Assembly: GCA_913056355.1 (NCBI GenBank)
Contig: CAJXMX010000002.1
Location: 1 to 49,176 of the forward strand
Direction: 5' to 3'
Length of the DNA: 49,176 bases
DNA from: an uncultured Opitutales bacterium
GTDB taxonomy: Bacteria > Verrucomicrobiota > Verrucomicrobiia > Opitutales > Oceanipulchritudinaceae
Part shown: in pieces, positions 1-49,176 of the stretch
How positions within the stretch are numbered: position 1 is the first letter of the stretch
How the letters are laid out: every line of letters begins with the position of its first letter
The notes under the pieces: generated by a model
What the model was told of the DNA's origin: nothing
The model's input: only the letters and a program-made list of their open reading frames with translations
Database searches by the model: none
Position numbers and translations under genes: made by a program

Positions 1-645
1 ATTTTCGAGACCGGCATCGATATTTTCGACAAGACCCACGTCTTCATCCACCTCCAGGAGGCGCGCCGCCTGCTCAACCAGATGGAGCGGGTCAGTTACA
101 TCCAGGTCATGACCAAGAACCCGGAGAAGGCTCCCGCCCTGGCCCGGCAGATGGAGCATGCCCTCGGGCATTACGTGGCCAGCTGGCAGGAGCGGGAAAA
201 ATCATGGCTGGAGGTCTTCCGGGTGCTGCGCCTCTCCTCCGCCCTGTCCATGTCGACCATCATCCTCATTGCCGGCCTGGGCATGTTCAACACCCTGGCC
301 ATCATCGTCATGGAACGTTCGCGCGAGATCGCCATCCTGCGCTCGATCGGCTTCAGCCGGCACGATGTGCTGACCATTTTCCTCTTCCAGGGCCTCATTG
401 TCTATGTCCTCGGGACCCTCGTCGGCTTTGTCCTCGCGGCCGGCCTGACCAAGGGCGTGGAGAGCCTGCCGATCCGCATCCGGGGAATTTTCTCCACCGA
501 CCACTTCGTCGTCACCTGGTCCCCCTGGCACTATGTCGCCGCCGCCGTGGTGGCCGGTATCGTGGTGATCATTGCGGCCCTCATCCCGGCCCGGCGGGCG
601 GCCCGGGTCGAGCCGGGCGACGTCATCCGGGGGACGGGAGGCTGA
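1..645 (+). CDS. LolC/LolE-family lipoprotein-releasing ABC permease, 3' part only
   Basis: The reading frame is open from the first base, so the N-terminus lies outside the window; 214 residues remain. They match the C-terminal part of LolC/LolE/MacB (FtsX-type) permeases: the end of the periplasmic domain, then three hydrophobic segments at about fragment residues 80-103, 122-148 and 176-197. The motif MERSREIAILRSIG in the loop after the first of these is typical of the family. The tail PARRAARVEPGDVIRG is the usual cytoplasmic end. The ATPase gene starts 4 bp downstream, so the two form a lolC/E-lolD operon. Expected role: extracting lipoproteins from the inner membrane for transfer to LolA. 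A MacB-type exporter is the main alternative, because the N-terminal half cannot be seen. Confidence 0.88.
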   Translation: MFETGIDIFDKTHVFIHLQEARRLLNQMERVSYIQVMTKNPEKAPALARQMEHALGHYVASWQEREKSWLEVFRVLRLSSALSMSTIILIAGLGMFNTLAIIVMERSREIAILRSIGFSRHDVLTIFLFQGLIVYVLGTLVGFVLAAGLTKGVESLPIRIRGIFSTDHFVVTWSPWHYVAAAVVAGIVVIIAALIPARRAARVEPGDVIRGTGG

Positions 646-649
646 TGTC

Positions 650-1342
<693 letters not shown>

Positions 1343-1398
1343 GGACTAAGGACTAAGGTCTAAGGACTAAGGACTAAGGTCTAAGGTCGTAGGTCGGG
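1343..1398 (+). repeat. Heptamer tandem repeat (GGACTAA/GGTCTAA)
   Basis: Eight consecutive 7-bp units begin one base after the lolD stop codon. In order they are GGACTAA, GGACTAA, GGTCTAA, GGACTAA, GGACTAA, GGTCTAA, then two decayed units GGTCGTA and GGTCGGG. The first six form two copies of a 21-bp higher-order unit. It does not look coding, and there are no spacers as in a CRISPR. Function is unknown; slippage-prone repeats of this kind can vary in copy number between strains. Confidence 0.85.
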
Positions 1399-1402
1399 GG
1401 AC

Positions 1403-1421
1403 TACAGGCGTCCCGCCTGTA
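1403..1421 (+). other. Hairpin with 8-bp stem and 3-nt loop after lolD
   Basis: TACAGGCG, loop TCC, CGCCTGTA form a perfect stem-loop 60 bp after lolD and directly after the heptamer repeat. No T-tract follows, so a classical rho-independent terminator is unlikely. The architecture (perfect GC-rich stem, 3-nt loop) is the same as that of most hairpins in the array at 26677-26983. Confidence 0.6.
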
Positions 1422-1510
1422 CCCGGCCGCCTCTCTGCCTGGCTCTTCAACCGCCGATAGCCGGATTTCACCTTTGATCCATCGCCGAGGGTCCATTTTC
1501 CGCCGCGAGC

Positions 1511-1539
1511 TTTACAGGACCTGATCCTGTGCCTAGTTT
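1511..1539 (+). promoter_or_regulatory. Candidate promoter with internal palindrome
   Basis: A TTTACA box (1511-1516), a 17-bp spacer and TAGTTT (1534-1539) precede the ATG at 1548, which would put the transcript start almost at the start codon. The interrupted palindrome ACAGGA-CCTGA-TCCTGT (1514-1530) overlaps the -35 box and spacer, where a repressor could bind. The -10 match is only partial. Confidence 0.35.
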
Positions 1540-1547
1540 GAATTTCT

Positions 1548-2702
1548 ATGGAATTCGACGCCAGCAAGAGAAACTTCCCCCCCTTTTCATTGAAACGCCT
1601 CATGGAGACCTGCTTCGGCCAGGGCTCCGGAGAACGCCTCTGCATCCTGATCGACCTGCCCGACCCGGCGGAGATCAAGGACTTCGCCTTCCTCGATAAT
1701 CCACGCCTTTCCATCCAGAATTATGGATACAAGGTCTTTTACCAGGGCTTCAGGAACGGCGGCCTGGAGGAGATGAACTACAAGGACGGCGACATCTACG
1801 CCTACCACGAGACCGGCGGCAGCAACCTCGACATGGAGGATGAATGCTACGATGTGCAGGGCAACAAGCTCAGCCTGGACAAGGATATCTACCCGAATTA
1901 CCAGCTGATCCTGGTCGTCTCCACCTTCTCCGCCACGGCGCCCCTGACCGCCAAGGCCAAGGAGTTCGGTTTCCGCGGGGCCACCCTGCACGGGCTCAAC
2001 CAGATCATTGTCGATACCGGGCTTAGCGTGAACTACCAGGAAGTCAGCTCCGACGCCGAGAAGCTGCGCCTCGGGCTGACCAAGGCCGACTGGTTTGAAA
2101 TCGACTTCGAGGTGGAAGGGGTCAAGACCACCCTCCGCCTCCTGACCAACGGACAGGAAGCCCAGAAGAGCCATGGCCTCTGTCCCCCGGGCAAGCCCGA
2201 TGTGGCCAACCTGCCGGCCGGGGAGGTCTACTTTGTCCCGGAGGGGGCCGACGGCAAATTTCCTTTCAAGTACGACGAGGAAACCCTCGGCCTGCTCACC
2301 GTGGAGGGCGGGAAGATTGTCAGCAGCCGTCTCATCTACGGCGATTACGACCTTATCGAGGAGCACAACACGAAGCTCAAGGACGATCCCATGACGGGGG
2401 CCATCGGCGAGCTCGGCTTCGGCACCCAGGTCCTGCCCTTCAGCGGGCGGGATATCCAGGACGAGAAAATCCTCGGCACCATCCACATCGCCACCGGCCG
2501 GGACGACCACCTCGGCGGCCACATCACCCCGGACCTCTTCAAGGAGCACCAGAACGCCTCCCACGACGACGTTCTCTACGCTCCCCACAAGACCCCGGAG
2601 GTGCGGGTTCCCGAGGTGCGCATGCACAAGGACGGCCAGACCAGGGTCATTATGGGCGGTTACCGGCCCGGCCGGTTTATGGTCGATCTCCTCGAGAATT
2701 GA
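1548..2702 (+). CDS. M29-like (aminopeptidase T family) metallopeptidase-related protein
   Basis: A 384-residue soluble protein. Its C-terminal half carries the pattern of the M29 thermophilic metalloprotease/aminopeptidase T family: NLPAGEV (221-227, with E226 as likely ligand), GELGFGT (287-293, E288), LGTIHIATGR (from 309, H313) and HDDVLY (from 339, H339 and D341). These correspond to the Glu/Glu/His/His/Asp ligands that bind two metals in the family. The N-terminal 200 residues are less recognisable. Some M29-like proteins are not peptidases (for example 2,5-dihydroxypyridine dioxygenase), so the substrate cannot be named. It stands alone between lolD and an aldo/keto reductase, with its own candidate promoter. 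Confidence 0.7.
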   Translation: MEFDASKRNFPPFSLKRLMETCFGQGSGERLCILIDLPDPAEIKDFAFLDNPRLSIQNYGYKVFYQGFRNGGLEEMNYKDGDIYAYHETGGSNLDMEDECYDVQGNKLSLDKDIYPNYQLILVVSTFSATAPLTAKAKEFGFRGATLHGLNQIIVDTGLSVNYQEVSSDAEKLRLGLTKADWFEIDFEVEGVKTTLRLLTNGQEAQKSHGLCPPGKPDVANLPAGEVYFVPEGADGKFPFKYDEETLGLLTVEGGKIVSSRLIYGDYDLIEEHNTKLKDDPMTGAIGELGFGTQVLPFSGRDIQDEKILGTIHIATGRDDHLGGHITPDLFKEHQNASHDDVLYAPHKTPEVRVPEVRMHKDGQTRVIMGGYRPGRFMVDLLEN

Positions 2703-2733
2703 CCCGGACCGTTCGCGGAACTAGCTACGGGGT

Positions 2734-3750
2734 ATGTCATCATTACCCAGCTTTACCGCGGACAACGGAAAGACCGTCACCTACCCCCTGGCCTACGGCC
2801 TGAGGACCTCGCGCCTGGCCTTGGGCTGCATGCATTTCGGCGGTACCTGGGAGGCGGAGGGCAGCATTCCTTCCGAGGCCCGGCAGCGGGCCCGCCAAGC
2901 CATGGAAACGGTCCTCGAGCTGGGCTGGAACTTCTTCGACCATGCGGATATCTACTGCCGAGGCCGCAGCGAACAGCTGTTCGGGGAACTGATGCGGGAA
3001 ATGCAGGTGGACCGGGAGTCGGTCATCCTGCAGTCCAAGTGCGGGATCCGGTTTGCCGACGATCCGGAGCCGGGGCTGCCCCATCGGTTCGACTTTTCCC
3101 GGAAACACATCCTGGCCTCGGTTGAGGAGCGGCTGAGGCTGTTGCAGACCGACTATCTGGATATCCTGCTCCTGCACCGGCCGGATCTCCTGGCCGAGCC
3201 GGAAGAGATTGTGGGGGCCTTCACCGGGCTTCACGAAGCGGGCAAGGTGCGGCATTTCGGGGTCTCCAACTTCACTCCGCCATTGCTCGACCTTTACGAC
3301 CAGGCCGGATTTTCCCCGGTGGCGAACCAGGTCGAGATCAATCTCTTCAAGACCTCGCTCCTGGACTCGACCCAGGTTGCGGTGGGGCGGGATCCCGCTC
3401 CGGGCCATCCGGGCGACGGCACCCTGGAGTGGCACCGGCGGAAGGGTGTCGTGACCCAGGCCTGGGCCCCCATGGCCTACGGTTACGCCTGCGGCCGCAA
3501 GCCGGACCGGGATCCTGAAAGGGCCGGGAAGGTTTCCGACCTCGTGGCCGGACTGGCCGCGGCGCACGGGGTGGAGCCGGAAGCGGTGGTCATCGGCTGG
3601 CTTCTGCGTCACCCGGCCGGCATCCAGCCGGTCATCGGCAGCCGCGATCCGGGGCGGCTCAAGGCCTGCCACCAGGCCCTCGACTTGCAGCTCAGCCGGG
3701 AGGAATGGTACACCCTCTACGTCACCGCCCGGGGAAACGCCCTGCCCTGA
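2734..3750 (+). CDS. Aldo/keto reductase
   Basis: A 338-residue (alpha/beta)8-barrel NAD(P)H-dependent oxidoreductase. The catalytic tetrad is readable: D69 and Y74 in FFDHADIY, K102 in LQSKCG and H148 in LLLHRPD. The cofactor-binding stretch near the C-terminus (PVIGSRDPGRLKACHQAL) is also typical. It resembles the YdhF-like branch of the family. Substrate unknown. It begins 31 bp after the M29-like gene, so the two may be co-transcribed. No convincing Shine-Dalgarno sequence precedes the ATG. Confidence 0.87.
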   Translation: MSSLPSFTADNGKTVTYPLAYGLRTSRLALGCMHFGGTWEAEGSIPSEARQRARQAMETVLELGWNFFDHADIYCRGRSEQLFGELMREMQVDRESVILQSKCGIRFADDPEPGLPHRFDFSRKHILASVEERLRLLQTDYLDILLLHRPDLLAEPEEIVGAFTGLHEAGKVRHFGVSNFTPPLLDLYDQAGFSPVANQVEINLFKTSLLDSTQVAVGRDPAPGHPGDGTLEWHRRKGVVTQAWAPMAYGYACGRKPDRDPERAGKVSDLVAGLAAAHGVEPEAVVIGWLLRHPAGIQPVIGSRDPGRLKACHQALDLQLSREEWYTLYVTARGNALP

Positions 3751-3860
3751 TTCGGGGGGACAAAAGGGCCCTCCGGTGGGGTCTTCGGGAGGCAGATTCA
3801 GGGATATTTCCGAATTAATCCTTGCGGGCGGGAACGGATGGGGGCTTATTTCCTTTTTCA

Positions 3861-7100
<3,240 letters not shown>

Positions 7101-7121
7101 CGCGGTCGTAGCGACACGCTC

Positions 7122-7985
7122 ATGACAGTCGATACCCCAGCCCGGCCGACCCTCATCGCGCTCCTGCACGGTCCGGACCAGCCCGGCCTGGTGGCCCGCA
7201 CCGCCAACTGGATCTATGACCGGGGAGGCAACATCCTGCATGCCGACCAGCACCGGGACGACGAGGCGGGGATCTTCTTCCAGCGCATCGAGTGGGAACC
7301 GGCCGACGCCGCCCAGGCCGATGCGGACGGGTTTTCCGCCTTCGTCCGCGGCCTTGGCATGGAAGTCTCCGTGGCGCAGTCAGACCGCTTGCCCCGGGTG
7401 GTCCTCTTTGTCTCGAAGATCGAGCACTGCTTTGTCGACCTCCTGGCCCGCTGGAAAATGGGCGAGCTGCCCTGCGAACTGGCGGGTGTTGTCTCCAACC
7501 ATCCGGACCTGGCCTCGATAACGGAATTCTACGGGTTGCCCTTCCACCATGTGCCGGTTGGCAGGGAGGCCAAGGCCGAGGCCGAGCGGAAGCAGGTCGC
7601 GTTGCTCCGGAAGTACCAGGCCGACCTGGTGGTCATGGCCCGCTACATGCAGATCCTTTCGGAAAGTTTCCTTCTTGGCTGCGGCTGTCCGGTAATCAAC
7701 ATTCACCACAGCTTCCTGCCCGCCTTTGCCGGGGCCCGGCCCTACCACCAGGCCCATTCACGCGGGGTCAAGCTGATCGGGGCCACCGCCCACTACGCCA
7801 CCGCCATCCTCGACGACGGCCCGATCATCCAGCAGGACGTGTCCCCGGTCAACCACCGCCACTCGGTGCGCGATCTGGTCCGCAAGGGCCGCGACCTCGA
7901 GAAGAGCGTCCTGGCCCAGGCGGTCCGCTGGCACCTCGAGCACCGGGTCCTGGTCTACGGCAACAAGACGGTGGTGTTTGATTAG
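7122..7985 (+). CDS. purU: Formyltetrahydrofolate deformylase
   Basis: A 287-residue protein with an N-terminal ACT-like regulatory domain (about 8-90, beginning LIALLHGPDQPGLVART) and a C-terminal formyl-transferase fold. The catalytic Asn-x-His and Asp are visible: N193 and H195 in NIHHSFLPAF and D231 in ILDDGPI. PurU hydrolyses 10-formyl-THF to formate and THF, supplying formate for purine synthesis and balancing the one-carbon pool. It lies 21 bp after carB on the same strand and is probably co-transcribed with it, linking two nucleotide-synthesis steps. The short CCCC-TCA-GGGG stem just after the stop is too small to call a terminator. Confidence 0.95.
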   Translation: MTVDTPARPTLIALLHGPDQPGLVARTANWIYDRGGNILHADQHRDDEAGIFFQRIEWEPADAAQADADGFSAFVRGLGMEVSVAQSDRLPRVVLFVSKIEHCFVDLLARWKMGELPCELAGVVSNHPDLASITEFYGLPFHHVPVGREAKAEAERKQVALLRKYQADLVVMARYMQILSESFLLGCGCPVINIHHSFLPAFAGARPYHQAHSRGVKLIGATAHYATAILDDGPIIQQDVSPVNHRHSVRDLVRKGRDLEKSVLAQAVRWHLEHRVLVYGNKTVVFD

Positions 7986-8019
7986 GGATCTGCGACCCCT
8001 CAGGGGAATTTGCGGATCG

Positions 8020-8118
8020 TGGAACATTGCCGTGGAACAGTCTAATTTCTTCGATGTACCCTAATTTTAATGGGAATTATCCGTGGTGCATCTATATGTG
8101 GAACATGACTGTGGAACA
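8020..8118 (+). repeat. Two copies of a TGGAACA-containing 20-bp repeat
   Basis: TGGAACATTGCCGTGGAACA (8020-8039) and TGGAACATGACTGTGGAACA (8099-8118) are near-identical direct repeats. Each is itself a pair of TGGAACA half-sites 13 bp apart. They lie in an AT-rich stretch between purU and the ORF6N gene. They could be regulatory sites for the ORF6N protein or the trace of an inserted element. Confidence 0.6.
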
Positions 8119-8220
8119 TTTGCATTGGGCAATTAGTTGAAGGCTGTAGACTGCCTGAATTCAGGTGAAAATCGTAATTGGCTCAGTTTCTTGAAACCTC
8201 CGGGATAGCTTCCCGAAACG

Positions 8221-8751
8221 ATGGCAAATGAGAAGGCACATGTAGAAATTCAACTCGGAAGGATTGCGGATCGGATTTTCTGGGTCCGAGGGCACAAGGT
8301 CATTCTGGACCGGGACCTGGCTGTCCTCTACGGAATTGAAACCCGGGTTTTGAAGCAGGCAGTGAGAAGAAACAAAGAGAGGTTTCCACAAGACTTTCTG
8401 TTTGTACTTTCGGTCGGGGAACAAGAGGAACTGGTATCACAAAATGTGATACCATCAAAGCGGCACTTTGGAGGAGCCGCCCCAATGGTTTTCACGGAGC
8501 TGGGGGTTGCCATGCTGTCCAGTGTTTTGAATAGCCCCAAGGCCGTTCAGGTAAATATCGCCATCATGAGGACTTTCGTAGAGCTCAGGAGATTGATGGA
8601 CGGCAACCGGGTATTAGCGGACAGAATCCATGCTCTGGAGGAGAAATATGATCAGCAATTTGAATTAGTTTTTGCCGCAATTAAGCAGCTCCTTGTCGAT
8701 GAAAAGAAGAGGCTCAATAAATCAAAGCGCCGAGTGGGATTTCATCCCTGA
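8221..8751 (+). CDS. ORF6N domain-containing protein
   Basis: A 176-residue protein. Its first ~100 residues match the ORF6N domain: VILDRDLAVLYGIETRVLKQAVRRN, then the RFPQDFLF motif and FTELGVAMLSSVL. This domain was named from phage proteins and is common in mobile or accessory genes; it probably binds DNA. The C-terminal part is a charged helix (about 120-170) that may be a coiled coil. Base composition and codon use are clearly more AT-rich than carB-purU upstream or aroF downstream, which suggests transfer. An inverted repeat CGGGA-TAGCT-TCCCG (8201-8215) sits just before the ATG in place of a ribosome site. The gene ends 19 bp before the convergent aroF stop. Confidence 0.85.
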   Translation: MANEKAHVEIQLGRIADRIFWVRGHKVILDRDLAVLYGIETRVLKQAVRRNKERFPQDFLFVLSVGEQEELVSQNVIPSKRHFGGAAPMVFTELGVAMLSSVLNSPKAVQVNIAIMRTFVELRRLMDGNRVLADRIHALEEKYDQQFELVFAAIKQLLVDEKKRLNKSKRRVGFHP

Positions 8752-8770
8752 TGGCATTTTACCTTGCGCA

Positions 8771-9784
8771 TCACAGCCTTCTCCCCGCCGCCTCGGCAAA
8801 GGGGGCTATGCGCTGCATGAGCTCCGTAAACTGCTCCGGGAAGAGGGACTGGGCGCCGTCTGAAAGCGCCTCCTTGGGATTGCAGTGGACCTCGACCAGG
8901 ATGCCGTCGGCACCGGAAGCGGCTGCGGCATAGGCCATGGGGGCGACGTACTCCCGCACCCCCGTGCCGTGGCTGGGATCGACCACCACCGGGAGGTGGC
9001 TGAGCTTCTTGAACTGGCAGACCGCGGAGAGGTCGAGGGTGTTGCGGGTCCCGCCCTCGAAGGTGCGGATTCCCCGCTCGACGAAGACCACGTCCCGGTT
9101 CCCTTCGGAGACGATGTACTCGGCCGACATCAGGACGTCCTTGACCGTGGCGGCCATCCCGCGCTTGAGGAAGACCGGTTTGCCGGCCTGGCCGAGGGCG
9201 GTCAGGAGGCGGAAATTCTGCATGTTGCGGGCCCCCACCTGAAAGGCGTCGGCGTGTTCCTGGACCGCCTCAACGTCGGCCACCTCGACCACCTCGGTAA
9301 TGACCGGGAGCCCCGTTTCCGCGCCCACCTGCTGGAGGATTTTCAGCCCTTCCAGACCGAGCCCCTGGAAGGAGTAGGGACTGGTCCGCGGCTTGAAGGC
9401 GCCCCCGCGGAGGCCGTGGGCGCCGGCGGCCTTGACCGCCTTGGCGGTGGCGGAGAGCTGTTCGTAACTCTCCACCGCGCAGGGCCCGGCGATGACCCCG
9501 AAGCCTTTGCCGCCTATGGTCAGGTTGCCGACCTGGATGGTCGAGTCCTCCGGGTGCATTTCCCGGCTCACCGCCTTGTAGGGCGCCAGGATGGGATCCA
9601 CCCGCTCGACGGCAGGGTGGCTCTCCAGATGGAGCCGGCCGAGCATCCGCTCGTCCCCGAGGGCCCCGATCACGGTGCGTTCGACGCCCGGCATGTACAA
9701 GGGCTTGAGCCCCATTTTCTCGATCTTGGAGAGGATCTCGTCCGCCTCCTGCTGGCTGGTCCTGGGCTTGAGAACAATAATCAT
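8771..9784 (-). CDS. aroF: 3-deoxy-7-phosphoheptulonate (DAHP) synthase, type I-beta
   Basis: A 337-residue enzyme for the first step of the shikimate pathway (PEP plus erythrose 4-phosphate). The N-terminal ~75 residues, starting MIIVLKPRTSQQEADEIL, form the ferredoxin-like domain typical of the I-beta group. The barrel follows, with GPCAVES (metal-binding Cys), LRGGAFKPRTSPYSFQG and VVDPSHGTG near the C-terminus. The ATG at 9784 is 26 bp after proS on the same strand, so transcription probably passes from proS into this gene. The N-terminal domain suggests feedback or redox control; the ligand cannot be read from sequence. Confidence 0.95.
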   Translation of the reverse strand: MIIVLKPRTSQQEADEILSKIEKMGLKPLYMPGVERTVIGALGDERMLGRLHLESHPAVERVDPILAPYKAVSREMHPEDSTIQVGNLTIGGKGFGVIAGPCAVESYEQLSATAKAVKAAGAHGLRGGAFKPRTSPYSFQGLGLEGLKILQQVGAETGLPVITEVVEVADVEAVQEHADAFQVGARNMQNFRLLTALGQAGKPVFLKRGMAATVKDVLMSAEYIVSEGNRDVVFVERGIRTFEGGTRNTLDLSAVCQFKKLSHLPVVVDPSHGTGVREYVAPMAYAAAASGADGILVEVHCNPKEALSDGAQSLFPEQFTELMQRIAPFAEAAGRRL

Positions 9785-9810
9785 GGCTGGGGTAGGGATA
9801 GGATGGATGA

Positions 9811-11319
9811 TCAGTAGGACTTGGCGAAGACGACTCTTTGCCGGCTGGGCTTGCCGGTGAAGATGCAGGTGCCGGGCTCGGGATCCTTCTCAAAGGGAAT
9901 GCAGCGGACCGTGACTTTCAGGTCCTGCTTCAGCTGGTCCTCCAGTTCCGGTTCGCCGGAGTAATGGGACCAGGCAAAGCCGCCGCCGGTGTCCTCGCTC
10001 TTGAAAAATTCATAGAACGCCTCCCTGGAGTCGATATTGCGGGTATTGGCATCGCGGAATTCGCGGGCCCTGCGGTGCAGGCCGTCCTGCATCTCGTCGA
10101 GGATCGACGTCACCTTGGAGACAAACTCGTCCCTGGACATCGAAGTCTTTTCGCCGGTGTCGCGGCGCCCGACAAAGACGGATCCGGAATCAAGGTCCCG
10201 CGGACCGATTTCCACGCGGAGGGGAATCCCTTTCTTGATCCAGGACCAGACCTTCTCGCCGCCCCGCAGGTCGCGGTCGTCCAGCTCCACGGAGAGGTGC
10301 TGCTCGTCCACCCAGTGGATGGCCTGCAGCTCCTTGCGGAGGGATTCGCAGGCCTCCATGACCGGTCCGCGATGCTCGTCCTTGGGAATGACCGGGAGGA
10401 TGACAATCTGTGAGGGGGCCAGCCGGGGCGGCAGGATCAGCCCGTCGTCGTCACTGTGAGTCATGACCAGGCCGCCGATGAGGCGGGTGGAGACGCCCCA
10501 GGAGGTGGTCCAGGCGTACTGCAGCTCCCCGGCGTCGCTGAGGAACTTGATGTCGCTGGCCTTGGCGAAATTCTGGCCGAGGAAATGGGAGGTGCCGGCC
10601 TGGAGGGCCTTGCGGTCCTGCATCATGGCCTCGATGCAAAGCGTGGAGACGGCTCCCGGGAAGCGTTCCCCCTCGGTCTTTTCGCCCTTGAGGACCGGCA
10701 TCGCCATGTAGTTCTCGGCAAAGTCGGCGTAGACATCGAGCATCTGGCGGGTTTCCTCCCAGGCCTCCTCCTCGGTGGCGTGGGCGGTATGGCCCTCCTG
10801 CCAGAGGAACTCGGCCGTGCGCAGGAAGAGGCGGGTCCGCATTTCCCAGCGCACGACATTGGCCCACTGGTTGATCAGGATCGGCAGGTCGCGGTAGCTC
10901 TGGACCCACTTGGAGTACATCTCCCCGATGATCGTCTCCGAGGTCGGCCGGACAATCAGGGGCTCCTCCAGCGGGGAGGCCGGATGCAGCTTGCCGTCCT
11001 CGCCCATCTCGAGGCGGGAATGGGTCACCACCGCGCACTCCTTGGCGAAGCCTTCCACATGCTGCGCCTCCTTCTCGAGGTAGCTCTTGGGAATGAAGAG
11101 CGGAAAGTAGGCGTTCTTGTGGCCGGTCTCCTTGAACATCCGGTCCAGGACCCGCTGCATGTTCTCCCACAGCATGTAGCCCCAGGGCTTGATGACCATG
11201 CAGCCCCGCACGGGGGAGTTCTCGGCCAGCTCGGCGGCCTTGATGACCTGCTGGTACCACTCGGGGTAATTCTGTTCGCGTGTCGGCTCGATGGCCGTTC
11301 TCTTGGAAGCTTTGCCCAT
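9811..11319 (-). CDS. proS: Prolyl-tRNA synthetase, archaeal/eukaryotic-type
   Basis: A 502-residue class II synthetase of the short form that lacks the bacterial editing insertion. The start WYQQVIKAAELAENSPVRGCMVIKPWGYMLWENMQ is characteristic, as are TSETIIGEMYSKW, the class II motif region VVRWEMRTRLFLRTAEFLWQEGHTAH and the C-terminal end in Tyr (FAKSY). It charges tRNA-Pro in the cytoplasm. Bacteria that carry this form often need a separate YbaK-like editing protein, and none is seen nearby. The gene is divergent from a small membrane protein gene (92-bp gap) and leads into aroF. Confidence 0.95.
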   Translation of the reverse strand: MGKASKRTAIEPTREQNYPEWYQQVIKAAELAENSPVRGCMVIKPWGYMLWENMQRVLDRMFKETGHKNAYFPLFIPKSYLEKEAQHVEGFAKECAVVTHSRLEMGEDGKLHPASPLEEPLIVRPTSETIIGEMYSKWVQSYRDLPILINQWANVVRWEMRTRLFLRTAEFLWQEGHTAHATEEEAWEETRQMLDVYADFAENYMAMPVLKGEKTEGERFPGAVSTLCIEAMMQDRKALQAGTSHFLGQNFAKASDIKFLSDAGELQYAWTTSWGVSTRLIGGLVMTHSDDDGLILPPRLAPSQIVILPVIPKDEHRGPVMEACESLRKELQAIHWVDEQHLSVELDDRDLRGGEKVWSWIKKGIPLRVEIGPRDLDSGSVFVGRRDTGEKTSMSRDEFVSKVTSILDEMQDGLHRRAREFRDANTRNIDSREAFYEFFKSEDTGGGFAWSHYSGEPELEDQLKQDLKVTVRCIPFEKDPEPGTCIFTGKPSRQRVVFAKSY

Positions 11320-11411
11320 GAGGGGAATTCATGATTCCTTTCCCGCCGGGGACAAGACAAAGAGTTATTCTTGAAGCTGGGGGCCCATCCGCCTATGCAA
11401 AAACCCTAACC

Positions 11412-11843
11412 ATGAGAATGTTCCGTTCCTTCCTGCTCCGGCTGGCCCTGATCCTTTCGACAACCGCGTCGCTCTGCCTGCTCCTGATGGCTGCGACCCT
11501 CGGTATCCAGGAGGACCGGAAGGGAATGTACTTCTTCGCCGCCCTCTTCGGGATCATTTTCCTGTGGATGCTTTTCAACTGGTTTATTGTCCGCCGGGTC
11601 GATCCGGAGCTCTCGGTCGAGGTGGCGCGAATCCTCTTTCCGGCCGGAATGGTCCTGAGCATCGCCCTGAGCGTGGTCCTGGCCATGTACCTCAAGGAAA
11701 TCATTCCCGGCGAGGAGGGTCGCCAGCATTGGATCCTGCCTTTCGTCGGGCTGGGCGTCTCCTTCTACCTGTTGGTCCGCTGCTTCGATATCCGCTGGCT
11801 GCGGGGCGAGGATGAGATCGCCGCCCTGGAGGAAAAAGACTGA
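11412..11843 (+). CDS. Small integral membrane protein, unknown function
   Basis: A 143-residue protein with four predicted membrane segments, at about residues 4-26, 33-51, 69-89 and 104-120. It ends in a short acidic cytoplasmic tail (LRGEDEIAALEEKD). No catalytic or binding motif is evident and I do not recognise the family. The ATG at 11412 is chosen because the protein then begins at the first hydrophobic segment; the frame is open back to 11331. It lies 27 bp before mutL on the same strand and may share its promoter, which does not imply a shared function. Confidence 0.65.
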   Translation: MRMFRSFLLRLALILSTTASLCLLLMAATLGIQEDRKGMYFFAALFGIIFLWMLFNWFIVRRVDPELSVEVARILFPAGMVLSIALSVVLAMYLKEIIPGEEGRQHWILPFVGLGVSFYLLVRCFDIRWLRGEDEIAALEEKD

Positions 11844-11870
11844 CGGACCCGTTCCGGGGCGCCATTTCCC

Positions 11871-13682
11871 ATGCCTGGCCGTATCGTCAAGTTACCGGAC
11901 TCGGTGGCCAACCAGATTGCCGCCGGCGAGGTCGTGGAACGCCCCGTGGCGGTGGTCAAGGAGCTGGTCGAGAACGCCCTCGACGCGGAGGCCAGGTCCA
12001 TCGAGATCCAGTTCGAACAAGGGGGCAAGGCGCTCATCCGGGTGCTGGATGACGGTACCGGGATGAGTCCGGAGGATGCCGTCCTGTCCCTGCAGCGTCA
12101 CGCCACCAGCAAGATCCGCGAGGTGGAGGACATTCTCAGGATCGCCAGTTTCGGCTTCCGCGGGGAGGCCCTGCCGAGTATCGCCAGCGTCTCCAAATTC
12201 TGCCTGCGGACCCGGCAGCGCGAGGCCCCGGAAGGCACAGAGGTGCGCGTTGACGGGGGCCGGGAACCGGTGACCGGGGCCTGCGGGATGTCACCGGGTA
12301 CGGAGGTTACGGTCTCCCACTTGTTCCACAACGTGCCGGCGCGGCGGAAATTCCTCAAGACCGACCGGACCGAGGCCGCGCACATCCTGCAGACGGTTCG
12401 CCTGCTGGCCATCGCCCATCCGGAGGTGGCTTTCAGCCTGATCGAGGACGGGCACGAGGTCTTCCGCTCTCCGGCCTGTCCGGACCGGATGCAGCGGGTG
12501 CGGGAAATTTTCGGTCGCCGCCGGGTGGAGGACTTGATGCCGGTGGCGTTCGAGCGGGATGGGGTCCGCGTCCACGGCCTGGTCGGCAAACCCGGGGTGG
12601 GGCGCAACACCCGGGCCGAAATGGTCACCTACGTCAACCTGCGCCCGGTGGACAGCCGCCTGCTCAATTTCGCCCTCATCGAGAGCTACCACCGCTACCT
12701 GCCCAAGGGCCGCTATCCGACCGCCTTCCTCTTTGTCGACCTGCCGTCCGGGGAGGTGGACGTCAACGTGCACCCGACCAAGCGCGAGGTCCGCTTCCGG
12801 GCCGAGCCAAGGATTCGCCAGATTGTCATGACCGGCCTGACCGAGGCCCTGGCCGGAGCCGCCCGTCCGGCTCTGCCGCGGGCCCAGCCGGTGGAGCCGG
12901 TGGACCGGGATCCCGAGCCGGCCCCGATGCCGCGACCGGCCATCCGGCCGTCTCCCGCCCCGGTGCCGGAGCGCCGCCCTTTCCCGGAAAAGAAGGAGGT
13001 CTTTCGCCCCGCGGAACCGGCTCCGGCCCGGCAATCCATGACCGGGCAGCGGGAAACCGCGGGTGTGCCCGGCGCCGAGGCGGGCTGGCGCCATTGCGGC
13101 TCCCTCTCGGGCACGGTCGGGCTCTTTGCCAGCGGGGACGGATTGATACTCCTCAACGCGCGGGCCGCCCGGGAGCGTATCCTCTTTGAAAAGATTATTG
13201 CCGGGATGCAGGAGGAGTCCGTTCCCCAGCAGGCCATGCTGATTCCGCCCATGCTCGAGCTGCCGCCGCTGGAGGCCAGCCTGCTCGGCGACCAGCTGGA
13301 GTTTTTCGCCGGGATCGGCTTCGAAATCGAGCCCTTCGGGAGGCACTTGTTCCGCCTGCGGGCGGTGCCGGCCTGGATCAATCCGGACCATGGGGAGGCC
13401 TTCATCGGCGACATGCTGAACCGGATCCAGGACCGGGGAATCCGCCCGGAGGATCCCCAGCCGGCCCGCACCCTGGTGGCCCGGATGGCCGCCAACCGGG
13501 AGTCCCGCGGCTTCAGCTGCGGCAGCGAGGCGGAATGGACCCGGCTCGCCGACGACCTGCTGGGTTGCGAAAACCCGCTTCTGGATGCGCGCGGCCGGCC
13601 GGCCTTCGTCGAGATCCGCAAGGGCGAAATCGCCCGCAAGCTGATGCTCGACGGCGGAAGCGACTCAGATCGCCTTGAGTGA
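11871..13682 (+). CDS. mutL: DNA mismatch repair protein MutL without the endonuclease motif
   Basis: A 603-residue protein. The N-terminal GHKL ATPase is complete: [10 protein letters not shown] (17-25), catalytic E34 in [21 protein letters not shown] and [14 protein letters not shown] transducer domain follows, with [13 protein letters not shown] proline-rich linker (about 330-400) leads to the C-terminal dimerisation domain. There the DQHA(x)2E(x)4E nuclease motif of MutL in organisms without MutH reads NARAARERI (429-437), so Asp, Gln and His are all replaced. The usual Cys/His metal ligands near the C-terminus are also absent (LLDARGRP). The protein should bind and signal mismatches but not nick DNA. 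The last 18 bp overlap the convergent hemL. Confidence 0.93.
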
Positions 13683-14942
13683 GGCGCTGAGGATCTCGAT
13701 GGCCTTGTCGATGTCCCCGTCCTCGTGGGCGGTGGAAATGAAACAGGTCTCGTAGGGGCTGGGCGGCAGGTAGACTCCCTGGTCGAGGGCTTTCCGGAAG
13801 AGGACCTTGAACTTTTCCGCTCCGGAAGCCATGACGGCCGGGAAATTGGTCACCGGTTCCTCGGCGAAGAAGAAGGCGAACATCGAACCGACCTGGGGCA
13901 CCTGCAGGGGCAGTCCCTTTTCGCGGGCCGTTTCCAGCATGGCCGTCTGCAGCTTTTGTCCCATGGCCTCAAGGCGCTCGTAGGGATTGAGCTCGCGCAG
14001 CATTTTCAGGGCGGCGATGCCGGCGGCCATGGCCAGGGGATTCCCGGAGAGCGTGCCGGCCTGGTAGACGGGTCCCACCGGGGCCAGCTGCTGCATCAGC
14101 TCCCGCTTTCCTCCAAAGGCACCCACCGGCAGCCCGCCGCCGATGATCTTGCCCATCGCGGTCAGGTCGGGCGTGACCCCGCTGCGCTCCTGCACGCCTC
14201 CTGCGGCGACGCGGAATCCGGTCATGACCTCGTCGAAAATGAGCACCGCACCGTACTCGGTGCAGACCTCGCGGAGGGTCTCGAGAAAGTTGTTTTCCGG
14301 CAAAATGAGGCCGCAGTTGGCGGGATAGGGCTCCACGATGATGCCGGCGATCCGGTCGCCCTCGGCGGCAAAGAGCTCCCGCAGCCCGGCCGGATCATTG
14401 TACTCAAGGACGCGGGTCTGGTCGGCGAAGGCGGCCGGGATGCCGGCGCTGTCGGGATGTCCATGGGTCAGGGCTCCCGAGCCGGCCTTGACCAGGAGGG
14501 AATCCACGTGCCCGTGGTAGCATCCGGCAAACTTGACAATCAGGGGCCGGCCGGTGGCGCCCCGGGCCAGGCGGATGGCGCTCATCGTGGCCTCTGTCCC
14601 GGAGTTGCAGAAACGGACCTGCTCCAGCGAGGGAACCATGTCCACGACCAGCTCGGCAATCTCCACCTCGTAGGGGTTGGGGGTCCCGAAACTGGTTCCC
14701 TTGTCCAGGGCCCCGGCGATGGCCTCGTGGATCCGGGGCGGATTGTGGCCGTGGATGGCGGGTCCCCAGGTGCAGACAAAGTCGATCAGTTCCCGGCCGT
14801 CGACAGTGGTCAGCCGGCTGCCCTTGGCGGATTGGGTGAAAAACGGTGTGCCGCCGACGGAACGGAAGGCCCGGACGGGGGAATTGACCCCGCCGGGGAT
14901 CAGCTGGCTGGCTCTTTCAAACAAGGCTTGTGAAACGTCCAT
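13665..14942 (-). CDS. hemL: Glutamate-1-semialdehyde 2,1-aminomutase
   Basis: A 425-residue class III PLP enzyme that converts glutamate-1-semialdehyde to 5-aminolevulinate in the C5 haem pathway. Diagnostic stretches are [13 protein letters not shown] at the start, [26 protein letters not shown] and the Schiff-base lysine K265 in [16 protein letters not shown]. The ATG at 14942 ([11 protein letters not shown]) is preferred to an ATG 69 bp upstream because homologues begin there. The 3' end overlaps mutL by 18 bp, and the two genes are convergent with no room for a terminator between them. Confidence 0.95.
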
Positions 14943-15073
14943 GACCTGAGAAGGAACGGTTTCGGGCTGATTTTGGCAATGCCCAATGCGCCCTTTTGTA
15001 CCGTCCATCACCCGATTTCGGCCATTAGTGGAAATTTCCGTGAGCCCATGCCCGGATCAGGGAAAATGACATT

Positions 15074-16435
15074 ATGCAAGTCCTGAAGAGCAGCCAGGGG
15101 ATGATACCGGATCCGAATTTGCCCAACCGCGCAGCCGCCCTCCGCCGGTATGAGGAATTCCTGCCTTTGCTTCCACGCTATGCGCGGGAGAGGAGCATTA
15201 TTTTTCCGGACCGACTTTCCGTGAGCCGGATGAGTGCCTACGTTCGTTACCGCCTCATCCGCGAATCCGAACTGGTGCACAAGGCACTGGATCATTACGC
15301 CTACGATGACGTTTCCAAGTTTCTCGACGAGGTATGCTGGCGCACCTACTGGAAAGGCTATCTTGAATATCACTCCGCCATCTGGACGGTTTACCGGAAC
15401 CGTCTCCGGGAATTGGAAGAGACCATGCCGGAAATCCAGCGGGAGCGTCTGCAGCAGGCCCGCGACGGGGTGACCGGTATTGAATGCTTTGATGTCTGGG
15501 TCCGGGAACTGACCGAAACCGGCTGGCTGCACAACCACGTGCGGATGTGGTTTGCCAGCATCTGGATCTTCACCCTCCGCCTGCCCTGGGAACTCGGGGC
15601 TTCCTTCTTCCTGCAGCACCTCCTTGACGGGGACCCGGCCTCCAACACGCTCAGCTGGCGCTGGGTGGCCGGCCTGCACACGCCCGGCAAGCATTACCTG
15701 GCCCGCGCGGAGAACATCAGCCGCTGTACCCTTGGAGCATTCAATCCGCAGGGGGAGTTGAATGAAAGGGCCGCCCCTCTCCTCGAGGAGACGACTTTCC
15801 CGGAAGAGCCCCTTCCGCATGCAACCACCCTCACCGGATCCCTTTTCCCCTGTCTGTCGCTCTGTCCGGCCGGCCTGGTGGTCCTTCCGGAGGACCTGAC
15901 ACCCGAAATAGGCGAGTTCTCAGAGATGCCGTTCAGCTCGATCTGCGTCTTCAACGCTTCGGATGTCATGGACTCCTTCGGAGCCACCAGGCGGGTCCGG
16001 TCATTCGTCAACGGGGCCGTGTCCGATACCGCGACCCGCCTTGCCGCCCATTGGGGAGGACAGGAGTTGTGGGTGGACGGTACCGTCCAGAACCGTCACA
16101 ACCGGGCCCAGCCGGCCAACGTGGGCTGCTGGGAGCATCCCCGGGTCTATTCCGGCAATGTCCATAATTGGGTGGACAGCATTCTCCGCTGGGCCACGAA
16201 CGAAAACCTGAATTCGATTTCCCTTCTCCAGCCCCCGACCGGGCCTTGGCAGGACATGATGCCCGAGCTGCGTGCCGCCCTCAAGGCGCGGAACATTCAC
16301 CTGGTTGAATTCCGCCGGCGTTGGGATGTCGTCCACTGGCCCCATGCCAGCCGCGGGTATTTTGCCTTCCGCAAAGGCCTGCGCGACCGGCTCCTGAAAT
16401 TGTCCGGAGAAGGTTTCCGGGCCAAGGCGCCCTGA
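15074..16435 (+). CDS. Photolyase/cryptochrome-like flavoprotein with FAD domain first
   Basis: A 453-residue protein. Residues about 30-235 match the helical FAD-binding domain of photolyases: RLSVSRMSAYVRYRLI, EVCWRTYWKGYLEY, ELTETGWLHNHVRMWFAS (H153, N154, H155), DGDPASNTLSWRWVAGLHT and the FNPQ-like AFNPQG. The usual N-terminal antenna-binding Rossmann domain is missing. Instead about 200 residues follow the FAD domain, with alternating strands and helices (LVVLPEDL, SSICVFNASD, LWVDG, ISLLQPPTGPW) and an ending HWPHASRGYFAFRKG. This tail could be a relocated alpha/beta domain. Light-driven repair or light sensing is possible. The gene converges on pyk. Confidence 0.78.
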   Translation: MQVLKSSQGMIPDPNLPNRAAALRRYEEFLPLLPRYARERSIIFPDRLSVSRMSAYVRYRLIRESELVHKALDHYAYDDVSKFLDEVCWRTYWKGYLEYHSAIWTVYRNRLRELEETMPEIQRERLQQARDGVTGIECFDVWVRELTETGWLHNHVRMWFASIWIFTLRLPWELGASFFLQHLLDGDPASNTLSWRWVAGLHTPGKHYLARAENISRCTLGAFNPQGELNERAAPLLEETTFPEEPLPHATTLTGSLFPCLSLCPAGLVVLPEDLTPEIGEFSEMPFSSICVFNASDVMDSFGATRRVRSFVNGAVSDTATRLAAHWGGQELWVDGTVQNRHNRAQPANVGCWEHPRVYSGNVHNWVDSILRWATNENLNSISLLQPPTGPWQDMMPELRAALKARNIHLVEFRRRWDVVHWPHASRGYFAFRKGLRDRLLKLSGEGFRAKAP

Positions 16436-16456
16436 TCCGGCGCCGCGCAGTCAGGG
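16430..16456. terminator. Possible bidirectional terminator between convergent genes
   Basis: CCCTGA (16430-16435) and TCAGGG (16451-16456) can pair around a 15-nt loop that holds the palindrome CGGCGCCG. The stem arms contain the stop codons of both the photolyase-like gene and pyk. There is no T-tract on either side, so efficiency is doubtful. Confidence 0.35.
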
Positions 16457-17881
16457 AATGGTCCGGTATTGGATGGTATCGATAACCTTGCTACCGGCCA
16501 GGACGTTGGAGATGACCACCGCGTGGTTCCGGCTTTCCACCCAGCCGCGGCTGCGCAAACGGGCGAAGGCGTCCTGAATGGTCTGCTCCGGGTCCTCGTC
16601 CTTGAAATCCATCAGGAAGGGTTCCACCCCCCAGTAGAGGAGGAGGTTCTGGAACACCGGCTCCACGTCGGTGAAGGCGAAGATGGGCGACTTCAAGGGG
16701 CGCAGGGCGCTCAGGGTCCGGGCCAGGAATCCGCTCCGGGTAAAGACGATAATGGAGCTGTGGGGCAGTTCGTCGCTGAGGGTGACGGCCGAGCGCAGGA
16801 GGAGGGACTTGGGGGTCTTGAGCGGGAGTTCCGTGTTGATCGTGCGCTCGCTTTGCGACTCGACGGAAAAGATAACCCGGTTCATGACCTCCACGCATTC
16901 CTCCGGATACTTGCCGACCGTGGTCTCGCCGGAGAGCATGATGCAGTCCGCCTGCTCCAGGATGGCGTTGGAAATGTCGGTGATCTCGGCCCGGGTGGGA
17001 AGGGGATTGCTGATCATGGACTCCAGCATGTGGGTGGCCACGATGACCGGCTTGCCCATGCGCTGGCAGGCCCGCACGGCCCGGTGCTGGACCAGCGGCA
17101 GGGTCTCGAAGGGGATTTCAATGCCGAGGTCGCCGCGGGCCACCATCAGCCCGTCCGAGGCCTGGATGATCTCGTCCAGGTTGGAAATGGCCGACTGGTC
17201 CTCGATCTTGGCGATGATCTGGGCCTTGGATCCCCGCTCCTCGATGAAGCGGCGCAGGATGTCCAGGTCGTCCCCGCTGCGGACAAAGCTCAGGGCGAAG
17301 AAGTCGATGCCCAGCTCGATGCCGCACTCCACGTCGGCCCGGTCCTTCATGGTCAGGGCCGGGAGGTTGACGTGCACCCCCGGCAGGTTGATGTGGCGGC
17401 GGCTGCCCAGCTGGCCGCCAATCCGCACCGAACAGCGGATCCGGTCCTCCATGACCTTCTCCACGCGCAGCCGCATCAGGCCGCTGTCGACCAGGATGGT
17501 GTCCCCCTCGCCGACATCGTTTTTCAGGCTGGGATAATTGACCCGGACGGCCCGGATGCCGGTGGTCACCGCCGGGGCCTCCGGGGTCAGGAGAAAATCA
17601 AAGGTCTCGTCCCGTTCCAGCTCCATCGGTTCATCGAGCGGACCGGTGCGTATTTCCGGCCCCTTGACGTCCATCATCAGGGCCACCTTGCGGCCCACCA
17701 CCCGGCAGGCCTCGCGCACGTTCTCGATGGCGGTCCGGGTCCACTCGTGGTCGGCGTGGGCCATGTTCAGGCGGCAGACATCCACTCCCTTGCGGAGCAG
17801 CTTGCTGAGCATTTCCACATTGTTGGTGGCCGGACCGATCGTGAAGATGATCTTGGTTTGCCGGTACGGTAACGTGTTCAT
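16451..17881 (-). CDS. pyk: Pyruvate kinase
   Basis: A 476-residue glycolytic enzyme (PEP plus ADP to pyruvate plus ATP). Conserved blocks are present in order: TKIIFTIGPATNN, CRLNMAHADHEW, MMDVKGPEIRTG, VSVDSG-like ILVDSGLMRLRV, the LSFVRSGDD and IAKIEDQSAISNLDEII catalytic region, MVARGDLGIEIP, VATHMLESMI and MLSGETTVGKYPEECV. The C-terminal domain is complete. The ATG at 17881 is chosen because a good ribosome site (GGAAAGGA) lies 8-10 bp upstream; an in-frame ATG at 17905 lacks one. Some consensus positions differ (AHADHEW where SHG.HE is usual), which does not disturb catalytic residues. Confidence 0.95.
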   Translation of the reverse strand: MNTLPYRQTKIIFTIGPATNNVEMLSKLLRKGVDVCRLNMAHADHEWTRTAIENVREACRVVGRKVALMMDVKGPEIRTGPLDEPMELERDETFDFLLTPEAPAVTTGIRAVRVNYPSLKNDVGEGDTILVDSGLMRLRVEKVMEDRIRCSVRIGGQLGSRRHINLPGVHVNLPALTMKDRADVECGIELGIDFFALSFVRSGDDLDILRRFIEERGSKAQIIAKIEDQSAISNLDEIIQASDGLMVARGDLGIEIPFETLPLVQHRAVRACQRMGKPVIVATHMLESMISNPLPTRAEITDISNAILEQADCIMLSGETTVGKYPEECVEVMNRVIFSVESQSERTINTELPLKTPKSLLLRSAVTLSDELPHSSIIVFTRSGFLARTLSALRPLKSPIFAFTDVEPVFQNLLLYWGVEPFLMDFKDEDPEQTIQDAFARLRSRGWVESRNHAVVISNVLAGSKVIDTIQYRTIP

Positions 17882-18031
17882 GAAGGCATCCTTTCCCGAT
17901 CCCATGGATTAAACAAATTGAAAATGCGGCCCCCGGGTGACAATTCGGTGCCGGCCGCGCGGTGACAGGCTTTGCCGTTGACAGCCGCATACTTCGTGCC
18001 ACTTTGGGGGCAACCCCGTTAAGCCGTTCCC

Positions 18032-18670
18032 ATGAGCATGATCCAAAGCGACGTCGACGAAGAAGCCGGCAGTATCCCGAACAGCCGGGTCCTGGTCCTT
18101 AACCGGAACTGGCAGGCCGTGAACATCGTGGGTGTCCGCCGGGCCTTCAGCCTGCTCTGGCAGGACCACGCGCGGGTCATCAATACCCGCAACGGGGAGT
18201 TCGCCCCGATGGACGCCGGCGAATGGATCACCTATTCCCTGGCCCTGGAACCGGGCCCCGGAATGGAATACATCCACACCGTGCGCCTGAAGATCCTCAT
18301 CCCCAAGGTCCTGCTCCTGCGCAGCTACGACCGCCTGCCGGTTTCCGAGATCAAGTTCAACCGGGAGAACGTCTTTATCCGGGACAACTACACCTGCCAG
18401 TACACCGGGCGGCGCTGCAAGGCCTCGGACCTGACCCTGGACCACGTCATTCCCCGGGAGCGGGGAGGGCGGACCAGCTGGGAAAACATTGTCACCTGCC
18501 GGCGGGACATCAATTCCCTTAAGGCCAACCGCCTGCCCCACGAGGCGGGCCTGAAGCTGATCCGCAAGCCTTCCCGGCCCAAGTGGCGGCCCTTCGCCGC
18601 CCAGGTGGCGACGGCCCGGATCGAGCGGGAGTGGCGGCACTTCCTGCCGGTCGAGCGCTCCGCCTCCTAG
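18032..18670 (+). CDS. HNH endonuclease
   Basis: A 212-residue protein of the widespread stand-alone HNH family. The N-terminal part (SRVLVLNRNWQAVNIVGVR, then AFSLLWQDHARVI) and the HNH domain at about 118-175 are both typical: YTCQYTGRRC, LTLDHVIPRERGG (D137, H138) and WENIVTCRRDINSLKANR. It should be a metal-dependent nuclease. In many bacteria this family sits among housekeeping genes, not in mobile elements, and its physiological target is unknown. Its TAG stop shares a CTAG with the stop of the convergent histidine kinase. Confidence 0.88.
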   Translation: MSMIQSDVDEEAGSIPNSRVLVLNRNWQAVNIVGVRRAFSLLWQDHARVINTRNGEFAPMDAGEWITYSLALEPGPGMEYIHTVRLKILIPKVLLLRSYDRLPVSEIKFNRENVFIRDNYTCQYTGRRCKASDLTLDHVIPRERGGRTSWENIVTCRRDINSLKANRLPHEAGLKLIRKPSRPKWRPFAAQVATARIEREWRHFLPVERSAS

Positions 18671-20403
18671 GTCCGGGCCAGCGGCAGGATCATCTTCATG
18701 GTCGTGCCCCGGTCGCTGCTGTGCTCGATCTCGATGGATCCGCTGTGCGACTTGAGGATCCGCTTGACGATGGAGAGTCCCAGGCCGGTCCCATCGGGCC
18801 GTCCGGTGAGGAAGGAATCAAAGATGGTCTCGTGGATACCCGGGTCGATCCCGGTGCCGGTGTCGCTGATGCGGATACTGGCCGCACCGGTCTCCCCGAC
18901 GGGCTCGATTGTCGTGGAAATCTCGATACGACCGCCGTCCGGCATGGCCTGGGTGGCGTTGATCAGGAGGTTCAGGATGGCCTGCTGGATCTGGCCCTTG
19001 TTGACGTCGGCCACCGGGGGGTTCTCCGGGTCGCAGACGAAGGACAGCTCGACCCGGGACTGCTTCAGCTTGAGGCGGACCAGGTGCAGGGTGTCCTCGA
19101 TGAGCCGGTTCAGGTTGTAGCGTGAATGGAGCTCCTGCTGGGACTTGCCGAAACTGAGGACCCGGGAGACGATGGATTCCAGCTGGCCCAGCTTTTCCTG
19201 GATGATGTGGACGTCGCGGTGGCGGGGATCGTCATCCGGAAATTCCAGGGCCAGGCTCTCGAAAAGGAGCTGGATCACGGTCAGCGGATTGCGGATCTCA
19301 TGGGCGATCTCGGCCGAGAGGAGGCCCAGGGTGGTCAGGCGCTCGGTCTTGCGGAGGTTTTCCTCGGTCTGGAAAATCCGCTGGTACAGCTCAGCGTTGC
19401 GGATGGCGGTGGCCCCGAGACTGGCCAGGGTCTCGAAGATCCGCTTCTCGGTGTCGTTGAAGCGGTGCGGGTAGTCGGTGTAGATGTTGAGCACCCCGAT
19501 GGCCACGTTCTCGAACTGAATCGGGCAGGAAAGCAGGGAGGCCAGGTTCTCCTCCTGGATCAGTTGCTGGAAGTGGTTTTCCTCGATGCGGGGGAGGTCG
19601 GCAATCTCGACCGTCTTGCGCCGCTTGAAGGCCGTCCCCACGGCGGACTCCTGGAGGTGGATGACCTCGTTCCCGAGGTTCTCGACTTCCATCGAGCCGC
19701 TGCAGGCGCGCAGGGAGAGGACCATCTCCTCCTCGGGATCGCGCAGGAAAATGGCGCACAGCTTGCAGGGAAGGATTTCCAGGGAGCGGCTGGTGATGGT
19801 CTGCAGGATCTCCTCCAGCTGCCGCTTGGAGACAATGTTGCGGGCGATGTCGATGAGGATTTCCAGGTGATCGGCGGTCTGCCGCAGCTGCTGGATCAGC
19901 CAGAGCCGGCTCAGCACCCGGGTGGCCTCCGCGGCCAGGAGGGTGAGGATCTTCTCGTCCTGCTCGTCGAAGGCATTCAGCAGGGGGCTGTCCACATTGA
20001 CCACCCCGATGATGGCCCCGTTGTCGTTCAGCATGGGAACCGCCAGTTCGGATCGGATGTAGGGATCAATCTCGATATAGCGCGCATCAAGGCGCACGTC
20101 GCCGAGGTTGAGGGGCTTCCCGTGCAGGGCCACCCAGCCGGTGACCCCGGCGCCCAGTTTCAGCTCGGTCTCGGTCAGGCTTTTGGGAAAGCCCCGGTAG
20201 ACCTCGATTTCCAGGCAGTTCCGGTCCGGATTGAGCAGCTCGATGGCGGCCGACTCGGCCGGCAGGACGTTCATGATCTCGTCGATGATGATCTCCAGGG
20301 CCTCCCGCGGGTCGTCCGTGCTGTTGACCACGCGGATGATCCGGTAGAGGGCGTCGATGGCGGAATGGTCGGAACGTTTGTCCATGGAATCCGGATCCAT
20401 CAT
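18667..20403 (-). CDS. Soluble sensor histidine kinase with two GAF domains
   Basis: A 578-residue kinase with no membrane segment. Domain order: GAF 1 (about 20-165), GAF 2 (about 185-345), a short coiled linker, HisKA (phospho-acceptor H368 in SAEIAHEIRNPLTVIQ) and HATPase (N box in LLINATQAMPDGG, G1 box DTGTGID, G2 GTGLGLSIVKRIL). GAF domains usually bind small molecules, cyclic nucleotides or bilins; no chromophore-attaching Cys stands out. It starts 57 bp after glnD on the same strand, so it is probably co-transcribed with the nitrogen sensor and could play an NtrB-like part. No response regulator is adjacent, so this is inference. Confidence 0.92.
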   Translation of the reverse strand: MMDPDSMDKRSDHSAIDALYRIIRVVNSTDDPREALEIIIDEIMNVLPAESAAIELLNPDRNCLEIEVYRGFPKSLTETELKLGAGVTGWVALHGKPLNLGDVRLDARYIEIDPYIRSELAVPMLNDNGAIIGVVNVDSPLLNAFDEQDEKILTLLAAEATRVLSRLWLIQQLRQTADHLEILIDIARNIVSKRQLEEILQTITSRSLEILPCKLCAIFLRDPEEEMVLSLRACSGSMEVENLGNEVIHLQESAVGTAFKRRKTVEIADLPRIEENHFQQLIQEENLASLLSCPIQFENVAIGVLNIYTDYPHRFNDTEKRIFETLASLGATAIRNAELYQRIFQTEENLRKTERLTTLGLLSAEIAHEIRNPLTVIQLLFESLALEFPDDDPRHRDVHIIQEKLGQLESIVSRVLSFGKSQQELHSRYNLNRLIEDTLHLVRLKLKQSRVELSFVCDPENPPVADVNKGQIQQAILNLLINATQAMPDGGRIEISTTIEPVGETGAASIRISDTGTGIDPGIHETIFDSFLTGRPDGTGLGLSIVKRILKSHSGSIEIEHSSDRGTTMKMILPLART

Positions 20404-20460
20404 GAGGGGGCGCCCTCCCTTTCCAATCCAAAACTGGTCCCGGCGCGGCCGTTCCGGCGG

Positions 20461-23268
20461 CTAGTTCTGGGGAAGCTGGCTGGAGGCGTGGAGGACCTCC
20501 AGCAGGCGGGCCTTGAGCTCGACCAGGTTCTGCGAGCTTTCCGTGTCCGGGGTCGGCTGGCTGGGCTCGATGTAGAAGGTGTCCACGGCCACCCGGCGCT
20601 CGGTCGAGATGCGGGCGAAGGTGATGTCGAACCCGTGCTCGGAAATGGTCCGGGCCAGCTTGTAGAGAAGCCCCAGCTCGTCGTTGGCCTCGATCTCGAT
20701 GATGGTCCGCTTGAGCGACAACTCGTGGTAGACATCGACCCGGACCGGTATCGCCGCCGGCAGGGTGACATCGCTCCGCATGTAGCTGGGCTGCTTGTAC
20801 TTCTCGGCCTGGGCGTTGATCTCGTTGAGGAGGTTCTTGTTGGTGATCAGGGCCTCTTCCAGGTGATGGGTGAACTCCTTCATGGCGTCCCGGTTCTTGA
20901 CCGGGCCGCCGGCCGGCTCACTGACATAGAAGGTGTCGATGGTGATGTGGTCGGCGCGCGAAAGGGCCTTGGAACTGACAATCGAGAGCCCCGCCAGGGT
21001 CAGGGCCCCGGCCAGCTTGTAGAACAGCCCGGCCCGGTCCCAGGTCACCACGTGGACCACGGTCAGGCCCAGGTTGAGGTCGTCCTCCCATTCCACGACC
21101 GGGACCAGGGAGCCCAGGGAATCCGCCTGGGTGATGTTTTCCAGCAGCTTGTGGATCATCTGCAGGTGCAGGACGATTTCCTTTTCGCTGTGATAGCTGA
21201 AATAGCGGTCGGGGAGGAGGTTGAAATGGGCTTCAACTTCCTCTTCCGAGAGGTTGTCTATTTTCTTGAGAATGTGGGCAGGCGAGATCATTGGCAGCGC
21301 AGGCGGGGTATGAGTCGGCGATTGGAGATAACCCAGGGTGATCTTGTAGAGCTGGTGATGCATGGCATCCTTGAACCCGTTCCACAAGTTGCGGGATGTT
21401 CCGCGGGCGTCGCAATAGGTGAGCACGTACAGGTAGCGTAGCTGCTCGCCGTTGCGGACCAAGCGGGAGAACATCCTGGCGGTTTGCGGGTCATCAAGGT
21501 CATACCTCTGCCAGATTCGTGCCATTTCCAGGTGATTCTTGATGAGGAAAAGAATTTTTTCGCGGGCTTTCTCCACCACCTGCATGCGTTCGAGGATCGG
21601 AACCGCCATTTCCGCGCCGATGGCGGCATGATCCTCGATGCCGCGCGATTTGCCGATGTCATGCAGGAAGAGGACCAGGTACAGGAGGCCGGGCAGGTCC
21701 GTCTCCTCAAGGGCCTGGCGGTACTTGCGGTTCAATTCCGGTTCCTCGCCCGAGAAGACGCCGTCCAGCACCCGGATGGTCTTGAGGACATGCTCGTCCG
21801 CGGTGTAGCGGTGGTAGTACTCATGCTGGACGAGGCAGTGCAGGCCGCCCCATTCGGGAACGAAGCGGGGCAGGACGCCGGTGGTGTTCATCAGGTCCAG
21901 GGTCGGGTAGACGTCGCCCTTGGACTGCAGGATGGAACGGAAGGACCGGTTGGCCTCCTCGGACTTGATGAGCTCGTCATTGATCAGCTCGAGATTCTCC
22001 TCGATCAGGCGCTCGAGGTCGAAATCCAGCTCCAGGCCGCGGGTCTGGAGATGACGGAAGACACGGATCAGGCGAACCGGGTCCTGGACAAAGACCTGCG
22101 GGGAATCGGACATCAGGACCTTCCCCTGGACCATGAAGCCGTCGAAGCGCTCCGGCTTGCCGAGGCGGCGGGACTCGAGGACCGACTGGAAGGAGACGGT
22201 GGTCTGGGCATTGATGGAGAGCCGTTTCTCGAGGTAGCGGGAAAGATGGTAAATGGTGTAGGCCGCGCGGTAGTAGTCCTTCATGAAGGCCTCCACGCGG
22301 GGAAAAATGGGGCGGTGGCGGTAGCCGATGGCCCAGGCGATTTTGGGCTGCTTCTCGAGGTCCAGCAGGTCGGTGGCGCGCTTGCTCTGGAAATGCAGCT
22401 CGTTGCGGACCCGGAGCAGGAAATCGTAGGAGCGGATCAGGTCGTCGTGCTCCTTCTGCCGGATCAGGCCCAGCTTGACCAGGTCGCTGAGGTCGCGTCC
22501 GTCGTACTGCAGGCGGGTCATCCAGAGAATGTTCTGGTAGTCGCGCAGGCCGCCGACCCCGCTCTTGATGTCGGGCTCCTGCAGGAAGACGGTGTTGCCG
22601 TTCTTGCCGCGCCGCTCCTCCTGGTCCTCCAGGCGCTGCTTGAGGTAGACCATGACGTTGTCCTTGCGGATGAAGCGGTCGTACTCCCGGGCAAACTGCT
22701 GGTGGAGGCGCTTGTTGCCGCAGATCAGCCGGGCCTCCAGCATGGCGTTCTTGCTCTGCTCGTCCTCCATGGCCTCGGCCAGGGCCTCCTTGACGGTCCG
22801 GGTGCTGTGGCCGACCTTGAGGTTGAGGTCCCAGAGCATGTAGAGGATGCTGTCGTTGAAGATCCGCTGCATTTCCGGGAACTGGGGCGAGCGGACCCGG
22901 TGCGGATAGAGGAACATCAGGTCCACGTCGCTGAAGGGGCACAGCTCGGCCCGGCCGTAGCCGCCCAGGGCCAGCAGGGAGACATCCGCGCAGAGCTTGC
23001 CGTGCTTTTCGCGGATCCGCGCGCAGGCCAGGTCGTGCAAATGCTCGAGAAGCACGTCCACGGCGATCGAGCGGCAATGCACCACCCGCAGCCCGCTCCC
23101 TCCGTTGCGGTGATAGCGGCTCACCCATTCGTTGGAACGCTTGAGGTATTCACGGTAGCGGGACAGCTGCTCGGCCTGCGGCGCCGAGGTGTCCGGCAGC
23201 TTCAGCCGGGCCGCCAGCTGGCTCATCTTCTCCTTGAATTTCTCCGGTTTTGGCAACGAATAGGCCAC
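20461..23268 (-). CDS. glnD: [Protein-PII] uridylyltransferase/uridylyl-removing enzyme
   Basis: A 935-residue bifunctional nitrogen sensor. The nucleotidyltransferase motif GGYGRAEL(C)PFSDVD spans 102-116 with D114 and D116. The GlnD/PII-UTase helical domain follows, then an HD domain with H536-D537 in FLHDIGKSRGIEDHA. Two C-terminal ACT domains (about 735-805 and 850-925, the second with NDELGLLYKLARTI) bind glutamine. It uridylylates PII when glutamine is low and deuridylylates it when glutamine is high. The start is a GTG; an in-frame ATG 14 codons later is possible. It is divergent from the Rrf2 regulator. Confidence 0.95.
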   Translation of the reverse strand: MAYSLPKPEKFKEKMSQLAARLKLPDTSAPQAEQLSRYREYLKRSNEWVSRYHRNGGSGLRVVHCRSIAVDVLLEHLHDLACARIREKHGKLCADVSLLALGGYGRAELCPFSDVDLMFLYPHRVRSPQFPEMQRIFNDSILYMLWDLNLKVGHSTRTVKEALAEAMEDEQSKNAMLEARLICGNKRLHQQFAREYDRFIRKDNVMVYLKQRLEDQEERRGKNGNTVFLQEPDIKSGVGGLRDYQNILWMTRLQYDGRDLSDLVKLGLIRQKEHDDLIRSYDFLLRVRNELHFQSKRATDLLDLEKQPKIAWAIGYRHRPIFPRVEAFMKDYYRAAYTIYHLSRYLEKRLSINAQTTVSFQSVLESRRLGKPERFDGFMVQGKVLMSDSPQVFVQDPVRLIRVFRHLQTRGLELDFDLERLIEENLELINDELIKSEEANRSFRSILQSKGDVYPTLDLMNTTGVLPRFVPEWGGLHCLVQHEYYHRYTADEHVLKTIRVLDGVFSGEEPELNRKYRQALEETDLPGLLYLVLFLHDIGKSRGIEDHAAIGAEMAVPILERMQVVEKAREKILFLIKNHLEMARIWQRYDLDDPQTARMFSRLVRNGEQLRYLYVLTYCDARGTSRNLWNGFKDAMHHQLYKITLGYLQSPTHTPPALPMISPAHILKKIDNLSEEEVEAHFNLLPDRYFSYHSEKEIVLHLQMIHKLLENITQADSLGSLVPVVEWEDDLNLGLTVVHVVTWDRAGLFYKLAGALTLAGLSIVSSKALSRADHITIDTFYVSEPAGGPVKNRDAMKEFTHHLEEALITNKNLLNEINAQAEKYKQPSYMRSDVTLPAAIPVRVDVYHELSLKRTIIEIEANDELGLLYKLARTISEHGFDITFARISTERRVAVDTFYIEPSQPTPDTESSQNLVELKARLLEVLHASSQLPQN

Positions 23269-23364
23269 GATTGCAGAACTATGGAGCGCCCCTTCACGAA
23301 TGCAAGGCGTGCTTTTGGACCCCTCCCGGGAAGCCGATTCAGCGCTTTCTTATTAAAATAAGGT

Positions 23365-23394
23365 TTGAAACCCAAGATTAAAACGGCCTACACT
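23365..23394 (+). promoter_or_regulatory. Candidate rrf2 promoter with operator-like palindrome
   Basis: TTGAAA (23365-23370), an 18-bp spacer and TACACT (23389-23394) lie directly before the ATG at 23400. The transcript would start at or next to the start codon, so the mRNA could be leaderless. GGTTT-G-AAACC (23362-23372) is a perfect 5-1-5 inverted repeat over the -35 box, well placed for autorepression. A second inverted repeat, CTTAT-N4-ATAAG (23349-23362), abuts it. Confidence 0.5.
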
Positions 23395-23399
23395 GGTTC

Positions 23400-23813
23400 A
23401 TGAAATTAAGCCTGAAAGTGGAATACGCCTGCCAGGTCCTGGCCCAGCTGGGATACACCCGGGATGCCCCCGAGCTGCCCCATATCGAGGACCTGGCCCG
23501 GGCGGAGGCGGTTCCCTCGAATTACCTCGTGCAGATCCTCAACGAACTGCGCACGGCAGGCTTGATCAACAGCAAGCGGGGCAAGCAGGGCGGCTATGCG
23601 CTGGCCCGGTCCCCGCAGGAGGTGACCCTGTACGACATCATGCGGGCCGTGGAAGGGGAGGTGCTCTCCCACAGCCAGCCCGGCGAGGGGGCTTCCTCGA
23701 GGAAGACTTCCGCGGTCTGGTCGGAAATTTCGGCCCGTTTCGAGGACCTGCTCAAGGGCTTCACCGTGGAGGACCTGATGAGCTCCACCGGCGAGCACAT
23801 GTGGTACATCTAG
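23400..23813 (+). CDS. Rrf2-family transcriptional regulator
   Basis: A 137-residue winged-helix regulator. It shows the Rrf2 pattern: MKLSLKVEYACQVLAQLG, IEDLARAEAVPSNYLVQILNELRTAGLINSKRGKQGGYALAR and the EVTLYDIMRAVEGE segment. The three clustered cysteines that hold an Fe-S cluster in IscR or NsrR are absent; the only cysteine is C11. It is thus closer to the CymR-like, cluster-free members, which respond to other ligands or partners. Target genes are not evident. Autoregulation is suggested by the palindrome over its own promoter. It converges on mgtE with 6 bp between stops. Confidence 0.9.
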   Translation: MKLSLKVEYACQVLAQLGYTRDAPELPHIEDLARAEAVPSNYLVQILNELRTAGLINSKRGKQGGYALARSPQEVTLYDIMRAVEGEVLSHSQPGEGASSRKTSAVWSEISARFEDLLKGFTVEDLMSSTGEHMWYI

Positions 23814-23814
23814 A

Positions 23815-23829
23815 CCTCCTCAGAGGAGG
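23815..23829. terminator. Short stem-loop between rrf2 and mgtE
   Basis: CCTCC-TCAGA-GGAGG forms a 5-bp stem across the 6-bp gap between the convergent rrf2 and mgtE stop codons. It is small and has no T-tract, so it is only a weak terminator candidate. Confidence 0.2.
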
Positions 23830-25208
23830 AACATCGATCCCAGGGTGAGGAAAATGAAGAAGCCCCCGGTGTCGGTGACGAAGGTCAGCAGGATTGAGGA
23901 GACCTGGGCCGGATCCTGGTTCAGCCGGAGGAGGACCAGGGGGATCAGGGTCCCGGTCAGGCAGCCCACGGCGAGGTTGATGACCATGGCCGCGAGGACG
24001 ATTGCGGAAAGCCGCCAGGGACCCCCGAAGAAGGCCACCATGAGGGCGGCCAGGAGCCCGATGAGGAGGCCGTTGATGAGGCCGATGGCGGCCTGCCGGA
24101 GGAGAATGCTGCGGGAATCCCCGTCCTTGACCTGACCCAAAGCGATGGAGCGGATGGTGATGGCCAGGGACTGCTGGCCGCTGTTGCCGCCGACCCCGGC
24201 GATGATGGGCATGATGGCGGCCAGGATGGGGAGGGCCCCGATCTGCTGCTCGAAGAGCTTGACCACGGTGGCGGCGATAAAGGCGGTGGCGAGGTTGACG
24301 GCCAGCCACGGCTGGCGGCGGCGGATGCTGAAAAGGATCTCGTCGTGGATGTCCTCGTCCCCGCCGGCACCGGCCAGTTTCTGCATGTCCTCGGTGGCCT
24401 CTTCCTGGATGACGTCGAGGACGTCGTCGTGGGTGATGACCCCGAGGAGGGTGTTCCGCCCGTCCACCACCGCGATGTCGGGAAGGTTGTACTCGGCCAT
24501 CAGGAGGGCCACGTGCTCCTTGTCCATCTCCGGTTTGCAGACCCCGCGGATATCCGTCCGCATGATGGTGCTGATCTTCTGGCTGGGCCGGGCCTGGATC
24601 AGCTTGCGGAGGGAGACGATGCCCTTCAGCTGGTGGCGGTTGTTGACCACGTAGACGTAGTGCAGGTCCTCGTGCTTGTCGGCGAATTCCCGGATCAGGG
24701 CGGTGGCCTCGTCGACGGTCATGTCCTCGGTGGCGGTATCGACCTCGGTGGTCATGATCCCGCCGGCGGTATCCGGATCGTAGGCCAGGAGTTCCTCGAT
24801 GGACTCGCGGGAATCCTGCTCCAGGCGGGCCAGGATGCGGTCCCGGACCTCCGGATCGAGCTCGGCCACGACGTCCGCCGCGTCGTCCGGCTCAAAGTCG
24901 TCGAGAATGCGGGCCGCCCGGGGCAGGCGCATTTCGGAAAGGACCTCCGCGGCTTCCTCCTCGTCCATTTCGGAAAGGACCTCTGCCGCCCGCTCGGTGG
25001 AGAGCTGACGGAGGACATGGCGGGCGTCCTCGACCTCGAGGCGCTCCAGGAACTGGGCCACCGTGAAGGAGGAGGTGGCGCCCAAACGCACCGCGTTGAG
25101 GTTGGCCAGTTCCTCGCGCGGCCATTCCATCAATTCCTCATGGGAATAGGACAGGTCCGGGCGTTCAGCAGTGCTTTCCATGGCGGCTGGGGGAAGGTTC
25201 GGAGGCAT
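23820..25208 (-). CDS. mgtE: MgtE-type magnesium transporter
   Basis: A 462-residue Mg2+ channel/transporter. The acidic N domain of helical repeats (VLSEMDEEEAAEVLSEM, DDAADVVAEL) spans about 30-150. A CBS pair follows (about 150-275, with DEATALIREFADKHEDLHYVYVV and LPDIAVVDGRNTLLGVITHDDVLDVI). Five membrane segments end the protein, with the conserved GVGGNSGQQSLAI and VTDTGGFFIFLTLG, whose Asp is the selectivity-filter residue. Mg2+ bound at the acidic N and CBS domains closes the pore. It begins 49 bp after the metallophosphatase gene on the same strand. I saw no M-box riboswitch upstream. Confidence 0.95.
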   Translation of the reverse strand: MPPNLPPAAMESTAERPDLSYSHEELMEWPREELANLNAVRLGATSSFTVAQFLERLEVEDARHVLRQLSTERAAEVLSEMDEEEAAEVLSEMRLPRAARILDDFEPDDAADVVAELDPEVRDRILARLEQDSRESIEELLAYDPDTAGGIMTTEVDTATEDMTVDEATALIREFADKHEDLHYVYVVNNRHQLKGIVSLRKLIQARPSQKISTIMRTDIRGVCKPEMDKEHVALLMAEYNLPDIAVVDGRNTLLGVITHDDVLDVIQEEATEDMQKLAGAGGDEDIHDEILFSIRRRQPWLAVNLATAFIAATVVKLFEQQIGALPILAAIMPIIAGVGGNSGQQSLAITIRSIALGQVKDGDSRSILLRQAAIGLINGLLIGLLAALMVAFFGGPWRLSAIVLAAMVINLAVGCLTGTLIPLVLLRLNQDPAQVSSILLTFVTDTGGFFIFLTLGSMFLL

Positions 25209-25257
25209 ATTTTCCTGAACGATCCGCTCCGGTCAAAGCGAATCCAAGGGGACTTGC

Positions 25258-25953
25258 TTAATCGTCCACGTAGCGGCGGCGGGCATGGGCCCGGTAGAAG
25301 TCCCAGTCCGGGAGGCTGAGGCCGGTCAGCTCGTAGCCGTACACGCAGCCGGTGTCGAGACCGGTGGCGAGGGGATGCCGGAGGGGATGGGGGCGCGGGG
25401 TATGGCCGTAAATGACATGTTCCGGGCCGGTCCACTGGTTGGCCCAGGGCTTGCCGTTGGGGGCGTCGGAACGCTTCCGGGGAACGCCCTTGTTGTCGAG
25501 GACCTGGATCCAGGTGACCATGCCCGGGTCCTGCTCCTGCCAGGGAATGCCGGGGGCGAAGCCGCCGTGGGTGATGAGCAGGTTCCGCGAGGGGATCCGG
25601 ATCACGTGCGGCCAGTTCTCGATCCATTGCCAGTCCGCTTCCTGCAGGGCGTTGAAGGTGGCCAGGTCCTTGCTCTTGAGCAGGTCCGGGTTGCCGGCCT
25701 TCCAGGCTTGCAGCAGGCGCTGCTCGTGGTTGCCGAGGACCGAGACAATCTTCCGCTCCCGGGCCAGCTCGAGGGTGGCCCGGCTGTCCGGGCCGCGGTT
25801 GATGAGGTCCCCGACCGCGATGATGCGGTCGTTTTCGCCCGGGGAAAAGGCCTCGATGAGGGTCTCCAGTTCCTCCACGCAGCCATGGACGTCCCCGATG
25901 ACAAGGATCCGTCCCGGGCAGGGAGGCAGGGTGCTGATATGGAGATTGGCCAT
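25258..25953 (-). CDS. Metallophosphatase (PPP-type serine/threonine phosphatase-like)
   Basis: A 231-residue calcineurin-like phosphatase. The two-metal motifs are readable in order: GDVHGC, GDLINRGPDS and GNHEQR, then LLITHGGFAP and IYGHTPR. These place it with the bacterial PrpA/ApaH-like group, which acts on phosphoproteins or diadenosine tetraphosphate; which applies here cannot be told. The ATG at 25953 (MANLHIS) is used; a GTG at 25977 would add eight residues. It is the first gene of a likely two-gene unit with mgtE. Confidence 0.88.
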   Translation of the reverse strand: MANLHISTLPPCPGRILVIGDVHGCVEELETLIEAFSPGENDRIIAVGDLINRGPDSRATLELARERKIVSVLGNHEQRLLQAWKAGNPDLLKSKDLATFNALQEADWQWIENWPHVIRIPSRNLLITHGGFAPGIPWQEQDPGMVTWIQVLDNKGVPRKRSDAPNGKPWANQWTGPEHVIYGHTPRPHPLRHPLATGLDTGCVYGYELTGLSLPDWDFYRAHARRRYVDD

Positions 25954-25982
25954 CTCCCGACTGATAGCGGGATTCACGGAAC

Positions 25983-26052
25983 GGGGTCAAACCTTGGATT
26001 TTGGCATGGAGCCGAATCCGGGGATCGACTCCCTTCGCTTTGGATTGACCCC
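25983..26052. repeat. REP-like element with inverted GGGGTCAA ends
   Basis: GGGGTCAA (25983-25990) and TTGACCCC (26045-26052) are inverted repeats that bound a 70-bp intergenic stretch; with one mismatch the arms extend to 11 bp. The ends resemble REP elements mobilised by RAYT transposases, which often begin with GGGGTC. No transposase gene is nearby. Confidence 0.35.
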
Positions 26053-26079
26053 GGACTTACACCGACATACAGACCCACC

Positions 26080-26574
26080 ATGGACATCGCCATCAGATCC
26101 GTGGACAAGGTTTCCGCCCTTTCCGGCGCCGAGTTTGTGCCGGGGGACCTGGCCTGGAGCTACCTCTACCGCTCTCCGGAGGGAATCCTGGAGCGGGTGG
26201 ACATCCTCGATGGCGAACAGGAGCAGCTGGAGCTGGAGGGCCCGGTGGTCTGCCGCTGGAGCCACCGTATCAAGGACCGCGAGACCAGCGAGGCGGAGGA
26301 GAAGCGGGCGGCCCTGCAGTCGGCGGACGAGGTCTTCCTGAGCCTGTTCGAGGAAACCGGGGAGGAGGACCCGGCGGCAGCCGAATCGCGGGAACGCCTG
26401 AAGTTTTTCCTGGCCCTGCAGCTGCAGCGGAAGCGGATCCTGCGCCCGCTGGGGGGCCGGCGCTTCAAGCACATGCCGAGCGGGCGCGAGCTGACGGTCC
26501 CGGACCTGGAGATCACCCCGGAGCTGCTGGCCGGATTCCAGGGGGAAATCGGCCACATGGGCATGCCGAGGTGA
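26080..26574 (+). CDS. Hypothetical cytoplasmic protein
   Basis: A 164-residue charged, soluble protein, starting MDIAIRSVDKVSALSGAEF, with no signal peptide or membrane segment. I do not recognise a family. The pattern (short beta-rich start, acidic middle at about 70-105, then basic KRILRPLGGRRFKHMPSGREL) suggests a small folded protein, not a random frame, and codon use is like that of the flanking housekeeping genes. The frame is open far upstream, but that part lies antisense to the phosphatase; the ATG at 26080 is the first one clear of it. It is followed by the hairpin array. Confidence 0.6.
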   Translation: MDIAIRSVDKVSALSGAEFVPGDLAWSYLYRSPEGILERVDILDGEQEQLELEGPVVCRWSHRIKDRETSEAEEKRAALQSADEVFLSLFEETGEEDPAAAESRERLKFFLALQLQRKRILRPLGGRRFKHMPSGRELTVPDLEITPELLAGFQGEIGHMGMPR

Positions 26575-26589
26575 ATCAGGATTGTCTCT

Positions 26590-26605
26590 CACGGAGGCAC
26601 GGAGG
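26590..26605 (+). repeat. CACGGAGG direct repeat
   Basis: Two tandem CACGGAGG units lie 15 bp after the hypothetical gene, at the left end of the 454-bp gene-free stretch 26575-27028. Copies of this phrase in other genomes are often dispersed repeats; this is a weak, purely descriptive call. Confidence 0.4.
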
Positions 26606-26676
26606 GACAGGACAGGATTCCTGTTTCGATTTGGAGGGGAAACACGGGAAGGGCAATCGCCATTCCCCTCACCAAG

Positions 26677-26983
26677 GACGGCCAAAGGCCGGACCCTATA
26701 CCAGCCCCGACCGGAGGTCGGGGTCAATGGTGCGGAAAATGGCGCGAGGGCCATCGGCCCGGTCCCATATCCCATGCTTGGAATGGTGACATGTTGCCGG
26801 GCCGTTGGCCCTGCAATTTGTTTTCGGAATGCGTACCCAGCCCTGCGCCCCGCCCGTTGGGCGGTGCTGCGGACTGGGCTGGTATAGGGTCCGGCCTTTG
26901 GCCGTCATGGCGAGTCTTCGCCGTTTCCCCGGGTCACGCTGGCGCGTGACCCGCGGCTACCCTGTTCGATCCCTGCGGGATCG
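26677..26983. repeat. Array of GC-rich hairpins with a 31-bp inverted repeat
   Basis: The gene-free stretch holds eight short perfect hairpins: CGGCC-AAA-GGCCG (26679-26691), CCCCGACC-GGA-GGTCGGGG (26705-26723), GGGCC-ATC-GGCCC (26748-26760), GGGCC-GTT-GGCCC (26799-26811), CCGCCC-GTT-GGGCGG (26850-26864), CGGCC-TTT-GGCCG (26892-26904), a 10-bp stem with loop TGGC (26930-26953) and CGATCCC-TGC-GGGATCG (26967-26983). Seven of eight loops are 3 nt, while the stem sequences differ. The segments 26677-26707 and 26876-26906 are perfect reverse complements over 31 bp and enclose the first half of the array. No coding frame here is convincing. Confidence 0.8.
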
Positions 26984-27028
26984 CTCTGGGAGGCGGGTGT
27001 CTGTATGGACCCTCCGAGGCCGCCGATC

Positions 27029-27952
27029 CTAAAACAGGCTGACCTCGACGCGGAAGGTGCCGGTCTCGCCGGCGCCGACCCAGTGCAGGCCCTTGCCGTG
27101 TTCGGCGGCGTTGGGCGGGCCCATCCAGGGCTCGACACAGTAGTAGGGAGCGTCCTCCGATTCCGACCAGGTGACCACCGAGTAGCCCCGCTGGGGGACC
27201 GGATCCTCCCCGATGATCAGGTGCAGGTCCTCCTCGCCGCCCTTGGGCCCGAAGGAGACCCGGTTGTGCCGGAGCTGCCAGTGGATTCGGTCCAGCAGGG
27301 CTGTATCGGAAAGGTCATGACAGGAATCGCGGCACTTCTGCATCACCAGCTTCCCGTCCGGCCCGTGGCAGGCGCACTTGCGGGCCTCCATGTTGAGCTG
27401 GTAGTCCCGGCGCCGGGCGTCCGGGTGCCAGGGCAGGTTGAAGTAGAAATGGTGCCCCGCCGACCAGGGAACGGGATCCGGGCCGTGGTTCTGTAGCGAA
27501 AGAGTGACGACAAAGGCCAGCTCCTGGAAGCGGTACTCGACGCTGAAGGTGTAGTCGAAGGGGTAGGCCGACCGGGCCGTCTCGCCGGGTTCGAGGTGTC
27601 CCAGGATATGGTCGTCGGAGCGGGAATCGACCGCGAAGACGCCGTCCCGGGCGAATCCGTGCCGCGGCATGGGGAGGCGGTCGCCGGTGGTGGCCCGCCA
27701 GTGGTTCTCCAGTCCGCGGTCGTAGCTGCGCCCGGCGAAGGGAAAGAGGATCGGGTTGCCGCCGCGGATGTTGGGAAAGGGTCGGCCTTGCGGATCGTCC
27801 GGCCAATAGAGGATCGGCCGCTCCCCGCGGACGGTGTGCAAATCCCAGCGCATCAGGCGGAATCCGGCCTGCGGGGCCATCTTGAAGCTGGAGGAGCCGA
27901 CGGTGAAGGTCTCCACGGGAATGCCGTTGGGCCCGGTTTGTGAATCAGCCAT
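27029..27952 (-). CDS. Aldose 1-epimerase (galactose mutarotase)-like protein
   Basis: A 307-residue beta-sandwich protein of the aldose-epimerase superfamily. Family features include GGNPILFPFAGR near residue 65, the conserved MPRHGFARD (catalytic-type His, about 98), SAGHHFYFNLP (about 167) and VEPWMGPPNA with the acidic residue near the C-terminus. Such proteins interconvert sugar anomers or act on hexose 6-phosphates. The exact sugar is unknown, and the cysteine-rich insert CACHGPDGKLVMQKCRDSC (about 195) is unusual. The ATG at 27952 is used; a GTG two codons upstream is possible. The gene is flanked by the hairpin array and a tandem 12-bp repeat. Confidence 0.8.
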   Translation of the reverse strand: MADSQTGPNGIPVETFTVGSSSFKMAPQAGFRLMRWDLHTVRGERPILYWPDDPQGRPFPNIRGGNPILFPFAGRSYDRGLENHWRATTGDRLPMPRHGFARDGVFAVDSRSDDHILGHLEPGETARSAYPFDYTFSVEYRFQELAFVVTLSLQNHGPDPVPWSAGHHFYFNLPWHPDARRRDYQLNMEARKCACHGPDGKLVMQKCRDSCHDLSDTALLDRIHWQLRHNRVSFGPKGGEEDLHLIIGEDPVPQRGYSVVTWSESEDAPYYCVEPWMGPPNAAEHGKGLHWVGAGETGTFRVEVSLF

Positions 27953-27968
27953 GCCCACAGGTTAAACC

Positions 27969-28009
27969 ATTATCCGGGCAGGGAAAGCGAGAAGCGAATT
28001 ATCCGGGCA
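27969..28009 (-). promoter_or_regulatory. Direct repeat with two GATAAT -10-like boxes
   Basis: The 12-mer ATTATCCGGGCA occurs at 27969-27980 and 27998-28009. Read on the minus strand each copy is TGCCCGGATAAT, which ends in a -10-like GATAAT upstream of the epimerase gene (start 27952). Tandem promoters or paired regulator sites are possible; no clear -35 box was found. Confidence 0.3.
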
Positions 28010-28017
28010 TAAAAGAA

Positions 28018-28047
28018 GGCAGGCGGCCTACCCCTAAGCCGCCTGCC
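28018..28047 (-). terminator. Strong rho-independent terminator
   Basis: GGCAGGCGGC (28018-28027) pairs perfectly with GCCGCCTGCC (28038-28047) around a 10-nt loop. Read leftward it is followed by TTCTTTTAT, as expected for the end of the xseA transcript and the small ORF after it. An AT-rich tract on the other side would allow weak function in reverse. Confidence 0.75.
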
Positions 28048-28063
28048 ATTATTTTCTATTTCA

Positions 28064-28210
28064 CTACTCCTTATATGTTACCCCAAAACTCCCTTTCGGG
28101 AAATTTAGTATGCCCTCACTAATCGCCATTTCGTCCCGGAGATCAAGTCCAAAACGCCAAATTTCTTCCAAAAACTGCCATTTTACATCACTGTAACAAT
28201 AATTCCGCAT
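28064..28210 (-). CDS. Possible small protein (48 residues) downstream of xseA
   Basis: An ATG-started frame of 48 codons begins 21 bp after the xseA stop and ends 16 bp before the strong terminator, so it fills the leader-to-terminator space almost exactly. The product starts MRNYCYSDVKWQFLEE and ends FPKGSFGVTYKE; it is mixed in composition, with no membrane segment. It is not XseB, which is a coiled-coil protein with a different pattern. The region is much more AT-rich than xseA. There is only a weak GGAA ribosome site. It could be a real small protein, a non-coding RNA, or chance. Confidence 0.35.
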   Translation of the reverse strand: MRNYCYSDVKWQFLEEIWRFGLDLRDEMAISEGILNFPKGSFGVTYKE

Positions 28211-28231
28211 TTTTCCGGGAAGATTTACAAT

Positions 28232-29509
28232 TTAAGCATCCCTTTTTACCGCACCAAACTTCCCATCCCTCAATTCAACGATAAATCGTGCCCCTTCCGG
28301 GAGGGCATGGCCATCACTGACCAGATCATTTTTAGCGGTCCGGATGAGTGCATAACCGCGTTTCAGGGTGGCCTGGTGGCTGTTGTTGTGGAGGCGCAGG
28401 GTGAGCTGGCGGAGGTGCTCCCGGTGATGGAAAATCTGCTTCTCCGGGCGGAGGGAGAGGAAGCGGCTTTTGGCCAGGGCGAGGCGCTGTCCCGAATCCT
28501 TGAGACGGAGGAGGAGGACCTGGCCGAGCCGGCCCTGGAGGTCGTCGAGGCGGAGGGCGGCCTGCTCCAGCCGGTGCCGCGGGTGCTGGTGCCTGAGATG
28601 GGCAGTCAGGAGGGCCAGGCGGTTGCCCTTGCGCTCGAGGTGGCGGCTTACGCCGTCCAGCAGGCGTTCCCTGAGCCGGTCGGAGCGGTCGACGAAGGCC
28701 TGGCGGGCGCTGGTGATCCATTCCGCGGCGGCGGAGGGGGTCTCGGCGCGGAAGTCGGCGGCAAAGTCGCTGAGGGTGAAGTCGATCTCGTGTCCGACGG
28801 CGGAGATGACCGGGATATGCGAGGCGGCCACGGCACGGGCCACCCTTTCCTCGTTGAAGGGCCAGAGGTCCTCCAGGCTGCCGCCGCCGCGCCCGACCAC
28901 CAGCAGGTCGCAGAGCTCATGCTGGTTGGCGGCGGCGATCCCGCGGACGATCTCCGGGGCCGCCTCATTCCCCTGGACGCGGGCCGGGATGACGATCAGC
29001 CGGCCGGACCAGCCGCGGCGGCGCAGGATGGAGACGAAGTCCCGCAGGGCGGCCCCGGTCTCGGAGGTGACGAAGCCGATGGTCCGGGCCAGCTTCGGCA
29101 GGGGACGCTTGCGGGAGGGATCGAACAGGCCCTCGGCGGTCAGCTTTTCCTTTAATTCCAGAAAGGCCTGCTGGAGGCGGCCCACGCCGTCCTCCTCGAG
29201 GGTGCGGAAGATGACCTGGTAGTTGCCGCGCGGCTCGTAAACGGTCAGGCGCCCGGTGCCGACCACCTGCAGCCCGTCGCGGAGGCGGACCTGGAGGCGC
29301 ATGGCATCGCCGCGGAAACAGACCCCGGAAATGGAGGCCCCGCTGTCCTTGAGGGAAAAGTAGACGTGCCCGGATTGCTGGCGCCGGAGGTTGCTAATTT
29401 CCCCGCGCAGGCGGACCTGGGGGAAGCCGCCCTCGAGGAGTAGCTTGATCTCCCGGGTTAGCTCGCTGACGGTGAAGACGTCCTTACTGGAGGGGCCCGG
29501 ATCGATCAC
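28232..29509 (-). CDS. xseA: Exodeoxyribonuclease VII, large subunit
   Basis: A protein of about 425 residues with the N-terminal OB-fold (FTVSELTREIKLLLEGGFPQV, GEISNLRRQQSGHVYFSLKD) and the catalytic domain (RTIGFVTSETGAALRDFVSILRRR, VVGRGGGSLEDLWPFNEE, VISAVGHEIDFTLSDFAADFRAETPSAAAE). A helical C-terminal part with the ending LKRGYALI is also present. XseA with XseB degrades single-stranded DNA. The start is uncertain: a GTG at 29509, overlapping the upstream gene by 26 bp, fits the conserved N-terminus best; the frame is open to 29587. No xseB follows; only a 48-codon ORF and a terminator do. Confidence 0.93.
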   Translation of the reverse strand: MIDPGPSSKDVFTVSELTREIKLLLEGGFPQVRLRGEISNLRRQQSGHVYFSLKDSGASISGVCFRGDAMRLQVRLRDGLQVVGTGRLTVYEPRGNYQVIFRTLEEDGVGRLQQAFLELKEKLTAEGLFDPSRKRPLPKLARTIGFVTSETGAALRDFVSILRRRGWSGRLIVIPARVQGNEAAPEIVRGIAAANQHELCDLLVVGRGGGSLEDLWPFNEERVARAVAASHIPVISAVGHEIDFTLSDFAADFRAETPSAAAEWITSARQAFVDRSDRLRERLLDGVSRHLERKGNRLALLTAHLRHQHPRHRLEQAALRLDDLQGRLGQVLLLRLKDSGQRLALAKSRFLSLRPEKQIFHHREHLRQLTLRLHNNSHQATLKRGYALIRTAKNDLVSDGHALPEGARFIVELRDGKFGAVKRDA

Positions 29510-30167
29510 GGCTGATGCGTTTGCGGATGTTGTCAAGGACCAGCTGCAGGACCAGGACCCCGCAGAGGGCGAGAAGGATGTAGCCAAGGCCGCCCGTCAG
29601 GATGGAGGTCCCGACCAGCATGATGGCGATCCCGATGGCCCCCTGGATGACCAGGGAGGCCCAGAGGTAGGTCACCCAGCGGGCGTGCCCGAGGGCCAGG
29701 GTGTAGTTCTGCAGGGCCCAGGGGAGGGGAGAGAGCCGCATGGCCAGGACGATGCGCCACTCGTTGTGCGGCTTCAACTTGGGAATGGCCAGGCCGCGGC
29801 GGTGGATGATCCGCTCGATGAAGGGATGCAGGATGCCGCGGGCGAGGATGTTGGTCAGGACAATGTTCAGGACCAGGGCCAGCAGAGAGAGGGCGATTCC
29901 CAGAAGCGGATGGGTCCGCCCGAGGATCGGCATCGCCGTCAGGTAGAAGACGGTCAGCGGCACCCCCAGGGCCGGGAGGATGACGAAGGCCACGAAGTAG
30001 AGCGGGGCGGGAATGGTCTGCAGAAAGGCCATCAGGCGCTCCCGCAGCTCGTTGACGGGCGGCAGGCTTTCCCGGTAGTGGTACCAGAGCCAGGCCAGCA
30101 GCCCGGCGGTGAGTAATCCCGTGACCAGCCCGGCGATGATCAGGTTTCGTTGCAAGCGCTTCTCCAT
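29484..30167 (-). CDS. VTT/DedA-like (TVP38/TMEM64 family) membrane protein
   Basis: A 227-residue inner-membrane protein with about five to six hydrophobic segments. The VTT-domain signature is present: ILPALGVPLTVFYLTAMPILG near residue 63, then RLSPLPWALQNYTLALGHARWVTYLWAS. Family members act as lipid scramblases or flippases, including for undecaprenyl phosphate; that role here would be inference. The ATG at 30167 (MEKRLQRNLI) is preferred over an upstream frame extension because a membrane segment follows at once. It overlaps xseA by 26 bp and is divergent from the GT2 gene that opens the polysaccharide locus. Confidence 0.8.
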   Translation of the reverse strand: MEKRLQRNLIIAGLVTGLLTAGLLAWLWYHYRESLPPVNELRERLMAFLQTIPAPLYFVAFVILPALGVPLTVFYLTAMPILGRTHPLLGIALSLLALVLNIVLTNILARGILHPFIERIIHRRGLAIPKLKPHNEWRIVLAMRLSPLPWALQNYTLALGHARWVTYLWASLVIQGAIGIAIMLVGTSILTGGLGYILLALCGVLVLQLVLDNIRKRISRDRSGPLQ

Positions 30168-30268
30168 GCGTGTCCAGAACGGTGCCGCCCGCCCGCCATC
30201 GGGGCAAGCTTTTGAGTTAGCGTTCCTTGGGGTTGCAAGATAGGGCACATTCAGTATCACCAGATCCT

Positions 30269-31252
30269 GTGAAACCGCTTTTGGCGCCCGAATTACCCCT
30301 GGAGGATGAGCCGCTCGACATCAGCGTGGTGGTGCCCGTCTACGACGAGGAGGCCAGCCTCGAAGAGCTGGTGCGGCGGCTCCAGCCGGTCCTGGAAGGG
30401 GTGGGGGAGGACTTCGAGGTCCTCTTTGTCGACGACGGGAGCAAGGACGGTTCATGGGGAATGATCCGCCGCCTGCACCGGGAGTTCCCCTTTGTCCGGG
30501 CCATCCGGCACCGGCGCAATTTCGGCAAGGCGGCCGCCCTGGCCAACGGCTTCTCCGCCGCCCGGGGACGCCTCATCGTCACCATGGACGCCGACCTCCA
30601 GGACCAGCCGGAGGAGATCCCCAAGTTCCTCGAAAAGATTGCCGCCGGGGCCGACATGGTCTCCGGCTGGAAGCAGCGCCGCCACGACCCCATCGACAAG
30701 ACGCTCCCCTCCCGGGGCTTCAACTTCGTCGCCCGCTGCCTGACCGGCCTCAAGCTCCACGACATCAACTGCGGCTTCAAGGCCTACCGCTCCGAGGTGG
30801 CCAAGGGACTCAAGCTCTACGGGGAAATGCACCGCTTCATCCCCATCCTGGCCGACGCCGACGGCTACAAGGTGGACGAGGTGGTGGTCGAGCACTCCCC
30901 CCGCCAGCACGGCCAGTCCAAGTACGGCGCCACCCGCATGATCAAGGGCGCCCTGGACCTCCTGACCACCGTCGTCCTGACCCGCTACCTCCGCCGCCCC
31001 GCCCACTTCTTCGGCGGTTTGGGTTTGCTGGTCGGTGTAGTGGGTATGGGGATACTGGTGTATTTGTCGGTGGGGTGGTTTCTGGGATACAAAGGGATTG
31101 GGACAAGGCCATTGTTCTTTTTTGGAATACTGGGGACGCTCTTGTCGGCGCAGCTGATTTCGCTGGGCCTGATCGCGGAGCTGGTGCTGGCGAGGACGGT
31201 GCGGCTGGAGCCAAGGGCGGGGATAATCGAGAAACTGGATTCCCGATCCTGA
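30269..31252 (+). CDS. GT2 glycosyltransferase, polyprenyl-phosphate type (DPM1/GtrB-like)
   Basis: A 327-residue protein. The N-terminal GT-A domain (about 15-240) has VVVPVYDEEASLEELV, FVDDGSKDGSW, the metal-binding DAD in TMDADLQDQPEEIPKF and HSPRQHGQSKYGATRM. Two membrane segments follow (about 255-278 and 288-315). This fits enzymes that load a sugar onto undecaprenyl phosphate for later transfer outside the membrane, such as GtrB or ArnC. The GTG at 30269 is a reasonable start; a TTG at 30227 is possible. At about 31015, inside the gene, codon choice changes sharply from C-rich to G/T-rich third bases, suggesting the C-terminal part has a different origin. Confidence 0.9.
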   Translation: MKPLLAPELPLEDEPLDISVVVPVYDEEASLEELVRRLQPVLEGVGEDFEVLFVDDGSKDGSWGMIRRLHREFPFVRAIRHRRNFGKAAALANGFSAARGRLIVTMDADLQDQPEEIPKFLEKIAAGADMVSGWKQRRHDPIDKTLPSRGFNFVARCLTGLKLHDINCGFKAYRSEVAKGLKLYGEMHRFIPILADADGYKVDEVVVEHSPRQHGQSKYGATRMIKGALDLLTTVVLTRYLRRPAHFFGGLGLLVGVVGMGILVYLSVGWFLGYKGIGTRPLFFFGILGTLLSAQLISLGLIAELVLARTVRLEPRAGIIEKLDSRS

Positions 31253-31265
31253 AGTCAGGCAGGTT

Positions 31266-32309
31266 ATGAGGATCCTGATCGAAGCCCACCATCCGGCGCA
31301 TATCCACTTCTGGAAATATCCCATCCGCGAGATGCAGCGACTGGGACACCGGGTTCGGTTGATAGGGCGCGATCGAGATGTCATGAAACGACTGCTAGAG
31401 GTGTATGACTGGATTGAGGCTGTTATTCCCCCGCGCCGGCAGACCCGCAACCGCTTTCCCTTTTTGGAAATGCTCCAACGTCAGTACCTCGTGGCCCGTG
31501 AAATCCAGCGCTTTCGCCCCGACGTGGTGGCCAGCCTGATGGGGAGCTACACGCAATCGGCCAAGCTGTTTGGCGTCCGCAACGTCATCTTTACGGACTC
31601 GGAATTCCAGCATTTCAACCACCGGATCGCCCATCCGTTTGCCGATGCGATCTACACGCCTGAATGCTTCTGTAAGGAACTTGGTCACAAGCAAATTCGA
31701 TATCAGGGGATTCATGAAATGATGTTCCTCAGGAAAGGCGTGTTCGACCCTGATCCCTCAGTCCTGAAGCGGTACGGCGATCTTGTGCCGGGAGAATTCA
31801 TCATCCTTCGTATCTCCGCGTGGAACACGCTGCATGACATTGGTGCACGGGGAATTGGTGACGAGCTAGAGCGGTTTATCGACTCCGTTCAAGGAAAGTA
31901 CCGGATTGTCGCCTCAGTCGAGGAAAGCGCGATCACTCGGGATCTGGGAATTGATCTCATTAATCCTCAACCGGAGGATTTTCACAGTCTTCTTTATTAT
32001 GCTCGCCTTGTCCTTACGGAAGGCGCCTCCACAGCCAGCGAGGCAGGTTGCCTTGCTGTTCCAACGGTCTATGTAAATTCTACGGGGGATCGGGGCTACC
32101 TCAGGATGCTGCAAGCAAAGCACGATATCGTGCACTGCTACTCCGCCAGTCGCGAAGGACTTGTGGGTGCGGTTGATTGGCTGAATAGTATTGAGGGCAT
32201 AAACTGGAATGCCAGGGAAACCTTCCAGTCGCAATTAAGCCGTGACTTGCCTGATGGATCTGGCTTTGTAGTGAATTCCTTGCTCGGAAATTCTCGAATT
32301 GGAATTTGA
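31266..32309 (+). CDS. DUF354-family protein (glycosyltransferase-like)
   Basis: A 347-residue protein starting MRILIEAHHPAHIHFWK, which fits the DUF354 family. This family is related in fold to GT-B glycosyltransferases such as lipid-A-disaccharide synthase. Other family-like stretches are GRDRDVMKRLLE, ASLMGSYTQSAKLFG, and VLTEGASTASEAGCLAVPTVYV near 260, which would be the nucleotide-sugar side of the fold. It begins 13 bp after the GT2 gene, within a rightward three-gene unit of the polysaccharide locus. The second half is more AT-rich than the housekeeping genes. The donor and acceptor are unknown. Confidence 0.75.
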   Translation: MRILIEAHHPAHIHFWKYPIREMQRLGHRVRLIGRDRDVMKRLLEVYDWIEAVIPPRRQTRNRFPFLEMLQRQYLVAREIQRFRPDVVASLMGSYTQSAKLFGVRNVIFTDSEFQHFNHRIAHPFADAIYTPECFCKELGHKQIRYQGIHEMMFLRKGVFDPDPSVLKRYGDLVPGEFIILRISAWNTLHDIGARGIGDELERFIDSVQGKYRIVASVEESAITRDLGIDLINPQPEDFHSLLYYARLVLTEGASTASEAGCLAVPTVYVNSTGDRGYLRMLQAKHDIVHCYSASREGLVGAVDWLNSIEGINWNARETFQSQLSRDLPDGSGFVVNSLLGNSRIGI

Positions 32310-32326
32310 ATGCGATATCCTCCAGT

Positions 32327-32947
32327 ATGTATAGAAACCTACAGCAAAAAATTCTCCGAAGGCTAACACACAGAATTCGCCTTGCACGCTCTCTGTACAT
32401 TGATGACTTCTACTTCATCCATATCAACAAAACCGGGGGGACGAGCATCGAGGAGGCTTTCAGGCTGCCAGCGGAGCATTTGACCGCAATGGAGAAGCGA
32501 AACCAAGTGGGGTTGGAGCGATGGAGAAATGCTTTCAAGTTTACTGTTGTAAGAAATCCGTGGGACAAGGTTGTATCGCATTACCACTACAGGGTTAAAA
32601 CCAATCAAGGCAATTTGGCTGACAGCGGTATGAAGTTTGAGGACTGGGTAAAATCAGCTTATCGCGATAACAATCCCTCGCTTTTTGACAATCCTAAGTA
32701 CTTTATGCCCTGCGTCGATTGGCTGACAGACTCTGATAATAAACTAATAGTGGATTATGTTGGAAGGTTCGAGCATCTGTCTCGTGACTTTGCCAATATT
32801 TGCGAAAAGATCGGACTTCAAGTCGAGCTCCCCCATCGGAAGGTGTCATCAAGAGATCACTACCGTGGATACTATAATTCAGAATGTAGGAACATAATTG
32901 GCGAGCACTTTATTCGGGACCTGGAACAATTTGAGTATACATTTTGA
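32327..32947 (+). CDS. PAPS-dependent sulfotransferase (Sulfotransfer_2-like)
   Basis: A 206-residue protein with the two PAPS-binding elements of carbohydrate sulfotransferases. The 5'-phosphosulfate loop is FIHINKTGGTSIEEAF near residue 30, and the 3'-phosphate site is FTVVRNPWDKVVSHYHYR near residue 75. The C-terminal part (EHLSRDFANICEKIGL) also matches the family. It would transfer sulfate from PAPS to a sugar hydroxyl or amine. The ATG at 32327 is used, but a TTG at 32306 that overlaps the DUF354 stop is possible. The gene is AT-rich and converges on a GT4 gene with 12 bp between stops. Confidence 0.82.
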   Translation: MYRNLQQKILRRLTHRIRLARSLYIDDFYFIHINKTGGTSIEEAFRLPAEHLTAMEKRNQVGLERWRNAFKFTVVRNPWDKVVSHYHYRVKTNQGNLADSGMKFEDWVKSAYRDNNPSLFDNPKYFMPCVDWLTDSDNKLIVDYVGRFEHLSRDFANICEKIGLQVELPHRKVSSRDHYRGYYNSECRNIIGEHFIRDLEQFEYTF

Positions 32948-32959
32948 TTCTCGGCGGAC

Positions 32960-34129
32960 TTATAGCCTGCATTCAAGGCCGTCTAGGAGGTCGTCCAGTA
33001 CCTGCTTTTCTTTTTCAAAGCACAATTCAAATGCAGCGACATTTGATTTTTCCTTAGCCGATTGAATTTCACTTGCGGAGAGACACGTCAGCCTTTCGGC
33101 CATCGATTCTACTGTGAATTTCTTTGAAACAAATCCACAGCCGTTCTGTTCTACTATCCTGGCCATGTCCGGGGACGGACCGATGGCTACTGCCAACCTC
33201 GCCTGGATAAACTCGAAAAGTTTGTTGGGGAGGCAGTACTTCAAATTGAAGGTCAAGGGTTCCACATAGAAGAAACCGATGTCATAATTGGAAATTGTGG
33301 GAATGATTTCCTTGAGGGGAACCGGATCGAGAATCCGTAAATTCGGAATGTTCCTTGCCTTCAATCTCAATTCCCGGATGACGAAGGAGTTGCCGGTTAA
33401 ATACATATCCAAGTGGAACCTAGAATCGAGAAGGGAAAATACGTCCACCATTTTCTCCAATTGCCTATTCGGATTCGCCAATCCATGATGGACCATCCGA
33501 ATTTTCTCCGCCGACAAGGTGCGAGTCGGCAATTGATGTAAGTTAGGGGTGCTTCGGAAGATCTTGGCATGAACGCCAAACTCCTCCTCGTACTTGCTTG
33601 CTATTCCCGGGGAAACCGTGATTAGGCCGGAGCACTTAGGCAGGTAATTCCTGCAAATTTGTGTCCTGTAGGGAGCCTGGAAATGGCGGAAGAACAGATT
33701 GTTCTCGCGCTGCTTGGGGTAGAACTCCCTGGCATCAAATATAACCTTGGCGGACTTCCTAATGGAGAAGGCAAACGGCAGGCAGTCCAAGTCCTCGACA
33801 AGGACCAGGTCGAAATTTTTTGCCAGTAGCTCCGCCTTTGCTGTGGCCAATCCCTGGGACAGGTTGATCACCCCCTCCTTCAGGGAGTCATTGGTAAGGA
33901 ATTTCTGGATAATCGCTCCGGATACGTTGCGGATGTTGCGGATTATGAGGGGAGGCAGCCGCGGATGACTCGATCCCGTGCTGAAATATTCAACTCCCGG
34001 GACTTTTGAATTGGGCGGTGGACTGAGAACGGATACTTGATTCCCCCTCTCCAGGCAATATTCCACCATCCGCTTGGGCCTTGGGGCTTTGCTGGGATCA
34101 CTCAGACAGATAATCAGTACCTTGCTCAT
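32960..34129 (-). CDS. GT4-type glycosyltransferase
   Basis: A 389-residue GT-B protein. The N-terminal Rossmann half (MSKVLIICLSDPSKAPRPKRMVEYCLERGNQV split over a short loop) binds the acceptor. DLVLVEDLDCLPFAF, LITVSPGIASKYEEEFG and the C-terminal donor half IRMVHHGLANPNRQLEKM, then YCLPNKLFEFIQARLAVAIG match the GT4 family. The usual E-x7-E motif is partly kept (PNKLFEFIQARLAV). It is AT-rich relative to the left half of the window. It is probably the last gene of the leftward polysaccharide cluster, separated from the flippase by 259 bp that may hold a gene remnant. Confidence 0.82.
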   Translation of the reverse strand: MSKVLIICLSDPSKAPRPKRMVEYCLERGNQVSVLSPPPNSKVPGVEYFSTGSSHPRLPPLIIRNIRNVSGAIIQKFLTNDSLKEGVINLSQGLATAKAELLAKNFDLVLVEDLDCLPFAFSIRKSAKVIFDAREFYPKQRENNLFFRHFQAPYRTQICRNYLPKCSGLITVSPGIASKYEEEFGVHAKIFRSTPNLHQLPTRTLSAEKIRMVHHGLANPNRQLEKMVDVFSLLDSRFHLDMYLTGNSFVIRELRLKARNIPNLRILDPVPLKEIIPTISNYDIGFFYVEPLTFNLKYCLPNKLFEFIQARLAVAIGPSPDMARIVEQNGCGFVSKKFTVESMAERLTCLSASEIQSAKEKSNVAAFELCFEKEKQVLDDLLDGLECRL

Positions 34130-34214
34130 CTTGTGTAATTGGAATCAGAGGCGCAGTTAGTTCCTGCAGCCAGTCTGCATTATTCTCCTGTGGATCGAGT
34201 CAATCGATATGGTA

Positions 34215-34388
34215 CTAGTTTCTCAATGAGGACCAAAATACTTGGTTATGTTCGATTTGTTGAAGTGTTCGAATATGGATATGCTTCATGAAATACCTAT
34301 TGTTCAAATATGGGATCAACCTGCCCCAGCCATCGCCCTTGTCAAAATTCATGACTCGGGCCAATCCTTGTATATGCGGGAAGTAACC
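34215..34388 (-). pseudogene. Possible remnant of a sulfotransferase C-terminus
   Basis: Directly after the flippase stop codon, and in the same frame, the sequence stays open for 57 codons. It includes RVMNFDKGDGWGRLIPYL, which resembles the (M)N..-GDGWEKL-PFL motif found near the C-terminus of many carbohydrate sulfotransferases. An ATG at 34352 would give 45 residues ending FWSSLRN. No PAPS-binding motifs are present, so if real this is a broken fragment. It lies between a flippase and a GT4 gene, in a locus with two intact sulfotransferases. The match is short and made by eye. Confidence 0.3.
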
Positions 34389-35657
34389 TCATTCTCTGGA
34401 CAATAATAGGATGTACCTGAACCTAATAGCAAACTTAACGACCTGGGAGAATGAGGTTGCAGCTGCGGCTCCTGCGATCCCATAGGAGGGGATCAGGATC
34501 AGGTTCCCGACCAGGTTAATGAACAACGCCACCGCGGCCGACACACTGTTAAATCCGGGTCGTCCCATGGCAGCAATCGAATTTGCCAGAATCTTGCCGG
34601 CAGAGGTTGTGATAATTCCAGGGATAAGTATGACTAGAGCCGTGTAGGCGGGAGTGAATGCACTTCCGAAAACCAGTGAAATCAGAGGTTTACCGAAGAC
34701 GGCCAGAATACAGGAACCGACAATTGAGATTCCACAGGCTACTAAAGAGTAGCGGAGTATCAGGCTGCTTCCTTCCTGTGGAGAATTACTCAGTCGGACC
34801 AGGCGAGGGAATAGAACGTTGCTGATCGCCGCGGAAGGTATTCCCATTCTTTCGCTGATTTGGCTGGCAACGGCATAGACGCCTGTTGAGGACGTCCCGA
34901 TGAAAAAATTGATTAGGAAGATATCCGTCCGCCTGCTCAGGATTCCAATGATATTGGCGGCTTGGGCGCGGTAACCATATTCGGCCAGGTGGAAAAATAT
35001 CTCCCGGGTCCTCAAGAGATCCATGCCGGACTTTTTGCCCAGGCGGTAACGGATAAACACCATCAGCAGGATACTGAGTGCATAGTGGCTTGCGGTAAAG
35101 GCCACCGCGGAATTCAATATGTCCAGGCGATCGAACAACAGCAGGCAAAGCAGGTTCAGCAGCAGGACTATCGGCTGTATCAACTGCGTCAGGTTATAGG
35201 AATTGAAATCCTCCTCCGCGAGGAAGAGGGAGGAAAACTGATCATTTAACTGGACTGCTGGAAGAGCCGCTATACTCAGCACCAGGATTGGAAATTCTAT
35301 CGATGGAAGAAGAATGGAATGGGCCAGGTACAGAACCGGCAGGAGAACTAGCAGGCTACCAGCCAATGTAACACCGGCCATACGCAAGCCAACCTGGAAA
35401 ACCTCCCCTGAGCTATACACACCTTTGCCCACATAATATACAATGGCCGGACCGAATCCCATTCCGACAAGCAAGTTGAGCAGATTGGGCAGGATTATAA
35501 CGATGGCGAACTTGCCGTTGCCTTCCGGCCCAAGGCTTCTGGCAATGATGACAACCACCAGTAATTGAAGAACAGTCGCGACTACTCTCCTTGAGAGGGA
35601 TAAGCCGATATTTTTGTTAAGTGCCCCGTAATTTTGCTTCATCGACAATTCATCCAT
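34389..35657 (-). CDS. Wzx-like polysaccharide flippase (MOP superfamily)
   Basis: A 422-residue membrane protein with about 12 hydrophobic segments, starting MDELSMKQNYGALNKNIG. Typical features are VVIIARSLGPEGNGKFAI near the start, YGYRAQAANIIGILSRRTDIFLINFF in the middle and GVYAVASQISERM. This is the RfbX/Wzx type that flips lipid-linked oligosaccharides across the inner membrane. Its start overlaps the stop of the upstream GT4 gene in TAATG, so the two are probably translationally coupled. A Wzx/Wzy-type route for this glycan is suggested, although no Wzy polymerase is recognised in the window. Confidence 0.85.
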   Translation of the reverse strand: MDELSMKQNYGALNKNIGLSLSRRVVATVLQLLVVVIIARSLGPEGNGKFAIVIILPNLLNLLVGMGFGPAIVYYVGKGVYSSGEVFQVGLRMAGVTLAGSLLVLLPVLYLAHSILLPSIEFPILVLSIAALPAVQLNDQFSSLFLAEEDFNSYNLTQLIQPIVLLLNLLCLLLFDRLDILNSAVAFTASHYALSILLMVFIRYRLGKKSGMDLLRTREIFFHLAEYGYRAQAANIIGILSRRTDIFLINFFIGTSSTGVYAVASQISERMGIPSAAISNVLFPRLVRLSNSPQEGSSLILRYSLVACGISIVGSCILAVFGKPLISLVFGSAFTPAYTALVILIPGIITTSAGKILANSIAAMGRPGFNSVSAAVALFINLVGNLILIPSYGIAGAAAATSFSQVVKFAIRFRYILLLSRE

Positions 35658-36823
35658 TACCGGATTCCCGCCGAGTTCCCTGCGCAGTTAAGTAAAGCTG
35701 TTCCAACACTTTCCGGGCCGTATTTCTTGCATGCATCCCGACGAATGACTTGCTTGTCGAAGTCGCTGAATTTCTCCATTATTTCAATCATGGCCGCCGC
35801 CAGTAAATTTGCCTCACCGATGGGGACTAGAAGACCATTCTTGGGAGTAATTATGTCATTGGGTCCCTCGCACCTGGTGGCAATTACAGGTAAACCCCTC
35901 GAGAGGGCTTCAATTACGACAACGCCAAAAGTTTCGTATTGGCTGGGCAAAACGAAGGAGTCCGCGGAGTCGAGCGTTTCCCTGACCTGAGTCCGGGGCA
36001 AAATTCCAGTTAAGGTTACCTTATCCTGAATGCCTAGTTGCTTTGCCAGGGAAAGAAGTTTCATTTTTTCCGGACCGTCGCCCACGATGACCAGACGAAC
36101 ATGTTCACGGCTTCTAGTTACACTTCGCAACGCCTTGAGGAGTAAAGCATGGTCCTTGATCGGCTTGAGGTATCCCACAGAAACAAAGGTGAAAGGCATT
36201 CCCGGCTCACGCCCATGAACTGGTTCGTGGTCATGGAACTCCGCAGACAGGGCATTGGGTACGGCGACCCATTCTCCCTGACCTGAAAACTGATCGGCCA
36301 TCAATACTGCCTGCTGTTTGCTTACGGCAATTCGTGCGTTGGCTGAATTGAACACCTTCTTTGAGATATTTATTTGGCTTTTGTTGTAGATACCCCGGCG
36401 ATAACCAGTGCTGTGCTCGGTGATCAGATATGGGATCCCGGATTTTCGGCTAAACCGGTAAGCAGCATACCCTGCATTCACCGCACAGTGAGCATGGACA
36501 AAATCCGGAGCGCCATGCCGTTCCACGAATAAATAGAGCATGCGTTCAGCAGCTTTCGCCCATTGAAGACAGGTTAAGTAAGGCAATTTTGGAAAGCATC
36601 CGACAAATTCATGGATAATCGTTCGAATTCCGTTCTCGTCACTATCTCTATTTATAAATTTCATTGGACTGCAAGGCAGCCTGTTCAGAGCGTGCATAAT
36701 GGGAGCGATCACCGTAACTTCCGCCCCGGCCCGCTGCAGCGCAATGGCATGGTCCCTGTAGAAGACTCCGCGAGGATCGTTCTGGTCACGCGGATAAGTG
36801 GATGGAAGGACGATTACCCGCAT
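35657..36823 (-). CDS. GT4-type glycosyltransferase
   Basis: A 388-residue GT-B enzyme. The N-terminal half begins MRVIVLPSTYPRDQNDPRG and contains HAHCAVNAGYAAYRFSRK and LITEHSTGY. The C-terminal donor half has VSVGYLKPIKDHALLLKAL, VIVGDGPEKMKLLSLAKQLG and the E-x7-E motif in FVLPSQYETFGVVVIEALS. The ATG at 36823 is chosen because it begins the first beta strand; the frame is open upstream, but that stretch covers the start of the neighbouring sulfotransferase's 3' end and lacks similarity. It overlaps the flippase start and belongs to the leftward wbp-type unit. Confidence 0.88.
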   Translation of the reverse strand: MRVIVLPSTYPRDQNDPRGVFYRDHAIALQRAGAEVTVIAPIMHALNRLPCSPMKFINRDSDENGIRTIIHEFVGCFPKLPYLTCLQWAKAAERMLYLFVERHGAPDFVHAHCAVNAGYAAYRFSRKSGIPYLITEHSTGYRRGIYNKSQINISKKVFNSANARIAVSKQQAVLMADQFSGQGEWVAVPNALSAEFHDHEPVHGREPGMPFTFVSVGYLKPIKDHALLLKALRSVTRSREHVRLVIVGDGPEKMKLLSLAKQLGIQDKVTLTGILPRTQVRETLDSADSFVLPSQYETFGVVVIEALSRGLPVIATRCEGPNDIITPKNGLLVPIGEANLLAAAMIEIMEKFSDFDKQVIRRDACKKYGPESVGTALLNCAGNSAGIR

Positions 36824-36863
36824 CCCAATATCGGTATTAGAATTAGTTCCATCACTACTGAGT

Positions 36864-37850
36864 TCATACAGTTTGGTACCCGAGCTCCCGCAGGGCTGGG
36901 TTGACAAGCTTCCTGACTGAATTGAGGACTTCCATGGGGACCTGCTTTCTTCCCTTACCCACTGAGGTTGGGGATACGCGACCCACCACATTTGCATGAT
37001 GGGCCAGGTTCCCGACATCGCCCATTATGTCGATCACTTCCGCCTTTTGATCGCGAAATGGTATTCCAAACTTTTTCGCTATTTTTGCGATGCAGGAATC
37101 CGAATCCTTTACCAGGTCTTCATAGCGAATCTCGAGGTATCGGTTTTCTGGAAGTTTACCCTTGAAATGCTTCCAATGGACATGGCTGAGTTTCCACCGC
37201 TTTGCGGCCTGCATCGGATCATCATACAGGCCGGAATTAAGATAGGAGGCAATAACGTCCAGCCCGTCCCGGACAAGATATATAAATGTTGCTCCCGGCA
37301 TCATCGAATCCAGGTCGGACAGGTAGAAAGTATTGCCCGGGGTTTTGTCTCCGGCCCAACTGGAAGGAAGACCGACCTCCCTCCCGATCCATCCATAGAA
37401 CCGCTGGACCAGAATCCCTATGTCTCTTTCCTCGGCGGGCCAGCTACCGGCCTCGCGGCAGAAGGAATGGGGATCGCCTAAACCCGGGATCTTGAATCCC
37501 GGACGATCAATCAGGGTGTGGACAACGCGGTTGACAAGGTCCGGCCACTCCTGGGATCTGGCGGTGATCCGGTAGGATGCGATGGTTGGCAGGACGTAGG
37601 ACTCCGGTGGAATAAAGATGTCCAGGTCTTCCATCATGAGTCGGCGCAGGAGGGTATTGCCGGACCGACCGCAGCCGACGATAAAAAGGAAGGACACGTA
37701 GGGAGGTTTCGGTTTATTCCGGGGCGGAAAACCTGAGAAGAGCGACCGCGACCAGTGGGCAGCTTTACGGACGCCGTGATGAAGGGCCGGATAGGCAAGG
37801 AGAAGTGCCAGATCCCTGTTTCTAGTCACACCCACCCCGTCTTCCCTCAT
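36864..37850 (-). CDS. PAPS-dependent sulfotransferase in the wbp-type operon
   Basis: A 328-residue protein. The phosphosulfate-binding loop is [20 protein letters not shown] (about residue 50), and the 3'-phosphate site is [19 protein letters not shown] (about 190). WAGDKTPGN and [12 protein letters not shown] are also typical of the Sulfotransfer_1/3 group. The start ATG overlaps the stop of the upstream acetyltransferase in ATGA, which means translational coupling to sugar-nucleotide genes. It therefore probably sulfates the glycan made by this locus. A longer open frame back to 38222 is rejected because that part reads the acetyltransferase out of frame. Confidence 0.88.
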
Positions 37851-38359
37851 TGAATATTCCCCTCGGCGTCCACAGTGCCCGCCTGCATGGCCGGCACCCC
37901 CTTCATGAGTGCAAACGCTGGCACGTCCTTCGTCACCACCGCCCCCGCCGCGATAAAGGCGTACTCGCCGATAGTGACGCCACAGATGATGGTGGCGTTG
38001 GCCCCGATGGTGGCACCCTTTTTGATGACGGTCTGCTTGTATTCGTGCTTTCGTGATACAGCCGACCGTGGATTGATGACGTTGGTCAGGACGCAGGAGG
38101 GACCCAGGAAAACGTCGTCCTCGACGATGACCCCGGTGTAGAGGGAGACGTTGTTCTGCACCTTGACGCCGTTGCCAACCACCACTCCCGGTGCTACATA
38201 ACAGTTTTGGCCGAAGCTGCATCCATTGCCAATACGAGTCTCCTTGCTGATGTGGCAGAAGTGCCAGACTTTCGTGCCCGCGCCTATCTCGGACCCGTCA
38301 TCGACAATTGAACTGGGATGGATGTAGGGAGGATCTTCCATGGGTTCTTCCTTGCTCAT
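37847..38359 (-). CDS. WbpD/WlbB-like sugar-nucleotide N-acetyltransferase
   Basis: A 170-residue left-handed beta-helix (hexapeptide repeat) protein. The repeats begin [25 protein letters not shown] and continue through [22 protein letters not shown]. The motif [24 protein letters not shown] is characteristic of WbpD/WlbB, which acetylates the 3-amino group of UDP-2-acetamido-3-amino-2,3-dideoxy-glucuronate. It lies directly after WbpB- and WbpE-like genes, as in Pseudomonas and Bordetella clusters. Its start overlaps the upstream oxidoreductase stop (ATGA), and its own stop overlaps the sulfotransferase start (ATGA). Confidence 0.88.
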
Positions 38360-39339
38360 GGGTTCAATTCTATAGCCTGTCCGCCAGCATCCGCGCTGGC
38401 TTGGGCGGCCTCGAGGATCTGCAGGACCCGCAGTCCCTCGGCGGCGTCGGTCTTGGGGGACTTCCGGTCACGGCAGCAATCCAGAAAGTGCCGGCATTCC
38501 TTCCGAAGGGGCTCAACCGGCTCCAGCGACTGGGGCTCCACCACTTTCGAGGCAAAGTAATCCCGCCTTAGGGTGAGCTTGTCGGGCCAGTCCTGGGTGT
38601 CGTCGAGGACGGCCATGGCGGCCTCGCCGATCAGGGACAGCCGGTGTTCCTTGAACGGGTGCAGCCAGCTGACCTGGATCTGTGCCCGTACGCCGTTCGA
38701 AAATTCAATGCTGCAGAGGCAGCAATCCGCGACGCCCTCGCGGAGGTAGGCCTCGGCCATACACCGGACGGAGACGGGTCGGGCCTCCGGCAGCAGGCTC
38801 AGGATGACCGAGATGTCGTGGGGGGCCAGGCTCCAGAAGGCGTTTTCCTCGGTTCGGACCTTGCCCAGGTTCATCCGGTTGGAGGTAATGCGGAAGACCT
38901 TGCCGAAGGCTCCCTCGGCGACCAGCTCCTGCAGCCGGCAAACTCCGGGATGATACTGCAGCAGGTGCCCGACCATGAGGATCCGGTCGTTGTCGCGGGC
39001 CATTTCCTGCAATTGCTCCCCCTCGCTGACCGTGAGGGCAAAGGGCTTCTCCACATAGACGTCCTTGCCCGCCAGCAGGGCCTGCCGGGTCAGTTTGTAA
39101 TGCAGGACCGCCGGGGCCGCAATCGCCACCTGCCGGATGGCCGGGTTGTCCATGACCGCCTCCGGATCGGATTCCACGGTGACTTCGGGGTACTGTCCGG
39201 CCAGATGTTCCCGCAGCTCGTCGCTTGGTTCGCAAATGGTATGCAGGGCCCCCAGGGCGCTGAAATTCCGGGCCAGGTTCTTGCCCCAGTTTCCGCATCC
39301 GATGAGCGCCAGGCTCCTTTCGTGGCGTCCCTCAGGCAT
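38356..39339 (-). CDS. WbpB/WlbA-like Gfo/Idh/MocA oxidoreductase
   Basis: A 327-residue NAD-dependent dehydrogenase. The Rossmann motif [17 protein letters not shown] starts near residue 10, the catalytic YVEKPFAL is near 97 and the conserved [12 protein letters not shown] is near 170. With its WbpA-, WbpE- and WbpD-like neighbours it should oxidise C3 of UDP-GlcNAc-uronate to give the 3-keto sugar for transamination. The ATG at 39339 (MPEGRHERS) is chosen because it follows the upstream aminotransferase with an 8-bp overlap; an upstream in-frame start would overlap it more. Sulfotransferase and glycosyltransferases follow in the same unit. Confidence 0.88.
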
Positions 39340-40426
39340 GCTTGCTCTCCCTGACCGCCTTGCAGATGCGGTCCTGTTGCTCATGGCTCATGTAGGGATG
39401 GAAGGGCAGGCTGAGGACCTCCCGGGCCGCCGCCTCCGAATGAGGGAAGCTGCCTTCTCTATAGCCCAACGGCTGGAATACCTTCTGCTGGTGCAGGCAG
39501 TTGCGGTAGTAAACCGCCGTGGGGATGCCCTGGTCGCGGAGATCCTTGGCCAGTTGACCCCGGTCATTTGGGCGTATCGTGTACTGGGCATAGATGTGGG
39601 TGTTACCGGCGGCAATGGCGGGGGTCCGGCAACAGTCCCCCAGTAGCTCGGAATAGCGTCGACCAAGTTCCTGCCGCAGCCCGATCTCCTCCTTGTAGGC
39701 CGGGAGCTTGGCCAGTAAAATGGCTGCCTGCAGGGTGTCGCAGCGCCCGTTGGTTCCCAAATGGTCATGGTCGCCCCGGACCAGTCCGCCGTGGTTGACG
39801 ATGGCCCGCAAGCGGTCCGCCAGCCCCTTGTCCCGGGTAAAAATGGCGCCTCCATCGCCGTAGCAGCCCAAGGGCTTGGCCGGAAAGAAGCTGGTGCAGG
39901 AAACGGTGCCGGTGGTTCCGCTTTTGTGTCCCTTTCGTTCGGCTCCGAAACTTTGCGCGGCATCCTCGACTATGTGTATCGGCTTATTGGCGACAATTTC
40001 CTCTATTGCCTCATAATCCGCCATCTGGCCGAACAGGTTTACCGGTATGACGGCTTTGGTCTTGGGTGTAATGGCCGCCCGCACCGCCTCCGGATCGATG
40101 TTGTAGGTTTCCGCGTCGATATCCGCGAAAACAGGTGTGGCCCCGACCAGCCCGATTACTTCGGCTGTGCTGATCCAGGTGAAGGGGGTGGTGATGACCT
40201 CGTCGCCGGGCCCGATGCCGAGTGCCCTGAGCGCGATCTCCAGGGCCATGGTCCCGCTGGAGGTCAGGATGGAATGGGTCCCGCCGAGGAATTCGCCCAG
40301 CGCGGTTTCCAGCTCATGGACTTCCGGTCCGTTGATGAAGCGTCCATGTTCGAGGACGCCCGCCATAGCGGCTTCAATGGCCTCCTCGCTCCGCCTGTGA
40401 ATGGCCTTAAGATCGATGAATTCCAT
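39332..40426 (-). CDS. WbpE/WlbC-like DegT/DnrJ/EryC1 aminotransferase
   Basis: A 364-residue PLP-dependent sugar aminotransferase. Features in order: MEFIDLKAIHRRSEEAIEA, the LTSSGTMALEIALRALGIGPGDEVITT segment, VEDAAQSFGAE and the Schiff-base lysine K184 in SFFPAKPLGCYGDGG. It should add an amino group from glutamate to C3 of the 3-keto-UDP-sugar in the diacetamido-uronate pathway. Its start shares TAATG with the stop of the upstream dehydrogenase, and its stop overlaps the next oxidoreductase by 8 bp, so the four genes form a tight unit. Confidence 0.92.
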   Translation of the reverse strand: MEFIDLKAIHRRSEEAIEAAMAGVLEHGRFINGPEVHELETALGEFLGGTHSILTSSGTMALEIALRALGIGPGDEVITTPFTWISTAEVIGLVGATPVFADIDAETYNIDPEAVRAAITPKTKAVIPVNLFGQMADYEAIEEIVANKPIHIVEDAAQSFGAERKGHKSGTTGTVSCTSFFPAKPLGCYGDGGAIFTRDKGLADRLRAIVNHGGLVRGDHDHLGTNGRCDTLQAAILLAKLPAYKEEIGLRQELGRRYSELLGDCCRTPAIAAGNTHIYAQYTIRPNDRGQLAKDLRDQGIPTAVYYRNCLHQQKVFQPLGYREGSFPHSEAAAREVLSLPFHPYMSHEQQDRICKAVRESKHA

Positions 40427-41715
40427 TATGCTTTTATGATCCTGGCCTTGCCGGGTGTCACATCGACAAGGGCGTTGCGGGTGTCAATAATCAGGGGTAC
40501 CGAGTCGACCAGCTTCTGGTAGGGCATCCCTTCATGGGCCGTGACGATGACCGCCGCGTCAAACTGCCCCAGGCTGACCGAGTCCCATGAAATGGATTTC
40601 ATTCCCCGCCATTGCATGTGCGCCCGGGTCTTTGGCAGCACCGGAATGAAGGGATCGTAATAATAGGGATGGCCGCCGCGTTCATGGATCAGTTCCAGGA
40701 TTCTTAGGGCCGGGGACTCCCGCATGTCGTCGACATTCTTCTTGTACGCCATGCCCATAATGAGAATCCGGCTCTCCTTGATGGGCTTGCCAAAATCGTT
40801 CAGGCCATCAGCCAGTTTGGCGACCACGTAGTCCGGCATGACCTGGTTAATTTCCCCGGCCAGCTCGATGAACCGGGTCGTCAGTCCTTCCTCCTTGGCC
40901 CGCCAGCTGAGGTAAAAAGGATCGATGGGAATGCAGTGTCCACCAAGCCCGGGTCCCGGGTAAAAGGGCATGTAGCCGAAGGGCTTGGTCTTGGCCGCTT
41001 CAATTACCTCCCAGATATCGATCCCCATTCGAGAGAAGATCACCTTCAACTCGTTGACCAGGGCAATATTCACACTGCGGAAGATGTTCTCCGTCAGCTT
41101 GGCTGCTTCCGCCACCTTGCAGGAAGAGACCGGGACCACCTGCTGGACCACCTGCCCGTACAACGCCACCGCCTTTTCCAGGCAGGCTTCCGTCAGCCCG
41201 CCAACCAGCTTGGGGATCCGGCCAATCTCGCTCAGGGGATTTCCCGGGTCTTCCCGCTCGGGGGAAAAAGCCAGGTGAAAGTCCGTTCCCGCCTGCATCC
41301 CGGAGGTGCTTTCCAGGATCGGCAGCAGGCACTCCTCGGTCGCCCCGGGGTAGGCCGTGGACTCCAGAACCACCAGGCAGCCAGCGGAAATGTGCGGCCC
41401 GATGGAGCGGGCCGTATTCTCGACATAGGACATGTCCGGCTGGCGGTGCTTGTCCAGCGGGGTGGGGACACAGATCACGACCGCCGAGACGTGGGAAACA
41501 GTGGTGAAGTCCGTTCCCGGCCGCAGGTTTCCGGACTCGACTGCCCTGCGAATGCGGTCAGCAGGAATATGCCGTATGTAGCTTTGCCCCGATTGAAGGG
41601 CATCCACCTTGGCCTCGTCCACATCCAAGGCCAGAACGGTGGCCCCCGCCTCCGCGAAGATCAGGGAAAGGGGGAGCCCTACGTATCCTTGTCCAATAAC
41701 GGCAATGCTGCTCAT
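40426..41715 (-). CDS. UDP-N-acetylglucosamine 6-dehydrogenase (WbpA-like)
   Basis: A 429-residue nucleotide-sugar dehydrogenase. The NAD motif IAVIGQGYVGLPLSL is at the N-terminus, VVICVPTPLDKHRQPD and LESTAYPGATEE follow, and the catalytic cysteine is C261 in GLGGHCIPIDPFYLSW. The C-terminal UDP-binding domain is complete. WbpA oxidises UDP-GlcNAc to UDP-GlcNAc-uronate, the first step of the pathway that the next three genes continue. It may also be WbpO/TviB-like (GalNAc), which the neighbours make less likely. A 125-bp AT-rich gap separates it from the upstream GT-C gene and could hold a promoter. Confidence 0.92.
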   Translation of the reverse strand: MSSIAVIGQGYVGLPLSLIFAEAGATVLALDVDEAKVDALQSGQSYIRHIPADRIRRAVESGNLRPGTDFTTVSHVSAVVICVPTPLDKHRQPDMSYVENTARSIGPHISAGCLVVLESTAYPGATEECLLPILESTSGMQAGTDFHLAFSPEREDPGNPLSEIGRIPKLVGGLTEACLEKAVALYGQVVQQVVPVSSCKVAEAAKLTENIFRSVNIALVNELKVIFSRMGIDIWEVIEAAKTKPFGYMPFYPGPGLGGHCIPIDPFYLSWRAKEEGLTTRFIELAGEINQVMPDYVVAKLADGLNDFGKPIKESRILIMGMAYKKNVDDMRESPALRILELIHERGGHPYYYDPFIPVLPKTRAHMQWRGMKSISWDSVSLGQFDAAVIVTAHEGMPYQKLVDSVPLIIDTRNALVDVTPGKARIIKA

Positions 41716-41840
41716 CAATTTTCCAGTACGGTGATTCTGAATAATTTCGGTTTCCTAAAAATGTGTCAGTGCAAAAATCAGTCAGCCCCGGATATGGGCA
41801 ATTTTTAGCAGTTCCACAACAATTGTGATCAAGGAAAGCC

Positions 41841-43502
41841 TCATTCGGATTCCTCATTTTGAAATACAGGTGCCCGCTCTTTTTCGGACAGATTGCGCCG
41901 GTCCTTCACCACCCCCAAGCGCACTCCCATTCGGCTCACTTCGACCACGGGATCTCCTTTATGGTATTGGTTGGCGGCCCAGCTGGTGCTGGCCATGTAA
42001 TAGTCATCCTCGTCCGGCTGCGAACGAACCAACCTGATGGGCAGGCTGGATTCCTCCGGCAGGTAGGGCTGGGCCAGCCAGGTTACGTGCTCCATGTTGA
42101 TGACGACGTAGGGGTGGCTGAAGGATGGACGGGCCTCGGCCAGATGCCTGAGAAGTCCCTCCGTCAACTCCTTGTAGACGGTCCCCCAGTAATCGGTCTC
42201 GTACTTTTGGGATCCCTGCTGAATCCCACCAGCCAGTTCGTTGTAATAGATGTACTGGTAGGGATGCAGGCGGATGCAGGTGACGGCGATCCAGAGGGCG
42301 TAACCTGCCATTCCTGTCACCGCGGTAATCCGTAAGGCTTTACGGGTCCGGCTCAGCAGGACCAGGATGTGGTCCAGTGCCATCCCCGCCACAACTGCAA
42401 TCAACGGAACAAGGAAGAGCAGGTGGCGAATTCCGTTGTAGAGGGTGGAGTTACGGACGATGACGTAGGCCAATGGAAAAAGGATGGCAAACCAGAGCAG
42501 GAGCCTGGGCAGATCGGCGGGCTGGGGCAGCAATCGTTCGCGTTGGCTAATGGCCTTTATGCCAAATCCTGCCCCGGCAAACAGAAGTGCCAGGATACCG
42601 ACCGGGATCTTCAGGAGGAACATCTTCAGGATGTAATACCATGGCAAATCCTGAGCCGGGACGAATTGCCCTTCAAAGAAAATCGGCATGGTCCAGTCGA
42701 ACTGGGTCACGGCTCCCAGCGTTTCCCCGGTCCGGGCAAACGGGTTGGCGTGCATACTGGGCCAGTAGATGGCCAGGATGACCAGCCCCGCCATTACCAC
42801 CACTGCGACGGGCAAGATCTGCCGGAGGAGGGGCTTCAGGGAATAGCGGACCTGTTCCTCCTTTTGCCGTGCGCCGGCCAGCCAGGCCAGAAGGATGAAC
42901 AGTCCCAGGTAGCAGATGAGGACCAGTCCGCCGATCCGGCAAGCCAGGGTGATTCCGATGCTCAGCCCCGTGAACCCGATTGTCTTCCACCCCGGGGCCG
43001 GCCAATCCCGCAACCAACGGGCGATCCAGTAGATGGACCAAACAGAGCCGAAGGCGAAGGGGATGTCCTTCGGGTTGATGAACATGTGTCCGTAAAAACT
43101 GGGTGTAAGGAGCAGGACCAGTCCGGCCAGGAAGCCGGCCCGCGTAGTGCCGAGGAGGGTGGCCAGGCGTACAGCGCCAAGGACCGTGATAACCCCAAGG
43201 AGGAGGGAAAACGCATGGCCGGTCGTGACATCGGAGAAAGGCGAGATCCGCCGCAGCAGGGCGAGGTTGAGGTCGTAGAAGCCGGGATACTTGTCCTTAC
43301 GGGAGGAGATTTCCCGGGCCTGGTCGAATTCCCCGCGGAAAAGGTGCTGGTAGTAAGCCAGCTTTTGCTCGCCGGCTTCCCTTCGGATCTGCTCATCCCA
43401 GCTGGAACCGTAATCGGCGACGGTGGTCAACCCCAGCAGGGCGGCTGTCAGTATAAGGATTATTGAAAGAACGGACCAGCGCCCCGGTTCAATCATTTTC
43501 AT
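41841..43502 (-). CDS. GT39/ArnT-like membrane glycosyltransferase
   Basis: A 553-residue membrane protein with about ten hydrophobic segments. The short motif YGSSWDEQIRR near residue 30 fits the first-loop DE of GT-C glycosyltransferases, as does TPSFYGHMFINPKDIPFAFGSVW in a later loop. The large soluble C-terminal part (about 425-553) faces the periplasm in such enzymes. It would use a polyprenyl-phosphate sugar, possibly that made by the GT2 enzyme at 30269, to modify a surface glycan or protein. It overlaps the end of the upstream membrane gene by 14 bp. The start could also be two codons later. Confidence 0.78.
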   Translation of the reverse strand: MKMIEPGRWSVLSIILILTAALLGLTTVADYGSSWDEQIRREAGEQKLAYYQHLFRGEFDQAREISSRKDKYPGFYDLNLALLRRISPFSDVTTGHAFSLLLGVITVLGAVRLATLLGTTRAGFLAGLVLLLTPSFYGHMFINPKDIPFAFGSVWSIYWIARWLRDWPAPGWKTIGFTGLSIGITLACRIGGLVLICYLGLFILLAWLAGARQKEEQVRYSLKPLLRQILPVAVVVMAGLVILAIYWPSMHANPFARTGETLGAVTQFDWTMPIFFEGQFVPAQDLPWYYILKMFLLKIPVGILALLFAGAGFGIKAISQRERLLPQPADLPRLLLWFAILFPLAYVIVRNSTLYNGIRHLLFLVPLIAVVAGMALDHILVLLSRTRKALRITAVTGMAGYALWIAVTCIRLHPYQYIYYNELAGGIQQGSQKYETDYWGTVYKELTEGLLRHLAEARPSFSHPYVVINMEHVTWLAQPYLPEESSLPIRLVRSQPDEDDYYMASTSWAANQYHKGDPVVEVSRMGVRLGVVKDRRNLSEKERAPVFQNEESE

Positions 43503-45270
43503 TTTCCTCCTCAAGCAGCCGTTGCAAGGCCAGGGTTTTGTCGTCGATAACTGCGGTACCGTCAATTACCGCAAGTGTCCGCCTGGCCAGGTCTGATGAC
43601 TCGATGTTGTCCTGCCAAATGTCCCTCGCGACATCCTTCATGTCCCAGTTCCACAGGTAAAAACCAAAAAATACGGCCAGGTCCGGATCATCAACCGCAT
43701 CAAACTTTATCCACTTTTTCTGCTCCTCCCATTCGCCGAATTGCCGGTAGGCCTCATCGCCGGTCATCCGCAGAAAGAGGTAACTTTTCAGGTAGAGCAC
43801 GTTTGCAGTATGGCGCTTGGGCTGTACCTTCAGCGCAGTCCTGGCCAGCTCGGCGGCTTGCAGGTCATTGCCCAGGAGCGAATGGGCACCGGCGAGGAGA
43901 AGCCGGTCCTGCAGGTAGGTTTTTTCGTCACGTATTCCGGCGAAGCTGCTGAAGGTAAGGAGCCCGAACAGGAGTCCGATGGCCCCGGGCAGGATCAGGC
44001 TCCTCCAGTTCAGCCTGGCCGCACCCGGGAGCACTGGAATCCCTCCGGCGAATACAGCCAGTACAGGTGCCAGCGGCAGGCGAAACCGGGCACTGGCGTA
44101 ATAGAGGATAAGCGAAACGCTGTAAGCAAGGATCAACCCGCTCAGGATGGCTGCTGCCTTCCAGTCCCGGCTCGCCAGATACACTGCCCCAAAAGATCCC
44201 AGGATAAGCAGGATCCCCCAGTTCATCGGGTTATATCTGAGCAGAGGAAACCGCTCCTTGTGGTATGAAAAGGTCAGGTTGTTGTATTGCTCGTACGAAT
44301 TGAGAACTGCATACGCTTTAAAGGCGATGAGCCGCGCCCACCCAAGGGGATCCCCGGCGACCCTGTCCTTGAATTGATCCTTCCAGAAACGGTTGAAGCG
44401 GGAGATATCAAAAGGAACTGTTTCTCCAGTGGCAGATTCGTAAATCAGTTCGGATTCCCTGCGCGCTGCATTGAGGTAAGTTTCTCCCGTCAGTTCCATT
44501 GTGTGGCCATAGTAGAGCCCGTTGGCCCCTTCCCGGTTGGCCGCGTAAAGGTTGTAGGGACCCTGCCAGGGAAGGATGCGGAACTCCCCGGCATGCCGGT
44601 AATTGAGAATTCCTTGAAAAAGCAACATCAAGGATAAGCCCGCGAGAATAAGGCCCGAACTCAAGGTACGTTCCTTTATTGCCTGCTTCCTCAATAAAGG
44701 AAGGAGGATCAGGACCAGGGCCGCGGGCAGGAAATGCGGCCGGGCCAGACAGGCTAATCCTGCCAACAGGCCTCCCGCCAGACTGAGGGACCGGGACTGC
44801 CTGTCATTCCTCAAAAGACATTGCATGGCCCCCAGGAAAAGAACGATCGCCAGCGTCATGTCCATTACCTGCAAGGAGAAGAACAAGGACGCCGGGTTCA
44901 GGATATAGAGCAGGAACGCGATTAGACCCGACTTGTCCGATTCCCAAATCTGGAGAGTCAGGTGACGGACCTGGAAAGCGGCGAGGATGTGGAGTCCCAG
45001 GCCCGCAAATAAGGCGATTTGTGCCCATCCCTGTAGTCCCGCGAAGAAACTGAGGATCCAGGGGTACAGCATGGCCCGGTAAAATGGCTCCAAGGGAAGG
45101 GAATGCCTACTGATCAGATAGGCGAGTGTCAGGTTTTCCTTGGCATCGGCTTGGGGAAGCCTGGCCAGAGGATCCCCCATCCATTGAATGGCGAAGATGA
45201 TGCAATATACTATGGCGGCGACCATAATCCACCGGTACGCTGTGTCAGGAATCTGTAGCTTGGATCGCAT
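43489..45270 (-). CDS. Polytopic membrane protein, GT-C-like with TPR-like tail
   Basis: A 593-residue membrane protein with about ten hydrophobic segments up to residue ~430. The overall plan (first-loop acidic residues in QADAKENLTLAYLISRHSLP, long loop with NLYAANREGANGLYYGH) resembles GT39/PMT-type glycosyltransferases, but no diagnostic motif is certain. The last 150 residues are soluble and look like TPR helices (LLLAGAHSLLGNDLQAAEL, TALKVQPKRHTANVLYLK). The ATG at 45270 is used. The gene is the first of the leftward cluster and overlaps the next by 14 bp, so the two probably act together. The function is not known. Confidence 0.6.
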   Translation of the reverse strand: MRSKLQIPDTAYRWIMVAAIVYCIIFAIQWMGDPLARLPQADAKENLTLAYLISRHSLPLEPFYRAMLYPWILSFFAGLQGWAQIALFAGLGLHILAAFQVRHLTLQIWESDKSGLIAFLLYILNPASLFFSLQVMDMTLAIVLFLGAMQCLLRNDRQSRSLSLAGGLLAGLACLARPHFLPAALVLILLPLLRKQAIKERTLSSGLILAGLSLMLLFQGILNYRHAGEFRILPWQGPYNLYAANREGANGLYYGHTMELTGETYLNAARRESELIYESATGETVPFDISRFNRFWKDQFKDRVAGDPLGWARLIAFKAYAVLNSYEQYNNLTFSYHKERFPLLRYNPMNWGILLILGSFGAVYLASRDWKAAAILSGLILAYSVSLILYYASARFRLPLAPVLAVFAGGIPVLPGAARLNWRSLILPGAIGLLFGLLTFSSFAGIRDEKTYLQDRLLLAGAHSLLGNDLQAAELARTALKVQPKRHTANVLYLKSYLFLRMTGDEAYRQFGEWEEQKKWIKFDAVDDPDLAVFFGFYLWNWDMKDVARDIWQDNIESSDLARRTLAVIDGTAVIDDKTLALQRLLEEENEND

Positions 45271-45504
45271 ATTATGCCTCAAAGCGGTTTTTTGAATCCA
45301 GCATCAGTATGTGCAGGAAAAGCTGTTGTGAAAGGTGGTTGGACAGGTCATGGGGACTAGGCGGAATTCGGAAAGATTGGAAATGTGCACCTGACATAGC
45401 AAGAAATTGCTAAACAGCACCGCCCCATTACGTCCTTTCTTGCCAAGGTTTACAGGTTCCTTACTTCAGAGATCCAGTTATTGACCCAAGGAGACATCTC
45501 TCTA

Positions 45505-46836
45505 ATGCCTGAACCGAAATCCACTAATAAGCCCCCGCTGCTCGCTCGCCTGGCCTTTTACTACCTGGTTATCTTCGGCTGTCTGGTAATTGGGTTCGGC
45601 ATCTCCTATCTGCAACTGCCACCGTATGGGGCGATTGACAAGGGATTCAAGGAATTGGCCACCTTTTTCAAGGGTACCCCCGAGGAAGGTAAATCTGCTA
45701 GTGACCGCTTGCTACTGCATCGCCAGGAGCGTCGACAAAACCTTTTCGATCCCGGCTTCAATCTCCGCGACCCAAATTTTGTCGATCCAGGTTATTTGCT
45801 CATTTCGGAGTTTAACAAGGAGGTAGGACAGGTTATTGTACGCTTGGTCGCGGTTGATGGATTCGAGGAAATCTACCGGTGGTTGCCCCCCATTGAGGAA
45901 ATTCTGAACCGAACATCGCGGGACACGAAAAACAATAACCTCGCCGGATACACCGCCCAAAATCCCGTCCTGCACAGCGATGGTAGCCTGGTATTCACCA
46001 GCGGTAACGGTCCATTGGTGAAGATATCCAAGGACAACGAAATTTTCTGGATTGTAGACGGTCATTTCCACCACTCCATTGAAGTCGATCATAACAGAAA
46101 TTACGTCGTCCCCGTGGTGAATAAGCCTGCTTTCATGCAGTTCGATAAACCGTATCGTGACGACGCCTACAGTGTCATTTCAGCGGAGGGGAAGGTCCTG
46201 GATAACCGCTCGGTGGGGAAAATCATGCTGCAGGATGATCGGTTTTTCGGTTTATTTTTAGGCGCGGGGTTTTTCACGGAGGACAGACTTCACTTGAATG
46301 ACGCCCAGCCCATTCTTGAGGACAATGGGATTGCCAAAAAAGGGGACATCGCCTTCAGCATGCGGCACCTGTCACTGGTCATGCTATACCGTCCTTCCAC
46401 AAATAAAATTATCTGGGGGCGGATCGGGCCTTGGACCTACCAGCACGACATTAACATCCTGCCTGATGGGCGATATTCCATCTTCAGCAACAACGTCCTA
46501 TGTGTGGAGACGATCGACAACGTCATTTCCCACAAATCCCACAGTGAGGTCTATATCTACGATGCCACCACGGATTCCGTCGTTTCCCCTTATGGTGATC
46601 AGATGGAGAAATCCCAGTGCATCTCCTCTACAGGGGGGCGTTCCCGTATCCTCCCTAACGGGGATGTCTTTCTGGAACAGTACGATTATTGCCGCATTCT
46701 TCGTCTGTCCGGTGACACCCTGCGCTGGGAATACACCAACAAGGTGACGGATGACACGGAAGGCATGGTCAACTGGTGCCGCTACCTCCTCCCTGACGAA
46801 GTCGATCTAGACTGGCTGGAAACAACAAAAAACTGA
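45505..46836 (+). CDS. Membrane-anchored arylsulfotransferase-like protein, copy 1
   Basis: A 443-residue protein with one N-terminal membrane segment (about 12-34) and a large beta-propeller-like domain outside. The pattern fits the ASST/Arylsulfotran families. The residues known for E. coli AssT (two His plus Asn-x, Arg and the catalytic His) can be matched: H187-H190 in GHFHHSIE, H263 and N265 in RLHLNDAQ, R287 in SMRHLSL and H314 in TYQHDINILP. AssT moves sulfate between phenolic esters without PAPS; the substrate here is unknown. Start ATG 45505 has AAGGAG at 45488-45493. Copy 2 follows after 9 bp. Confidence 0.72.
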   Translation: MPEPKSTNKPPLLARLAFYYLVIFGCLVIGFGISYLQLPPYGAIDKGFKELATFFKGTPEEGKSASDRLLLHRQERRQNLFDPGFNLRDPNFVDPGYLLISEFNKEVGQVIVRLVAVDGFEEIYRWLPPIEEILNRTSRDTKNNNLAGYTAQNPVLHSDGSLVFTSGNGPLVKISKDNEIFWIVDGHFHHSIEVDHNRNYVVPVVNKPAFMQFDKPYRDDAYSVISAEGKVLDNRSVGKIMLQDDRFFGLFLGAGFFTEDRLHLNDAQPILEDNGIAKKGDIAFSMRHLSLVMLYRPSTNKIIWGRIGPWTYQHDINILPDGRYSIFSNNVLCVETIDNVISHKSHSEVYIYDATTDSVVSPYGDQMEKSQCISSTGGRSRILPNGDVFLEQYDYCRILRLSGDTLRWEYTNKVTDDTEGMVNWCRYLLPDEVDLDWLETTKN

Positions 46837-46845
46837 ACCCTGCCA

Positions 46846-48186
46846 ATGCCTGACCCGGATTTAAACCAGAAACAACCTTTGATCGCCCGCTTGGCATTTT
46901 ATTATTTGGTCATCTTCAGCTGCTTGGTGATTGGCTTTGGCGTTTCCTACCTCCAATTGCCTCCTTATCATCAAATAGACAATGGCCTGAAGGAATTAGG
47001 GGCGTTTCTGAAAGGGAAGGCCGGTGAGAATAAATCCACCATGGAGCGCCTGACCCTGCACCGCCAGGAGCGTCGTGAAAAACTTTTTGAACCGGGATTT
47101 CATCTACGGGATCCAAATTTCGTTGATCCTGGCTATCTGCTCATCTCTGAGTTCAACAAGGGTGAAGACCAGGTAGTGGTGCGACTTGTTAGCGTTGATG
47201 GCTTTAAGGAGGTCTACAGGTGGGTCCCTCCAGTTGAAGAAATAATTGAGCGGACCTTTCAGGACGTAGGATGCAACAACAAAGCCGGGTATGAAGCCCA
47301 GCATCCTCTGTTGCACGATGATGGAAGTCTGGTTTTCACCAGTGGAGAAGGTCCCCTGGTCAAAATCGACCGCAACAACAACATTGTCTGGACTGTAACC
47401 GGCTACTTCCATCACTCCATCGAGCGGGATAGCAAGGGCAACTACGTGGTTCCAACCGTTAACAACCCTCCTTTCATGAGCTTTAATATTGATGGAACCC
47501 ACTATCGTGATGATGCATATGCTGTTGTTTCACCTGATGGTGAATTACTGGAGATTCAATCAATCGGGAAACTTTTGGTCCAGGATGACCGGTTTGTTGG
47601 AGCGTTTCTGGGGGTTGGGAATTTTAACATGGACCGAATCCATTTGAATGATGCCCAGCCAATACTCGAGGATAATGGAACCGCACTCAAGGGGGATATT
47701 GTTTTCAGCATCCGACATCTCTCGCTTGTGATGCTTTATCGTCCTTCCATCGGGAAGATCATCTGGGGGCGGATTGGTCCATGGACCTACCAGCACGATG
47801 TCAATATTCTCCCGGACGGCCGATTTTCTATATTCAGCAACAATGTAATGACCCTTAGGGACGATAACGATGCCGTACCACACAAGCCATACAGTGAAGT
47901 CTACATCTATGATCCCACCACCGATTTGGTCGAATCCCCGTATCGCGAGGAGATGGAGAAGATCGGCTGTCTCACGGTCACTGCGGGTCGCTCTCGGATA
48001 TTGCCCAACGGCGATGTATACCTTGAACAGTCGGATTTTTGCCATCTGGTCCGCATTTCCCGCGACTCGATTCGCTGGGAATATACGAACCAGTTGACTG
48101 CGGATACCCAGGGTTTGGTTAACTGGTGTCGCTACCTCCTTCCGGAAGAGGTTAATTTGGACTGGCTTAACGAATCCCAAAATTGA
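46846..48186 (+). CDS. Membrane-anchored arylsulfotransferase-like protein, copy 2
   Basis: A 446-residue paralogue of the preceding gene, closely similar along its whole length, with the same N-terminal anchor (RLAFYYLVIFSCLVIGFGVSY split at the end) and propeller. The same key residues are kept: YFHHSIE, RIHLNDAQ, SIRHLSLVMLY and TYQHDVNILPDG. It lies 9 bp after copy 1, so the two are one operon. The arrangement points to a recent tandem duplication. Differences cluster in the loops (NPPFMSFNIDGTHY, NNVMTLRDDND), which could mean different acceptors. Confidence 0.72.
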   Translation: MPDPDLNQKQPLIARLAFYYLVIFSCLVIGFGVSYLQLPPYHQIDNGLKELGAFLKGKAGENKSTMERLTLHRQERREKLFEPGFHLRDPNFVDPGYLLISEFNKGEDQVVVRLVSVDGFKEVYRWVPPVEEIIERTFQDVGCNNKAGYEAQHPLLHDDGSLVFTSGEGPLVKIDRNNNIVWTVTGYFHHSIERDSKGNYVVPTVNNPPFMSFNIDGTHYRDDAYAVVSPDGELLEIQSIGKLLVQDDRFVGAFLGVGNFNMDRIHLNDAQPILEDNGTALKGDIVFSIRHLSLVMLYRPSIGKIIWGRIGPWTYQHDVNILPDGRFSIFSNNVMTLRDDNDAVPHKPYSEVYIYDPTTDLVESPYREEMEKIGCLTVTAGRSRILPNGDVYLEQSDFCHLVRISRDSIRWEYTNQLTADTQGLVNWCRYLLPEEVNLDWLNESQN

Positions 48187-48223
48187 AGTTCTTATCCATT
48201 ATTTCCTGCTCCCGGTAAAACAA

Positions 48224-48252
48224 TTGGAAATGTCACAGGTTAAAAGTGCTAT
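48224..48252 (+). promoter_or_regulatory. Candidate promoter before the third paralogue
   Basis: TTGGAA (48224-48229), a 17-bp spacer and TGCTAT (48247-48252) precede copy 3. The 11-mer ATTGGAAATGT that covers the -35 box (48223-48233) also occurs upstream of copy 1 (45376-45386), so it may be a shared control site. The -10 box is weak. Confidence 0.3.
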
Positions 48253-48294
48253 GCCCTAGACAAGCCAAGAATGACGCTTAGAAGTGGTTGCTTC

Positions 48295-49176
48295 ATGGCG
48301 GATCAGGACCCAGCTAAAAAGTCTCCTTTGTTGGCCCGTTTGGCATTCTATTACCTGGTTATTTTTGGTTGCCTTGTAATAGGCTTTGGGATCGCTTACC
48401 TGAAACTTCCTCCCTTTCAAGCCATTGACAATGGATTCAACCAATTGACAACCTTTTTCAAAGGTACTCCAGAAGAGGAAAAGACTACGCTGGAGCGGCT
48501 GACTCTTCATCGTCAAGAATTCCGCCAGAACAAGTATGATCCGGGGTTCAATCTGCGGGATTCTGATTTTGTAGATCCAGGTTTCTTGCTTATATCTGAA
48601 TTCAGCAAGGAGCACAACCAGACCATCATCAGGTTGGTCAAAGTGGACGGATTTGAAGAGCTATATTCTTGGATTCCGCCAGTTGAGGAAATTCTCGATC
48701 AGACCAGGAGGGATACCCTTTTCAATAATATGGCAGGTTTTTGTGCTCAGCACCCTCTTCTTCTCACCGATGGGAGCGTCGTCTTCACCAGTGGCCAGGG
48801 ACCCTTGGTTAAGATTGACCGAGATAGTGAAGTGGTCTGGACTATCAACAGGCATTTTCATCACTCCATCGAAGTGGATCAGAGTGGTAACTTTGTCGTG
48901 CCGATTGTAAATGAGCCATCGTTTTCCGAAGAGTTGTCCCTCTTTCGCGATGATGCCATAGCCATTGTTTCTCCTGAGGGTGAAATTTTGGAAATTCGGT
49001 CCATTGGAGAGTTGCTTGTTAAGGATGACCGATTTGTCGGGGCCTTTTATGGGGTTGGTTATTTTTTTGCGGACAGGGTCCACTTGAACGATATTCAGCC
49101 CATCCTGGAGGATATCGGGACTGCGAAGAAAGGAGATCTTGCCCTGAGCTTGCGCAATCTGTCCCTGATTATGCTG
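48295..49176 (+). CDS. Membrane-anchored arylsulfotransferase-like protein, copy 3 (3' end outside window)
   Basis: The frame is open to the last base, giving the first 294 residues of a third paralogue: MADQDPAKKSPLLARLAFYY, membrane segment, then the propeller with RHFHHSIE, RVHLNDIQ and LSLRNLSLIML. The window ends before the expected catalytic His of the TYQHD motif. It lies 108 bp after copy 2 with its own candidate promoter, so it may be expressed separately. An in-frame ATG at 48271 is an alternative start. More copies may follow to the right. Confidence 0.72.
   Translation, partial: MADQDPAKKSPLLARLAFYYLVIFGCLVIGFGIAYLKLPPFQAIDNGFNQLTTFFKGTPEEEKTTLERLTLHRQEFRQNKYDPGFNLRDSDFVDPGFLLISEFSKEHNQTIIRLVKVDGFEELYSWIPPVEEILDQTRRDTLFNNMAGFCAQHPLLLTDGSVVFTSGQGPLVKIDRDSEVVWTINRHFHHSIEVDQSGNFVVPIVNEPSFSEELSLFRDDAIAIVSPEGEILEIRSIGELLVKDDRFVGAFYGVGYFFADRVHLNDIQPILEDIGTAKKGDLALSLRNLSLIML

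Follow-up and report, generated by a model that had tools for sequence, protein, structure and literature searches.

The window analyzed here, a 49,176-nucleotide stretch from an uncultured Opitutales bacterium, ends in three consecutive in-frame genes on the forward strand. A preliminary description had read these as a tandem triplet of anchored aryl sulfotransferase (ASST)-like paralogues. Copy 1 (45505..46836; 443 amino acids, with a TTG at 45481 as an alternative start) encodes an N-terminal anchor and a beta-propeller domain. Copy 2 (46846..48186; 446 amino acids) follows after 9 nt and is 68% identical to copy 1. Copy 3 (48295..49176, starting at 48295 or 48271) is open at the contig end, with 294 N-terminal amino acids in the window. 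Because a single matching fragment – the C-terminal 147 amino acids of an ASST, 61% identical to copies 1 and 2 – lies at the start of another contig of this genome, C31 (L005:2-445), we infer that copy 3 continues there across a gap of ~8 nt.

Pairwise amino acid identity among the three copies is 61–68%. Synonymous sites between them are saturated, which indicates that the copies are old (dN/dS is therefore not quoted), and pN is ~0.2.

A polysaccharide locus lies beside the triplet, marked by glycosyltransferase genes, a gene for a flippase-like protein (PF01943 profile match; 34389..35657, reverse strand) and a UDP-sugar dehydrogenase gene (40426-41718). A Sulfotransfer_2 protein (PF03567, E = 2e-10; 32306..32947, forward strand) is encoded among the glycosyltransferase genes, and a further PAPS-type sulfotransferase (PF13469, E = 3.5e-28) is encoded at 36864..38222 on the reverse strand.

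Family, fold and active site of the triplet

Profile searches placed the copies in PF14269 (Arylsulfotran_2), consistent with the proposed ASST family membership. Copies 1, 2 and the truncated copy 3 score 81.6, 81.1 and 33.9 bits against a curated cut-off of 27, and the E-values of the two full copies (8.9e-23 and 1.2e-22) exclude chance. Scores for the classical AssT family, PF05935 (Arylsulfotrans), are 17.4, 22.4 and 11.8 bits, all under the cut-off of 24.2. A phmmer search with copy 1 alone returned only a chance PDB match, and profiles were required to reach homologues. A search of 88 relatives (same order, family or genus) returned no match, and a pattern search among named genomes found no close relatives with the pattern set used.

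Fold comparison used an AlphaFold model of copy 2 of moderate confidence (pLDDT 78.6), in which the protein is a six-bladed propeller. Its top PDB matches, above all other propellers, are Cpz4 of caprazamycin biosynthesis (Z 26.9, rmsd 3.7 over 316 residues) and Escherichia coli AssT (Z 25.4). Cpz4 (PDB 9kf4, 9kf6) resembles the copies in having a PF14269-like propeller whose His (139), His-x-Asn, Arg and QHD align with theirs. AssT of E. coli CFT073 (PDB 3elq, 3ets) shares the six-bladed propeller, with H436 corresponding to the QHD histidine and H252 (THESIE) to HHSIE, but differs in belonging to PF05935 and in having a signal peptide, an N-terminal beta-sandwich and Thr501.

The AssT active-site pattern described earlier is present in copy 1. 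With the ATG at 45505 taken as the start codon, it comprises H189/H190 (HHSIE), H263/N265 (HLND), R287 (SMR) and H314 (QHD). In alignments H314 corresponds to AssT H436, while H190, H263, N265 and R287 correspond to His252, His356, Asn358 and Arg374. Copy 3 carries HHSIE, HLND and the Arg within the window and QHD on C31. The active-site His, His-x-Asn, Arg and His are conserved in 64–67 of 68 relatives. The emphasis on a His-His pair needs adjustment – HHSIE is present, but the near-invariant residue is the second His (67/68), with the first found in 60/68.

The reported spacings of 24 residues from HLND to Arg and 27 from Arg to the last His were also reproduced, but they do not mark a ‘compact variant’. 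PF14269 proteins are usually spaced this tightly, and in the Cpz4 alignment the Arg and the catalytic His lie 38 residues apart, likewise fewer than the 62 of AssT. AssT Thr501 has no counterpart, with Ala or Gly at the aligned position. Cpz4 also lacks it, so Thr501 does not define the wider group.

As the preliminary description had held, an N-terminal anchor stands in place of a cleaved signal peptide. Hydropathy analysis identified a hydrophobic segment at residues 16–34 in all three copies, encoded in copy 1 at 45550..45606 on the forward strand (KD(19) 2.18, next best segment 0.88). Basic residues precede the copy 1 anchor, and the propeller is thus predicted to face the periplasm.

A recurrent gene module beyond the contig end

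Although the triplet is real, viewing it alone gave an incomplete picture: its partner genes lie just past the contig end, outside the view of the preliminary description. On C31, the C-terminus of copy 3 is followed by a gene for a small membrane protein with a YIGPG motif (L005:454-699; hereafter the YxGPG protein) and then by one for a membrane-anchored PAPS-type sulfotransferase (ST; L005:759-2150; PF13469, 39.4 bits against a cut-off of 27). The ST gene is followed by genes for a methyltransferase/GT2 fusion and a methyltransferase (L005:2166-4396).

The module ST has the PAPS-loop motif GLARAGTT. The closest folds to its model are mycobacterial STF9 and STF1 and PAPS-bound tyrosylprotein sulfotransferases, with Z from 17.9 (STF9) to 16.3. 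It thus shares fold and PAPS-loop motif with PF13469 (Sulfotransfer_3) enzymes such as STF1 and STF9 and with tyrosylprotein sulfotransferases. Unlike these enzymes, module STs carry an N-terminal three-helix membrane domain, or have one encoded beside them, that falls outside the structural matches, and their genes sit with those for an ASST and a YxGPG protein. The PAPS-type sulfotransferase of the polysaccharide locus matches the profile of the module ST only remotely (E = 7e-4). Within the YxGPG family the Y-x-G-P-G motif is invariant, with the Tyr present in 64/64 sequences and downstream of a signal-peptidase-like site in 58/64. NCBIfam has no family for the ASST, the module ST, the YxGPG protein or the membrane domain, and the latter two are absent from Pfam as well.

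This genome (across two contigs) and genomes G245 and G132 share the order ASST(n)-YxGPG-ST. Named genomes from several phyla have it too, and the module is found again in Thermodesulfobacteriota, Pseudomonadota (including SAR11), Bacteroidota and Planctomycetota. Complete flanks are available for 56 ST loci. In 36 of these an ASST gene lies no more than 3 kb away (33 on the same strand); the remaining ST loci come from 20 genomes, every one of which encodes an ASST elsewhere.

Across 329 genomes of two families, an ASST is present in 22/22 ST-bearing genomes and in 4/307 others. In the Rhodobacter-type family, 11 of 149 genomes have an ST and 12 an ASST, with an overlap of 11 (Fisher 9e-16); the corresponding numbers for the Sphingomonad family are 11 and 14 of 180, again with an overlap of 11. 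The 22 ST-bearing genomes always encode one ST and between one and five ASSTs (26 ASSTs to 11 STs in the Rhodobacter-type family). Many ASST paralogues are unlinked to the ST and scattered across the genome. Tandem duplication of the ASST gene has arisen repeatedly.

Genes of PAPS synthesis occur beside the ST at several loci. An APS kinase gene adjoins it at four loci (L125, L137-L139) and lies 3' of an ST-ASST pair at another (L150), and CysNC, a PAPS reductase and a CysQ-like gene are present at L124. A cluster member at L142 that grouped with CysN is a LepA-like GTPase and was discarded. Clustering of the neighbours of module loci revealed no third enzyme common to most of them that would point to a carrier. 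A search of openly accessible papers found no account of an ASST-YxGPG-ST module.

A putative trans-membrane sulfuryl relay

In caprazamycin biosynthesis a two-step logic operates, in which PAPS-dependent Cpz6 provides the aryl sulfate donor for Cpz4. This pair is the precedent for the proposed ST-ASST relay, and both co-occurrence and gene order point to a dedicated PAPS-type partner for the ASSTs described here. To our knowledge, AssT has no such ST partner. Cpz4 and Cpz6 are confined to one antibiotic gene cluster, whereas the ST-ASST pairing here is widespread and includes a membrane-anchored ST, a YxGPG membrane protein and several ASSTs per ST. Cpz4 represents an ASST that acts in a real biosynthetic pathway (PMC13426309).

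We favor a relay, with a probability of roughly 0.6, in which the ST charges one shared carrier in the cytosol and several periplasmic ASSTs spend the sulfate. This reading draws on gene order in relatives, co-occurrence, the one-ST-to-many-ASST ratio, active-site residues, folds and the PAPS-synthesis genes beside the ST. We infer the chemistry, the carrier, its crossing and the acceptors as follows. The membrane-anchored ST would use PAPS at the cytosolic face to sulfate the carrier, which is probably an activated ester (phenolic or of another kind) and may be borne on a lipid. The YxGPG protein and the helical membrane domain of the ST might keep the partners together or move the carrier across the membrane. 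In the second stage, the three copies would act as membrane-anchored, periplasm-facing, PAPS-independent sulfotransferases like Cpz4 and AssT, each taking the sulfuryl group on its counterpart of AssT H436 and passing it to an acceptor of its own.

In this genome the acceptors are probably envelope glycans, as the ASST genes abut a polysaccharide locus. Support for glycan acceptors is weak, since the neighborhoods of ASSTs unlinked to the ST are only mildly enriched in sugar-nucleotide enzymes relative to control regions (Epimerase 6 versus 2, C-methyltransferase 4 versus 0).

That several ASST paralogues accompany a single ST suggests that one source of donor serves enzymes with several different acceptor specificities. 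Interchangeable copies that merely raise dosage would fit the identical active-site residues and nearly equal lengths, but seem improbable: 61–68% identity with saturated dS places the copies far earlier than a recent amplification, and paralogues in other bacteria are scattered through the genome. Acceptor specialization is more plausible, because the copies are old and the ASST gene alone was multiplied, never the ST gene. We give the least credence to the triplicated propellers being mainly binding or scaffold proteins. Six-bladed propellers often serve as scaffolds, and in G132 one of the tandem copies (L029:10469-11776) retains none of the active-site residues, but H, H, N, R and H are kept in all three copies here and in nearly all relatives, and the low pN beside saturated synonymous sites indicates strong constraint.

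The strict co-occurrence is equally compatible with two enzymes of the same pathway working independently, without a relay, on one polymer, the ST sulfating a cytosolic glycan precursor and the ASSTs later shifting or adding sulfate on the exported product. The adjoining polysaccharide locus does encode other PAPS sulfotransferases, and Cpz4 itself sulfates a sugar hydroxyl (PMC13426309). A sugar sulfate would, however, be a poor donor, since known ASSTs require an aryl sulfate and refuse alkyl sulfates and PAPS (PMC13426309); together with up to five ASSTs per ST, many of them unlinked, this makes such an arrangement unlikely.

Scavenging of environmental aryl sulfates, as proposed for E. coli AssT, would agree with a periplasm-facing propeller and with the use of exogenous phenyl sulfates by AssT (PMC13426309). 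It would leave the adjoining ST unrelated, and appears very improbable given that ASSTs are found in all ST-bearing genomes of the two families but in few others, and that gene order is kept across phyla.

Extending the relay beyond this genome, we tentatively suggest that many bacteria could possess a periplasmic ‘sulfuryl currency’ – a carrier charged by the ST, helped across the membrane by the YxGPG protein and the ST membrane domain, and spent by anchored ASSTs on different acceptors in the envelope – in a role like that of undecaprenyl-phosphate sugars for periplasmic glycosyltransferases. In a bolder version, the carrier would be the invariant Tyr of the YxGPG protein itself, an idea that rests on the conservation of this Tyr, its position relative to the signal-peptidase-like site and the resemblance of the ST fold to tyrosylprotein sulfotransferases.

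Significance for bacterial sulfation

These results suggest that the triplet forms the outer half of a module widespread in bacteria, with a PAPS-type ST as the inner half. They also define two membrane protein families that currently lack a name, the YxGPG protein and the ST membrane domain. According to a 2026 review, more than 40 years of work on PAPS-independent aryl sulfotransferases of bacteria have not revealed any natural substrate (PMC13426309). That the ASSTs pair so strictly with a single ST of the PAPS type suggests that the donor is made by the cell, and makes the ST gene a handle for finding it. The module likewise provides a genetic handle on how bacteria might sulfate the polymers of their envelope beyond the cytosol, in a space that lacks PAPS.

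Family and active site of the ASST triplet

The end of the window encodes, as the preliminary description had proposed, a tandem triplet of paralogous arylsulfotransferase-like (ASST) reading frames: copy 1 (45505-46836), copy 2 (46846-48186, 9 nt after copy 1) and copy 3 (48295-49176), arranged head to tail, with the last incomplete at the contig end. Each copy has a single N-terminal hydrophobic segment (residues 16-34), as do 64 of 68 family members, which bears out the suggested N-terminal anchor. A Pfam search assigned the copies to PF14269 (E about 1e-22), with PF05935, the classical AssT family, under its cut-off. Searching the PDB with a profile of relatives retrieved the caprazamycin-pathway enzyme Cpz4 at 2.7e-12 and Escherichia coli AssT at 8e-7, and an AlphaFold model of copy 2 (pLDDT 78.6) matched Cpz4 (Z 26.9) and AssT (Z 25) ahead of the next propellers (Z ≤21). 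The assignment to the ASST family, whose fold is already known, was thus upheld.

The proposed active-site pattern could also be aligned: a His, His-x-Asn, an Arg and QHD occur in the same order as in AssT and Cpz4 (H139, H-I-N, an Arg and QHD in the latter). The QHD histidine aligns with AssT H436 and HHSIE with AssT THESIE (H252), with a one-residue ambiguity. Conservation across 68 relatives is near complete (H190, H263, N265 and H314 of copy 1 in 67 each, R287 in 64). AssT Thr501 is without a counterpart in the copies, as it is in Cpz4. The tight motif spacing, earlier read as a compact variant, is instead a property of the PF14269 layout.

A conserved ASST–YxGPG–sulfotransferase gene set

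We found one further match in the same genome, right at the beginning of contig C31; it spans exactly the C-terminus absent from copy 3. About 8 nt are unread at the break, as expected of an assembler halting within a repeat, and we infer that C31 continues copy 3. There, an 81-aa membrane protein (L005:454-699, 8 nt after copy 3) is followed by a PAPS-type sulfotransferase (ST; L005:759-2150; PF13469, GLARAGTT loop), directly 3' of which lie a methyltransferase–family 2 glycosyltransferase fusion (L005:2166-3623) and then a methyltransferase gene.

The small protein carries Y-x-G-P-G (Tyr in 64/64 clear cases), directly preceded in 58 by a signal-peptidase-like site; beyond the motif it spans the membrane once and has a basic WYPxKR tail. 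The ST membrane domain varies between genomes, being either fused to the ST or encoded by its own gene (122-132 aa); neither it nor the YxGPG protein matched Pfam or NCBIfam. The ST model (pLDDT 90) is nearest in fold to mycobacterial STF9, STF1 and tyrosylprotein sulfotransferases.

The order ASST, small protein, ST recurs in same-order genome G245 (ST ~44% identical), and G132 has two ASSTs, small protein, membrane protein and ST. The second of these ASSTs (L029:10469-11776) lacks every active-site residue beside an intact neighbour and may be a pseudoenzyme partner inside a module. In G409, an ASST and a sulfotransferase adjoin a type I phosphodiesterase (L031:6385-8595) with the same YIGPG membrane segment near its N-terminus, suggesting that another enzyme family also employs this segment.

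When 84,980 named genomes were scanned for matches to the ST alignment, 80 loci emerged; their sources include Thermodesulfobacteriota, Alpha- and Gammaproteobacteria, SAR11, Bacteroidota and Planctomycetota. An ASST lies ≤3 kb from the ST in 36 of the 56 loci with full flanks (same strand in 33), and all 20 source genomes of the other loci have ASST genes elsewhere. Among 149 genomes of a Rhodobacter-type family, 11 have the ST, 12 an ASST and 11 both (Fisher 9e-16); the corresponding counts for the family to which a Sphingobium belongs (180 genomes) are 11, 14 and 11. Since both centre genomes had been selected by their ST, the unbiased co-occurrence count is 20/20. In a sample of the window's own phylum, PF14269 occurs in 4/4 strong-ST genomes, three of which had served to build the ST profile, versus 27-30/388 overall. 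ST-bearing genomes always have one ST and 1-5 ASSTs.

APS kinase, which makes PAPS, directly adjoins the ST in three loci (L125, L137, L139) and stands behind an ST–ASST pair in L150; at an assumed density of 1.5 genes per 4 Mb, the expected number of such genes in the sequence read is ~0.4 (P about 7e-5). In L137 (9093-9959) and L139 (9093-9968), directly behind the module ST, the kinase is fused to a DUF2061 membrane domain, apparently placing a membrane-bound PAPS maker next to a membrane-bound PAPS user. CysNC, PAPS reductase and a CysQ-like gene adjoin the ST in L124, a module-containing record titled Bordetella parapertussis that is a metagenome bin, probably misnamed.

History of the triplet

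The copies form one clade (support 100/100). Their 61-68% identity and saturated synonymous sites mark them as old duplicates under maintained constraint. This clade nests with Planctomycetota, Desulfobacteraceae and Porticoccaceae sequences, apart from G245; G+C is 49% across the triplet (45505-49176) versus 61% for the window, and none of 88 same-order relatives has a close match. On these grounds, horizontal acquisition is likely. The tree also shows separate tandem ASST duplications in L157, L096, L089, L144 and Mucilaginibacter. The L157 triplet (2986-7344), beside one ST in Bacteroidetes MAG QH_7_62_13, is independent of, and convergent with, that in the window.

A putative two-stage sulfation relay

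PAPS is confined to the cytosol; ASSTs, which face the periplasm, draw on aryl sulfates. Given these constraints, and the joint inheritance of a single ST with often multiple ASSTs, the simplest account of the pairing is a two-stage relay: the ST would charge one common sulfated carrier, whose sulfate the ASSTs would spend on acceptors. Cpz4 is known to operate in such a way, and Cpz6–Cpz4 provides a precedent within one antibiotic pathway; in the literature searched, we found no account of a membrane module that is widespread, includes two unnamed families and pairs one ST with many ASSTs.

As a clue to acceptors, enrichment near stray ASSTs was weak. The upstream polysaccharide locus contains two more sulfotransferase genes, of different families (window 36864-38222 and 32306-32947), so cytosolic sulfation of its polymer is probable as well. 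Because this locus, with its sulfotransferases, adjoins the triplet, envelope glycans are a reasonable guess for the ASST acceptors.
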